A stretch of 64,000 nt of DNA. Origin: Sorex araneus. Its lineage: Eukaryota; Chordata; Mammalia; Eulipotyphla; Soricidae. Shown piece by piece: positions 1-64,000 of the stretch. A program made the position numbers and the translations under genes. The notes under the pieces are model-generated. The model was given only the letters and a program-made list of their open reading frames with translations, ran no database searches and was not told the DNA's origin. The DNA lies in assembly GCF_027595985.1 (NCBI RefSeq), contig NC_073313.1, positions 80,065,994 through 80,129,993 of the forward strand, given 5' to 3'. Each line of letters begins with the position of its first letter. The first letter of the stretch is position 1.

Positions 1-137
1 TTCTTCCCTCAGATGAAGTATATCATTGCTAAGCTTGAGTCTGATTGATCTATTGAGAGGTGATAAAGTGGTGTTGAAGTCTCCCACCAGCATTGTGTTG
101 CTATCGATGTCTTTCTTTGAGTCTAATAGTAGTTGTT

Positions 138-470
138 TTAAGTACTTTGCTGGTCCCTTGTTAGGTGTGTATTGTTAAGTTCTTCCTGTTGTACAGAGTC
201 CTTGATCAATAAGAAATGACCTTCACTGTCTCTTGTGACCTTTTTCAGTCTGAAATAAATGTGGTCTGATACCAGGATGGCTACCCCAGCATTTTTATGG
301 GAGTTGTTTGCCTGTAGGATTATTTTCCAGCCTTTGACTTTTAGCCTATGTTTGCTCTGACTGTTAAGATGTGTTTCTTGCAGGCAGCAGAATGTTGGGT
401 TCAATTTTTCATTCTGCCACTCTGTCTTTTAATTGGTGCGTTTAGCCCATTGACATTGAGAGAGATTGTT
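138..470 (-). pseudogene. L1 ORF2 N-terminal endonuclease fragment
   Basis: The ORF2 entry motif ISLNVNGLNAPIKR can be read near 460-420. The APE-type endonuclease segment CLQETHLNS...GVAILVSDHI follows in another frame (404-138). The endonuclease nicks target DNA for L1 priming. The two frames do not join, so this copy is dead. Confidence 0.75.
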
Positions 471-875
471 ATCGGATTTTTGCCCCAACTTTCTGCTGAA
501 ATTTGGTGTATTTGAGGGGCTTGTCTTGTCTTAAAGTAGCCCATTTAGTTGTTCTTGTAACCATGGTTTTGAGTCTATGAAATTCCTGAGCTGTTGTTTG
601 TCTGTGAAACTGTATGTTGTTCCTTCTGTTATGAATGAGAGTCTAGCTGGGTAAAGTATTTTTGGTGAGGCATTTATTTAGTTGAGTTTTTTCACTATAT
701 CCCACCACTTTTTTCAGGCCGTGAGGGTTTCATCAGATAAGTCGGCTATGAAACTTAAGGATGTCCCTTTATAGGCAATTTCTTTCTTTGATATTGCTGT
801 TTTCAGAATTTTGTCTCTGTCTAAAGTTTTGGTCATTTTTGATCAGGATATGTCTTGGGGTATTTTTATTTGGAT

Positions 876-1440
876 TTATTCTAGCTGGTACCCTTCAGGG
901 TGGTCGTATATTTTCTTCAGCTCTAGGAATGTTGTAGCCATGATGTCTTTGATGGTTTCTTCTTCATCAGGGTTTTCTTCCTGCCCCTTTGGGACTCCAA
1001 TAATTCTTATGTTACTCCTCTTGGCTTCATCCCGATCTTCTCTTGACATCTGTTCCCAGATTGCGAGTTTCTTTTCCATTTTCTGCTCTTTTCTGAAGAA
1101 TCTCTGCACTTCATCTTCGAGCTCACTGATTCTGTCCTCAGCAGCTGTTACTCTGCTGCTGAGAACTTCCACTGAGTTTTTCAATTCGCCTATCAGGTTT
1201 TTCAGATCGAACTTTTCTGTTTGTAATTTTGTTTTCATTTTCTGCATTTCTACTTTCAAATCCTCTTGTATTTTATTGGCAGTGCTTTTCATTGCTTCTT
1301 TTAGCTCCCTATGCATCCTCAGTAGCTCCCTTCTAAATTCCTTGTCAGAGAGGTTATCTAGTACTTCTTTACTGTTGGGGTCTTCTGGGCTAGCCTTTTC
1401 AATAAGTAAGCTTGGTAGCCTTTCTGCGTTGTTTTGCCAT
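876..1440 (-). pseudogene. L1 ORF1p remnant (coiled coil and start of RRM)
   Basis: A likely native start at 1440 (MAKQRRKATK) meets a TGA after about 13 codons. The frame then stays open over 1316-876 (146 aa). That stretch has heptad-rich coiled coil (VEVLSSRVTAAEDRISELED) followed by the RRM entry motif RSNIRIIGVPKGQEE, both typical of L1 ORF1p, the trimeric RNA-binding chaperone of L1 particles. The frame breaks again before the C-terminal domain. A long ORF on the opposite strand here (811-1557) is only a shadow of this coding sequence. Confidence 0.85.
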
Positions 1441-1634
1441 TGTGACTTCTGTGGTTTAGCCCTTCATGCTCACTGTTACTATGCTTCTTTTGGTGCAGTA
1501 TTAATTGAGGTGGGCTTAATCAATTATTGGCTAATGTATTTTTGGTGGTTAAGCTAACCTAGTGAAATTTTCACCTAAGAGGGTAACTTTTGGTTCTTAG
1601 GGGATATTGGGGGGGAGAGAATAACGCAGCTGCG

Positions 1635-1862
1635 GCTCCAGGAAAGAGCCCTGGATACCGGGCAGATACCTGGTTGGGATGAGGAGAGAGGGTGCCTGGA
1701 ATGTTGCAGCTTTGGGGACGTGCTGTGTGCCTCAGTTCCCATCCCCCACAGATCAAGGATGAAAGCCGGCTGGGCGAGGGTCTACTTAGACATGTGGCCC
1801 CCAGAAGGAGCCCTGGATACTGGGCGAGTACCAGGTTGGGATGAAGAGAGAGGGTGCCTAAA
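1635..1862 (-). repeat. Partial tandem repeat in L1 5' UTR (162-bp spacing)
   Basis: A block of about 60-65 bp starting near 1646 (GAGCCCTGGATACCGGGC...) recurs from 1808 (GAGCCCTGGATACTGGGC...). Both blocks continue into a GGTTGGGATGA[A/G]GAGAGAGGGTGCC stretch. The 162-bp offset and the position at the outer end of the L1 resemble the promoter monomers of rodent L1 5' UTRs. About 1.4 units are present, and the L1 ends just after the second block. Confidence 0.6.
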
Positions 1863-1870
1863 ACTCAAAG

Positions 1871-2211
1871 AATTTTTTAAAGAAAAGAACAGATCATACT
1901 TTACTTCAACAAGAATAGGCCCCAAGTTTCCTAATTTCTAATCTTTTCTATATATCTTTGACTTTGGTTTTGTGCACAGTAAATGATATTAGTATTATTT
2001 AGATAACTCATGTCTTAGTGATTCATAAAGATATTTTAAGTAATTGTAGAATAACCTACTAGAACATTATCACACAACTACAAGACATTATATCTTAAGA
2101 AAATTTCAGATGATACCAATATGTATACAATTATATGATGTGCTTCATTTTTGCCATCTAATATGTTTTGTGACCTAATATGTTTCTCCCTTTCTCCACT
2201 CATTTCCTAGC
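1871..2211. other. AT-rich DNA, nothing recognised
   Basis: No coding potential, SINE or L1 similarity that I can see; it separates the L1 5' end from the RTE derivative. Confidence 0.5.
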
Positions 2212-2780
2212 TTATCACTGTATCACTGTCATCCCATTGGTCATTGATTTGCTCATGCGGGCCCAGTAATGTCTCCATTCATCCTAGCCCTGAGATTTTA
2301 GCAGCATCTCTTTACTCGTCCTTCCCAATGGTGCCACATTAGAGGTTTTTCCAGGTCAGGAGAATGAGACTCATCATTGTTACTATATTTGGCATATGAA
2401 TACGCCACGGGGAGCTTGCCAGGCTCTCCCCTGTGCGGGCAGTAAACTTTCAGTAGCCTGCCAGGTTCTCCAAGAGGGATAATTAGGCTATCAGATGTTG
2501 CTTCTGGGAGGTTGGTTTTATAGTCTCTGGTTGTTGGCTGTTGATGGGATTACATGGTGCCGGGGGCAGTTTCTGGGTGTGACTTTCTAGCTACTGGAAA
2601 ATGGGGAATCTTGGTGGAAGAGGCCCAGTCCCGATCCGAGCAGCCTTAGAGATTTCGGCCCCGGGTCCCGCACACCTGGGTTCCTATGCCAGTTCCTTCA
2701 TGTGTGAGGCTCGTCTGAACGTGTGGAGAGAAGCCTTGAGCATGGCTGTGACTGGGTTCCACACAGTTATATACATATGT
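2212..2780 (-). mobile_element. Internally deleted non-autonomous RTE derivative (no tRNA head)
   Basis: On the minus strand the right end (2780 inward) is a GC-richer leader of unknown origin. Next comes the RTE 5' UTR core (GAGAGCCTGGCAAGCT, GTGGCGTATTCATATGCC) and further 5' UTR ending in CTCAGGGCTAGGATGAA. This passes directly into the RTE 3' end (TGGAGACATTACTGG, GAGCAAATCAATGACC) and a GACAGTGATACAGTGATA tail at 2212. All the ORF sequence is missing. The join falls about 100 bp further into the 5' UTR than in SINE-B. Confidence 0.72.
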
Positions 2781-3373
2781 AGGTATATGTAACTATATAT
2801 CATTTAACAAAATATTATCATAACCCATGAAATACAAAATAGTACAAAGTCTCCACAATTTTACATTTCAGCAAGAATAACAAAATTAGATTTTAGCCTA
2901 AAACAAACTCCAAAATAGCTCTTCAATTTGGCTATAAATTTCTATAATGCTGTAATGTATTTTTACAGACAACTCTGAAAGTTTACTTATTTTAGATCAT
3001 GAAGGGAGTTAAGAATATATTCTTCAGTTACTGGTCGCACCTTCATCTCTTGAGCACAAAAATAGGGGGGGTAGGAGTATTGTTATATTTCTTCCTATAT
3101 AATTAAAACTTTGAAATGTCTAAAACTTTCTCACCATATCTTCTTAACACTTACAATGTACCAAAAAAGGTGACAAAAAATTATGGATAAAATTTTACAT
3201 TCATATTGCAATGTTTCAAATACAATAATTATTCTCATAGTTTTATATTACCACACAGCAAGTCTCTATACCGTAATTCCTCTTCCCTATGAAAACCAGA
3301 AAAAAATAGTCGAACATTAATCAAACCTGTAATTCCTTAAGAAATTCTTGAACGTTTCACATTTAGTTTTCTA
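2781..3373. other. AT-rich intergenic DNA
   Basis: No gene or repeat recognised. Confidence 0.5.
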
Positions 3374-3546
3374 CTTTTTTGTTTTGTTTTTGAGGTCACA
3401 CCTAGTGATGCCCAGAGGTTACTCTGACTATGCACTCAGGAATTACTCCTGGCAGTGCTCAGGGGACGGTATGAGATGCCAGAGGTCAAACCAGGTTAGC
3501 CGCATGCAAGGCAAGATCCCTACCAGCTGTTTATCTTACCAGCCCC
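3374..3546 (-). mobile_element. SINE-A (tRNA-derived, A-tailed shrew SINE)
   Basis: Antisense copy, T-rich tail at the left and degraded tRNA head at the right. The family is about 175 bp: a tRNA-like head with A and B boxes, a body containing CATCCCATATGGTCCCCTGAGCA and GCCAGGAGTAA, and a tail GTGACCCAAAAAGC(A)n. It is what I would call the SOR type of shrews. The A-rich tail implies mobilisation by L1. Confidence 0.85.
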
Positions 3547-3861
3547 AAATTTTTCACATTTTACTTGAATTTCCTATGTATTTCTTATAATATAAATTCT
3601 GGCATTAATTATTTTAATAAAATTAATTTATTCTTAGGTAAAACACTATGTACTTCCATGCTTATTTCAAAATAGAAATAATAACCCATTTCTAATTGCA
3701 ATGTTCCTTAAATATTAGCTAACACTTTAGAATACCTCATTTAGAATTGAAATATAGTCTAAAAATGGAAGCAGTTATCAAATCAGTACTATTTATTCAG
3801 TGTCATTATAGCTTAAGCTGTTTGGAGATTCATTCTAAGTACAGTAAATATTATGTATAAT
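3547..3861. other. AT-rich intergenic DNA
   Basis: Nothing recognised. Confidence 0.45.
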
Positions 3862-3873
3862 GAATACACATTT

Positions 3874-4125
3874 GGGCTGGAGCGATAGCATAGCAGGTAG
3901 GGCGTTTGCCTTGCATGTGGCTGACCTGGGTTTGATTCCTCCACCCCGCTTAGAGAGCCTGGCAAGCTACTGAGAGTATCCCGCCTACACGGCAGAGCCT
4001 GGTAAGCTACCCATGGCATATCCGATGTGCCAAAAACAGTAACAACAAGTCTCACAATGGAGATGTTACTGGTGTCCGCTTGAGCAAATTGATGAACAAC
4101 GAGATGACAGTGATACAGTGATACA
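3874..4125 (+). mobile_element. SINE-B (tRNA head fused to RTE 5' UTR core and RTE 3' tail)
   Basis: Head GGGCTGGAGCGATAGCATAG through the B box GGTTTGATTCC, then an RTE 5' UTR core (GAGAGCCTGGCAAGCTAC; CATGGCATATCCGATGTGCC), then the RTE 3' end (CAATGGAGATGTTACTGG; GAGCAAATTGATGAACAAC) and a GTGATACAGTGATACA tail in place of poly(A). It is flanked by a 12-bp target duplication with two mismatches (3862-3873 GAATACACATTT, 4126-4137 GAATATGCATTT). Confidence 0.88.
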
Positions 4126-4380
4126 GAATATGCATTTATTATGCAATAAAAGTCTACTATTTGATATATTTTTCTTGTCTACTTCTTTAGAATTTGTCTA
4201 ATACATGATCCAACTACCACCTGGTATTTACCTACTTACAAATATGCATTTGAACATCAGGATAATTCTTTCTTTAATTAGGAAAGCTATTTGCTATGAG
4301 GCAGAAAACTTAAACAAAAGATAAAATATTAGTCGGGAAAATATCTCCTTGGAGTAACCCAAATGAATATTTTTGGTTCT

Positions 4381-4640
4381 AATTCATTTTTAATCGCTTT
4401 TATTTTCAATTTACAATACTATTAACAGTGGTTTCTCATGGACATAATTCCAACACCATACCGATCATCAGTTTGCACATCTCTCTTCCCCAAGGAATAC
4501 AGATCCCCCTTTCTTACCCCACTAACTCAATTGTGTGGGACAATTCCTCCCATTATGTGCTATGTTGCCTTTGGATCTTTGTTGCTACCTTATTGTGTAT
4601 CTTTAAGTCCCATGTATAATCATTCTTTCTGACTGACTTC
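4381..4640 (-). mobile_element. Middle-aged L1 3' UTR fragment (probable)
   Basis: Antisense AT-to-CT-rich sequence. The T-rich left end, TTTCTCATGGACATAATTCCAACACC and a string of pyrimidine-rich CCC blocks resemble antisense L1 3' UTRs of this genome. No TSD was found. Confidence 0.4.
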
Positions 4641-5000
4641 AGTCACTTATTATGTACTGAAAAGTTTGTGATCACTCACTACACCCTAATTAATATGTTG
4701 GATCATAATCCACAATATGATGATGCTAGAACATGAGTTCTTTAAAAGTTAATGAAGTCATTCATCATGAAACTTCCAAGAATGGAATAAATGCTTTATA
4801 AAAGATGATTCTGGGAATTCCCTTCTCCCTTGCATCTTGTGCTCAGAATGAACCAGGAGTAAAGTCCATACTAGACACTAAATCTATTGTCACGATAATC
4901 TGGAACAACTCAACCTCCTTAATAAGTGTCTATTGTTTGTAAATTTCCAAACTATGACACATTTTTGTGCCTACCTACTTGTACTATCTCTCTGGTCCTT
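4641..5000. other. Intergenic, nothing recognised
   Basis: No coding or repeat signature seen. Confidence 0.4.
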
Positions 5001-5015
5001 CTATGACACATTTTT

Positions 5016-5171
5016 TGCTTTTTGGGTCACACCTAACAGTGCTCAGGACTTATTCTCAGCTCTATGCTCAGGGATCACTTCTGGTGGGCTCGGGGGAATA
5101 TTTGCGGTGCTGGGGCTTTAACACGGGTCAGCCACAGATAAGGCAAACACCTTACCTACCTCTGGGGCAAC
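5016..5171 (-). mobile_element. SINE-A
   Basis: Antisense copy with target duplication CTATGACACATTTTT (5001-5015) and CTATGACATTTTTA (5172-5185). The tRNA head at the right is degraded. Confidence 0.82.
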
Positions 5172-5249
5172 CTATGACATTTTTAAGAGCACCAAGAATA
5201 GACTAAAACAAAACCTTTTGGCAAGCATCTCCTTTTATTCCCGTCTGTA

Positions 5250-5480
5250 TTTTTTTTAAATATAATTTTGTTGAATCACTGTGAGATAGTTACAAGCTTT
5301 CATGTATGGGTTACAATCACACAATGATCAAACACCCATCCCTTCACCAGTGCACATTCCCCACCACACATATCCCCGGTATACCCCCCTCCCCCACCCC
5401 CACCCTGCCTCCATGACAGACAATATTACCCATACTCTCTCTCTACTTTTGGGAATTATGGCTGGTAAGCATCTCTTAAA
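5250..5480 (-). mobile_element. Shrew L1 3' end, 5'-truncated
   Basis: Antisense L1 3' UTR: poly-T, TTGAATCACTGTGAGATAGTTAC, AAACACCCATCCCTTCACCAGTGC, the G-rich tract read as CCCCTCCCCCACCCCCACC, and TACTCTCTCTCTACTTTTGGG. The same segment ends the L1 copies at about 13.1, 17.1 and 36.1 kb. Confidence 0.82.
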
Positions 5481-6712
5481 CTGTGTGGATGACTGTTTCT
5501 GCATCTTTTCCTGTAGTCTGGTTTCTTCTTATGATTACTTTCCTTTACACTCCTTTTGGCCTACTTTTCTTAAAATATATCTGTAAGAATGATTTGAGAC
5601 CTAAAATGCAAATATTCCTCAAAGAGGATTTTCATTAACTTCTGCCAGATATCTGGACTTATAAATTTATGGAGCCTAAGGAAACTAAGCGCTAATTTTG
5701 AAGACTCCTATTCATTCCAGGGTATTTGAAACTAAGCTATAATTTCATGCAATATTATGTTGACTTCCTATACTTTTTACAAACACTTAAGTTGCAGAAA
5801 TTCTGGGATCAACTGATGGCTGGAAGAGTTTGAATATCTACTTTGTGTATCTGGAATTTTCTACTTATCTATAAGGATATCAGATGCTATCATACTCACA
5901 ATTTCATTCAGGGAAATAGTACTTTCCATGACATTAGCCTGCTCAGATTTCTATTTCCCTGTTGATTTATAAATTTAAAGTAATATGAAAAGAATAAGGG
6001 AGTAGTACTATGAAACCCAAATGTACAACTAGATACAAGGGTCTTTTATTGCCATGAATATTGTGTTGAACTTTTCAAAGAATGTTTATAAACTGTGACA
6101 ATTTGTCCCTTACCTGCTGTATATATCTCTCCTAAAATCCAGAGAATTCTCCTACATAAAACAAAACAAAGTTTTCCAACTATCAAATAAGGAGCTTGGA
6201 AGTCATTAATGAACTTAATCATCATAAAAATAAAGGTAAATAGAAAGTCTGCAAGTCTTTTTAGACACATTAGAGAATTCTTATCTCAGGAAAAGAAACA
6301 TGAAGTTACAACTTTCCTGTTTTGACCCTAAAAATATGACTTGTTACTGAAAAGGAAAATCACCTATTAGAATCCTATCAGTTATTTTCAAAATCATGAA
6401 TTAATTGCACGCAAAATTGCAAAATGACACTTAGTATGATTTTGCCATGAAATGAGATGAGTAGTCAATTGAATAGATAATATATGGAATTGCTATGAGA
6501 ATAAATGATTAATATCTTATAACCAACTAAAATATATTTTATAGATTTAGCAATGCAAATAGAAAATAAAACAAAATATGTCAATGAAACAGAAGGATTC
6601 TATACATAGAACCATGTAGATCTGGGTGTGTAAAGTACAGCACATTCATAACTGAAACCCATCCAGAAGACTAAGAATGTTTAAGAATGGTCTTATAATA
6701 GGGACCAACATA
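5481..6712. other. Intergenic AT-rich DNA
   Basis: About 1.2 kb with no SINE, L1 or coding signature I can identify. Confidence 0.5.
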
Positions 6713-6893
6713 GGGGCTGGAGTGATAGAAGATAAGGTAAAGTGTTTGCTTTGAATGCGATCAAATGGGTTTGAACCTCAGCATCTCAGATGATCCCTGA
6801 AGCACCAATAGGAATGTTCCTTGGATACAAAGTCAGTAGTAAGCCATGAGCACTGCAAGGTGTGACCCAAAACAACAGCAAGAAAATAAGGGC
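6713..6893 (+). mobile_element. SINE-A, diverged
   Basis: Starts GGGGCTGGAGTGATAGAAGA, keeps the B-box area GGGTTTGAACC and the tail GTGACCCAAAACAACAGCAAG. Many substitutions suggest an older insertion. Confidence 0.75.
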
Positions 6894-7330
6894 CAGCCAA
6901 CCAAAGCGTTTTTCTATGACCACCATCTGCTAAAGAGAGGGAAAATAAGGGATAGTGGGCACATATTAATTTGTCTAGAGTAAGGTGGATGTAACAGTAA
7001 ACCATTCAGGCTGAGAATTAGGCACTGGGTTTATGGGAAGGCAGACCCTAGAGAGATGAACTGTTCTGTCCCTCTGTGTATCTATGTTTTAGAAGACACT
7101 GATGATAAAGAAGACTAAAGAAATCTCCAGGATACACATATGGCTATACAAAGAAGTTGTTCTGTCATACTGTGTGCCAGAGCACAGGGTATCATGCTTC
7201 AGAAGCATGTATAAGAGGTCCCATTAATTAAATTTTCTTTAGATCACAGAAATCCATGAAAGAGAGGAAATGTTAAGGATTAGACGACTAAACATTCTAA
7301 ATACTCTGAGAAACTATAATAAGAAGCATT
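6894..7330. other. Intergenic, nothing recognised
   Basis: No repeat or gene signature seen. Confidence 0.4.
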
Positions 7331-7334
7331 TTTG

Positions 7335-7465
7335 GGACCAGTTAAATAGTACAGTGTGTGTTAGAAATAGAACACTAGAAACTACAAATAGTACACTGAC
7401 AGTTATAATCCCTGGAACACAAGTGTGATCCCCTGGCATCACAACAATAGCAACAAAACTAAAAT
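7335..7465 (+). mobile_element. Very degraded SINE-A (possible)
   Basis: GGGACCAGTTAAATAGTACAGTG resembles the tRNA head and ATCCCTGG...GATCCC...ACAACAATAGCAACAAAAC resembles body and tail, but long stretches between them do not align. Weak call. Confidence 0.3.
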
Positions 7466-7534
7466 TGTAATTATGAGTGCTTCCCCTCCCCCTAAAAATA
7501 AATAAAAGTACAGTTTTTCTGCCCTCCTCCCCCA

Positions 7535-7704
7535 TTTTTCTACTTTTGGGACACACCCAGGAATACGCAGGGGTTACTCCTGGCTCTGTGCTCATGAATT
7601 ACTCCTGGCAGGGCTCGAGGGACCATATGGGATTCTGGGAATCTAACCCCAGTGGGCCATGTGCAAGGTGAGCACATGACCCACTGTATTATCTCTTTGC
7701 CCCC
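7535..7704 (-). mobile_element. SINE-A
   Basis: Antisense copy with body GGTTACTCCTGGCTCTGTGCTC and GACCATATGGGATTCTGGGAA. The head ends at 7704 in CTCTTTGCCCC. Confidence 0.85.
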
Positions 7705-8100
7705 GCATGTTTATTTTCTGTAAGGAAGCTTTAATTCAATTTATGTAGAAAGTCAGCGAAAAGCACTGTTCATCTAAGACAACAGCACAATAAACAACAG
7801 GAAAGGAAGTCAACCTTTGTGTCCAAAGTTATGTTAATCCACAAGAATCTATCATTTATATAACACTGTATCATCATATAATGCTGTGTAACCTCATAAT
7901 TCTATAAAATGCATGCTACTTGTAATAAGTTCTATTTTTTGCTTGGTGTTATTACACAAAATGCACATAATTATGAAGCGCTTTAGTTTAAATTACTCAA
8001 AGGAATCGATTTTATTTCTGGTCAAGAACTATAGCAGTTCTTAAAAACGAAATTTACTGTTACCTTTTCACATAATCATCTGAAAGATCCAAACTTGTTA
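7705..8100. other. Intergenic AT-rich DNA
   Basis: Nothing recognised before the L1 complex. Confidence 0.4.
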
Positions 8101-8491
8101 TAAAATGGGGAAGAAGTCACATAATGATACTGATGGGAGATGTGGGAGAGAGTTGAGTCACTAACCAATGCACTGCTACATCTCTTTCCCATAAAATAGT
8201 GTAACTCCTTAACAGATACTCTTCACCAAATAAAATCAAAGAGAACAAAATGAGGCAAAGAATGCAAAAAAGTTACCTCACCAAAGTCATCAAATCGGCA
8301 ATGAGTTTCTGCAGCAGAAATATTTGCTCTACACAGAACATCTGGAAGCCATGTGCTTAAAGACTGAGAATCTGAATAAAGGCTATATTGAGAAAGTGAG
8401 CATCACAGGTGCAACCTCCTTGGTTGTATTAGTTTTCAACCATCATAAAATACACAGACACTTAGTTATCATAATTTCAAAGGCATAAGCA

Positions 8492-8860
8492 GTGAAACCC
8501 TTTGTAGCAAGATGGCAAATAATTTTTATATCAATAATTTCTCTGAACGTCAATGGACCAAACTCTCCCATCAAAAGGCACATAGTGGCTGTATGGGTCA
8601 AGAAACAAAATTTAACTTTCTGGTGCTTACAAAAGACACAATTGAACTCTCACAATAAGCACAGGTCCAGAGTGAAAGTTGAATGGTAGTCTAGAAAAAG
8701 CAGGGATGGCCATCCTGTGTAAGACAAAATAGCATTGAAGGTAAAGAAAATAATAATAGATAGAGATGAATGTTACGTCTTGGTTAAGAGATCAGTAGAT
8801 CAAGAGGCCTTACATCTCATCAATATATATGCACAGAATAAAAGGGCAAAAAAAATGTCA
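8492..8860 (+). pseudogene. L1 ORF2 endonuclease remnant
   Basis: Contains SLNVNGPNSPIKRHIVA and FWCLQKTQLNSHNKHRSRVK, the start of the L1 endonuclease domain. A broken continuation (ALHLINIYAQN) is the usual YAPN region. The usual LQETHL motif reads LQKTQL. Confidence 0.75.
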
Positions 8861-9078
8861 AGCAACTGAAATACACCTGAGAAGATACATTGATAGAAAT
8901 CTGTAATAGTAGTGGGAGTCTTTAATACCCCACTCTCAGCATTGGACAGATAAACTATAAGAAAAACAATTCATTTATATACCATATGAACAAAAGGAAA
9001 GATTAGAAAGCATATGATGAATTAACAGATGCAGAAAAAACTTTTGACAGGTCATTCATGTCATTAAAAATACCCTCA

Positions 9079-10457
9079 ACACATTGAAGACAAGGTCGGC
9101 AAAACTCTCCACGATACTGAAGATAAAGGTATCTTCAAAGATGACACGGAACTAAGCAATCTAGTAAAAAAAAAGAGATCAACAAATGGGACTACATTAA
9201 ACTAAAAAGCTTCTGCACCGCAAAAGATACAGTGACCAGAATACAAAGACTATCTACAGAATGGGAAAGGATATTTACACAATACCCATCAGATAAGGGG
9301 TTGATATCAATGTTATATGAAGCACTAGTTGAAGAGTATCTGTTAAGGAGTTACAAGAAGAAAACATCCAACCCCATCAAAAAATGGGGCGAAGAAATGA
9401 ACAGAAACTTTTCCAAGGAAGAGATACGAATGGACAATAGGCACATGAAAAAGTGCTCTACATCACTAATCATCAGAGAGATGCAGATCAAAACAACCAT
9501 GAGATACCACCTCACACCACAGAGACTAGCACACATCCAAAAGAACAAAAGCAACCGCTGTTGGAGAGGATGTGGGGAGAAAGGGACCCTTCTACACTGC
9601 TGGTGGGAATGCCGACTAGTTCAGCCCTTTTGGAAAACAATATGGACGATTCTCAAAAAATTAGAGGTTGAGCTCCCATTTGACCCAGCAATACCACTGC
9701 TGGGAATATATCCCAGAAAAGCTAAAAAGTATAGTCGAAATGACATCTGCACTTATATGTTCATCGCAGCACTGTTTACAATAGCCAGAATCTGGAAAAA
9801 ACCCGAGTGCCCTAGAACAGATGACTGGTTGAAGAAACTTTGGTATATCTATACAATGGAATACTATGCAGCTGTTAGACAAAATGAGGTCATGAAGTTT
9901 GCATATAAGTGGATCAGCCTGGAAAGTATCATGCTAAGTGAAATGAGTCAGAAAGAGAGAGACAGGCATAGAAAGATTGCACTCATCTGTGGAATATAGA
10001 ATAATAGACTAGGAGACTAACACCCAAGAATATTATAAATATATACCAGGGGGTTGACTCCGTGGCTTGGAGGCTGATCTCTCATTCTGGGCAACTCAGA
10101 GAAGGGAACACCAAGTAAAATGTGGTTGGAGGTCATGCGGGGGAAGGGTGATGTGTGCCGAATGTAGACTAGAGACTGAACGCAATGGCCACGCAACACC
10201 TTTATTGCAAACCACAACACCTAATCAAAGAGAGAGAACAAAAGGGAATACCCTGCCATAGTGGCAGTGTGTGGGGGGGGTGGGGAGACGGGACTGGGGA
10301 GGGTGGGAGGGATGCTGGGTTTACTGGTGGTAGAGAATGGGCACTGGTGAAGGGATGGGTTCTTGAACTTTGTATGGGGAAAACATGAGCACAAAAATGT
10401 ATAAATTTGTAACTGTACCCTTAAAAAATAATAAAAATTAAAAAATAATAAAAAAAG
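9079..10457 (+). mobile_element. Young L1, 5'-truncated, inside the old L1
   Basis: About 1.38 kb: the end of ORF2, a complete 3' UTR with the G-rich tract (about 10262-10330) and a poly(A)-rich tail (about 10420-10455). Flanked by a target duplication AAAAATACCCTCA (about 9066-9078 and again from about 10459). The following sequence resumes the old L1 ORF2, which confirms the nesting. Confidence 0.85.
9232..9999 (+). pseudogene. L1 ORF2p C-terminal part, open for 255 codons
   Basis: An uninterrupted frame covers the region after the RT fingers and palm to the natural ORF2 end. It includes [12 protein letters not shown], the cysteine-rich [18 protein letters not shown] segment, [25 protein letters not shown] and the end ICGI. 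The C-terminal 70 or so residues are the same as in the antisense L1 at 59189-59440, so both come from a recent subfamily. The fragment has no own start signal and no EN or RT catalytic part. Confidence 0.9.
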
Positions 10458-10552
10458 AAAAAAATACCCTCATCAAAATAGGGATAGGAGGCTATATAAG
10501 AAGAAATATATGTACAATTCCCCATTGTACATATATTATATATACAATATAT

Positions 10553-10705
10553 AAGTGTACAGTGGGCAGGGCATTTGCCTTGCACGTGGCCAACCAAGAT
10601 TTTATGCTTGACATTCCATATGGTACCCTGAGAACTTCCAGGATCAATTCCTGAGTGCAGAGCCAGGCCTAACCCCTGACCACTGACTGCTGTGACACAA
10701 AAATC
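10553..10705 (+). mobile_element. SINE-A, 5'-truncated
   Basis: Starts within the head at GTGGGCAGGGCATTTGCC and keeps the body CATTCCATATGGTACCCTGAG. It lies in the old L1. Confidence 0.75.
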
Positions 10706-10879
10706 CCAAATCATAGGGATAGTAGGACTACACCTTACGATAGTAATGACCATTTACAACAATCCCACAACCAGTATCATACCCATGGTAAGAAATCTTC
10801 CCTCTGAGAGGAGGCACAAGTTAAAGCTGGTCACTTTCTCTACTTTTATTCAATATTTTTGAAAGTCCACACCACAGTA

Positions 10880-11300
10880 GTAAGAAAATAAAAAGGGTCC
10901 AAATTGAAATAGAAGTCACACTATCACTATTTGCAGATGACATGGTATTACACACGGCATCCCCAAATACTCCACTAAGAAACTCAAAGAGACAAAATCC
11001 CAATACAGCATGGTAGCAGGCTATAAAATAAATATGTAAATTTATGTAGTACTTCTATGTGCAAATCATGAACTGGGAAAGAAAGAAATGAAAAAGACAG
11101 CCCCATTTAAAATGGTATTCAAAATATCAAATACCTAGGAATAAATTTATCAAAGTTTTTGAAAGAGTATGAGTCCCTATTGAAAGACATAGAAGAAGAT
11201 ACCAGAAAAATGGGAAAATATTCCACGTGTATGCATTGGACAAACTAACATTATCAAAATGACTACACCACTTAAGGCATTATACAGATTCAATGCAATT
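10880..11300 (+). pseudogene. Old L1 ORF2 reverse transcriptase remnant
   Basis: CTATTTGCAGATGACATGGTA encodes LFADDMV, the RT catalytic motif. It is followed by recognisable but frameshifted ORF2 sequence, including TGCATTGGACAAACTAACAT near 11233. Confidence 0.75.
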
Positions 11301-11841
11301 TCCGTTAAAATTCCAATAACATTCTGACTTTAAATTATATTCATAAAGCTATAATAATCAAACTTGTGTGGACTAAAGATAGATTCTCATAACAGTGGAA
11401 AACAATTCAGAGCCCAGAAATGAAACTAGATTTATGGACAGTTACTATTACAAAGGAACCAAGTGCATGATAGAGTAAAGAATGTCTCTTTCAATAAATT
11501 GGGTAAGAAAACTGGATAATCATATGAAAAAATATGGAACCATACTCACACCATTCTCAAAAGTTTCCTCAATATTTATTACAGACCTTGAAATTAGATC
11601 ATAATCTATAAAATACATTTAAGAAAACATATACAAAGCTCTCCAGGATATGAACTTTATAGGAGTCTTCAATTACTTGATTCCAAAGACAAATATAACA
11701 AAAACAAAAACTAAATAAATGGGACTACATCAAATTAAAATGTTTTTTAATGCAAAAGAAATTCTAGCTAAATAAAAGACACCTTACTTAATGAGAAAAA
11801 AATATTTGCACCTAGCAAATCATATGAAGAAATAATATCAA

Positions 11842-12016
11842 GTTGCTGGAGTGATATTACAGGGAAGGCACTTGCCTTGTATGTGGCCAACCCAGGTTGG
11901 ATCCCCAACATTCTATATGGGCCCCTGAGCAACACCAGGAGTTATTTCTGAGTGCAGAGCTAGAAGAAACCCCTGAGCATCATTTGGTGTGGCTCAAAAA
12001 TCAAAAGCCATAAAAA
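11842..12016 (+). mobile_element. SINE-A
   Basis: Full-length diverged copy in the old L1 with target duplication GAAATAATATCAA (11829-11841) and GAACTAATATCAA (12017-12029). Confidence 0.85.
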
Positions 12017-12246
12017 GAACTAATATCAATATATATAAAAAGCTCACAAAGCTTAAAAATCAATAATCCCATTAAAATGGGAAGAGTATATGAACAGACA
12101 CTTTCTCCAGTAAGTCGGATGTCTGCTCAATAATCATATGATAAAGTACTCACCATCACTTATTATCAGGAGACTGCAAATCAAAACAATAAGATATCAT
12201 CTTACACCAGTGAGAATGGCATATATTTTTTAAATTTTTTTAAATT

Positions 12247-12722
12247 TTATAACAGAGTAGGAGACTAATATCCAAGAATAGTAGAAATAAGTATCAGTTG
12301 GTTGGCTTCATGGCTTGGAAGCTGGTCTCACATGCTGGGGGAAAAGGCAGCTCAGCTAGAGAAGGGAAGACCAAGTAAAATGTGGTTGGAGATCCCGCGC
12401 GGGAAGGGAGATGCGTGCTGAAAGTAGACTAGAGACTGAACACAATGGCCACTCAATACCCTTATTGCAAGCCACAACACCCAATTGGAGATAGAAAGAT
12501 CAAAAGGGAATAATACCCTGCCACAGAGGCAGGGTGGGGTGGGTGGGAGATGGGATTGGGGGGGTGGGAGGGATACTTGGTTTATTGGTGGTAGAGAATG
12601 GGCACTGGTGGAGGGATGTGTTTGCGAACATTGTATGAGGGAAAAACAAGCTCGAAAATGTGTGAATCTGTATCTGTACCCTCATGGTGATTCACTAATT
12701 AAAGAATAAAATTAATTATAAT
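12247..12722 (+). mobile_element. L1 3' UTR, sense, 5'-truncated
   Basis: Begins CAGAGTAGGAGACTAATATCC, which matches the 3' UTR start of the young L1 near 10003. It includes the G-rich tract at 12524-12575 and the end ACCCTCATGGTGATTCACTAAT plus A-rich tail. Confidence 0.85.
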
Positions 12723-12896
12723 TTTTTGGTTTTTGGGTCATACCTGGCGATGCACAGGGGTTATTCCTATTCCTGGCTCTGCACTCAGGAACAACTCCTG
12801 GCGGTGCTCAGGGGACCATATGGGATGTTGGGATTTGAACCCGGGTCGGCCGCGTGCAAGGCGTGCCCTACCCACTATGCTATCACTCCAGCCCCC
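12723..12896 (-). mobile_element. SINE-A, little diverged
   Basis: Antisense, full length, head CTATCACTCCAGCCCCC at the right with an intact B box (read as GGATTTGAACCCGGG). It sits between the two tail-to-tail L1 ends. Confidence 0.9.
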
Positions 12897-13144
12897 AATT
12901 AATTTTTTTTTATTTTATTGAATCACCATGAGATAGTTACAAGCTTTCATGTTTGGGTTACAATCTCACAATGATCAAACACCCATCCCTCCACCAGTGC
13001 CCATTCCCCACCACCAATATCCCGGGTATATCCCCCCTTTCCCATCCTCCCCCTGCCTCTATGGCAGACAGTATTCCCCATACTCTCTCTCTACTTTTGG
13101 GCATTATGGCTTGCAATACAGACACTGAGAGGTCATCATGTTTG
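12897..13144 (-). mobile_element. L1 3' end, antisense, 5'-truncated
   Basis: Poly-T, then TTGAATCACCATGAGATAGTTAC, AAACACCCATCCCTCCACCAG and TACTCTCTCTCTACTTTTGGGC, the standard shrew L1 3' UTR read in reverse. Confidence 0.85.
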
Positions 13145-14073
13145 GTGAGAATGGCATATATTAAAAAGACCGGAAATCAACAGTATTGGAAAGAATGCAC
13201 TGGGAAAAGAACCTTTATTTGCTATTGGTAGGATTGTCATCTGGTTCAGCATCTTTGAACACCGATATGGACATCTCTCCAAAATTAAGAACAGAAATTC
13301 CACATGACGCAGCCATTCTACTTCTTGGTACCTACTCCACCAATACACACACACACAACATGATTTTTTTTGAAAGATATATATGCATAGCTATGTTTAC
13401 TGAAGTACTGAAGCTCTCAATATAGTGGCTTGTATATGAAAACAACGAAAATGTCTAACAAGTCGAATCAGTCTAAGGAGAGGGATAAACGTAGAATGAT
13501 TGCACTCATTTGCGGGATATAAGAAAAAAACATAATATGTGAATAATACCCAAAGACGGTTGAAACAAATCCCAGGAGGACTGGTCCATGGTAGGAAGCT
13601 TGCCACAAAGGGAGAAGGGCAGTTCAATCAGAACAGAGAAGGGAACACTCTGACAATGATAGTTAGAATTGATCACTATGGACAAAAACTGAGCTAAAAA
13701 GGAGGTGAAGTGATCTGCAGGATACCTTTTCAGTAGCAGTATTGCAAACCACAGTGCCTAAAAGGAAAAAAAAAACAGAGAGAAGAAAAGTCTCTGTCAT
13801 AGAGGCAGGCAGGCAGTAGGGGGCATTAGTGACTAGTGGCAGGAACTGTGTACTGGTGAAGTGATGGATAGGTGTTAGAACATGTATGACTGAAATTCAA
13901 TCATGAACAACTTTGTAATTGTGTATCTCACAGTGATTCAATACAAAAATGAAATAATGTAAAATAAACTGCCTAACAATATTACCTAAACTATAATTAA
14001 AAAGTTGTCATTTCTGTTTTATAAAGGACTGCATATAAACAACTGTAAAAACATCAGTAATAGTAGCGACATT

Positions 14074-14234
14074 AGGACCAGAGTGATAGTACATGTGTAG
14101 GGTACTTGTCCTGTACGTAGCTGATATGGGTTCGATTCCTGGCGCCTTTTATAATCTCTTGAGTCTGCCAGAAGTGAGCAAAGAGCCAGGAGTAAGCCCT
14201 TAGCACTGCTAGGTGTGGCCCCAAAACCAAAACA
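14074..14234 (+). mobile_element. SINE-A, diverged
   Basis: Head AGGACCAGAGTGATAGTACA and B box GGGTTCGATTCC are well kept. Part of the body is replaced, and the tail ends in CCCCAAAACCAAAACAACAG. Confidence 0.75.
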
Positions 14235-14555
14235 ACAGCACCAATACAACCAAAAAATTCTTAGGATTGAAATGAGAATGCAATTTCAGCATAATAATAT
14301 TCCAAGTGATGGGATCCCAGTAAAGGAATACCAGCTATATTTTGCTGCTAATCTATGGCGAGCCCAGGCCACTATCATCGAGTTGGCCCTTCTATGATAT
14401 AGGAAGTGACTACATTCCTCTATTGATTTTAGGCAACTCCTCTTCCCCACACCTGGTAAGTGGGGCAATGGCAAAGGCTCTAGAACCTACCAACAATGGC
14501 AACTTTCTTCCTCCAGAGGTCAGCAGAACCCTTTCTTCCGATACATAGCATGGCA
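14235..14555. other. Intergenic, nothing recognised
   Basis: Short open frames on both strands; no domain or repeat recognised. Confidence 0.4.
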
Positions 14556-14759
14556 GAAAACTTTTCACTCCCATGAGAAGCATTAATAGGGAGAGACAGA
14601 GAGAGGAAAAGTGCATGCCATGGACGTGGCGGATGGGGGTAGGGAGGGGGAACTGAGGACATTGGCGGTGGGAAACGTGCACTGGTGAAGGGACGGGTGT
14701 TGGAACATTTTATGACTAAAACCCAATCATGAGCAACTCTGTAACTGTATCTCACTGTG
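14556..14759 (+). mobile_element. L1 3' end fragment
   Basis: Includes the G-rich tract (14630-14655), GTGCACTGGTGAAGGGACGGG and CTGTAACTGTATCTCACTGTGA. It has no A tail of its own because SINE-B starts at the end of the L1 sequence. Confidence 0.75.
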
Positions 14760-14964
14760 ATGGAGCGATAGCACAGCGGGTAGGGCGTTTGCGTTGCAAG
14801 CGGCCAACCCGGGTTCGATTCCTCTGTCCCTCTCGGAGAGTCTGGCAAGCTACCTGTGGCGTATTCAATATGCCAAAAACAATAACAACAAGTCTCACAA
14901 TGGAGACGTTACTGCCCGCTCGAGCAAATTGATGAACAACTACAGTGCTACAGACAGTGCTACA
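14760..14964 (+). mobile_element. SINE-B, internally shortened
   Basis: Very well preserved tRNA head (TGGAGCGATAGCACAGCGGG, GGGTTCGATTCC). The RTE 5' UTR core is shortened (CTCGGAGAGTCTGGCAAGCT joined to CTGTGGCGTATTC). RTE 3' end CAATGGAGACGTTACTG with tail TACAGTGCTACAGACAGTGC. It lacks about 45 bp of the core present in the 61.1-kb copy. Confidence 0.86.
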
Positions 14965-15035
14965 ATAAATTTTAAAAAATAGGGAAGGTGTGATTTTAAA
15001 AACAGTGAAAATTAATATACAGAAACCCTGCTTAA

Positions 15036-15173
15036 GGGCCAAAGCAATAGTATAGTGGGTGGGGCACTTGCCTTGCATGTAGCTGACCCAGTTCTGATCC
15101 CTACCACTCTATAAGGTCCCCTGAGCACCGCCAGGAGAGATTCCTGAGCACTGAGATATGTGGCCAAAAAAAT
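15036..15173 (+). mobile_element. SINE-A
   Basis: Sense copy with target duplication CCCTGCTTAA (15026-15035) and CCCTCCTTAA (15174-15183). The second half of the body is shortened. Confidence 0.82.
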
Positions 15174-15183
15174 CCCTCCTTAA

Positions 15184-15689
15184 ATGAGTCTAGAAGACTA
15201 AAGGGGAGTCTCCACACATTCACAATCATTGAACTATAGGACCCAACATGCCTTGCATCTTCATGGAAAAGTGATTTGCTTTCCTTGCCCCAGAAGAAGG
15301 GCACATCTTCATCCAGCAACGCCTCTGAAAGCTATATACAGAGGTGTTATTAGCCTTGGATTACGGAAAGTGCATGTGTGTCTCTCCCTGAGGCCACAGT
15401 TTTCAAATTACTTTTTTGCTGTCATTTTTAAACAAATCCATTTTCCTGGTAGACTGATGATTTTTTGTTCGAGGTTAACATAAGCATTCCAATATAGCAC
15501 CACAAAATCTCTGAAAATCCTGCCATTACAACCACAGACCACAAGAGTGGGCAGGATATGCATGCCAAACTTAAACAGCACTGCCTGCTAAACTAAAACA
15601 TTTAAATAAGACCCAGTGGCTTCCATCATAATACTCAAAACGTCTGGGAGACTATTTTTAAAGCCCCTTACACAAAGAACCAGGAAGGG
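15184..15689. other. Unique-looking DNA, no gene recognised
   Basis: Open frames of 72-84 codons exist on both strands but have no recognisable domain. Confidence 0.4.
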
Positions 15690-15800
15690 AGTCCAGGAGA
15701 CAGCACAGTGGTTAGGGTTTCCAAACTCCGCTTAATTCCCAGCACTACAAGACATCTTCAGCATCATTGGGTGTGGCTCCTGGTCATCCCTGGCACCGAA
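15690..15800 (+). mobile_element. SINE-A remnant (probable)
   Basis: GTCCAGGAGACAGCACAGTGG resembles the head, and AATTCCCAGCACTACAAGAC with GGGTGTGGCTC resembles body and tail. Heavily degraded. Confidence 0.45.
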
Positions 15801-16420
15801 GGCCTAAGCCACACCCCATCATTGGGCCCTCGAATTACCAGTGGGATACTTGACTCCAGAAAGCAAAGGAGTAGGGTTTCGCTCTAGCGAAGTAGGGAAG
15901 AAAGAGGCACAGACTCAAAGAAGGCATTTATAGCTTCACTTTCTCCTCGTCTACTCACATCACCCAGCGAAGTACCTCAGAAAAATATCTAGAGATGATG
16001 AGAAAGAGCTCTGAGATCAGGACAATACAGACCTCCAGACTCACCAGCTCCAGGAGGTGGCTATCAAATCACACCTGGGTTTCCTTTGTTCAGTGCCATG
16101 TGGGAAATGATTCATGCCACCCGATTTCTTGGAATGCCACAGAAGCCAGGTTAGAGCTAGGAATTTCTCTTTGCAAGAAAGGAAAGTCAGTCTCAATTAT
16201 TGAGTTATTGTTATAGTGGGCAGGCGGGCACAGTTCCTTCTACAGTTAAAATTGAAGGCAAGGGGCAGATGTCAAATGGTCCATTCGGAAAAGATTTTAA
16301 GAGAAAAGAAAGGAAGAGAAAAGAAGGCAATGAAGCTCTGGGCAAGTTCTTTTTAAGAATGATTGCCCTACCAGGAATTTTGCTCCATATTGGTGCTGCC
16401 CAGAGACGCAAGCAGGGTTG
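15801..16420. other. Unique-looking DNA, no gene recognised
   Basis: A 98-codon open frame at 16200-16496 has no recognisable domain and overlaps the RTE derivative, so it is not called. Confidence 0.4.
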
Positions 16421-16780
16421 TGTTTGTCAGTGTGCAGATCGTTACAACATGCCAGTTGACCAAAAGCTTATATTTGGTAGACTGGGAACCCTGTAAAGGT
16501 GATTAGAGGCCGCCCCAAAAGCCTTCATCCCTCATGGAGAGCCCGGCAAGCTACTGAGAGTATCCCGCCTGCACGGCAGAGCCTGGCAAGATACCCGTGC
16601 AGTACTTGATATGCCAAAAACAGTAACAACAGCGGTCCTCATTCCCCTGACCCTGAAAGAGCCCCCAATATACCATCGGACTATACTAGCACACGACAGG
16701 GACGAATGGAGACGTTACTGGCACCCGTTCAAGCAAATTGGTGAACAATGGGATGACAGTGACAGTGACAGTGACAGTTG
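16421..16780 (+). mobile_element. Internally deleted RTE derivative (no tRNA head)
   Basis: From about 16486 it aligns with the 5' UTR of the RTE at 56030-56180 (GGTGATTAGAGGCCGCCCC versus GGTGACTGGAGACTGCCC; then GAGAGCCCGGCAAGCTACTG and GATATGCCAAAAACAGTAAC). At about 16650 it jumps to the RTE 3' end, including ORF tail sequence (CATCGGACTATACTAGCACA, CGACAGGGACGAATGGAGAC), and ends in a GACAGT repeat (16755-16778). The left limit is approximate. The join keeps about 30 bp more of the 3' end than SINE-B does. Confidence 0.75.
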
Positions 16781-17132
16781 TAAGCCTGCTTCATGAGCTG
16801 GGGAGAAGGCAGCTGGAATATAGAAGGGACCACTAAGTCAATGATGGTTGGAGGGATCGATCGAGATCAGAGATGTGTGCTGAGAGCAGATAAAGGACCA
16901 AACATGATAGCCTCTCTGTATCTGTATTGAAAAACATAATGCCCCAAAGTAGAGAGAGAATTTGGGGGAAATTGTCTGCCACAGAGGCAGGGGGAGGGTT
17001 GGGATGGGGCAAATGTGGGACATTGGTGGTGGAAAATATGCACTGGTGGAGAGATGGGTGTTCGATTATTGTATGACTGAAACTCAAACATGAAAGCTTT
17101 GTAACTGTATCTCACGGTGATAAAAGTAAACT
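16781..17132 (+). mobile_element. L1 3' UTR, sense, 5'-truncated
   Basis: Contains GAGCTGGGGAGAAGGCAGCT, ACCACTAAGTCAATGATGGTTGG, a G-rich tract (16988-17005) and the end TGTAACTGTATCTCACGGTGAT. Its left end abuts the RTE derivative tail. Confidence 0.82.
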
Positions 17133-17673
17133 TTTTTGAAAAAAGAGAATAATTGCTCTAAAGTTTTTCTTTTGATATTCTTCCTGTGGTCTTTGTTGCA
17201 GATGTGGAGCCTCTCTTCCCAAGGGGATCCAGCTGCCTTTCCATTCTGGGAACCTCCTTGCTCTGGGCCTGGAATACTGCCTCTCAATGGTTTTCCTGTT
17301 CCTGAGATGGGTCATTTGTCTCAAAGTCTTTCATGCTTTCTGACTGGTTTCAGATGATGTTTTGCCCAATATACGTCACCTGGGGTCCCTATCTCTCTGC
17401 AACATAAAATATACAAATACAAGGAAGAATTTCTGAAATTTTCCTTCTATTTCTCTGAGGAGCACCATGAGTTGTATAAGCATACAAGTTCTAAATCGAG
17501 TGCATATAAGTTTAATTTGAACCCCCCAATCAGTCATGATCCCTTATAAAATTCCATTATTTGAGCTAATTTAAAGCTACAACACCCTTTGAATGAAAGA
17601 GAGGCTAGATCACAGATGTCTACTGGCTTTTCCCATGACCTTTGACTAGGATATTGTTAATCAGGAAAAAGGA
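17133..17673. other. Unique-looking DNA, no gene recognised
   Basis: Overlapping short frames at 17136-17357 look CT-rich and have no domain signature. Confidence 0.4.
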
Positions 17674-17675
17674 AA

Positions 17676-17828
17676 TACAGTGATAGAACAATGGCTTGCC
17701 TTACACATGGCTGACCTAGGTTTAATCCCAGCAACCCATATGCTTCCCAGAGCCCATCAGAAGTGAACCCTGAGCAAAGAGTCAAGAGTATTCCCTGAAC
17801 ACCACTAGGGATGACCTAAAAACAAAAA
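17676..17828 (+). mobile_element. SINE-A, diverged
   Basis: Head CAGTGATAGAACAATGGCTTGCC, B box GGTTTAATCCC, tail GGATGACCTAAAAACAAAAAAATG. Confidence 0.7.
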
Positions 17829-18180
17829 AATGAAATAGACTTTCAGGGAATATTGAACAGTGTTTCTGTACTGACACTGATTCAAAGAAACCTAGTTACT
17901 GCTGTCATCCACCAGTCAAAGTAAGAGGCTTACGGTGGTCAGGGGATTGATGGAGTTTTACCTTTCGACCAGATCACAGTGGGTCCATCAAGTCCCCATA
18001 TCATCCTGTTTCCCAGTTCCAGAATATGCAATTGGAATAGAAATGTCGAGTAACTGGCCGAATTCCTGGACTGGTTCCCTGAGCTGTGAAATGATGACTA
18101 TTAGGTAGGAAGGACAACATGAAAGTCACTATAACTAGTCACTTCCTCTATCTCAGAAAAATAGTTAAGTCCAAAGCAGC
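17829..18180. other. Intergenic, nothing recognised
   Basis: No repeat or coding signature seen. Confidence 0.4.
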
Positions 18181-18800
18181 ATCACTTTTCTGGAAGCCTT
18201 TCAGACATTACTGCCATCATCATTCATCAATGGTGAGTCCTACCACATCTCCATTCAACTCGTGTATTTGGACTATACAGAAGAGAAATGGATTTTTATC
18301 ATATCACGTTCTTTGCAGTATTATTCACAAACCCCAAGATTTAGAGACAACTTAAGTGCTCCCTGGCAGATGAATGAATAAGAAAAATGTGATATATATA
18401 CGTGTGAGTATATATACATACATATATATATATATAGGAATACTATTCAGTCATAAAAGATGAAATACTGCCATTTGTAAAAATGTGGAAGGACCTAGAT
18501 AGAATTATGCTAAGTGAAGTCAGATGGAGAGAAAATAACACCATATGGATACACTCATATGTGGAAATTACACATAACAAAACTGATGAGCAAACCAAGT
18601 CTTAGACTATAAGAACAAAATAGCAGTTATGAGGAGGGGGAAGGTTGTAAATTTGGTTAAAAGGACTCAATTGTAAGGTGAATTATGAAAGCCAGACTTC
18701 GGGTGACACTTTATAATGTAGATATAATATAGATTTTTGATTTATACAATGCCATATGTCTGAAAAAGATAAAATGTTATAAAGAAAAGTTACTTTAGTT
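18181..18800 (+). mobile_element. Ancient L1 (L1M-type) 3' portion
   Basis: Sense-oriented decayed ORF2 end and 3' UTR. GGAATACTATTCAGTCATAAAAGATGAAAT, GGACCTAGATAGAATTATGC and TAAGTGAAGTCAGATGGAG correspond to the YYSAIKDE...LSEVR region shared by old eutherian L1s. A TA/CA simple repeat (18393-18437) interrupts it. Confidence 0.8.
18393..18437. repeat. TA-rich simple repeat
   Basis: Alternating TATATATACG, TATATATACATACA and TATATATATATA tracts inside the ancient L1. Confidence 0.85.
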
Positions 18801-20007
18801 AAAAAGTATTTTAAAAAGTTGTTGTCTTGAAGAGTGACAGTAGTTTATTATAAAGTTGACCAGATGGAGATTCTATCTACAGCTATTCCCAATGTGGCTT
18901 CATCACTCGAACAAATTAACACATCCCATATATCTAATATGCAGCTGCTAAGCTGAGAAATGTTTTTCTTGTCCCATAACTATGAGAAAAGATCACTGAG
19001 GCACTTGGCTTTTAGCTGGTAAGGCCGGCAACACATATTCCCAGTCCTACTGCAGAAGAAGGGATGCATTTCTTCAGGCCTATGTCACAATTTAGTTCAT
19101 GAAGATCTTGCTCAACTTACTCTCTTACAAGAGATCAAATTGGCCTATTAAAATTGATGATAAGCTGGTTTGGCCAAGTCGACAAGAAGTAACATTCACT
19201 GGTTTCATTCATTTTGAAACTCAGTGACTCTGGGGTGATTTTCCAAGGCAAAGTTTCTTCAGAAAGCACTTCTGCTTCCAGCCCTTCGTGATTTAGGACC
19301 CAACTACTTGGTAAAGATAAGGGGTCCCCTGAGGGCTTCCCGGAGGGAGCAGTGGCCTCTAGGAAACTGAATCCACAGAACTTCAAGTGGGAGGTCTCCA
19401 CAGAGGAGCCTTTCATTCAGGGGCAGCTCCTGGTTCTGGTGGCAGGAACTGTCAACTTTTTACAGCCGACGTAAACGCTGTCAAGACCACTTTGGCCTGA
19501 AATTAGCTTCGATCGCCAATGAGGACACCTGGGTCCCCATATAGAATGAACAACTTCTGGTGTGTGCATGCCAGGCTCCAGTCCCATGAGGCCAACTCAA
19601 CCTGCACGGAGTTGTCTGCTGCATCTTAGTCCTTGTCGCAAAGGACCATACAGATTGTCTGTCCGTTTTGCTTCCATCAGGAGGCACAATCACTGCAGCT
19701 CTCTCCTCTCTAGGGCCCTACACAGGACTAGGTCCTAGTGCCACATAGCAGCAAGTACCAGCACTAAAGAGAAGCAGCAGTGCTAGCTTGAAGTCATTGT
19801 GAGATTCTAAATGACAACATCGCGGCTGGCCTTGCTACAACTAATGGGCGCACTACACACAGAGGAAAAATTTACTCCAGGGCTGGGGCCTGTAGGGAAC
19901 GGGAGGAGTTGCTTGAAGCTAGAAACTTAGAGACCATCTGGGGTCGGCTTCAAAAGGGAACGTTTTAGGTCACTAACTCGAAAATCTGGATTCTTTGTTT
20001 TGCTTCG
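18801..20007. other. Upstream flank of the ZNF449 promoter, no gene recognised
   Basis: 1.2 kb without SINE or L1. A 93-codon open frame on the minus strand (19135-19416) and others up to 73 codons have no recognisable domain. The low repeat content suggests this may be old unique sequence. Confidence 0.4.
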
Positions 20008-20114
20008 GGTTTTTTTTTTTTGGTGGGAGGGGGTTGTGGGTGGGGCAGTGGGCCATATGGGGCGCCGGAAATCCAAGCCGCACGCAAGGCCTGCTGTACC
20101 ATCTCCATCCCCCA
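20008..20114 (-). mobile_element. SINE-A remnant beside the promoter
   Basis: Poly-T, GGGCCATATGGGGCGCCGG, AAGCCGCACGCAAGGCCTGCTGTACC and ATCTCCATCCCCC match the antisense body and head. Part of the body is lost. Confidence 0.7.
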
Positions 20115-20375
20115 AAACCCAGGTTTTGAAGAGAAAAACGCCAAGAACTGTGGCCGGGGCTATAATCCCCTAATAAAGCATATCAGAGGGCCAGCGTCTG
20201 AGCTCCTATGAGATCACTGTTGGGTCGTGGGTGTGCATCGGAGGTGGCGGCCAGAAAGCTGAATTATTACCAAGCTCTCCCCAGAATTTTTTTTTTTCCC
20301 CATCCAGAGAGCTTTAGAAACATCCCGCTGCGAGAAGAGCCCGAACGGCGGGTCCCACCCACTGCTCTCGAGCTG

Positions 20376-20413
20376 ATTGGACAGAGCCGCGTTGGGAACA
20401 CGCCCCACCCAAT
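20376..20413. promoter_or_regulatory. Pair of CCAAT boxes (NF-Y type)
   Basis: ATTGG (inverted CCAAT) at 20376-20380, in the good context CTGATTGGACAG, and CCAAT at 20409-20413. The 33-bp spacing is in the usual range for paired NF-Y sites in TATA-less promoters. Site identity is inferred from the motif only. Confidence 0.55.
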
Positions 20414-20439
20414 CCCGCGGGACCAAAAGGCACTTAAAA

Positions 20440-20448
20440 GCGGAAGTG
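20440..20448 (+). promoter_or_regulatory. ETS-family motif
   Basis: GCGGAAGTG matches the CCGGAAGTG core used by GABPA and ELK factors except at one flanking base, 27 bp after the second CCAAT box. Confidence 0.45.
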
Positions 20449-20556
20449 GGCTCGCTTCCTCGGCGGCCGGGCCCTGGAGGAGCGCGAGCAAAGCCGCGGC
20501 CCCTCCCACGTCAGCAAGCTGTAGGGAGCTGGCCGCGGGGCGCCTGCCGCGGGGCC

Positions 20557-20574
20557 TGCCGGGAGCTGTAGTCC
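20557..20574 (+). promoter_or_regulatory. ZNF143/THAP11-type motif
   Basis: TGCCGGGAGCTGTAGTCC closely resembles the TGCTGGGAGTTGTAGTCC motif found near start sites of many housekeeping promoters. CACGTCAGC at 20508, upstream, is a CRE half-site. Confidence 0.5.
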
Positions 20575-20830
20575 GCGGCGCCGGGGCACGCCTGCGCCCT
20601 GGCCGCTTGCAGCGGGTGAAAGCTGAGGAGCCGCGGGCGCTGAGGCGGGGAGTGCCGGCGCGGCCAGAGGGCGTGGCTGTCTCCGCGGCGCGGGTAGCGG
20701 GGCTCTGGTCGCCCGCTCGGGCTGCGCGGACTGGCTGCCTGCCGTCGGGCTTGGCGGAGGGCGTGGTGCGCTTTGCCGAGCCGCGGGCCCCTGTCCGGCC
20801 AGGGTTCCAGCCGCCGCGCGTCGCAACTCG
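20560..20830 (+). other. ZNF449: Probable non-coding exon 1 of ZNF449 (limits uncertain)
   Basis: The coding start is in the next exon, so a 5' UTR exon must lie in the CpG island. A candidate donor is CTCG|GTAGGG at 20831; an alternative is AGCGG|GTGAAAG at 20616. The start is a guess from motif positions. Confidence 0.3.
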
Positions 20831-21060
20831 GTAGGGCCTGCTCCGGGGTCCCGGGCGGGGGAGGGGATGGGAGCGCCCCTCCCGGCGGCGAGACATCCTC
20901 GGCGGGGAGCTCGCGGGAGGCCCGGGGGGCGAGGGGGGGAGGGGAGACGCGGCCGCTCCGCCGGGTCCGATGGAAAAATGGGCTTTTCGACGTCTCAGGG
21001 GCTTGGCTCCCCCGTGATTTTCCCGGGGGGCTCCTCATTTCTCACGCCTTAAAAAAAAAA

Positions 21061-22114
21061 AAAAACCAACCGTGGGCTTGGGAGCGCGGGTTCCTGGGGG
21101 GAGGGTTTCGGGAGACGCCATCAGCCCGGTGATGAAATTTTCATCCGGAAAGGCCTATGGAGGGAAATGCGGAGGGTCAACCCCCCCCAGTCGACGTGGT
21201 GGAAGGTTTGGGTCAGTGTGGAGACGGCTGCCCAGCCCCGAGGCTGCAGCGGATCAAAGGGGGGTGAGTCGCCAAAACCCACACGTCTCCTGGATGCTCT
21301 CCAGCAACGGTTAGGTGCCTAACGGGAGGAAAAGCAGCTTCCTAGCCCGGAATCCTCTGGAGCCAGAGATTTCTTGAGCTGTTGATCTGTGCCTGGCACG
21401 GTGCTATTGACTTTCATGAAAGTAGATCCACGTCAAGGGTTTTTTTTTTTTTCTTTTGAGGTTCGCCTTATGATTATTCTCACCGGTGCAAGCAAGCCCT
21501 GGGTTGCCACGGTTACCTAGCGGTGATCACACCTAGACAGATCTGTCTTCGAGATAAAGAGATAAGGGGGGGCCTGCAGACAGAACTGATTTGGGATAGC
21601 TGGGTGGAAAGAGATTTCAGTATTTTTTTTAAAGGAGGAGAACGGCTATTTGAGGCATCTCAGCAAACACAAGGAAAAAGTGTTCAGGGCCTGCATGCAG
21701 GCCTGGATATCTTATGGGCATGTATGTGGATTACCTCTGGGCTCTTGGAGATTGCTCTAAGGAAATCTGGAGATTTGCAGATAAGATCATTGTATAGCTA
21801 AGTTTCCATTCTGTCCTCCTCGCCATTTCTCGCCATTTCTCTGAGATTTATTTGACCTCGGTCAGATGACTCAGTCCTACTAAACCTCAAATCCCACCCA
21901 CCCCTCCTCTAGTCTGAGTGTAATACCACTTTACTTCTTGGCATTGGGTTAAGGATAAATGAAAGTATGTAGAAAACTAAGGATGCTATTACAAAAGAGG
22001 GTGAGAGCGATGTTAGCTGAACTACTTTTCCAGTGGAGAAACAGGAGGAGTTGATAATCTGTCTTTGTGACACGTGGCTCTAGCTAAGGTGTCTGGTTGA
22101 AAATGACTAAAAAT
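21061..22114. other. Intron 1, proximal part
   Basis: GC content falls away from the island. No SINE or L1 in the first kilobase and no coding exon recognised. Poly-T runs at 21440 and 21620 are short. Confidence 0.45.
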
Positions 22115-22294
22115 GGGGCTGGAGCGCTAGTACAACGGGTAGGGTGCTTGCCTAGCATGCGGCCACCCGGATTGGATTCCCAGCATCCCATATGGTCCCC
22201 CGAGCACCGCCAGGAGTAATTCCTGAGTGCATGAGCCAGGAGTAACCCCTGTGAAATGCTGGGTGTGACCCAAAAAGCAAAAAAAAAAAAAAAT
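22115..22294 (+). mobile_element. SINE-A, little diverged
   Basis: Sense full-length copy in intron 1 with tail GTGTGACCCAAAAAGC(A)n, close to the family consensus. Confidence 0.9.
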
Positions 22295-22391
22295 TAAGTA
22301 GGATTACCTTTCAGTGTTATTTTACCAACCTTGGTTGTATTGCTCATTCATATAGATTTTTCTTTGTTCTTTACTCATGGACTCTACTCAT

Positions 22392-22640
22392 GGACTGGAG
22401 CAATAGCACAGCGGGTAGGGCGTTTGCCTTGCACACAGCCTACCCGGGTTCAATTCTCCCACCCTTCTCAGAGAGTCCGGCAAGCTACCGAGAGTATCCT
22501 GCCCACACGACAGAGCCTGGCAAGCTATCCAGGGTATTCTATATGCCAAAAACAGTAACAACAAGTCTCACAATGGAGACGTTACTGGTGCCCGCTCGAG
22601 CAAATTGACGAACAACGGGATGACAGTACTACAGTGCTAT
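22392..22640 (+). mobile_element. SINE-B
   Basis: Head GGACTGGAGCAATAGCACAG, RTE core GAGAGTCCGGCAAGCTACCG and ATATGCCAAAAACAGTAAC, RTE 3' end GGAGACGTTACTGGTGCCCG and GAGCAAATTGACGAAC, tail GACAGTACTACAGTGCT. Intron 1, sense. Confidence 0.9.
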
Positions 22641-22738
22641 TGAAAGCCATCAGATGCTTAGGTGTTTAAGGGAAGAAGTTATTAGTCTTAGGTCCATAAA
22701 ATTCTGGGTCAGCTGTCCAATAGAAATGTCTGCAACTT

Positions 22739-22902
22739 GGGACTGGAATATAGCAGGTAGGGTGCTTGCCTTGCACTTGCCCAACCAGGGTTTGATGCCC
22801 AGCACCCCATATTTCACCTGAGTGTGGCCAGGAGTGATTCTTGAGTGCTGAGCCAGGAGTATGCCCTGGGCACTGCCAGGTGTGACCCCCAAATAAAAAA
22901 AA
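22739..22902 (+). mobile_element. SINE-A
   Basis: Slightly shortened head (GGGACTGGAATATAGCAGG), complete body, tail CCCCCAAATAAAAAAAATG. Confidence 0.85.
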
Positions 22903-23100
22903 TGCAACCTTCATTTCTTGTGAGCACTTGAAATGTGGCTAGCATGATTGCGAACTTGAATGTTTAATTTTACTGAATTTAAACTTCCTCATGAATCTAC
23001 TGGCCAGTATGTTCAAAACACAGTTCTAATGGTCTATAGGTAGGCTTGTAAATTTATATGCCTTTGGTAAACTGGCTGCAGAATTGGATATATATGTTTA

Positions 23101-23229
23101 ATTTTTTTTCAGGGGCACATCTGTCAGTGTTCAGAGGCTCCTTCTAGCTTTGTGCTTAGGGGACTATGTAGTGCCAGGTAGCAAATCCAGGCCTCCACAT
23201 GCAGTCCATTGAGCTATCTCTCCAGTCCT
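23101..23229 (-). mobile_element. SINE-A, diverged
   Basis: Antisense copy ending in GAGCTATCTCTCCAGTCCTG; it lies 175 bp upstream of coding exon 2. Confidence 0.75.
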
Positions 23230-23496
23230 GTATATGTGTTTTTCTAGGAAGTGACTCCTTGAATTTTATCTGATTCTCCAAAACACCAAAAGATTATGCT
23301 CTCCTGCTGTAGAGCTCTGTTGAAAAGTAAACCGGTTACAAAGGTAAGTATACCCGATGGTAACTGCTGCTGTTTCTCCTTTCCCGTTTTTCTCCTGTCT
23401 TCAGCTATAGGTGGAATCCCAAACGATCGCCCAAAGAAAAAATTTGGAATCTGAGGCTTCAGGCTCCAGAGAAATTGTACCTTACCAGAAGGGGCT

Positions 23497-23850
23497 ATGG
23501 CGGTGGCCTTGGGTTGTGCAATTCAGGCCTCCTTGAATCAGGGCTCGGTGTTTCAGGAGTATGATACTGACTGTGAAGTTTTCCGTCAGCGCTTCAGGCA
23601 GTTCCAATACAAAGAAGCAGCTGGACCTCATGAAGCTTTCAATAAACTCTGGGAACTGTGTTGTCAATGGCTGAAGCCAAAGATACGTTCTAAGGAACAA
23701 ATCCTGGAGCTACTAGTTCTGGAGCAATTCCTAACGATTCTGCCCACGGAGATAGAAACCTGGGTGAGGGAACATTGCCCAGAGAATAGAGAAAGAGTGG
23801 TGTCATTGATAGAAGACTTACAGAGAGAACTTGAGATACCTGAGCAGCAG
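23497..23850 (+). CDS. ZNF449: ZNF449 coding exon 2: start codon and SCAN domain
   Basis: The acceptor after TCTCCTGTCTTCAG places the exon start at 23405, with 92 nt of 5' UTR. ATG at 23497 in GGGGCTATGG. 118 whole codons, then donor CAG|GTGAGA at 23851. The SCAN domain shows [43 protein letters not shown] and WVREHCPE, the leucine-rich helices that make SCAN dimers. Exon ends in phase 0. Confidence 0.95.
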
Positions 23851-26800
23851 GTGAGAAAAGAGTTTTGTAAGTTTGCAATTAGATAAAAAAGAAGTAGCAA
23901 TAACATCTGGTACTAGATCAGCTATTTTGTCCGAACCGCAAGATCTCCTTGCCGTGTGGTTCCTTTTTTTCCCAGTGGAGTGAGTTTGCAGTTCAGTGAT
24001 TCTCAATTATGAATCCTAACTCCTTTTATAATAACTGTTTGGCAATTTCACTGTCACCATCCTAAAATGCAGCTCATCCATATTGCAAGCTACTTAACAT
24101 ACACAGAACCAAAATTATAATTAGGTGCTCTGCAGTCCATCTCCCAAATGCATCTCAGCATCTGTTGATTTATAGTACTTTTGATAGGTACTAGTGATGT
24201 TTATGACCAGTGTGAACAACAAAGCTTAAAATGTCTATTATCTCTTTGTTGCGGGGGATTGGGGTTGGGGCCACACCTGTGGTACACAGGGCTTACTCTA
24301 GGCTCTGCACTTAGGACTCATTCATCAGGCATCAAACCGGGGTCAGCCATGTGCAAGGCAAGTACCCTACTCATAGTACTATTGCCCCGGCCCCTATCTC
24401 TCAATTAGAAAATGTGCCAACCCCAAGTAAAATAGTGTCTAGAATTGATAGAAAGGAAAGGGAAGATAGCTTATTATGAACTAATGATCATTTTAGCATG
24501 TACACATTTGTTCCTGACTTCACTAGAAGAATTCCTGAAGGTGTCAAGTGCTTGCATCTGTCACAGACTCCCTGTGAAGGTGACAACCAGAAACTTAGAC
24601 TGCTACTGTTTAAATACCAAGTGGACTTGCTCCTCGTCAGCTGAATTTCCAATGTCCCAAATAACCACTGGTAAATCCGAACATCACACCGTATAGTTTC
24701 TCGTTGGGGTTCATATTTCAATGGATACCTAGTTGTGCTAAAATATGTACAAGTATTTTAATGTTTTTATAATTAATGGGGTGAGGTTTTTTGATAGATC
24801 ATTTTGCCTCCATGAATCACTAATGGGAAAATTCCACCGGTTTCACAAATTTTATATATTCCGATCTTGACACACTACATTCATACAGTCACCACCCACC
24901 ATTCATTCTATCTAAAATGCCCCATGAGGGTCGTGGCACCTCTGTTGAAACCAAATTTTACACACTCTGCTTTGGGGATGTTGTAGCGGAGCACATGGAA
25001 TAGTCTTTGGGAGAAGGACGTGCTTTGAGCATTGAGACATTGACGCACTCCAGTTGTTAGTTGTGTGTGATGGGACTCTGCAGTTCGTGCACCCGAGCGG
25101 GAACTTTCCAAAGGTTCCAGCCCTCTTGCCAGGATGGAATGAGTTTATGATTTCCCTTTTCCTGTCTTCTCTTTTTTGTTTGCCAAATCAGTTTTTATCT
25201 TTTTTAGTCTAGTTGTACTGCCTGTATGCTAGCCACTGATCAAGAGTTATTCTTGAGCACCTGCAATATGGGTAGTTCAAATTGATTGTAAAACGCATCC
25301 CACATCCAGACCAGAAGGCTTAGTAAGAAAGAGGAGGTAAAATGTTTTCATTTCATTAATTATTACTTTATCGTATTCTTATGATATTTTTGAAAATGTT
25401 GCGTTGCATTACTTGTGTCCAGGTTGACTTCATTTGCTTTATTTTTCATATGAAAAACCTTAAACATGGCAGCTTGCATTTTATTGCTGCTGAGCAATGC
25501 TGTCCTATCTAGACTTAAGAATGATGAATTCTGGCATTTTCTGTAGCTTGATAGGCAGGATATGCTCTTGGAAGAACTTGCACCAGTGGGAATGGAACAT
25601 TTGGCACCAAACATCCACCTGGAGTCACCCCCACTCCAAGTAATGGGATCGGCCCCTGAGGTCCCAGTGTCAGAGGTATGGATCCCACAGGCAGGGCCGC
25701 AAGAGCTGAACTTTGGTGCTGCTGGAGAGTGTCCATCCTTTCTGGACCCTGGTAAGACTAGGCTTTTATTTCCTTTGCTAAAATTTTTGTTTTGAGAGCT
25801 CAGAAGTCCGCCAGGTTAGAAACCCCAATCGCAGATGAATGGAGTACTCTAAGTAGGATAAGGAACTTTCTGTGGGAATAGCCTTCCTTCTAAAAGAGCT
25901 TTAGAAGGAAGGAATGTTAAGAACCCATTAAGCTAATGACCCTGATCCAGGAGCCTGGCTTTTTATTTTAATCCTGATAAAATACACATCACTTAATATT
26001 TATCACCTTAACTATTTTTGTGTATACACTTCACTGGTGTTGAATACATTCATAATGTGGTGAATTGATCACCATTGTCCATCTTCATAACTATTTTTCA
26101 AATTGCAAAATTAAAACTACAGATTTAAATAACGGTTCTCAATTCACATCCCCTCCCCTTAGCAACCACCATTCAACTTTCTGGCTCTGTTTGAATTCTG
26201 TGTACCATTTATAAGTGGAATTATACAGTATTTGCCTTTTGTGACTGGATTATCCCTTGACATAATATCTTCAGAATTTTTTATGTTGTAGCATATATCA
26301 GAATTTCCATTCTTTTATAAAACTGAACAGTATTTCATGGTATTTATACACTGTATTTTGTTTATCTTTGATTACAATGGATTGCTTCTGTGTTATTATG
26401 AATTATACTTCTATGAACACAGGTATATAAATATCTCAACCCTGTTTTATTTTGGGGGAATATATAACCAGAAGTGGAATTGCTGAATTATATGTACTTA
26501 CATTCTTAATTTTTGAGGAACTACCATACACCTTTCTGAAGATAACTATACCATTTCCCATTCCTACCAGTGACAGGGGCTCCATTTTTCCCACATCCTT
26601 ACCAACACTTGTTACTTTCAATTTATTTTTTGATAGCAACATTCCTAATGGGTATTAAATATACTTTGATTTGCATTTATTTCCCCAGTCATTAGTGATA
26701 TTGAAATCTTTACTTATACTTACTGATCATTTTTATATATTTGGAGAATGTCTTTTCATTTTCTTTGTGCTTTTTAAATTGAGTTGTTTATTGTTTTGAA

Positions 26801-29800
26801 TTTTAGAATTCTCTGTATGTTCTGGATATCAATCAGTGCATGATTGATATCAAATGTGTGATTTGCAAATATTTCCCATGCTGAGGGTTACCTTTTTCAC
26901 TGTTGATTCTTTCTTTTGATGGGCAGTTTTTTTTAAAAAAAATCCCCTTTTTATTGATTAATCACTAGTTTCAACATTATATATTTCCAGGGACAGTGTA
27001 TCACCTCTATATGTACACAGATTTCACCATGTCCACTATCAAAATTCATGTACTATTCTTTTTTTTCTTTTTGGGTCACACCTGGTGATGCACAGGGGTT
27101 ACTCCTGGCTCACACACTCAGGAATTACTCATGGTGGTGCTCAGGGGACCATATGTGATGCTGGGAATTGAACCTGGATTGGGCGTGTGCAAGGCAAATG
27201 CTCTGACTGCTGTGCTATTGCTCCAGCCCCTCATGTACCAGTCTATCACCAATAAGGATCCTTAAACCTACGTATCCCACCCACAGAAACTTTCTTCCTA
27301 TAAACACTGTAATTTTTATCAAAGCTAGAAGTTTTTGTTTCATTGCTTTGGCTGCTCATTTTCTGCACATGAGTGAAACCAACTGTCTTTCATGTTCTTA
27401 TTTAATTTTTTAGTATAATAACCTCAAGTTCCATTTATATTGTCCCAATGACATAATTTAATCTTTGTGAATGAGTGATATATTCTATTGAGTGCATATA
27501 TATATACACACACAATTTCGCTATCCAACCATCTGTTGGTGGGGCTTTAGGTTGATTTTATATTTGGCAATTGTGAGTAATGGCTGCTATAAACATAGGG
27601 ATGCAATTTTTTTTTGATTTAGTGTTTCCATGTTGATGGTATTTAAAAAAAACTTTTCCTGAAGTATTCTAATTTTTCATTTTTTATATCCTGTGGTGCT
27701 TGGGGCTTACTTCTGGCTTTACTCTCAGAGATGGTTCCTGTCAGGACTCCGGCGATGGTATGTGGTGCAGAGGATCAAACCCAGGTTGGCTACGTGCAAG
27801 GCAAGGACCCTTTCTATTGTACTATCCACTCCTACAGAATTGTTGTTCTCTCCTTGTGCTGTCATGTAATCATGATTTTTCATGTTTTTTATTGTATATT
27901 TCTGTGCATATTTGACATTGATTCCTCCCTCCCTCCCTCCCTTCCTATCTCCCTCTCTTTTCCTCCCTCCCTCCCTCCCCCACCTTCCCCCTTCCCTTTT
28001 TCCTACCTTCTTTCTATATTCCTCTTTCTGAGAGCTGTAAGGAAAAATCTTTTCCATCCTCTCCTCTTTCTTCTGATAACTTATTAGCAACATTTTTTTT
28101 TGGTTTTTGGAACACATCCAGTGATATTCAAGGGCACTTATGGTTCTACACTAAGGAATTACTCCTGGAGGTGCTCAGGAGACCATATGTGATGCTGGGG
28201 ATTGAACCTGGGTAAGCCAAGTACAAGGCAAATGCCCTACCTACTGTACTATCTCTGCAGCCCTGTTGGCAACATTTGACATTCTGTAACTTGTAGAAAT
28301 ATGACCCTATTCACTGTCCTGATTTTTTTAATGTAGTGATTTCTATGTAAAAGGTACACCATTCTTACTGGATTAGAGCCTCCCTTATTGATTTTGTCTT
28401 CACTAAATACATCTATAAGGACCTTACTTATCTTTTTTGTTGTTATTTTGCACACCTGCCTGTTCTAAGAGCTTACTCTTTTTTTGGGTCTCACCCGGCA
28501 ATACACAGAGGTTACTCCTGGCTCATGCACTAAGGAATTACTCCTGGCGGTGCTTGGGGGACCATGTAGGATGCTGGAAATCTAACCTGGGTCAGCTGCG
28601 TGCAAGACAAATGCCCTACCCTTTGTGCTATCGCTCCAGCCCCTAAGAGTTTACTCTTGACTCTGTGCTCAGGGATCACTTCTGGCATTGCTTGGGGATC
28701 ATGTGCTATGCTGGGGATCTCACCCAGATCAGTCATGTCAAGGCATGTGCCTTACCCTCTGTGTTATCTCTCCAGCACAGGACACTATTTTTTAACTTTA
28801 ACTAGCAGTGGTTTTTATGTTTTATTTTTAAAGTTTAGGCACCAGGTTTGCAAAAGTGTTATTGGTAGGGTTTCATACATTACAGCATCACACCCTCTAT
28901 CTGAGGGTCTGCCTCCCTTCAGCATTGTTCCTGTGCAAGTCACCCTACTTCCTTGTGGTAAACTTCTTTTTTGAAGACCAGTTTCCAGTTTCTGTTGCAG
29001 TTACAGTAATAATACTTTTTATTTCTGTATTTATTTATTTTGGTTTGGGGATCACACTTGGCAGTGTTCAGTGCTCATTCCTAGCTCTGTACTCATAAGT
29101 CATTCCTAACCTGGGTTGGCCACATGCATGGCAGTGCCCTATCCGCTGTACTATTGGTTCAACCCCAGTATTTATAACTTTTAGGTTAATAATTGTGTTT
29201 TTTATTGTACTGGTCACTTAAATCGTTTAGAAACTAAAAATTGGAGATGTAAATCACTGGTACAATAATAATAGCTTTTGTAATTGTCCACCTGATTTTT
29301 CCTTATTGACATCTTAATTTATTTATATATCTTCAAGTTGCTTTCTAATGTATTTTACCACTCTTACAGCATTCACTTAAGCATTTCTTGCAGTGTTTAT
29401 CTGGTAATAAAGAGTACTATGTGGTTGTCTTTAAATATCTTACGTTATCTTCTATTGGACAGTTTTTCTGGGTATATAATCCTTGGTTAGTAGTTTATAT
29501 AATCTTACTACTAGACTATAAGTTTTCTGATGAAAAATCTACTTGTTTCCTTAAGGTTGTATGTGATAGGTCTCTTCACTGGCTTCAATATTCTCCATGT
29601 TTTGGGGTTGTTAAGGACTGATTATAATGTATCTTGGTACAAGTCTCTTATTTAAAAATTCTTTTTTTTTGTTTTTGGGCCATACTTGGCTGTGCTCAGG
29701 GATTATCCTGGCTCTGTGCTCAGGGATCACTCCTGGTGGGGCTCAGAGGACCATATGGGGTGCTGGGGATTGAACCCAAGTTCCGCAATTCATAGGTCAA

Positions 29801-32800
29801 TTCTTTGGAGGACTGGATCCTTTTTTACCCACTCTTACTTCCACAATCTGTATGCAAACTGCTCCAAGAGTGTATGAACAACAGCCTTGTTTCTGGTGTT
29901 ACGTATTTGTTAAATACTACCATATTAAGGGGGCTCGAGTGATAGCCAGCGGGTAGGGCATTTGCCTTGCATGCGGCCGACCTGGATTCAATGCCCAGCA
30001 TCCCATATGGTCTCCCCAGCATTGCCAGGAGTAATTCCTCAGTGTATGAGCCAGGACTGTATGAGCTGTGTGCATCGCCTGGTGTGACCCAAAAAGCAAA
30101 AAAAAAAAATACTAGCATGTTAAAAGTTGAAATAACAAAAAAGGACCATAGTACATCATTCAAGTTTTTCACCAGAAGTTGAAAGTATTCACTAGGCTCT
30201 CTGTTTATGTAGGGAATCAGATTCCTGGTACTTTCCACTCGTTTTTCTACTTAAGAGTCCTTTGCTCAAGATGCTATATAAGGGCTGGACAGAAAGTACA
30301 GTGGGTAGGGCACTTTCCTTGTGCGTAGCGGATCCGAATTCGATCCCCAGTATTTCACATGGTCCCCTAAGCACTACCAGGAAGAGATTCCTGAGCGGAG
30401 CCTGGAGCCAGCACTGAACATAGCCAGATGTGTCCCCCAAGCCCCAAGAAAACAGAATGTTATATGTATAGTGAAACCAGGGGAGGTTGGATATTCTGGA
30501 ATTGGACCATTTTCTCATAAAAGCAATCACTGGCATGTGCGATATTGTGGGTTCTAGGATACTCTCCTATCCTCTGCAGTTGTGACTTTTATAGCATAAG
30601 AACCCCATTCAGGCTTAAGTCTTTATTAATATACTCACTTGAGAATACTTTAAGAGGATTTCATAGGTTGCCATAGAAACACGAAATACCCATCCCATTG
30701 ATCAAAAACAAAGTCAGTGTTTCTCGAAGTGTACTAAGCAGATTATGTGTCAGGAGTACTGGGGGTTCATTCTTAACACGTTGTCTAGGTCATCACTGTA
30801 TACACTGAAGTGTGTTAAGTACTGTTCAGATAATGCGGGACTTAGTAATAGAGGGAGGAAGTCCAGGTGGAGAGAGGCAGCAGGATCTAGTTGTATAGTT
30901 AGGCACATCTACATTTCACTTTTTAGGGGGCTTTCTTATTTTAACTGTGTGTTCACTGCCTCCCCTTGTCATTAAGTCTTTTGCCCAAGTTGTGGGAAAT
31001 GCCTCTCCCATTACTATTCCAGTCAAAATTTCAGCAAATAGGCACTCATATACACTCATATACATATGGGTTGATGTATATAAGATTGTAGGGACTAGGT
31101 TTGTTGTAAATATGAGCATAGATACTGATTATACTTGTATAGTGATCTGATACATAGGACCATAAAGCAATGTTTGAGACAGGGTTGAATGCTCAGAAAA
31201 TCTGTAGGACAGCCACCCAGCTACCTTTTGACAGATAAGATATTCTGGAGGAAGGGAGGTTGTGTTGAAATAGCACGGGGGAACTGGAATGAGCCTATTT
31301 AATGTGGGGAATGAGGACAGGAGAGGAGTCTGGGCAGAATGTACCAATGTGTCCTGGCTGCAGAAATCATTTATTTTATGGGGGGGTGGTTACACATGGT
31401 GATGCTCAGGGCTTACTCTGCACTCTACACTCAGGGATCACTCCTGGTATCAGGGATTATTAACAAGTCAGGCGTGTACAAGGTAAGCACCTACCCCCTG
31501 TATTATTGCTCTAGCCCCTCAACCTTTCTTATCATTGTTTCTCACTAGTATTTTTTCTATGGCTAGCTTTTACATGTTATTTTTATCACTTGTAGCAAAT
31601 TTTTTGTGAAATACTTTGTTATAGTTTCTTTGTGTTTATCTTGCTCTTGGTTAATTGAACTATTTGGATTTGTGGGTTTATATCATTTATGAAACTCAAA
31701 AAATTATGACTATGTTTTTAAAGTTATGAGATTTTGTCTCAGGTTTAGAACCATGCATATAGTTGGAAGTTGTTCTTGACATTAATTTTTCTTATTTCTT
31801 GAGTTCATTTGATAACTACTTTATATAAAATATAAGCAATTTAAGGGCCTAAGAGATAGCTCAGAGGGTTAGATTTAGATTGCAAGGTTCCAAATTCATT
31901 CTCCAGCATTGCATGGCTCCCCCTTCTATGCAAATACCACTGGATATATCCTTGTATCATGTATCATTGCATATGGACCTAGTGGCTCCGAGAACCTCAG
32001 AGCCGAGCTGAAGCAAACCATGGGGCCAGTTGCCACTGAGAGTGACTTCTGGGCCCCCAAACACCGCTAGGGAGGTCCCAAATAAAATAATGGAATGCAA
32101 TATAAAAATATAAACATAATTCTATTTCTCTCCTTTCATCAATTTTGTTATAATTTTATATCTCCATATATTGTAAATACCTAATGAAGTACTAATTTGC
32201 CCTTACAAAGTAAGTGCTAAGTGAGAATTTTTTTTCCGTTTACTCATGTGGGTACCCTTTATTCAAGCATTCCTTTCTGTATATCAAAATTTCCATTTGG
32301 TATCATTTCCATTCATTCAAAAGGTCTTTCTTTTGTTTGGCAGTATATATTTTTGCTGAGGATTAATTTTCTCATCACTTGTATTTTGCAAAAATCCTTT
32401 ATTTTTACCTTCATTTAGAAAGATGTTTTTGTTTAGTTTTGAAATTTTAGGTTCAGAATGAACTTACTGCAGAAATTTAAATTTCATTCTACTTTCTTTT
32501 GATTTCCACAGTTCATGAACATTTATTTTATGGGGGGGTGGTTACACATGGTGATGCTCAGGGCTTACTCTGCACTCTACACTCAGGGATCACTCCTGGT
32601 ATCAGGGATTATTAACAAGTCAGGCGTGTACAAGGTAAGCACCTACCCCCTGTATTATTGCTCTAGCCCCTCAACCTTTCTTATCATTGTTTCTCACTAG
32701 TATTTTTTCTATGGCTAGCTTTTACATGTTATTTTTATCACTTGTAGCAAATTTTTTGTGAAATACTTTGTTATAGTTTCTTTGTGTTTATCTTGCTCTT

Positions 32801-35800
32801 GGTTAATTGAACTATTTGGATTTGTGGGTTTATATCATTTATGAAACTCAAAAAATTATGACTATGTTTCATTTAATTTTTATTGACATAGTATCAGTTC
32901 AAAACATCTACATTTCATGAGTACATCATTATAATTCAACATCTGTATATACCATATTATTTTTTCCCTTTTTGGGGTCACACCTGGTGATGCTCTGGGG
33001 TTACTCCTGGCTCTGAACTCAGGAATAACTCCTGGCTGAGTACGGGGGACCATATGGGATGCTGGGGATCAAACCTGGGTCAGCCCTGTGCAAGGCAAAT
33101 GCCTTCCCTACTGTACTACCATTCTGGCCTCTGTACCATAGTATTATATTTTTAGTAGGAAAATTATTTTTTATTTCTTATTTATTTTTATTTATTTTTT
33201 ATTGAATCACTGTGAGAACAGTTGCAGGGCTTTCAGGATCAATCTCAGTCATACAGTGGTCAAACACCCATCCCTTCACCAGTGCAAATGTTCCACCACC
33301 AAGAACCCCAGCACACCCCCCCCATCCACTCCCCACCTGCCTGTGTGGCCGTAGCTTAGTTCACAGTCCAAGAGTATATCTGCCAGCAGCCACTGCGTTC
33401 AGAGATTGGTTTCTGTGCCTCTGGGATAATGGCTGCCCAGGGGTGGGGGAGCCGTTCCTGAGCAGCTTTTTGTATATCAGGAAAACGTGTCCGTGCGGTT
33501 TGGAGAATTAATCCCAGTCCCATATACCAGAGCCATGTTAGTAGAAGCTCAGTGTTGCCACGACTCCATCTGGAGAAGGTGGGGACTCTGTACCTTCTTT
33601 GTCTAGCACCCCGGTGTTGTTGGCCCCGTCTGGGGTCTGGAGCATTCTCCAGCTTGTGGTGCCCGCCAGCCCGGATTCTTCCTGTACCATATTATTTTTG
33701 CAAACAAAAGTTTTAAGTTCCATCTGTCACCTTTGTACCCAGTTTCTCTGGTCCCCTTCACTTTTTTCCCTAAGTAATCTAATTTGGGGGGAGTCACATC
33801 CAGTGTTGCTCAAGGGTTACTACTGACTCTGCATTCAGAAAACCTCCTGGAGGTGCCGGAGAACCATATGGGATGTCAAGATTGAACTCCATGCAAGGCT
33901 AATACCTACTCGCTGTACAATCACTCTGGCCCAAATCTTCTATTTAATTATTTTCTATTATAAACAAATTAACTGTAGTATTTATTATGGGAAATATTAC
34001 TTTTATGGAGTTGGTTTTACACAGTTACCTCCCCTCGCTACCACTAAAGTCCTCAAGATCCCCATCCAGGTTCCTGTGTATATTCCCATCCTCCCATTCT
34101 CCCCATACTCTGGAGTTCTTGATTTGTATTCCAGTACCAAGAGTTTGTTATCAGTTGATATATTCTATTCTTTCGTTTCCCTATACATTATAGATAGGTA
34201 AGATGGCCCAGTGCTTGATTTGGGTCTTACTATTCACCTTTACCTTCTTTTTTTTTTTTTTTTTTGCTTTTTGGGTCACACTTGTCGATGCACAGGGGTT
34301 ACTCCTGGCTCTGCACTCAGGAATAACTCCTGCTGGTGCTCAGGGGACCATATGGGATGCTGGGAATCAAACTCAGGTCGGCCTTGTGAAAGGCAAACGC
34401 CCTACCCGCTGTGCTATCGCTCCAGCCCCTACCTTCATTTTTTGAGAGGACTTTAATTTCACTTAAACTACTTGACACTGTCCCTCATGTCTCCAATGTT
34501 CTAACAATATTTTTTGTCTTCTTCGCCTCTTAAATTTGGTTTTTATAGTTTTATTTCTATTTCTGCAAGCTACTGATCTTTTATCTTGCACTGTCTGTTT
34601 CACCATTCCATAGACCAGTGCTGGTGCGCATGTGTAGGAAGGTTGAAAACCACTCCACCTGCCACCTTTGTTCTACTGCCAGTCCGGTGTGCAGGATATA
34701 TATTGGTTCAGAGTTGTAAAACACTTGAAAAGCACTGGTCTAATTAGCTATTCTGAGGTGTAATTTTCCTGTTTCAGATATTTATGTAAAATGTTTATTA
34801 TAGGCTTGGTGACAAGGTTACAATAGTATTCAGTTTTCTGGTATTGATGCACAAAGAGACTCCTCACCCTCCACCACCAAAGTGCCCTGTGCCTATGCCC
34901 ACTCTGGTCTAAATTACCTCCTCTCCCACCCTGCCTCTTTTACTTGTTAGTTGACAGTTATGATTTTGGTGCGTATTGTTAGCTCCCTCAGAACCTCCCA
35001 CGATATGCTTGAGACCTCCACTTAAGTTTTCATCTTACTTCCTGGCACTCTATTCATTCTGCTTATTCCCTTACCCCTAATCTAACACTCTCAAGTCAGA
35101 TGTATATTTTTGATCTTTGGAAGTTTCCTTCATTTAAATTCCCCACTATGTTTAGTGTATTCTGTTGTCTGTCTTTGTCTTTAAATATACAAGCATGTTG
35201 AGCACCTCTTCAGGTTCCATGTGACAGGTGAGTTGTGCTTGCAAGAAAGAAAGAGAATGACAGGTCAAAAACAGCACTCCAAGTGGAATTCTAGTTTTTT
35301 ACTTTGGGTGGGATGAGGCTACAGCTTGCAGTGCTCAGGGGCTACTCCTGTGTCCATGTTGAGAGATCACCCCTGAGGTATTGAGGACATCTAGCCAGGT
35401 ATCAAACCTGGGCTTCTACATACAAACCGTGTATTTTCAGCCAATTAACTATTGTTCCTACACCAAAATGTATTTTTTGCTATAGTGTAGTTTAGGTAAA
35501 ATGAAGAAAATATTTTTCTTGTTGAAAGTGAGTAAAATGTCATCCCAAAGTTTGATGAAATATTGATCACTTTCAAATAATATTACTTAAGTTGGTGCAA
35601 AAACAAAGAAACAAAAAACCCCAACGTGCAAATGGCCATTTATTTTAGAGCAGAAAAAAGAGGTTGAAAAAGGAGTTTGAGAGGAAGGGAGGAAGATTGC
35701 AAGGGAAGGAGGAAGGAAAGAATGGTAGGACACGCTGATCACTTGTTTTTCCTGAAGAAACGAGTTACATTTTTGGAATAGATGAAAAAGAGGGTTTAAG

Positions 35801-38800
35801 AAGGACATTCTAGGGGCCAGGGAGACAATTCAAAGGACAGAGTTCATGCTTTTGTTGTTGGAGACCCAGGTTTGATCCCCAGCACCACATGGGGCCCTGA
35901 GCAGTGTCAAAAGTGATCCTTATGAGAGAGTATGGGGAATATTGTCTGCCATTGAGGCAGGGGGAGGGTGAGAAAGGGGGGTATACCCGGGATATTGGTG
36001 GTGGGGAATGTGCACTGATGGAGGGATGGGTGTTTGATCATTGTGAGATTGTAACCCAAACATGAAAGCTTGTAACTATCTCACGGTGATTCAATAAAAT
36101 TTTAAAAAAAATCAAAAAGGTGACGCTTGAAAAAGGAGTCAGGTATGGCCCAGAAACCAAAAATTAGAACAGAAGACGACACTTTGACTTCTTTTCTTCC
36201 CTGAATGCAGGAGATAAATTTCTCATGTGCAAGGAAAGAAGGCTATAAGAACACTCCAAGCACTTTTGTCATCCCTGAATGTAGGAGATTAATTTCTTAG
36301 GTGAAAGGTCCTTTCCCTGTATCAGGAAACAGAGCGCATCATCACCAAAGATAGGAGATTTAGGGCCAGGAAGACTTTAAACAAACCTAGATAGTTCTTC
36401 AGCAATCTGTTAACCCCCTTCTTTGTCAGTTCTCCACAAACTCTTGTTTCTTTGTCAGAATTTCCCTACTTCAATTTTGTTTTCATTTTTAATTACCTTA
36501 TATCCCTTTCTCTCATTATTAACTGCACATTCATTTTTCTTTTCAATTGAACTGAAAAGAATTTATAATAGAATATTAAAGTATACTGGACTTTATTTTG
36601 TAAAATTTCCATCTTCAAATTAGACTTGCTTAAAACTGTCATTTCTACTACCTAAAAACTGGGGGAAATACCTATATTACATCTCAGTACTGAAAGAATG
36701 TGTGCTTAATTTTATGAAACAGACAAATTGAAAGTAATGAAAATAAATGCATCAGATTATTGTCATATTATATGTCATATAAAAGGAAAGTATATTAACC
36801 TTTGTGAACTTAAATAAATAATAACTAAAAAAAATTTCCCTACTTCTATTATTTTTTGAGTCTCATCTCTTTGGGGCTCCTATATAACTAAATTCTTTGT
36901 TCTCATGTTAATCTGGTATTTTTAAAATTAGTTATTAGACTAGATAATCTAGACAGGAAAGATAAGTTCTTATGACCCTACAATATGATTCAAATATATT
37001 TGGTCTTATTTTGCTCCTTCATTTTAATTGGTATCTTATTTCCTCCATCTGCTATTTTCTAATAAGTCTTTTTATTGTTTCTATCTCCCTCAGATGCTTA
37101 AACATATTTTTGATTTTTTATTCTGCTGGTTATTACTGATCCTTTTCATGTACTTATTTACTTATCAGAAAGTAAAAAGATTATCTTCTATGAATTAAGA
37201 AAAATATTGTTTCCTCTTTTTACTTTTTTGTTACCAGTGGTATGTTTAAATTCAGGTTGTTGTTATAAAATTACTTAGAGAGATAGTAGTACAATCTGGA
37301 AGGTGCTTGCCTTGCACCTTTCCAGATTCAGTTTAACCCAGATACAGTCCCTGGCACCGTATATAGTTCCTTGATCTGAGTGATCCCTGAGCACTGCCAA
37401 ATGTAGCCCCAAACCCAGTAAATAAGTAAAATTAGCGTTGCTTACATAATTATTTTGAGGGTACTGTGGGTGGGGGGGTTCTGTCACACCAAATGGTATA
37501 TGGGGCCACTCTTGACCCTGCTCAGGGTTCACTTCTGGCAGTACTTGGGGGACTGTATGTAGTACCAGGGATTGGATTAGTGTTGTCCACATGCAAGGCA
37601 AGTAAATGTCCTAGCCCCTGTACTATTTCTCTGACTACTCCGTTTTTGGTTTTTAGCATTTGCATTGTACCCTGAATCATGTTTCAAATAGTTATTCTGA
37701 TCACTGTATATTCAAGTGGACATGTTACTGCTAGTACTATAAGCCAAGTTTTTTTTACACATATTTTAAAATTTTGCTTTATCTCTTAAATTGTTTTATC
37801 TCTAAATGATCCTGAATACTATTCAGGCTTTTTGAAAAAGATAAGAATTTGAAGTCAGATGGAGAAAGATAAGAACTAGATGGTTTCACTCATGGGCTAC
37901 ATGTAGAAACAAAACAAACAAGTTAAAGCAAAATAAAAAAAGCTTTTAGATTTTAAGACCAAATAAGCAGTACCAGAAGGGAAGGGAGATTATGGGTAGG
38001 TAAATTAGATGAAAGGCGACATTGTATGCTAAAGAATAGAATTGAATTTTTCTATGATGAGCTTAGTATATACAGATGTTGACTCATAATGATAAATACC
38101 TGAAACTTACAATGCACTGTTAAGTGGGAAGGGCACTTGCCTTGCATGTGGATGACCAAGTCTTGATCCTTGGCATCCCATATGGTACCCTGGCCTGCCC
38201 AGAGTGATTCCTGAGTGCAGAACCAGGAGTTACCCCTGAGCACTAGCAGATGTTGTTTCCCCCCAAAAAATGTAGTTAATGTCAATGAAAATTATTGTTG
38301 ATTTAGTAGGAACCCGCTGTTGCACCTCCAGCTCTTGCACTTTTAAAATTGTTTCTGTCTTCCATCTAGCTCAGCTCTTTGCTCTGAATTTGTTTCTATG
38401 GCGAGTGAAACCCAGTATGGCATTCATTACTGCTATCAGCAAGGGTATAAGAGGTCACAAAAATGGTGCCTTCTGACAACTGTGATCCTAGTTCAGATGC
38501 GCTAGTTTCTTGCCTCCATTCAAATATTCTTAAGTATAGGAGCATAGGATTGGGGGTATCAGATGTTTAACACAACTCCCTGCTGATGCCCAGGACAGAG
38601 TTCTATATCTTTGAAATCTTTCTGATCACAATGTGGCAGGATTTCTTCCTTGGTGAAGGCATTGCTCTGTTTACTATCTATCTACTTGGTGTTGACTTCT
38701 TGTCCCTTGCGATTGGAGTTCATCCAAATTTCAGGTATGTTTCTGTTTACACAGGAGGTGAACATAGATTCTCTCTAATTGGCCATGTTATCTACTCTGC

Positions 38801-41800
38801 CGTTCCTTTTCCTTTATTTTTTAACACTTTGAATATGTTATCCCAATTTTAGCCTCCATTATTTCTGATGAGAAATCAGCTGTTAATCTTATTGAAGTTC
38901 CTATGTGAATAACAAGTCTTGCTATATTTCCATTTTCCCCTTTTACTTGACTTTCAGAGAATTTTATTGATTCATCTGTTTGTAGATCTCTGTGCTTATC
39001 CTACTTAGAATTAATTTAGTTTTTCTGTGAACAATTTTACCGCTCCTTTCTCTCATTCCTTCTGGCTTTCTCAATGCTTGTATATTGATGCACTTTATTA
39101 TGCTCCACTTTCCTCTGAGGCACCATTCATTCTTTCTTTTTCATTTTTTCTCTAGTTTTCTGAGAATAGAGTCTTATCTGTCTTCAAGTTCACTAATATT
39201 TTTTTTTCTCTTTGGGTCACACCCAGTGATGCCCAGGGATTACTCCTGGAATATTTTGACATTTCAAATACACTTGTGAGTCTTTCTAGTGTATTTTTCA
39301 TTTCACTCATTATACTTTTTAACCCAGAATTTTTATTTGATTCTTATTTTTACAAAGTTGACTCTTTACCAATATTCTCTGTTTGCTATGATCTTTACAT
39401 TATAATTTACTTTAGTCATAATTTCCTTCAGATAGATACAGATATGTTCTTGGAACATATTTATAATTGATTGCATGAAGTCTTTTTTTAAATCCAATGA
39501 GTAGCCACTCTCTTAGGCAGATTCTGTTGCCAGTTTCCTTGTGGTTTGTGGGTCATACTTTCCTGTTCATATATGTGCCTTATACTTTTTGATTGAAAAT
39601 GAACACTGTGCATAACATTGTATGGCATCTCTGCATTTTCTCCCCCATTCCCAGGGCTTGCTGTTAATTGCTCGTGTATTTGATGAATGGCTGGATTATT
39701 ATGAAGTCTAGATTATTCTGCAGTGTTAGAGATTTATGCTGTTCCTCAGGGCATAGAATTTGCTATGCAAGTTACCATGAATTAAAGTGTTTTTAATAGG
39801 TCTGCCTTTAGCTGTTTCTTAGCCTAGCTGTTAGTTGCCAGGTAGGTGATCTATAATTTTAAACAAATACATAGATAAGGCCATAGATTGCTCTGCAGAA
39901 TGGTCCAGTCAGGTTCATACACCTTTATTGAACCATTCCTTAGAAAATTGAGATTTTTTTCTGATCCCAGGAAGCCAAACTTTCCCAACTACATTTCTTT
40001 GCAACTTCCACTCTTTTTAGAATACTGCTTGACTTGAACTAGTTCATTTTCCCTTACAAATTCGACCAGTTTCTTTGAAGAGGCTATGAGTATAGCAACT
40101 TTCTATGAAGCTATCTGTCCTAAAGTCTCCTTCTCCCTTAAGGCCAAATCTCTGCTGAATTGAGCACAGGTCTGAGCCTCAGATCTTCTTGGTTTGCCCA
40201 CTCAGGCTCAGAAATACTACCTGGCAGTCACAGTTACCTTACAAAGAATCAAAGTCCTAGTGTTTTTTGGCAATATTGAGTCTAATGTAGAGCCTCTGTC
40301 CCACCAAAGGAAGTTAGGCAGGAAATAAAACAACCCTACTGCTTTGCCACAAGTGCTTAGATACATATTCAGAAGTAGCTAGCTGGGTCTGGTACAAAAC
40401 TAATGAGCTCATCCCAGGAATTTATTCCTGGGAATAGTGGCTAAAGGTACGGGTATACTGAGCTCTTAACTACACCTGTCTAGAGTGCTACTGAGAGGGG
40501 AGCCCAAGGGTACGGTTTTCGTTCAGATATAAGATATACTGTTTTCAGTGAATTTTAGTAGATTTTAAAAATTACATGTTTCAGGGCCAGAGCAATATTA
40601 CAGCAGGCAAGGCGCTCTCCTTGCATGTGGCTCACATGGGTTATATTCCCAGTATTCCCAGCATTGTATATGGTCCCCTGAACTATATCGTATATTATCA
40701 TATATTACTCCCCAGGAGTAATCCCTGAGCATTGTGTGACCCCAAAACAGAACAAAAATTATGTTTCTTGATTTTCTGCATATTCTAAGAAATACTGTAA
40801 GGGACATTAAATACTTACTATTTTACCAGTTTTAATAAGTATGACTGTGGAGATTCTATGAGTATCATGCTAGAAATATTGTCTTCCTGGCTACATTTAA
40901 ATTATAAATCAGTGTTTTATACCTAAGCTGTTGCTTCTCTCAGTTTTAATTTGCTCCTGCTTTTACTTGTCCACTTACCTTTGAACAATGACTTCCCATT
41001 TTGTTTTTTTCTATGTCATGTTAACCTTTCATTACACTATAGCTTTCAAAATCAAACAGAAAGCATGGTGAATTTATTTCTAATAAATAAAAGTGCTCTA
41101 CCCTGTACTATCTCTCTAGCCCAAGCATAGTGAATTAAAGCAGAATTGTATTTGAAAAAAAGTTTTTGTTTCTTTATTGTAAAAATAGCAATATTTGTAA
41201 TCATTTTGGCCTTGGAAATATAAAATAAGATATTTTCATCTATTCCTATGTTTTGAAACAATGGTCTGAAAATTGTTTTACAAATTAAAAATTTGTAAAA
41301 ATGTATAAAAATTGTTTTACAAATTTCTGTTATTTTATAAACTAATATTTAAACATAGATCTTGTCCCACCTATACTTTACTGCAGGCCAGAACTCATTG
41401 CTGAAGCTGATAAAGGGGCATGGGTGTAGGATACAGGGAACAGTAAGTCTAGCAACTTTGAGATTATCCTAACATTTGGATTAACTTCCAGAGAATCTGC
41501 CTCTAGTCTTTTTTGTTTGTTGGTTTTGGTTTTTGGAGCATACCCAGTGATGCTCAGGAGTTAGTCCTGACTCTGCTCTCAGAGATTACTCCTGACAGTG
41601 CACAGGGGACCATATTGGATGCCGGGGATCAAACCTGGGTTGGTTACATGCAAGACAAGAGCCTTAACGCCTATGCTATATCTCCAGCCCCAGCCACTCT
41701 AGTCTTTTTTAAACTATTTTAATTTTATTATTTTTACAAAATTATTCACGATGATTTGTTACAGATATGTGATATTCCAACACCAGTCCCACGACTATTG

Positions 41801-44800
41801 CATCTTCCACCACTATTATTCTCAGTTTTCCTAACCACCCATTAAAACTGCCCCCATAGCAAGCCTCAATAATTTATTTTATATTCCTTGTTATAAAAAC
41901 ATGCTAAAAATGATAAAAAAAAACTTTCCTTAGAAGAAAGTTAATGAATATTGTTGTATTTCACCATGGAGCCATTAAGACCTTATATAAGAGATTTTTA
42001 AGATGTTTTAAGATGTTGTTACAGTTTAAACCTTCTGTGTTTATATTTTGTTCATCAAGATTGGTTGCCTTCTATAATTACATCCCATCCAACCTTGTGT
42101 ACTACTCCAATATTTTCAGTGTTGTAGAGTTTGAGATGTTGGAATTCCAAAATTTTTAATACATCTGGAGTTAAATATTTAACTGGCTAGTGACTTTGGG
42201 GAGTGTATGTGACTGAAAGGCTTCTGGATGTGCAGGGATATAGGGGGAGGTAGCCCATCCACAATTACGTGAAAACCAGATTTCAGTCACAAAACCTGCA
42301 TACTTGAGTTTTTCAGCAGATTAATTTCTGGATTAGGCTTGTCCTGAGCAGTAGAACTAGCCAGGAACATGGCGGCAATTATGGAGTGTGGAGGTTTTTG
42401 GCTGCTGGTGCTCTGTTTGGGTGGGCACTGGCTCACCTGCCCCCCATCCCCCAGGTGCCCTGGATAACTAGTGTCAAGCTGAAGAAAAGAATTCTCTTGC
42501 TAGTTTCCACACCATTGATTTCCATTTTAATTTGAAAATGTCACTTTATTCTAATAAAGTTTTTATAGTTCCTACTTTCATACCCCCTCCTTTCATTTGA
42601 TATGCAGTAGTAATGTTTCCCAGTTGAAACATGCCAGGTCTTTATGAAGATTTGCTTTTTGTTTTGGCTCTAATCTAAATAAGTCTGCTATCAAAAGACG
42701 CAAGTAATTTCATACTTACATTTAAGCACAAAATTGATTCACTGCCCTTCCATAGATTAGAAAATAGCATTGAATTGATCATACAAATAGTATGGTTTCC
42801 TCATTTTGGGTTTTTTTTTTTTTTGCTTTTTGGGTCACACTGGGATATGCGAAGGGGTTAGTCCTGGTTCATGTACTCAGGAATTACTTCTGTCGGGGTG
42901 CTCGGGGGGGGGGACCATATGGGATGCTGGGAATCAAAACTGGGTTGGCCACGTGCAAGGCAAACGCCCTACCCACTATGCTATTGTTCCAGCCCTCATT
43001 TTTGGTTTTTGTTTCAAAAAGCTCTTTTAAGGGAAAACTACCTGAAAGAAAGGCAAGGCTTATGAAAATAGTTTCATTGTTGAAGTATGAAATCTTACCA
43101 CTAACTATTCATACAATTAGTACATATTACTATTACTATATTAAATAAAGTTGATAGTATAAAAGAATAACGATATAAATATTAATGAACCCATTGCTCT
43201 GATTTATAAAGTGGAATAATTCCCTTAATTTTTTGTTTTGTTTTGTTTTGGGGACACACCCTGCAGTCCTCAGTGCTTACTCCTGGTTTTGAACTCAAGG
43301 ATCACTTCTGGCGGGACTCAGGGGGATCATTTGGGGTGCCCTAGATTGAACTCTAGTCATATAAGACAAGTTCTCTGCCCACTCTATTTAACTTCATATT
43401 CTTTGGCCCCTGTCCTTTTCATCTGCCATCTAAAATGATGTTTAAAAGGAATTTTGTGCTCTTAACTCTCTTTTTGCTTTTTACAGTTTTACTTTTTTGC
43501 TTTTTCATTGTTTTGAACTAAAACAATATTTTAGTTTTGCCTCTTCTTGACTTTCATACAGAGTTATGTATTTGTTCTTAACTAATTTTTACATTAAATT
43601 AACCTTATCAAATTTTTAAAAATGCTCTTTTAAACTTTGAAAACAGTTTACAATTGAAGTAATAGTAGTAAAGTTAGTATTAGGTAATCCATATGTTCTG
43701 AATATCAGCCTGACTCTGGAATACTCTTCAATGACCCAAACTATTTGCTTCTTGCCTTTCTTATGATTAGGATATCCAATACCAAAGCTTGACATGAGTT
43801 TCCCTTTGGAACATAGAGAAGAGGAATGGGTGAAGGAATTACAAGAGTCCAAAGAAATAAAACAATTACTTGATTCCAAGATAGGTAAGTAATTATTGAT
43901 ATACTGAGAAAAAAACCTTCTACCTTAATCTGGATAAAGAATTTTGGGCTCTATGGTGTAATACATATATGACGGCTAGTATGTCATTTTTCCTCATGTA
44001 TTTTTCTCATGGGAAACAGTTTCTGTTTCTTTTGTTAGGTTTTGAGCTCGGAATAGAAAATGAAGAAGATCCATCCAAACAGAAAAAGCTGGAGAATATA
44101 TACCCATTTGTTGTTTCTTTAGAGGGGGATTCTCTTCATGGTCCCATTTTACAAAAAGACTTTGAACAATTAGAAAATCAGTGGGAACCACCCCCAGAGG
44201 ATTTACAGGCAGATTTAACAAATCTTGTAGAAGAGCAGGGCCCCTCTATAGGCGAGAACCCCAAGAGCTCCAACTTAGAAGAACCTCTCAACCCTCAATC
44301 CCCTAAGAAGAAGAGTCCAGGAGATAAACCTCACCGATGTTCTCAGTGTGAAAAATGCTTTGCTCGGAAGTCTCAACTTACTGGGCACCAGAGAATCCAT
44401 TCAGGAGAGGAACCTCACAAATGCCCTGAATGTGGAAAAAGATTCCTTCGTAGTTCAGATCTGTATAGACACCAACGACTTCATACAGGGGAGAGACCCT
44501 ATGAATGTACTGTGTGTAAAAAACGATTCACTCGGCGGTCACACCTTATAGGGCACCAGAGAACCCATTCTGAAGAAGAAACATATAAATGTGTTGAGTG
44601 TGATAAAAGCTTTTGTCATGGATCTAGTCTTAAAAGGCATCTTAAAACTCATTCAGGTGAAAAACCTCATAGATGTCATAATTGTGGGAAAAGTTTTAGT
44701 AGATTGACAGCTCTTACATTGCACCAGAGAACTCACACTGAAGAGAGACCTTTTAAGTGTAACTTTTGTGGGAAAAGCTTTAGACAGAGACCAAGCCTTG

Positions 44801-44922
44801 TTATTCATTTAAGAATTCATACGGGGGAGAAGCCGTACAAGTGCAGTCATTGTTCTAAAAACTTCAGACAGAGAGCAGGCCTTATTATGCACCAGGTCAC
44901 TCACTTTAGAGGACTTCTTTAG
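23497..44922 (+). CDS. ZNF449: ZNF449, SCAN and C2H2 zinc-finger protein (four coding exons, 518 aa)
   Basis: Join of 23497-23850, 25547-25751, 43771-43884 and 44039-44922: 1557 nt including stop, 518 codons, no internal stop. All introns are GT-AG and all phases agree (0, 1, 1). Residues about 28-110 form a SCAN dimerisation domain; 119-322 is an acidic linker; seven C2H2 fingers span 323-513 with cysteines at 325, 353, 381, 409, 437, 465 and 493. There is no KRAB domain. From memory, exon layout, the N-terminus [15 protein letters not shown], finger order and the 518-residue length agree with human ZNF449 (Xq26.3). It is a nuclear, probably DNA-binding regulator; the target sites are not known to me. 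The start ATG has G at -3 and +4. ZSCAN paralogues were considered but match the N-terminus and linker far less well. Confidence 0.95.
24250..24394 (-). mobile_element. SINE-A, diverged
   Basis: Antisense in intron 2: GGCCACACCTGTGGTACACAGGG body and ACTATTGCCCCGGCCCC head. Confidence 0.75.
24395..25546. other. Intron 2, no repeats recognised
   Basis: About 1.1 kb without SINE or L1 signatures. Open frames up to 83 codons are unsupported. Confidence 0.45.
25547..25751 (+). CDS. ZNF449: ZNF449 coding exon 3: linker
   Basis: Acceptor TTTTCTGTAG| then CTTGATAGGCAGGATATGC (LDRQDM). The frame continues to LDP and a split glycine, donor CTG|GTAAGA at 25752. Length 205 nt (68 codons plus 1 nt). 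The linker is proline-rich and acidic with no known fold. The phase-0 entry is confirmed by the exon 2 end; the ATG at 25562 is internal, not a start. Confidence 0.92.
25930..26960 (-). mobile_element. Ancient L1 (L1M-type), antisense
   Basis: The order of antisense landmarks matches old eutherian L1 3' regions: AAAATACACATCACTTAATATTTATC, CAACCACCATTCAACTTTCTG, TATAAGTGGAATTATACAGTATTTG, GTAGCATATATCAGAATTTCC and CCAGAAGTGGAATTGCTGAAT. Diverged throughout. Confidence 0.8.
27059..27230 (-). mobile_element. SINE-A
   Basis: Antisense full copy with target duplication TCATGTACTA (27046-27055) and TCATGTACCA (27231-27240). Confidence 0.9.
27320..27660 (-). mobile_element. Ancient L1 3' end, antisense
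   Basis: TGAGTGATATATTCTATTGAGTGCA, CCATCTGTTGGTGGGGCTTTAGG and GCTGCTATAAACATAGGGATGCA correspond to the WIDKQ...IFTIAKIW region read in reverse. Confidence 0.65.
27680..27833 (-). mobile_element. SINE-A, diverged
   Basis: GTGCTTGGGGCTTACTTCTGG and AAACCCAGGTTGGCTACGTGC are kept; head degraded. Confidence 0.75.
27923..28010. repeat. CCTCCC polypyrimidine tract
   Basis: Repeats of CCCT/TCCC over about 90 bp in intron 3. On the minus strand this gives GGGA runs with potential for a G-quadruplex or triplex. Confidence 0.85.
28092..28263 (-). mobile_element. SINE-A
   Basis: Antisense, flanked by AGCAACATTT (about 28086) and GGCAACATTT (about 28266). Confidence 0.85.
28436..28780 (-). mobile_element. 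Older SINE-A, split by a younger one
   Basis: Left piece CACACCTGCCTGTTC (to 28480) and right piece (28659-28780, GACTCTGTGCTCAGGGATCAC to TCTCTCCAGCAC) belong to one antisense copy interrupted at 28481. Confidence 0.78.
28481..28643 (-). mobile_element. SINE-A nested in an older SINE-A
   Basis: Flanked by TAAGAGCTTACTCTT (28466-28480) and TAAGAGTTTACTCTT (28644-28658), which are target duplications of the older SINE body. Confidence 0.9.
28980..29660 (-). mobile_element. Ancient L1 3' UTR region, antisense
   Basis: CAGTGTTTATCTGGT, TTTCTGGGTATATAATCCTTGG and TTTTCTGATGAAAAATCTACTTG follow the order of old L1 3' region landmarks. Interrupted by the SINE at 29037. Confidence 0.55.
29037..29165 (-). 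mobile_element. SINE-A with internal deletion
   Basis: GGATCACACTTGGCAGTGTTCAG then directly AACCTGGGTTGGCCACATGC; the middle of the body is lost. Confidence 0.78.
29662..29812 (-). mobile_element. SINE-A, head missing
   Basis: Poly-T, GGGCCATACTTGGCTGTGCTC and GGTGCTGGGGATTGAACCCAAG; the head after the B box is replaced by unrelated DNA. Confidence 0.8.
29929..30108 (+). mobile_element. SINE-A
   Basis: Sense copy with target duplication ATACTACCATATTAA (29914-29928) and ATACTAGCATGTTAA (30109-30123). The body carries a short extra segment (CAGGACTGTATGAGCTGTGTG). Confidence 0.9.
30282..30452 (+). mobile_element. SINE-A
   Basis: Head AGGGCTGGACAGAAAGTACAG, B box ATTCGATCCCC, tail GTGTCCCCCAAGCCCCAAGAAAAC. 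Confidence 0.82.
30453..31367. other. Intron 3, unique-looking segment
   Basis: About 0.9 kb with no recognised repeat or exon. Confidence 0.4.
31368..31717. repeat. 350-bp direct duplication, copy 1
   Basis: I read 31368-31717 as identical to 32520-32869 with a constant offset of 1152 and no indels. The unit contains an antisense SINE-A (31380-31518) and about 200 bp of AT-rich, probably ancient L1, sequence. Confidence 0.92.
31380..31518 (-). mobile_element. SINE-A in duplication copy 1
   Basis: Antisense, part of the body lost (ATCAGGGATTATTAACAAGTC), head GTATTATTGCTCTAGCCCC. Confidence 0.82.
31845..32090 (+). mobile_element. SINE-A variant with a long insertion
   Basis: Head GGGCCTAAGAGATAGCTCAGAGGG and tail GGAGGTCCCAAATAAAATAATGG lie about 245 bp apart. 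The middle (near 31940-32030) contains GTATCATGTATCATTGC, GAACCTCAGAGCCGAGCTG and GGGCCAGTTGCCACTGAG, not found in other copies here. Either a distinct subfamily or an insertion. Confidence 0.6.
32520..32869. repeat. 350-bp direct duplication, copy 2
   Basis: Second copy, preceded by TTCCACAGTTCATGAA and followed by CATTTAATTTTTATTGAC, both different from the flanks of copy 1. Confidence 0.92.
32532..32670 (-). mobile_element. SINE-A in duplication copy 2
   Basis: Same sequence as at 31380-31518, carried by the duplication rather than inserted independently. Confidence 0.82.
32960..33131 (-). mobile_element. SINE-A
   Basis: GGGGTCACACCTGGTGATGCTC body, head TACTACCATTCTGGCCT. Flanking ATACCATATTATT and GTACCATAGTATTAT are a possible target duplication. 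Confidence 0.85.
33188..33682 (-). mobile_element. L1 3' end, antisense, extended variant
   Basis: Poly-T, TTGAATCACTGTGAGAACAGTTGC, AAACACCCATCCCTTCACCAGTGC and a C-rich tract (33310-33340) identify an L1 3' UTR. The inner 300 bp (33360-33682, GC-rich, TCCATCTGGAGAAGGTGG) differs from other copies here and may be another subfamily's 3' UTR. A GTACCATATTATTTTT flank at 33685 resembles the left flank. Confidence 0.65.
33783..33934 (-). mobile_element. SINE-A
   Basis: GAGTCACATCCAGTGTTGCTC body, ATCACTCTGGCCC head. Confidence 0.8.
33950..34200 (-). mobile_element. L1 3' UTR fragment, antisense (probable)
   Basis: Pyrimidine-rich CACCACTAAAGTCC, CCCATCCAGGTTCCTGTG and CCCATCCTCCCATTCTCCCC pattern, like other middle-aged L1 3' UTRs in the window. 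Confidence 0.4.
34248..34429 (-). mobile_element. SINE-A, near consensus
   Basis: Long poly-T, GCTTTTTGGGTCACACTTGTCG, intact A box (read as CCGCTGTGCTATCGCTCCAGC). Short flanks TACCTTC on both sides suggest a target duplication. Confidence 0.92.
34611..34742. mobile_element. Small element with 12-bp terminal inverted repeats (MITE-like)
   Basis: TAGACCAGTGCT (34611-34622) is an exact inverse of AGCACTGGTCTA (34731-34742), 132 bp overall. Near-end GTTGAAAACCAC and TTGAAAAGCACTG recall hAT/MER5-type ends. If the outer TA pairs are target duplications a mariner-type origin is possible. No coding content. Confidence 0.45.
34790..35230 (-). mobile_element. L1 3' UTR, antisense (probable)
   Basis: TGTTTATTATAGGCTTGGTGACAAGG, a CTCCTCACCCTCCACCACCAAAG C-rich run and downstream CCTCTCCCACCCTGCC resemble the antisense L1 3' UTRs elsewhere in this window. 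Confidence 0.4.
35297..35463 (-). mobile_element. SINE-A, strongly diverged
   Basis: AGTGCTCAGGGGCTACTCCTG and GGTATCAAACCTGGGCTTC are recognisable. The head is nearly lost. Confidence 0.65.
35813..36165 (+). mobile_element. SINE-A split by an L1 3' end
   Basis: Left piece 35813-35922 (GGGGCCAGGGAGACAATTC to GTGTCAAAAGTGATCC); right piece about 36112-36165 (GGTGACGCTTGAAAAAGGAG to GGCCCAGAAACCAAAA) completes the body and tail. Confidence 0.72.
35923..36111 (+). mobile_element. L1 3' end nested in a SINE
   Basis: GAGAGTATGGGGAATATTGTC, a G-rich tract, GTGCACTGATGGAGGGATGGG, TAACTATCTCACGGTGATTC and A-rich tail. It is only about 190 bp, heavily 5'-truncated, and close to consensus, so recent. 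Confidence 0.85.
36166..37269. other. Intron 3, unique-looking AT-rich segment
   Basis: No repeat family recognised with confidence; no exon signature. Confidence 0.4.
37270..37420 (+). mobile_element. SINE-A
   Basis: Sense diverged copy: AGAGAGATAGTAGTACAATCTGG head, GATCCCTGAGCACTGCC body. Confidence 0.72.
37460..37642 (-). mobile_element. SINE-A, diverged
   Basis: TCAGGGTTCACTTCTGGCAG, GGACTGTATGTAGTACCAGGG and CCTGTACTATTTCTCTGAC. Confidence 0.7.
37840..38100 (+). mobile_element. Ancient L1 3' end, sense
   Basis: AAGTCAGATGGAGAAAGATAAG followed by a 3' UTR with CATGGGCTACATGTAGAAACA resembles old L1 ends. Confidence 0.6.
38115..38268 (+). mobile_element. SINE-A
   Basis: Head shortened (GTTAAGTGGGAAGGGCACTTGCC), body CATCCCATATGGTACCCTGG. 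Confidence 0.78.
38820..40560 (-). mobile_element. Ancient L1 3' UTR region, antisense (probable)
   Basis: CATATATGTGCCTTATACTTTTTGATTGAAAATGAACACTG and CCCCATTCCCAGGGCTTGCTG follow the pattern of old L1 3' UTRs. Limits uncertain. Confidence 0.45.
39197..39251 (-). mobile_element. SINE-A tail fragment
   Basis: Poly-T, CTTTGGGTCACACCCAGTGATGCCCAGGGATTACTCCTGG, then breaks off: a 5'-truncated insertion. Confidence 0.8.
40583..40752 (+). mobile_element. SINE-A
   Basis: Head CAGGGCCAGAGCAATATTACAGC; a small internal duplication (ATCGTATATTATCATATATTAC) interrupts the body. Confidence 0.8.
41092..41122 (-). mobile_element. SINE-A head fragment
   Basis: GCTCTACCCTGTACTATCTCTCTAGCCC followed by AAGCATAGTGAATT, which repeats AAGCATGGTGAATT 15 bp before it: only the 5' end of a SINE flanked by a duplication. 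Confidence 0.5.
41519..41691 (-). mobile_element. SINE-A
   Basis: GGAGCATACCCAGTGATGCTC body, head CTATATCTCCAGCCCC. Confidence 0.85.
41700..41900 (-). mobile_element. L1 3' UTR fragment, antisense (probable)
   Basis: ATTCACGATGATTTGTTACAG, TTCCAACACCAGTCCCACGAC and CATCTTCCACCAC pattern as in the 4.4-kb copy. Confidence 0.4.
42160..42800. other. Intron 3 segment with a GC-rich patch
   Basis: 42360-42480 is GC-rich (GGAACATGGCGGCAATTATGG, GGTGGGCACTGGCTCACC) in otherwise AT-rich intron. I do not recognise it; an old L1 or ERV leader is possible. Confidence 0.3.
42811..42994 (-). mobile_element. SINE-A
   Basis: Antisense copy with a G-run expansion in the body (42904-42912). Flanks CTCATTTTGGGTTTTT and CTCATTTTTGGTTTTT form a target duplication. 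Confidence 0.9.
43232..43410 (-). mobile_element. SINE-A
   Basis: (GTTTT)n tail, GACACACCCTGCAGTCCTCAG body, CTTTGGCCCC head; 360 bp before exon 4. Confidence 0.82.
43771..43884 (+). CDS. ZNF449: ZNF449 coding exon 4: short linker exon
   Basis: Acceptor CTTTCTTATGATTAG| then GATATCCAATACCAAAGC; donor ATAG|GTAAGT at 43885. 114 nt with phase 1 at both ends, so skipping would keep the frame. It encodes YPIPKLDM through KQLLDSKI, the position where many ZSCAN proteins have a KRAB exon; no KRAB motif is present. It lies after an 18-kb intron. Confidence 0.92.
44039..44922 (+). CDS. ZNF449: ZNF449 coding exon 5: linker end and seven C2H2 fingers
   Basis: Acceptor TTTTGTTAG| at 44038, after an intron of only 154 bp. 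About 98 linker residues are followed by seven consecutive C-X2-C-X12-H-X3-H fingers in 28-residue steps, with no degenerate finger. Linkers vary: two canonical (TGERPYE, TGEKPYK), one near-canonical (SGEKPHR) and three altered (SGEEPHK, SEEETYK, TEERPFK). Contact helices include [49 protein letters not shown] and RQRAGLIMH. Stop TAG at 44920-44922. Confidence 0.96.
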
Positions 44923-47010
44923 GAATCATAAGGGAAACTGACACTTAAATTCCCCAAACTGACACAAAATTCCCCAAACCTTCAACAACCTTATTTGTCT
45001 TGGAAGAACCTTTGTGTTTGAGCTCATGAGAATGACGTTTTGTACCTATTTTAAAAACCCATCTTCTGAAGGATGTGAGTTTAATACTACTCACCTATTT
45101 TCTATTGCAACTTCCTAGGTTTTATTATGCTGTCTATACAATTCTTATTTTTTATGACAATGAAAATTTTTGTGTTCCACACCAACTATTCATAACATAG
45201 ATGTAAACATAAAACATATAAATGATGACAGTATTTTTCAAAGTATAGTCATTAAAATGCATAATCACATCTTCCTGATTATGCCTTCATAAAATAGCAC
45301 CATAATTTTCTGCTGTCATTATGAATGAGGATTATATTAGTTCACAACTTCTATTCAGCCCAAGTATCAGAAAGCAAGTGTTTATCAGAGAATAAAAATG
45401 TGTCAGGAACACAAAATTGAAGTTGGTGCCATTTTTCTGCTAATAACTGAGTTATTTTCATGAAATTGTTTATGTTGAAGAAAATTGTGTTTTAGCCTTT
45501 ACATTTGAATTTTGCAATGTTTCCTAGTTAACTTAGTTGATAGTCTGTGTTCATGTTGTTTAAAGCTGAGTCTTAAATTGATTTATATTGTTTTATATCT
45601 ACAGAGAATAAGTTCTATGTAGAAGGATCAACTTGACAGTTGAAGTTATAAGAATAGAGAGGAACTGTTACTCACTGTATTTTACTCTCCTTTTATATTC
45701 AATCTTGTGTCTTGATGTTTTTCAAAAAAATTTTCTATTCTTTAATTCAGCGTCTCCTTAATTGTTTGCTATTTGATCACATGTTTCTCAGTGCTTAAAA
45801 AGTTTTTTTTCCATTCTCTATTTGAGTGTCTCGTTCAGTATACATCTTACAACACAACAGTTCTATACAGATATGTTGTAAATTAGTTTGGGAATATGTA
45901 TTATTTCCTTCCCTAGATTCACAGTTTATATCAGCCTTTTGAGAATCTTTTGAGAGATCCTCCAGTAAAGGGGGGCAGTTATTCTTTTGACTCAGTGTTT
46001 TACAAATGTATTTGACCCCAGAATCCTTTTTTATTTACACCCGGTAGTAACCCACAGTATTATGAGACTATTCTTGAAAAACACTGCCTTAAACAGATGT
46101 TTCTGTAGCTATCAGTATAGTCTTTTTGCCCCTCAAGACTAGTTATTACAATTGTTTTGAGGGTGTTATGAAAAAAGTCTTTAAGCATTTTTATGTAAGA
46201 GATGAATATTGTAAGGAGGTGAATGTTGCTAATTCAGGTAATTTCTGAATTACCTGGTAATTGTCAACCTTTTAAAATTTTACTTATACACACATACATA
46301 TATGACTACTTATATAAATATTCTTATATAATCATGATAATGACTCAAATTTCTGTAGCAAGAGAAGAACTCTCTTTGGTAGTTAAAGCCATTAATACAC
46401 AAAAATATCCATTCAGTCTAGTTATTGTGAAATACAAGAAATTGGACTAGTCAAGTGTTTTTCTCTTATGAAAATATCAATTATCTTTTCTTAAAACTAG
46501 AATTAGGGCAAGTATTGTTTTCTGTTCCACTAAAGTTCTTGGAATTAAGTTTAATGTAAACATATTGGAGGTATTTACTACGTGCCTAACAAGCCCTGTT
46601 CTAGACTTAATGGAAACTAGTAAAGAAAATAAATCATGGGTCAGGATCATAAAGGTTTTATAGTATCTTTAGTTAAACAATAGTTGGGAAACAAATGGAG
46701 AAAGTACAAGAGAGTCTGTAGTTAAGTGCCAAATCATATCACATACTAGAACCAGGATGTGTCTTTAATTCTTGTCATCTGGGTCCCTGTATGATGCTGC
46801 TATGAGTGTGGGATTAAGATCCCAGTAGCAATAAACATGTAATATGGGAGGAGTCTGAATGTAGAGATGGAAAAATACCGAATGTAATGGCTTCTCTTTT
46901 CTCTCTTGTGGAATTGCATTCAAACCAGAAGAGTGCCTTAGAATGGATGTGCCCAACTACTCTGTATCTATGCAATATTTTAATAAAGTAGAAATGTATG
47001 TGTTCTTCCT
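44923..47010 (+). other. ZNF449: Probable ZNF449 3' UTR
   Basis: About 2.1 kb after the stop is AT-rich and free of SINE and L1 insertions, unlike the flanking DNA. Candidate poly(A) signals are AATAAA at 45391, 46628 and 46982. The last is followed by a GT-rich stretch (TGTATGTGTTCTTCC) and is the favoured end. The boundary needs transcript data. Confidence 0.5.
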
Positions 47011-47589
47011 GTTTCAGTAACATTAACTAATCGAACAACTTAGAGCTGCTTCTCTGAACAGACACAAGCACTGCAGTTGACTTCCCCACACATACACCCT
47101 AAGTTGGAGTTACTCTATTTTCCCCAACCATGGTAATGGGTTCATGGCTCTAGCATTTAGTACAGTCAAATTTAGCTAGTAGACTAATTGCAGTCATGCT
47201 ACAAGTTGCATCCTCCTCATCATCTATATATAAATACACATGACTGGATTTTACAGGGTAGAGAGAGTCTGCTCTCTTATCTTGTTCTGTCTCCCTGCAT
47301 ATAAAAGCACTAGAGAAATATTTGTGAAACAAATAAATATAAGACATAGTTTTTGGATACAGATAATATAATGATAACATTGTGTGACTGTGCTTAGCAT
47401 TTAAAAAAGAGAGAGGTACATACAGTATATAAATCCCAAGTATTGGGAAGGACAAAAGTAGGACCCACCATATGATCATGTGTTTTCAACAGTCTATCAA
47501 CAAAAGACTTTCCCTGAGCTATGTAACACAGCCTAGATGTATAATGGCCCATACTAATCTGGATTTGTGTAAGTATGCCCTGATGTTCA
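47011..47589. other. Downstream of ZNF449, nothing recognised
   Basis: AT-rich; no SINE or L1 and no coding signature. Confidence 0.4.
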
Positions 47590-47738
47590 TAGGGCATTTT
47601 CCTTGCACGCGGCCAACCCGGGTTCAGTTCCCAGCATCCCATATGGTCCCCTGAGCAATGCCATGGGTAATTCCTGAGTGCAGAGCCAGGAGAAACCCCT
47701 GTACATTGCCGGGTGTGACCCAAAAAGCAAAAAAAAAT
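47590..47738 (+). mobile_element. SINE-A, head truncated
   Basis: Starts within the head (AGGGCATTTTCCTTGCACGCGG) and is near consensus to the A tail. First SINE after ZNF449. Confidence 0.88.
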
Positions 47739-47977
47739 TATCTGACAACGTGTTTCACAGAACATATCCTTGTCATTGATATACAAGACTGTACTATGAA
47801 GATGGTATGAAAGATTTTTTCTTTATGCCTTACATATTATACTTTAAATAATATCCAGGATCTTTAATTCTTTGTTTAATGATAAAAACATTTAAACATG
47901 CTTTTCCTCTAAGAGGCTTTGGTCATATTCTGTAGTTTGATTTTTGGTCTTAAGATCAAACCCAAGACCCCAGAAAC

Positions 47978-48128
47978 CTGGGAGGTTGCACAGTGGATAA
48001 CGCTTGCCTTAAATACAGCCAATCTGGTTTTGAACCTCTGCACCACATATGGTCCCTGGATCCCTCCCAGGAGTAATCCCTGCACACAAAGCCAGACATA
48101 ATCTCTGAACTCAGCTGAGTGTGAACCA
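47978..48128 (+). mobile_element. SINE-A, diverged
   Basis: GGAGGTTGCACAGTGGATAACG head, TCTGCACCACATATGGTCCC body. Confidence 0.72.
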
Positions 48129-48304
48129 AGTACTGATTCCAAAATTAAAAAATAGAAATAAATGTTTAAGGCCCAAGAATTTATACATATAGTACATACA
48201 CAGAGGTACGTCTTCAGCCTATCCATAGTTTTATCATAGCTTTTATATATGTTTGCATTAAGATTATCTAGAGAAATTGGACCCATAGAAGACAGGTAAA
48301 ACTT

Positions 48305-48590
48305 ACTGCAGGTTGGAATCTACCACAGGTGTGTGTGGGGCGGAGGGCAGGTAACAGAGAAGGGACCAATATAACAATAGTTGGAAATGATCACTGGATA
48401 AGAATTGAAAATTGGTAAAGGGATATATGTGATAACCTTTCAGTACCTGTATTGCAAACCACAGTGCCCAAAAGGAGAAAGGGAAAGAGAACAGAGGAAA
48501 ATTGTCTGACATAGAAGCAGGCTGGCGGGTGGGGGGACGTTGGGAGTGGATGGGAGGGAAACTGGGGACATTAGTGTTCGGAAATATAAA
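48305..48590 (+). mobile_element. L1 3' UTR, end missing
   Basis: ATTGCAAACCACAGTGCCC, AATTGTCTGACATAGAAGCAGG and a G-rich tract (48525-48555) match the L1 3' UTR. It stops at the neighbouring SINE without an A tail. Confidence 0.72.
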
Positions 48591-48718
48591 TGCTCAGGGC
48601 ATATTCCTGACTTTGCACTCAGGAATCACTCCTGATTGGGACCATATAGGTCACTGTGGATCAAAACCAGGTTAGCAATATGCAAGACAAGATACTGCTT
48701 ACTATCTTCCTGACCCCC
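48591..48718 (-). mobile_element. SINE-A, 3' part missing
   Basis: Starts inside the body at TGCTCAGGGCATATTCCTGAC and ends ACTATCTTCCTGACCCCCC. Confidence 0.75.
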
Positions 48719-48739
48719 CAAACTGGTGTTATAATTTCA

Positions 48740-49080
48740 TTTGAGTACCAAGACACAAGAACCAGGAGTGTCAGTTATACATCTCAATCCAAGGTCAAAG
48801 GCTTCAGAACTGGGTTCCATCGGTGCTAAGGCTCAGGGTACAAAGTCTACAAAGGCTACAGACCCAGGAAGTCTAGTGTCCAAAGGCACATGGACGACCC
48901 AGATTAAAAAGAGGGAATTTACCCTTATGTTTGTGTTTTGTTCTTTCTTTCCCTGAATAGACTGGATAGTATTCATCACATTTGGTGAGGATCTATATTC
49001 AGTTTGCAGGTATCAAAGATGACACTTAAATCTGGGCCTTCTTTTCTACTATGTACAGATATGGAACATACAGAAACATC
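48740..49080. mobile_element. Possible ancient L1 3' region
   Basis: TCCAAGGTCAAAGGCTTCAGA, CTACAGACCCAGGAAGTCTAG and TGAATAGACTGGATAGTATTCATCACATTTGG recall the 3' region of old eutherian L1s. Weak. Confidence 0.35.
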
Positions 49081-49552
49081 TCTTCATCTCTCCTTAACAT
49101 TTACTAATCAGTGTGCTCAGTTTCAAACTTCTGGGATTTAAACTACTAGTATTGAAAGTAGGATGGCTGGATTCTTGTCTCACTGAAGTGATATATAGTT
49201 AAGTCTCTGTTCAGCCTTTGCAGTTTGGGTTGTCTTTTCTGTATAGTTTAGTGCGATGATTCTCTTTTCATGGAGTATTCAGAACATGATTTTAGAGTGA
49301 ACATATAGGGTTTGAGTGTTTTACTTCTGATTTGAAACCACATCAAACTTTTGCAGAGGTGATCTGCTTCTAGGTCACAGCCTAATGGTTCTTGCAATAA
49401 ATCTGACTGGAGTTGTATGTGATTTCTGGATGTAATCCTTCTGATTACCAAGCATTTCCTACCTGTAAAGTGAAGCTGGAGTCCTGGTGTGGCAGTGAGT
49501 TGAACATCCCATTTTATCAACAGATAGCCATTGAGGCTCAAAGTTCAGTGGG
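49081..49552. other. Intergenic, nothing recognised
   Basis: An open frame of 97 codons on the minus strand (49248-49541) has no domain signature. Confidence 0.35.
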
Positions 49553-49715
49553 TCCAAGAGAATATGGGCATTAAGGTACTTGCCTTGCATGCTGTGGATT
49601 TCAGTTCAGTCCATGGCACCACGTTGGATCTCACAAATACTGCTAGCAATGAACCTTGAGCATAGAGCCAGGAGTAAGCCCCGAGTGTCACCAGATGCGG
49701 TCCCGAAACAAAACA
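49553..49715 (+). mobile_element. SINE-A, diverged
   Basis: TCCAAGAGAATATGGGCATTAAGG head, AGAGCCAGGAGTAAGCCCCGAG body, GCGGTCCCGAAACAAAAC tail. Confidence 0.78.
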
Positions 49716-51266
49716 AAAGAATGGAAAATGATATAGTTCTCTGGAAGAGAAAGCATGGAGCTGACCTAGGGAGTCTGAAAGTGAGATAAGCATGAAAATG
49801 GTCAGTGGAGTAAGCTGAAAGCGTATTATGAGACAATAAAAATTATGAAATTCCCTGGGACTATAACTGGTCAGGGAACATGAAGTCAAAGAGTCAAATA
49901 ATATTCATGCCCAGAGATAACAGCCAAAAAATGACTGTTGCAGATCTGGTTTGGCACAGAACCATAGCTCTAGAATCAGAGCTGACTGGGAAACTTGGAA
50001 GCTGCCTGAGCCAGGTTGCTTGGCAACAGCTGTGCTCCCTAGGGACTGTGAGCTGCTGTAATCAGATGTGGGGGTGGGCTGCAGAAATCACGTGGCATTG
50101 GGAGAACTTGAAGGAAGGAAGCACACAGAAGAGACAAAACATTGGTTACAGATGTCTTGATGACTAGTAAATGTGATTAGATAGATTAATGATCCTAGGA
50201 AACATTGAATCCAGCAGGATGGAACAGATTCTGTGTCATACATTCTCTAGCTGATGTGTAATGAATTCTGTGTCAGAGTGAAAATCTAGTCATATGCACA
50301 TTCAAACAGAACAAGCTTCAATCCTTGCTTAAGCTCAGGTTTCTGTAGCTAGATCAGGCCCCAGAGGAGACTTCTTAACTTTAACTCCAGCACAGTTTCC
50401 CTCTGGTCACACGGTTTATGTTCAGGGAGCAATGGAGACAATACAACCATCAGTCATTCACTTGGCAAACAAACAACCTGTCGAGGATGAAGCAACTGCA
50501 GAGAAATATGAGTCTGCAACATAATATTAGAAGATGTAATTTTTTCCCTCATAAATGTGGAGAAGTCCTTTCATGAAAATCCTTTATAAAATAATAAAAA
50601 ACTTTCCTCTGATGAGTCTGGTGTTTTCAAGACTGAAGAAGAAAAACAGAGGAAGGATGAAAACCAATGTGGCAATGGAACTAGTTAATAGCAGACTACC
50701 ATGGGGCAATATAGCACTCATGTATAAGCCTCAATATACAGTGCTCGCTTAAAGTCTTCTCTAGTTACATTCAAGCAGCATAGGTTTTGATATTAAGCTG
50801 TACCATTTAAAGTGCATTATTATTACTTAACCTATATATTGTAAAATACATAGTGGACCAGCAAGATGTCACTTCAAGAGCAAGCTCAGTACCTGGCACA
50901 ACCTTAAAGCATGGAATGCCAGGTACAATCCCTGGTGCTACCAGTATAATAAGTACCTGGTACTACCAAGTATGATGTGTACTTCAGTAAAACAAAAATA
51001 CGTGAGATATTCAGAATCACTACCGACACAATGGGAAGGAATAGGAAAAAAAGGAGGGGAGAAGAGAATATTAGGAGGCAGAGAAGATAAGAAAATCAGA
51101 TGACATATTTTTAAAGGTTATTTTTAAAGTAATATGAAATGTAAAACTAATAAATTTGTACTTAAATACTTTTAAAAAGTAAGTTTATTACTAAATATAG
51201 AATAACTTGGGATAAATATAAACAAGGGATTTTTCCTAAATATATGTCTATGTTCATCTCTTTCTT
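49716..51266. other. Intergenic DNA
   Basis: 1.5 kb; a SINE-like trace at 50855-50990 is too weak to call. A short GC-richer patch lies at 49980-50090. No coding exon recognised. Confidence 0.4.
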
Positions 51267-51431
51267 GTTTTGGCCACACCTGGTAGAGCTCAGGGCTTAC
51301 TCCTGGCTCTGCATTCAGAGATCACTCCTTGTGGTGCTTGGGGGACTGACCATCTGGGGTGCTTGGGATCGAACCAGTATTGCCTATGTGCAAGAAAAGT
51401 GCACTTCCCACTGTACTATCTCTTCTACCCA
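51267..51431 (-). mobile_element. SINE-A
   Basis: TGGCCACACCTGGTAGAGCTC body, ACTATCTCTTCTACCC head. Confidence 0.82.
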
Positions 51432-51535
51432 TTTATATTAATCTCTTATAAAAGTTTAAACCTAGTTTTTGTTGTCATTGTTATGCATAGAATATAGTAA
51501 AATGAAAACATCTGTATTTCATTCTGGTGGCTTTT

Positions 51536-51892
51536 TTGGCTTTTTGGGTCACACCCAGCGATGCACAGGGCTTACTCCTAGCTCACGTACTCAGGAATTA
51601 CTCCTGGCGGTGCTTGGGGGACCATATGGGATGCTGGGTATTTAACCCGGGTCAGCCGCGTGAAAGGCAACCTACCCGCTGTGCTATTGCTCCAGCCCCA
51701 AAACTGAAGTGAGTGATGATATTTTTTTTGCTTTTTGGGTCACACCTGACGATGCTCAGGGGTTACTTCTGGCTTTGCATTCAGGAATTACTCCTGGCGG
51801 TGCTCAGGGGACCATATGGGATGCTGGGAATTGAACCCTGGTCAGCCGCGTGCAAGGCAAATGCCCTACCCGCTGTGCTATCGGTCCAGCCT
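51536..51892 (-). mobile_element. SINE-A dimer inserted as one unit
   Basis: Two antisense, near-consensus SINE-A copies (51536-51698 and about 51720-51892) are joined by about 22 bp (AAAACTGAAGTGAGTGATGA). The pair, not each unit, is flanked by a perfect duplication CATTCTGGTGGCTTTT (51520-51535 and 51893-51908). This is best explained by one read-through transcript inserted in one step. Confidence 0.88.
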
Positions 51893-52524
51893 CATTCTGG
51901 TGGCTTTTATTGTCAACAGTTATGAATTGCATACCAAATTCTTGTCTTCATTACAGTGATTCCTTTACTACTAGCTTAGATAATAAAATTAGTCTTCTAA
52001 TAAGTCTATATTTAAAAGAGCATACAGAAAATTATATTAAGATTCATAAATGATACTTGGAATGAAGTTAAAAAGTAAATAGACTGACGATAATTTTGAG
52101 GTTCTGACCAGCGGAATAAATTTGAGGTATGGTATAAAAATACACATTTGGGTCAAAACCATAACCACAGAGACAACTGCTTGCTCAGCATGAGACATAA
52201 ATCTGGACATTTTCACTAGCAGAATTTATGTAGTCCAAAGTCAAAGCTTCATGACTATAGCAGAAAAAAAGGTAAGGCTTAATATCAGACAGTAAGTGTG
52301 GTGACTGCTGGAATAAGGCTGTGATCTGTGAGAATAACTCACCCTGAAGAAGATAACTGTAATGACTTTAAGGCTCACTAGGCACATAAGAAGTTAAATG
52401 ACAGCTTAAATTTGATTATGCTTCAGTTTGACACAACAAGCATGTCAATGTGTGCTGGAGAGAAAAGGCATCAAGCTGACTAGTGAAGGATACCAGATTT
52501 GATGTGCAATAAGAAAGATCATTG

Positions 52525-52690
52525 GTGGAGACTGGAGAGAGTCAAAAAGATAGGATGCTTGTATTGCATGTAGAAGGTTCGGGTTCTAACCGTGTCACCC
52601 TTTGTGGTTCCCCTAGCTTGCCAGGACACAGAGCCAGGAACAAATACTTTGCTTGGTATGGCCAGAACCAAAAAACATGTCACCGACGGA
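52525..52690 (+). mobile_element. SINE-A, strongly diverged
   Basis: AGACTGGAGAGAGTCAAAAAG head, GGTTCGGGTTCTAACC B-box area, ACAGAGCCAGGAACAAATAC body. Confidence 0.55.
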
Positions 52691-53931
52691 ATAAGTTTGA
52701 AGTTCATGGTACAAAAACCATGAGCATGACCACTGGGGTAGAGTAAGGTTTACAGGGTGACAAGTGAGAAGTTCACTAAGGAGTAAGATAACATGTCATG
52801 AGACACACATTTGTGAAAATGTCTTATGATGAAGGTTAAGGACCCAAGTGAAACAATAGCATCAGAGGTCCTTAAATCAAAGATAATAACATCGTAGGAA
52901 TAAAGTTATTATTCAGTGTGAGACAGAAACCATAAATATCACCTCTAAATTAAGGTTATTTTTTAGTGTGTTACAGAAGTCTACAAGCTGAGTGCTGCAA
53001 AAAGTTACATGAAATATAAGAAAACATAACACATTACTACTGGACTAGAGGTAGTTCTGTGTCTCAGCAAGCATGTCAATGACTACTATAATAAATGTGG
53101 ATAATACAACGAACCTGAAAATGACTGTTGAAACATGGTTGAAGTTTGAAGTGTGACAACTTGTATGAAGTTGTCACTCAGTGTGTAACAATAGGCAAGT
53201 AGATGACTTACAAGTGTGGTTATGTTTCTGTAGGAGGCAATTAGCGTGATGTTGACCTTGGAATAAGGTAAAATGTGAGACCACAGTTATGAATAAAACC
53301 ACTGGATTATGAATAAAATTTGTTCTGAAATATCAAACAGGGAGTTGACCACTACTCTTAGGCTACTGTTGAGTAAAACCTAGTAAACTGGAAGATAAAC
53401 CATTGATATAGGTTGATCGTAAGACTGAGAGTTAAACTAGCAGAAACACGGTTATTTGTATAAAGTTAAGGTTGAGTGTGAGGCAAGCATGATGATAACT
53501 CCTGAATAAGACTAAGATTCAGTATAAAACAAAATACAGGAAGATTACCTGTGGAATGTTTTGCTTCAGATCAAGCATTTAGTTGGTGGTTAGACTGAAC
53601 TTAATGTACAGGCTGTTTGGTTGCAACAAAAAGAACGATAATGACAACTAGTATAAGTTTAAGCTTCAGTGAGCAACAATAAGCATTAAGATCTCAGGGT
53701 AATTCAATTAAAAACTAATTTTTTAAAACTTGGAATTGAGACTATATTGAATCTACAGATAAATAGGAAGATAATTGACATCTGAAGATTCTGAGAGTTC
53801 TAATCCATAGACATATCTTTTCACATAAGTTTTGCCATCCTTATTTTCTCTTAGCTGTTATATTATAATAAAATAATTATTATAATAAAATATATATAAA
53901 TTATTTTTATTATAATAATAAAATAGTTTTT

Positions 53932-55785
53932 GTATCACTTGTATCACTTGTCATCCCATTGATATTCGATTTGCTCAAGCAGGTGCCAGTAGTGTCTCCA
54001 TTTGTCCCTGTCGCATGCTAGTGTAGCCCAATGATATCTGCTCGCTCCACGAACAGGAAGAGCCCCAAATCATTCATTCGGGGTTTTGACAAAGAAGTCT
54101 GACCATCTCATTGGTGGGTGGCCACTCAGTCTTTTGACATCCCGTGGAATCCAGTCGGTAACAGTTTTAGTCCAGCAGTCGTCTCTGAATCGCATTACGT
54201 GTCCTGCCCATCTAATTTTTGACACCTTGGCAAACGAAACAGCCGCCCTGATTCTTGACCATTGACGGAGTTTGGAACTCCAGATTCCTTCTTTCACTTG
54301 AGTGAAACGTGATACTCCAAGCATAGCTATTTCCATTCCTCTTTGGGAAACCCGAATAGCATTCTCATCCTGTTTGCATAGGGCCCAGGTCTCTGAGGCG
54401 TATGTTAGTGCAGGAAGAACGGTGGAGTGAAAAAGATATGCCCGGAACTAGAGATTCTTCATCCTCTTAACCACTTCTTCAACACTCTTGAAGGCATTCC
54501 ACACTGCTCGCTTCTTCCTGCGCAGTTCTGGCGCCAAGTCGTTCCTCATGTTGAGTTGATCCAGGTACACATAGCTGCTGCATTCATAGGTGTTCGTTCC
54601 ATTGAGAGCAAATGGAATGTCAGGGACTAGTTCATTTTTCATGAACATTCTTTTAGTGAGATTCAGCTGCAGTTCGACATTTCCACACTCATGGTTGAAG
54701 TCGGCCAGCATTTGTGCCACTTGGCTAATGTTTGGTGTTATTAGAACGATGTCATCAGTGAAGCAGAGGTGGTGTAGTTGCCTACCATCTATCTTCACTC
54801 CCATTCCTTCCCATTCCACTCATCGCATGATGTTCTCGAGGGTGGCACTGAAGAGTTTCAGTGAAATGGTGTCGCCCTGCTAAACCCCTCTCTTTACGTC
54901 GATGATCACTTCCTTGTAGAATGGTGAGATCCTGGTGGTGAATCTGTAATACAGCTCATGGAGGATCTTGATGTACTGAGTTTGAATGCCCTGTTTGGCT
55001 AGTGCTTTGATGACCACTTCAGTCCCAACAGAATCAAAGGCCTTCTTTAAATCAATGAACATTAGACAGAGCGGCATCTTGAACTCTCGAGAAACTTTAA
55101 TGAGTTTGGTCACTGTGTGGATATGGTGGATAAGGTACTGAATCCTTTTCAGAACCCAGCTTGCTCACACGGTTGTCCTTTGTCTAGTGTTCTGCCTATT
55201 CTATTCAGGATGACTCGAGTGAACAACTTGTAGATGACGGATAATAGGCAGATTGGGCAATAGTTGCCTATGTCGTGGATGTCTCCCTTCTTGTACAACA
55301 GAACAGTCCTGCAAGGACGGAACCTTGCATTCGGACAGATAGCATGTGAAGCGCCAAGCCAGTATATTGACGAGTACTGGCGGAAAATTCTTCAGGTGTT
55401 TGGGTCTGGCCTTGTCTGGACCGGGTGCTGTATGCGTCTTTACCAATGAAATGGCATGTCGGATTTTAGAAGGGAGGATGTTGGGAACGACATATCCATC
55501 CTGTGGAATTTGGTATGTGGGCGGGTGGATGCGGCTGTTGAAGAAATCTCAGTAGAAGTTGTCAATAATATTCTCCATTGTTCTTCTGGAAGACTTGATA
55601 GATCCATCAGGATGTCAGAGGGCAGTCATCTTGGTCTTGTAGTTGGTGAAGGACAGGCGAGCATTGCAAATACTTTTCCTGGCTTCTGCCGCATCAGCCA
55701 ACACTGCTGCTCTTCTCTCATGAGGTCTTCTTTTATCGCTTCTCTGCACAGCTTTATGAGCTCAGACATTAGCATGTGGTTGCCT
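53932..55785 (-). pseudogene. RTE ORF, reverse transcriptase half (broken)
   Basis: Read right to left: APGPDKARPKHLKN (55446-55201), LMFIDLKKAFDSV (RT motif A, 55113-54880), VKRGV then a stop and QGD, the catalytic box as HHLCFTDDIVLITP (54819-54448; the usual FADD reads FTDD), then the C-terminal IRWAGHVMRFRDDCW and HPPMRWSDFF (54336-54070). Close in sequence, by recollection, to RTE proteins of strongylid nematodes. At least four interruptions make it non-functional. Confidence 0.88.
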
Positions 55786-57236
55786 ACAATCTCAGGCTCC
55801 CTGCCCTGGGGATCAAATTCAGACGACCCACCCTACCGGAGCCAGATAAATATCTCACCGGCCTACCTCCACTATCTCTACTACCAAGTCACCGCCATGC
55901 TCCAGGCCACTTTCCAGACTGCACGGCTGCTTTGCAGCTATGTGACAAGAGCATAGGACACTTACTACCCATTTTACATAATTTTCACAGCATATTTGAT
56001 GGGCTTCAAATATGGTATGAACCATGGGAACATCTGAGAGGGTGACTGGAGACTGCCCTAAAAGCCTCCATCCTCTTGGAGAGCTCAGAAAGCTACCAAG
56101 AATACCCCGCCCACATGGCAGAGCCTAGCAAGCTACCCGTGGCGTATTCGATGTGCCAAAAATAGTAACAACAATGGGTCTCATTTGCCTGACACCCAAT
56201 ACAGCAGCGTTAAGTAGGATGAGCAAGGAGAGGCTGATAAGTCTCAGGGATGAACTAGACTGCCAAAATGAAGAAAGACTAAAATGACTGTACTTTCAAT
56301 GCATGTTCACTGGCATCAGAAGCATCCATCGAGGACCTGATGGTGCAAGCACAGAAGATAAGGTACATCATTGGTCTGACCAAAACGAGAAGGCATCAAT
56401 CACATCACGCCATTTTCGGCACTGGAGAAGAACTGTTCCTCGGAATATGCGACAACAGAGGCATCGGTGGTGTCGGTGTCCTTGTCAACTCGGACTTGGC
56501 CATGAGCATTGATTCATTCGAATGCCTAACAACCCAAGTTGGACAATTACGCTTGAGTAGATGTGACTCACTGCCGGCAGTTTCTATCTTCATCATCTAC
56601 GCACCAACATCCAACTATGATGAATAAGAAATTGAGGAGTTCTACATGGAGGTGGAGTTCTATAAAGAAGACCACACCTTCTACAAGATCATAGTTGGTG
56701 ATTTTAATGCCAAGATAGGACCATGAAGGTCGCCTGAAGAACTCCACATTGGGTCCCTTGGCCTAGAATGGAATGAACAGGGTGAGAGACTGTCTGATGG
56801 TAACTCACAGTTCCAGAAGGCCGAATCTAAACGTTGGACATGGAAGTCTCCTGGTGGACAGTTCCACAAGGAAACTGACCACATCATATTCAATCGAAGG
56901 TTTTGCCTGACTGATGTCGCTGTTGTCCAAAAATTCCAAACGGGATTGGACCACCATCTCCTTCGTGCAAAATTCTACTTCACAGAGCAGGGAGAAAGGA
57001 CTGCAAAGTTTAAGAAGCGAACTCCCAGAATGACCACCACCTGGGAGTTCTTTGGCACTACTGTGGCAATGTGGGAAGATACCATCGTCCACAACATCGA
57101 TGAGGAATACAATCAACTGGTTCAGCACCTCCATGATTGTGTGAAAAATGCCGAGAGTGGGAAAGCCACAAACAGACGCCTGTCTTTGGAAACTCTCGAG
57201 CTCATTCACCAACGTGGTTTGGCATGAACCTCAGGC
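55786..57236 (+). pseudogene. RTE 5' UTR and endonuclease half (inverted, broken)
   Basis: 5' UTR to about 56280, including the core shared with SINE-B (GAGAGCTCAGAAAGCTACC at 56079 to GTCTCA at 56178). The endonuclease follows: KIRYIIGLTKTRRH, GIGGVGVLVNSDLAM, YAPTSNYDE then a stop, GDFNAKIG near 56697, ESKRWTWKSPGGQFH, DHIIFNRRF and LDHHLLRAKF (the usual SDH motif), ending with RRLSLETLELIHQRGLA. EN motifs are mostly recognisable but two stops and a shift interrupt them. Confidence 0.86.
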
Positions 57237-57535
57237 AAAATAATTTTTACTTTAAAGAAAGATGACTTCTAGAATAAAGTCAAGACTCATGCAGTCAACA
57301 TAAACAAGATTACTAGTGGAATGAAGTTAATCCCAGTATGTCACAGTGATCATTGATGGGAACACAGTGATAAGGTTTAGAATCTGTCAACAATGTAGAT
57401 GATTACTAATAGAGTATGTTGACTTAGAATGACACAGCTACCAAAGATATTTCTGTTTGAATAAAGGCAACATTAAAGCAACACAATAAGTATGATGATC
57501 ATGTCTGTACTAGGTAAGGTTAAGATTTAACAAAA

Positions 57536-57646
57536 AGGGGCTGAATACTACAAGAGACAAAGATGCTTGCCTTGAAGCAACTAACTTCAGCTCAATCCCT
57601 GGCACTACATGGTTCCCCAGACATTGCTTGTTGTGACAAAAAAGGA
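57536..57646 (+). mobile_element. SINE-A with shortened body
   Basis: GGGGCTGAATACTACAAGAG head, CTCAATCCCTGGCACTACATGG, tail GTGACAAAAAAGG. Confidence 0.65.
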
Positions 57647-57778
57647 GAACTAATGTGAGATGAGTATAATAATGACCGCTTTAATACAGTTAGTGATTAG
57701 TGTCAGATAATCTGTGTGAGGGTAAGAACTGAAATAAAGTTTTGTTTCACTGTATGACAACAAGCTTACTGATGAACA

Positions 57779-57942
57779 CTAGAGTTAGAGAGATAGTACA
57801 AGGGTTAAGGCACTTATCTTGCATGCAGGCAATCTTGTTTCTATCTCCAGCACTGCATGTGGTCCCCTGAGTACCATCAGGTGTGATCCATGACCACATA
57901 GCCAGGAATAATCCCTGAGTACCAACAACCCCTGCCCCCAAA
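57779..57942 (+). mobile_element. SINE-A
   Basis: AGAGTTAGAGAGATAGTACAAGGG head, GCACTGCATGTGGTCCCCTGAG body. Confidence 0.82.
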
Positions 57943-58194
57943 TGATGAATGCTAAAAAATGCAATTATTCAATGTGAGACAACAGACTTGAATATGACTA
58001 CCTCAATGGATTATACTGCAGACACAAGAAACGATAAAGTGAAGTTTCAGTGTAAAAATATAAATATGATGAAGGCAAATAGAAATTGTGTCTATTTAAT
58101 GTCTCCTAACAAAAGAATAGTTATGCCTCCTGGTATATAACAAAAGGCCACAGGGAAGGATAGGAATAAATAGGTTGCCTTTAATGTGCACAGT

Positions 58195-58480
58195 TACTTC
58201 CTTACACAGGAACATAAGTGGAGAGTCTCTTGCACTATGTGCTAAGCACTCCAGTGCTAAGGAAAGTACCAGTCCACTCTAAAACCATAACTATCAACAA
58301 ATAATGGGGAGATGGGTGGGTGGGAAGGAACATTTGACTGGAGGTGACATAGGGATGGGAGGAGGGTCATGGGCACTTTGGTAGCAGGTAACTTTGTACA
58401 TCAATACTAGAAATTGAAAACTATTGAAACCCTATCACCTAAACTATAATAAAAATAAGAAAATAAAATAATATTAGAGA
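58195..58480 (+). mobile_element. Degraded L1 3' end (possible)
   Basis: G-rich GGTGGGTGGGAAGG and GGGATGGGAGGAGGGTC tracts, then CTATCACCTAAACTATAATAAAAATAAG. The layout resembles an L1 3' UTR with A tail. Confidence 0.4.
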
Positions 58481-58728
58481 AAGCAAAGAAAAGAATCAGT
58501 GTGAAATAATAATGATGAATGCTTAAGTAAAGTGAAGGTTCAGTATAACACAGTAAGCATGAAAATGAAATAACTTAAGATTTTTGTTTGAAGACAAGCC
58601 AGATGATGGCCCCAGTTATATTGTGTGTGACAGCAAGAATTAAGATGATGACTTTAACAAGTCATCATCTTTATTAATTAAAACAAGGTTTAATTAAAAA
58701 ACAAAGTTAATTAAAACAAGATTTTTTT

Positions 58729-59660
58729 CTGTTTTTTTATTAGTTTATTTTTAATTAGAGAGTCATCGTGAGGGTACAGTTACAGATTTATACATTTTTG
58801 TGCTCATGTTTCCCCCATACAAAGCTCGATAAACCATCCCTTCACCAGTGCCCATTCTCTACCACCAGTAAACCCGACATCCCTCCCACCCTCCCCAGTC
58901 CCGTCTCCCCCCACCTCACACTGCCACTATGGCAGGGTATTCCCTTTTGATCTCTATCTCTGATTAGGTGTTGTGGTTTGCAATAAAGGTGTTGAGTGGC
59001 CATTGTGTTCAGTCTCTAGTCTGTATTCGGCCCGCATCACCCTTCCCCCACATGACCTCCGACCACATTTTACTTGGTGGTCCCTTCCCTGAGTTACCCA
59101 GAATGAGAGACCAGCCTCCAAGCCATGGAGACAACCTCCTGGTACTTATTTCTACTATTCTTGGGCGTTAGTCTTATAGTCTATTATTCTATATTCCACA
59201 GATGAGTGCAATCTTTCTATGTCTGTCTCTCTCTTTCTGACTCATTTCACTTAGCATGATACTTTCCAGGCTGATCCACTTATATGCAAACTTCATGACC
59301 TCATTTTGTCTAACAGCTGCATAGTATTCCATTGTATAGATATACCAAAGTTTCTTCAACCAGTCATCTGTTCTAGGGCACTCGGGTTTTTTCCAGATTC
59401 TGGCTATTGTAAACAGTGTGCGGTGAACATATAAGTACATATGTCACTTCGACTATACTTTTTAGCTTTTCTGGGATATATTCCCATCAGTGGTATTGCT
59501 GGGTCAAATGGGAGCTCAACCTCTAGTTTTTTGAGAATCGTCCATATTGTTTTCCAAAAGGGCTGAACTAGCCGGCATTCCCACCAGCAGTGTAGAAGGG
59601 TCCCTTTCTCCCCACATCCTCTCCAACAGCGGTTGCTTTTGTTCTTTTGGATGTGTGCTA
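58729..59660 (-). mobile_element. Young L1, 5'-truncated, perfect TSD
   Basis: Poly-T at the left, then 3' UTR with C-rich tract (58860-58920), then ORF2 end to 59660. A 16-bp duplication TAAAACAAGATTTTTT flanks it exactly (58713-58728 and 59661-59676). Sequence is close to the L1 at 9079-10457. Confidence 0.92.
59189..59660 (-). pseudogene. L1 ORF2p C-terminal fragment
   Basis: The frame 59440-59189 reads [19 protein letters not shown] to ICGI, the same as the 9.2-kb copy. Upstream (59660-59445) [17 protein letters not shown] is present but shifted by a small deletion near 59425. Confidence 0.88.
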
Positions 59661-59802
59661 TAAAACAAGATTTTTTAACAAGGTTATGTTTTAATTTATG
59701 ATATCAAATATGACAAACACTGAAAATCAATCTCAAATATAAAAAGAAATTAAAAGGAACACAGCAGGGATTTGAATAACACAACTCCACTTATATCTGG
59801 AT

Positions 59803-59988
59803 TTTTGTTTGTTTGTTTGTTTTGGTCCCACACCTGGCAGTGTTCAGTGCTGCCTTCTGGCACTATGTTCAGGAATCACGCTGGGTGGAGCTCAGGGGAC
59901 CATATGGGTTCCAGGGGTTGAACCCGGGTCAGCAGTTCAGCTGCTTGCAAGGCAAGCTCCTTCCCTGTTGTGCTATTGCTCTGACCCA
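59803..59988 (-). mobile_element. SINE-A
   Basis: (GTTT)n tail, GGTCCCACACCTGGCAGTGTTC body, a small insertion in the head (AGCAGTTCAGCTGC), ATTGCTCTGACCC end. Confidence 0.85.
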
Positions 59989-61105
59989 AGCTGGATTTTT
60001 TTTCTGTTGGTGATCCCAAATTCCCAGCTTCAACCAATTTTAGATGTCGATTGCTTGAGTCCCCGGTTGGAGAAACGACAAATAATGAAAGATTGATTAT
60101 AAATTATACATGAATTTTTCACTGTGTAGCAGATTGACACTACTAACCATCAGTTGTTCAAAAGATAATGATATTCATAAGTTTTTGAAAAGGTCGAGTG
60201 AGGTAAATGAAAAGTGAGGACAGTTCCTGGCCCTGATAAACTTTAAAGAATTGCTTATCATTACAGCCAGGAGCAGCAGCAGCACCATCATCGTCATTAC
60301 GATGACAATTTCTTTGAAAATGACTGTTGCCGTATGGGTCCCTCTGTTCACTGGGCTAAACAGAAACCCTTCTTCCAGGAAAGAGTATACACAGCTGCAT
60401 GTAGCTAATGCTTCTCATCTGTGATTGGAATCTGTGCTCCAGGAAAACAACTTAGTAGATAACATTCATGTTGAGAGGTATATATAGGCCTGAAGTTTCC
60501 AGGAAACAGGCATGGGAAATATTTAACCCATCTATAAATTTAGAAAAACAGAAATTTTCTTCTGTAACTTTTACATAGTTTCACTTCCAAGGACTCTCAG
60601 CGAGGCAGGCACTTAGTAGCTAAGATAAAAACAGTGAACACAACAAACTGGATGTTTTAGATATATCCTACATTCATAGAAGGAATGAAGTTATTCTCCC
60701 CATGGGAAGATACGCAGATTCCTTTGTACACTATTATCCTCCCTGTCTCTCAACTCCTTTTACATCATACTTCCAGCTGTCATCTCTTATTTGCCTTCTA
60801 TCATGAAGTCCTTGTTTAGGCACCAATCATTGCATAGGCAATAGGAATAGTGTAAGATCAAGATGTGACTCTGAATGGAGAGCTCAAGGAAAATCTCCCA
60901 GGGTATGTTCTTTGGAAATCTAGCATCTATTATATTATTCTCTGCCAGTTTATACAATGGTATAGCAGAGAAACCTAGACCTTCTGTCCAGTTTTGCTAG
61001 GGAATTAGGAAATCCTGTCATAGAATACCTTAACATGTTAGCAATAGAAGTAATCCTAGGCAAGTGTGGGGTCCTACTGATCTAAAATTTTAAATTTTAC
61101 TTTAT
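59989..61105. other. Intergenic DNA
   Basis: 1.1 kb without recognised repeats or exons; a short AGCAGCAGCAGC run at about 60273. Confidence 0.45.
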
Positions 61106-61120
61106 ACTTCTGAAGTCTTT

Positions 61121-61373
61121 GGACTGGAGCAATAGCATAGTGGATAGGGCGTAAGCCTTGCACGCGGCTGACCCAGGTTCAATTCCTCCATCCCTCTCAG
61201 AGAGCTCGGCAAGGTACCAAGAGTATCCCGCCCACATGGCAGAGCCTGGCAAGCTACCTGTGGCGTATTCGATATACCAAAACAGTAACAACAAGTCTCA
61301 CAATGGAGACGTTACTGGTGCCAGCTTGAGCAAATCGACGAACAATGGGATGACAGTGCTAAAGTGCAGTGCT
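61121..61373 (+). mobile_element. SINE-B, full length with perfect TSD
   Basis: tRNA head (GGACTGGAGCAATAGCATAG to GGTTCAATTCC), RTE 5' UTR core about 61198-61300 (GAGAGCTCGGCAAGGTACC, GCAGAGCCTGGCAAGCTACC, GGCGTATTCGATATACC), RTE 3' end from about 61303 (ATGGAGACGTTACTGG, TTGAGCAAATCGACGAAC, GGGATGACAGTGC). Exact 15-bp duplication ACTTCTGAAGTCTTT (61106-61120, 61374-61388). Confidence 0.93.
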
Positions 61374-61680
61374 ACTTCTGAAGTCTTTAATCTTTTATAA
61401 AAAATTTATATCTGTATCTGGAAATATTTCAAGACTAAAAAATGAGCACATCTAGCATGTTTGTTATATTATTTTTCATCAAAGATTAGCAAAATTGTCT
61501 CCTACATAGGCAATCAATAGATATTAAGTAGGTGACCTTGTTTTAAAATGTTCATGGGATTAGAAGTAATATAAGGTCATTCATGGAGTCTTTTGAACCT
61601 TAATAGTGGTGAAAATGTAGTAACTTTGGATATCAAACACATAACACTATTATTACTATGTAATATGAACTCTAATGACT

Positions 61681-61856
61681 GGGGCTAGAGCAACAGTACA
61701 GAGGGCAGGGCCCTTGACTTGCACATGGCTGACCAATGTTCAATCCCTGGCACCCCATATGTTCCCCTGAGCTTGCCAGGAGTGATCCTTGAGCACAAAG
61801 CCAGGAGTAATCCCTGAGTAAGCATCACCAGGTGTGGCCCCAAACAAACAAAAACC
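61681..61856 (+). mobile_element. SINE-A
   Basis: GGGGCTAGAGCAACAGTACAG head, GCACCCCATATGTTCCCCTGAG body, tail GGCCCCAAACAAACAAAAACC. Confidence 0.88.
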
Positions 61857-62000
61857 CTGGACTACAATGAAAGTAAAAATTAAAATTAAATATAATTGAA
61901 ATTTAGGAATTGGTATCTTAGGTGTTACCTCATAGATATGAAAACTCCATCCAAAGTCATGTTTTTAGTTTGATGCTTCACTATTGGTATACTGAAATTA

Positions 62001-62168
62001 CTGTAATTTTGGTTTGGGAACTACGCCCAGTGGTGCTCAGGTCTCACACCTGAGCACTTAGAGATCACAACTGGAGGGTCTTGGGGCACAATATGGAATG
62101 CTGGGCATCAAATCTGGGTCAGACGTGTTCAAGGCAAATGCCCTGCCTGATGTTCTATTACTTGAGCC
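62001..62168 (-). mobile_element. SINE-A with perfect TSD
   Basis: Antisense copy flanked by TGGTATACTGAAATTA (61985-62000 and 62169-62184), 16 bp exact, although the SINE itself is moderately diverged. Confidence 0.9.
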
Positions 62169-62575
62169 TGGTATACTGAAATTATTAATAATTTTAATAT
62201 TAATAAATTAATACTTTCAATGGTTTATTAATTATTGATATTTTATTTTAAAGGGGATTTTTATTTTATTTTAAAACTTACATATTTAAAATTTTATTTT
62301 TTAATTTTTAAAGAGGTTTCTTTTTCTCTTTTCCACTGGGGCCCTGTAAATACTGTAGCTTTTCCTGACATCACACACATGACACAACACTGAATAAAAT
62401 TCATGCACACTGAAGAGTAGAATTACCAGGTATGCCAAATGAGAATAAAAGTCAAAAGTTTCTTTGAGAACATATTCTAGTAATTTATATTTAACACCCC
62501 CCACTTTATAATTTGTGAAAAATCTTCAACCTCGTTGTCAAGGCACTAATCTTCACCCATAAAAGATGTGACCTT

Positions 62576-62832
62576 GTATCACTGTCACTGTATCACTGTC
62601 ATCCCATTGCTTATCAATTTGCTCAAGTGGGCACCAGTAACATCTCCATTGTGAGACTTGCTGTTAACTGTTTTTGGCATATCGAATACACCACGGGTAG
62701 CTTGCCAGGCTCTGCCGTGGGGGACGAGATACTCTTGGTAGCTCGCTGGGATGTCTGAGAGGGGCAGAGGAAACGAACCCAGGTCAGCTGCGCGCAAGGC
62801 AAACGCCCTACCTACTGTGCTATCACTTCAGT
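62576..62832 (-). mobile_element. SINE-B, antisense
   Basis: From the left: ATCACTGTCACTGTATCACTG tail, RTE 3' end (CCAGTAACATCTCCATTGTGA), RTE core (GGCATATCGAATACACCACGGG; GTAGCTTGCCAGGCTCTGCC), then the tRNA head with CGAACCCAGGTCAGC. Confidence 0.9.
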
Positions 62833-63460
62833 AAGAAAAAAGTATGCCATTTTGTGCTGTCAATTTGCAGACACTGTCTAGCTTGCACAGGGCAAACAAC
62901 TTAGGAAGACCTTAATAGATACTGTGTGCTGGGTCACATAAGTTCCCAAATGCGGGATCAGTGTTGACCAGAACAGAATGTGGCCCAGACAATGATTGAA
63001 AAATCTGGGTTCTGTGCTGCCTTTTGCTTCATAGCAAGATTCTAAAGGTGTGATTTCCAAAGAGAAGCCCACATAACTCTAAGGAAACTTGTTGGCCTTG
63101 GGAAAGGAAACAAACAATTAAAGGAAATGATGAGAAAGTGTAAAGAGCATGGGTAGGAGGTGGGGGTGGGTAAACGGGTAGAAAGAAATTCTAAACCAAA
63201 CATCATAATGTTTGTTCCAAAATATTGGTTGAGGATCAGAATACAAATTCCTTGAGTGCCTCTTGTATGCTGAACACTTTACAAAAATAATCATACACGA
63301 TGACACAATATCCCTGTGGCAAAGTACAGTTCCCATATATGCTCAGAAAAATTCAGGCCTGAGAATGATATGTAATGCAAGTCAAGCGTCTTTTACACTC
63401 ACGTACTAGAGACCACTGTGAAAGGAACATGGTTTGTGGTCCCAGCAAAGCCGGAAAATG
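62833..63460. other. Intergenic DNA
   Basis: Nothing recognised. Confidence 0.4.
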
Positions 63461-63778
63461 AACAGTATGTCAAAGGTGATGGTGTGTCATACAATTGATG
63501 CATTTATTACTTTGTTGGAATCTTCATCCAAGACCCCTACCATATATATATACCTGCTCCATCATTGTAGGAGAGACTGACAAACTACAACACCCCTCTC
63601 CCTATTTGATCTATATGTCTCATCTATTCTTTTTACATGCTGGCTTTACATTATCTTCTGATACATGCACTCGATCAAAACTGAAGTAAAGGTTTCTGAG
63701 CATAATTCCTACAATCTGTTCATCTTGGAAGGGAGAGCACACATACCCAGGATGCTTAGAGGTCATTTCCAACTATAT

Positions 63779-63870
63779 TTAGGGGACCATGTAGTTCTGG
63801 AGATTGAACTCAGGCCTCCTGAATGCAACTTACAGTTTTCCAGTCCATTAAACTATTTCTTAAACCCAAT
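63779..63870 (-). mobile_element. SINE-A, 5' half only
   Basis: AGGGGACCATGTAGTTCTGGAG, ATTGAACTCAGGCCTCC and a degraded head TATTTCTTAAACCC. Confidence 0.65.
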
Positions 63871-64000
63871 CCTTGGATTCTTCCAGTCTCTTTCTACTAC
63901 TTTCTGCTATGGCAAAATATCTTTTGAAAGATAAATAATCAGTGTTTAAAATATCCAATTATGTTTCCTTCAAATGACAGGTACCAATGTCAATGTTTCT

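Follow-up and report, generated by a model that had tools for sequence, protein, structure and literature searches.

A shrew SINE composed of a tRNA-Ala-like head and both ends of an RTE element

The LINE-derived part of the SINEs mobilised by Bov-B reportedly comes from two sequences of that element, one in its 5' region and one in its 3' region, and Gogolevsky et al. 2008 are said to have described this for all such SINEs then known (Bov-tA, Ped-1, Ped-2, AfroSINE, and Mar-1). Bov-B is a different RTE lineage from the one found in the shrew. In a 2013 table (PMC3747384), the head of Ped-2 is derived from an ID SINE, and four mammalian elements (Bov-A2, RTESINE1, MAR4, and RTE1-N1_LA) have the RTE 5' end as their promoter part. 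Suh et al. 2016 (PMC4844689) describe a common bipartite tail, derived from the 5' and 3' UTRs, in all of their AviRTE SINEs, which are ManaSINE1, GymnSINE, BuceSINE, ManaSINE2, and MeloSINE. ManaSINE1 has a tRNA-type head, like the shrew element analysed here (SINE-B), but the AviRTE SINEs belong to another RTE family and to bird hosts, and their heads are tRNA-Glu, 5S, 28S, or GC-rich, whereas that of SINE-B is tRNA-Ala obtained via an existing SINE. For the common shrew, the transfer of RTE1_Sar, which is abundant in this species and otherwise occurs in strongylid nematodes, has been published (Dunemann and Wasmuth 2019, PMC6542046); the words SINE and UTR each occur zero times in the main text of that paper. 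The first-pass annotation of the DNA studied here considered the keeping of both ends of the donor LINE unusual. For SINEs partnered with an RTE this is, on the contrary, a described pattern (PMC4844689 and the table in PMC3747384), and SINE-B looks like a further example of this known design and not like a new kind. A search confined to the literature returned no shrew SINE of this composition.

The window, which is the whole 64-kb stretch of Sorex araneus DNA that was analysed (NC_073313.1, positions 80,065,994 to 80,129,993), contains five SINE-B copies, and all five consist of a tRNA-Ala-like head, a core from the RTE 5' UTR, and a tail from the RTE 3' end. Alignments and the consensus place the source of the core at 56065..56183 (plus strand) and that of the tail at 53930..54002 (minus strand, ending at about 53930). 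The copies lie at 3874..4126 (plus; a tRNA head, the core at 3938-4054, and the tail starting at 4056), 14759..14963 (plus), 22392..22640 (plus), 61121..61372 (plus), and 62574..62832 (minus). All five had been named before, at 3874, 14760, 22392, 61121, and 62576, and only small corrections of the coordinates were needed. The core is present in every copy, although only partially in the one at 14759..14963, where about 40 bp are absent at a gap between two direct repeats. It starts at RTE position 56065 in the copies at 3874 and 61121 and at 56072 in the copy at 62574..62832; in the 22392 copy the start is blurred into the head, and in the 14759..14963 copy it is lost. The majority consensus of the five copies is identical to RTE 56065-56183 at 103 of 116 bases and to the RTE 3' end, from 54002 to about 53930, at 57 of 68, which bears out the proposed origin of the tail. 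The match of the core to the RTE 5' UTR is equally real, but its source is somewhat longer than the 56079-56183 first given, and 'nearly base for base' was an overstatement, as single copies are about 79-90% identical to the RTE. Core and tail meet at the same joint, GTCTCACAATGGAGA, in 5/5 copies, and a shortening by 3 bases directly before this joint is common to the SINE-B copies.

The core and tail alignments of each copy scored above all 200 shuffles of that copy, the weakest being the tail of the 14759..14963 copy with a score of 54 against 33 for the best shuffle. Together with the single joint, this upholds the three-part anatomy with core and tail derived from the RTE. With as many as 3 mismatches allowed, there are 13 occurrences of the motif AGAGCCTGGCAAGCTACC, where 0.04 are expected. 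Profile searches of the window gave 8 cores, all at E <= 4.2e-17, and an equal number of tails, all at E <= 5.7e-15; each tail is accompanied by a core of its own, at least in part. One of the 8 cores was not in the models, which otherwise included every core and tail, and the scores of the included members are high by construction; the informative point of these searches is therefore the absence of extra matches. No further tail was found in the window, the next match having E = 0.61 compared to 0.74 for the best match in the reversed window, and no orphan core or tail rose above the control level. An exact core pattern and a degenerate tail pattern each had 0 matches in viral_contigs.

An RTE of the type from which SINE-B is derived is present in the same genome, with matches to a reverse transcriptase (RVT_1) and an endonuclease. 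The region 53932..57236, not recognised as a unit in the first-pass annotation, is one RTE insertion of which the 5' part is inverted, and it is surrounded by a 12-bp duplication with one mismatch (53920-53931 and 57237-57248). Its 3' part carries the reverse transcriptase pieces at 54448-54819 and 54880-55164 on the minus strand, and the inverted 5' part carries the endonuclease side at 56283-57227 on the plus strand. This copy is decayed and was searched in pieces, and all its Pfam scores for both domains are below the curated cut-offs. When compared with solved structures, the reverse transcriptase piece found proteins of R2 and L1 (best E = 4.8e-05), and the endonuclease-side piece gave only unrelated proteins (best E = 0.15). 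For the reverse transcriptase piece, 62 of 75 matches have a named source, and all 62 are strongylid nematodes; among the best 120 of 128 matches to the endonuclease piece, the 112 named ones comprise 111 from nematodes and a single one from Sorex fumeus. These relatives support horizontal acquisition of the RTE, as had been proposed, and agree with the transfer reported in PMC6542046. The RTE in the window resembles RTE1_Sar in that its endonuclease and reverse transcriptase have strongylid relatives. The core at 56065..56183 lies about 100 bp upstream of the protein start of the nematode relatives, a start that was set by eye.

The head of SINE-B is shared with SINE-A, a second SINE in the window, as first noted: their consensuses are identical at 61 of 65 bases. 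ARAGORN makes a single tRNA call in the window, a tRNA-Ala with anticodon tgc at 51816-51888, on the head of the SINE-A copy at 51722..51891 (minus strand), which represents the source type of the SINE-B head. In SINE-B, the head at 62769-62829 matches the Rfam tRNA model with a score of 19.7, below the gathering score of 29. Judged by eye, it contains A- and B-box motifs. From its sequence, the SINE-B head is tRNA-related and has a predicted RNA polymerase III promoter. None of the five SINE-B copies has a poly(A) (longest A-run 2-3), and each is closed by the RTE 3' end with a short repeat; the 10 SINE-A copies of a hand-picked sample have A-runs of at least 6. A target site duplication is clear in one of the five SINE-B copies, that at 61121..61372, where 16 bp are repeated without mismatch at 61105-61120 and 61373-61388 (p = 0.001 in a comparison with 2000 segments taken at random from the window); those of the other four are not significant. 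Of five SINE-A copies tested, three have target duplications of 12-17 bp. That the SINE-A body might also be related to the RTE was considered and rejected: it scored 26 on one strand and 23 on the other, compared to 34 for the best of 100 shuffles. The shrew SINE for which PCR primers exist for blood-meal typing (PMC8608897, Table 1) is SINE-A: the forward primer has exact matches in 3 SINE-A copies and extends into their body, a part that is missing from SINE-B, and none of the 10 places in the window with up to 2 mismatches is a SINE-B copy.

Two further elements, overlooked in the first-pass annotation, likewise combine the RTE 5' segment found in SINE-B with the RTE 3' end, at a junction peculiar to each. 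At 16466..16768 (plus), RTE 56003-56205 (154/196 identical) is joined to RTE 54037-53935 (80/99), and at 2213..2494 (minus), RTE 56058 to about 56250, an end judged by eye from the alignment, is joined to RTE 54007-53933 (62/72). The profile search detected no tRNA head at either element, and neither has a significant target duplication, which, as in the four SINE-B copies, is perhaps due to erosion. Their cores are embedded in longer RTE 5' sequence, beyond the limits of the SINE-B core. Both RTE-derived copies in the window other than the RTE itself thus carry the core, the absence of which had been named as evidence against the proposed composition. They resemble Bov-A2, RTESINE1, MAR4, and RTE1-N1_LA, in which, according to the table in PMC3747384, the RTE 5' end replaces the tRNA-type promoter and an RTE tail follows; those are ruminant, marsupial, and elephant families, whereas the headless shrew forms were seen as two copies in one window.

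We consider it very likely that SINE-B, a shrew SINE with a tRNA head, depends on the RTE and arose as follows. A nematode-derived RTE resembling RTE1_Sar would have entered the shrew lineage, and internally deleted RTE RNAs or copies keeping both ends would have arisen repeatedly, as exemplified by the two headless copies. One shortened form would then have taken over the head of SINE-A; a template switch close to a shared 'CC' behind the B box is the most likely route. Transcription of SINE-B by RNA polymerase III would start from this head, and recognition of the 3' tail and insertion of the element via target-primed reverse transcription would fall to the RTE reverse transcriptase. Support values in a tree of the eight copies are low (36-62%, with 45% for the SINE-B group), and for this reason the case for a single origin of SINE-B is based on indels that its copies have in common, and the order of events given here is an inference. 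Only one RTE copy in the window has coding sequence, and the core might in theory be peculiar to that copy, a SINE sequence that moved into it; we regard such a transfer as very improbable, since the profile search revealed no tRNA head beside the core in the RTE and both headless copies have the core as part of a longer stretch of RTE 5' sequence. Mobilisation by L1, as for SINE-A and with the RTE pieces incidental, would fit with the head shared with the A-tailed SINE-A and with the 16-bp duplication, which resembles those of SINE-A. The lack of poly(A) in all five copies and their closure by the RTE 3' end and a short repeat argue so strongly against it that we give it hardly any credence. 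Rather, the missing poly(A), compared to the A-runs of SINE-A, and the RTE-type terminal repeat suggest that SINE-B is probably mobilised by the RTE machinery, in line with the original proposal.

The role of the 5' core is a separate matter. It may have none and be an accidental relic of an internally deleted RTE, with the tail alone needed for mobilisation; this accepts the same composition and the same RTE partner and differs solely on the core, and we give it an even chance. According to PMC3747384, the shared 3' tail is taken to recruit the LINE machinery, a view supported by eel experiments, and RNA structure gives the core no support (covariation term +0.54; a compensatory change in 1 of 22 pairs). 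The relic reading is less easily squared with the core being kept, at least partly, with all 8 tails, or with the retention of the same 5' segment across three different internal junctions, with two of these deletions mutually independent and the one in SINE-B possibly secondary. It also has to account for the 5'-plus-3' plan having arisen several times on AviRTE (PMC4844689). Alternatively, the 5' UTR segment may be a signal needed by the machinery of the RTE clade, so that a SINE parasitising an RTE needs both ends and the shrew represents a third convergent lineage; we put this forward tentatively and think it somewhat less than probable. For the tail, a conserved fold gained no support either (0/13 pairs compensatory, covariation term -0.53). 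A ribozyme in the core was sought and not found when positions 53500-63000 were scanned with Rfam (E <= 5), which gave five matches, all below the gathering scores (two snoRNA families, one miRNA, one sRNA, and the tRNA at 62769-62829). A protein trace of the core was looked for in the relatives, and of 58 candidates from the 53 residues before the ORF none reached E <= 1. Among 9 translated frames compared with 195 relative proteins, one frame of the 2494-2213 copy scored 47 against 36 for its own best shuffle, but with 5 shuffles per frame those of another frame reached 51. As these protein searches were essentially empty, the core looks non-coding.

SINE-B and the headless copies match the RTE at both ends and could therefore be counted as RTE copies in estimates of RTE abundance or age. 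With SINE-B, a mammal with a nematode-derived RTE joins the animals in which an RTE gave rise to SINEs built from both of its ends. Why RTE SINEs keep a 5' piece, unlike most SINEs, can now be tested in a comparison across three separate RTE lineages. If the 5' segment is indeed a signal, it might, for instance, serve as a binding site during second-strand steps, and the shrew RTE would be the third separately invaded lineage to converge on this design, after Bov-B and AviRTE.

The window contains an RTE-clade LINE (53932-57236) and two SINEs present in many copies, one of which, SINE-B, joins the head of the other to sequence from both ends of the LINE. That other element, SINE-A, is the shrew SINE that ends in an A tail. 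A Soricidae PCR primer from Table 1 of PMC8608897 is exact in three SINE-A copies, and it occurs with at most two mismatches at 10 places in the window, where none is expected. One SINE-A head is called as tRNA-Ala by ARAGORN. The DNA is therefore that of a shrew. Fourteen SINE-A copies diverge from their consensus by 5-45%, so the family includes older copies. Two copies in the same orientation adjoin each other at 51532-51891 (51699-51532 and 51891-51722). The window also holds a 300-bp direct repeat (31368-31667 and 32520-32819; 100% identical, spacing 1152 bp), which may be a recent duplication, gene conversion, or an assembly artefact.

The SINE-B and SINE-A consensus heads agree at 61 of 65 bases; the bodies are different. 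The SINE-B body runs from RTE 56065 to 56183 (the core) and then directly from RTE 54002 to about 53930 (the tail), and the consensus of the five copies (3874-4126, 14759-14963, 22392-22640, and 61121-61372 on the plus strand and 62832-62574 on the minus strand) matches the RTE at 103 of 116 core and 57 of 68 tail bases. All five share the core-tail joint GTCTCACAATGGAGA, and just before it all are 3 bases shorter than the RTE, so all go back to one origin. The core starts at 56065 in two copies and at 56072 in a third. In a fourth its start merges with the head, and in the fifth, which is short of about 40 bp of core, the start is missing. Because CC is present there in both SINE-A and the RTE, the head-core boundary can be placed only within some bases. 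The copies differ from their own consensus by 8.5-11.8% (K2P), or 6-10% with CpG sites removed; with five copies, the values are underestimates. Within the core, AGAGCCTGGCAAGCTACC occurs twice as a direct repeat, 40 bp apart. The copy at 14761 has only one (14837-14854), through either a private deletion or a subfamily difference.

The same RTE 5' segment occurs without a tRNA head in two copies absent from the list of the first-pass annotation. One (16466-16768, plus strand) covers RTE 56003-56205 and resumes at 54037; the other (2494-2213, minus strand) covers 56058 to about 56250, an end placed by eye, and continues from about 54007. Both run past the core limits into RTE sequence, so the core belongs to the 5' region of the RTE; it is no stray insertion confined to a single copy. 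Neither headless junction descends from the other, because each retains RTE bases missing from the other. The SINE-B junction is unlike both; it may have arisen from either kind by further deletion. In profile searches of the window, eight cores and eight tails were found, each core with its own tail, and no unpaired match rose above control level; as the models included seven of the eight cores and all eight tails, it is the lack of further matches that is informative. A BLAST scan of the window found no further RTE fragments at E <= 1e-3.

The 3' part of the LINE itself lies on the minus strand; the 5' part has been inverted and lies on the plus strand. Alignment to P0078, a nematode relative, takes the 5' part up to residue 192 and the 3' part from residue 194 onwards, so this is a single element cut and inverted at one point. 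A 12-bp duplication, imperfect at one base, flanks the whole element in AT-rich DNA (p = 0.0125 when compared with random segments of the window) and is probably a target duplication. A clean 5' inversion inside such a duplication is what twin priming by the RTE machinery would be expected to produce. Matches of the reverse transcriptase pieces to RVT_1 and of the plus-strand part to endonuclease families are below curated cut-offs. All 62 reverse transcriptase relatives with a source name (of 75) are from strongylid nematodes; among the 120 endonuclease relatives listed of 128, 112 are named, 111 from nematodes and one from the shrew Sorex fumeus. The latter, P0126, annotated as craniofacial development protein 2-like, is 75% identical to RTE piece 56727-57227 over 53% of the query and is probably a transposon mislabelled as a gene. 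These named relatives, in nematodes and a shrew, agree with PMC6542046, which reports transfer of RTE1_Sar between Sorex araneus and strongylid nematodes; the main text of that article contains neither "SINE" nor "UTR".

None of the five SINE-B copies has poly(A), and they carry RTE-type ends; A-runs of at least 6 occur in all 10 SINE-A copies chosen as near full length. One SINE-B copy has a perfect 16-bp target duplication; no significant one was found at the other four or at the two headless copies, and three of five SINE-A copies tested have one. SINE-B would be transcribed by pol III from its head, its tail would be recognized by the RTE protein, and it would be inserted by a target-primed mechanism. 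Internally deleted RTEs with both ends may have come first, one of them then acquiring a SINE-A head. The headless copies suggest this order, with the head gained later; tree support (36-62%) is too weak to prove it.

Gogolevsky and colleagues (2008) reportedly found all Bov-B SINEs to be bipartite. Retention of a LINE 5' UTR had been considered unusual in the first-pass annotation, which does not hold for RTE partners: all AviRTE SINEs have a bipartite tail, made of fragments of the 5' and 3' UTRs, behind heads that differ (Suh et al. 2016; PMC4844689). Among the elements tabulated by Ohshima 2013 are RTE SINEs with tRNA heads and, from mammals, four elements in which an RTE 5' end makes up the promoter part, with no shrew entry among the table rows examined (PMC3747384). 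We found no description of the shrew SINE-B in literature with thin coverage of subscription journals, and it may be catalogued in Repbase or Dfam. The 5' segment may be either a required signal or a relic, and no conserved fold has so far supported the signal role. The SINE-B finding is well supported as real and of a known kind. What remains of interest is convergence: the both-ends plan appears on a third RTE family, and several deletions in one window preserve the same RTE 5' segment.
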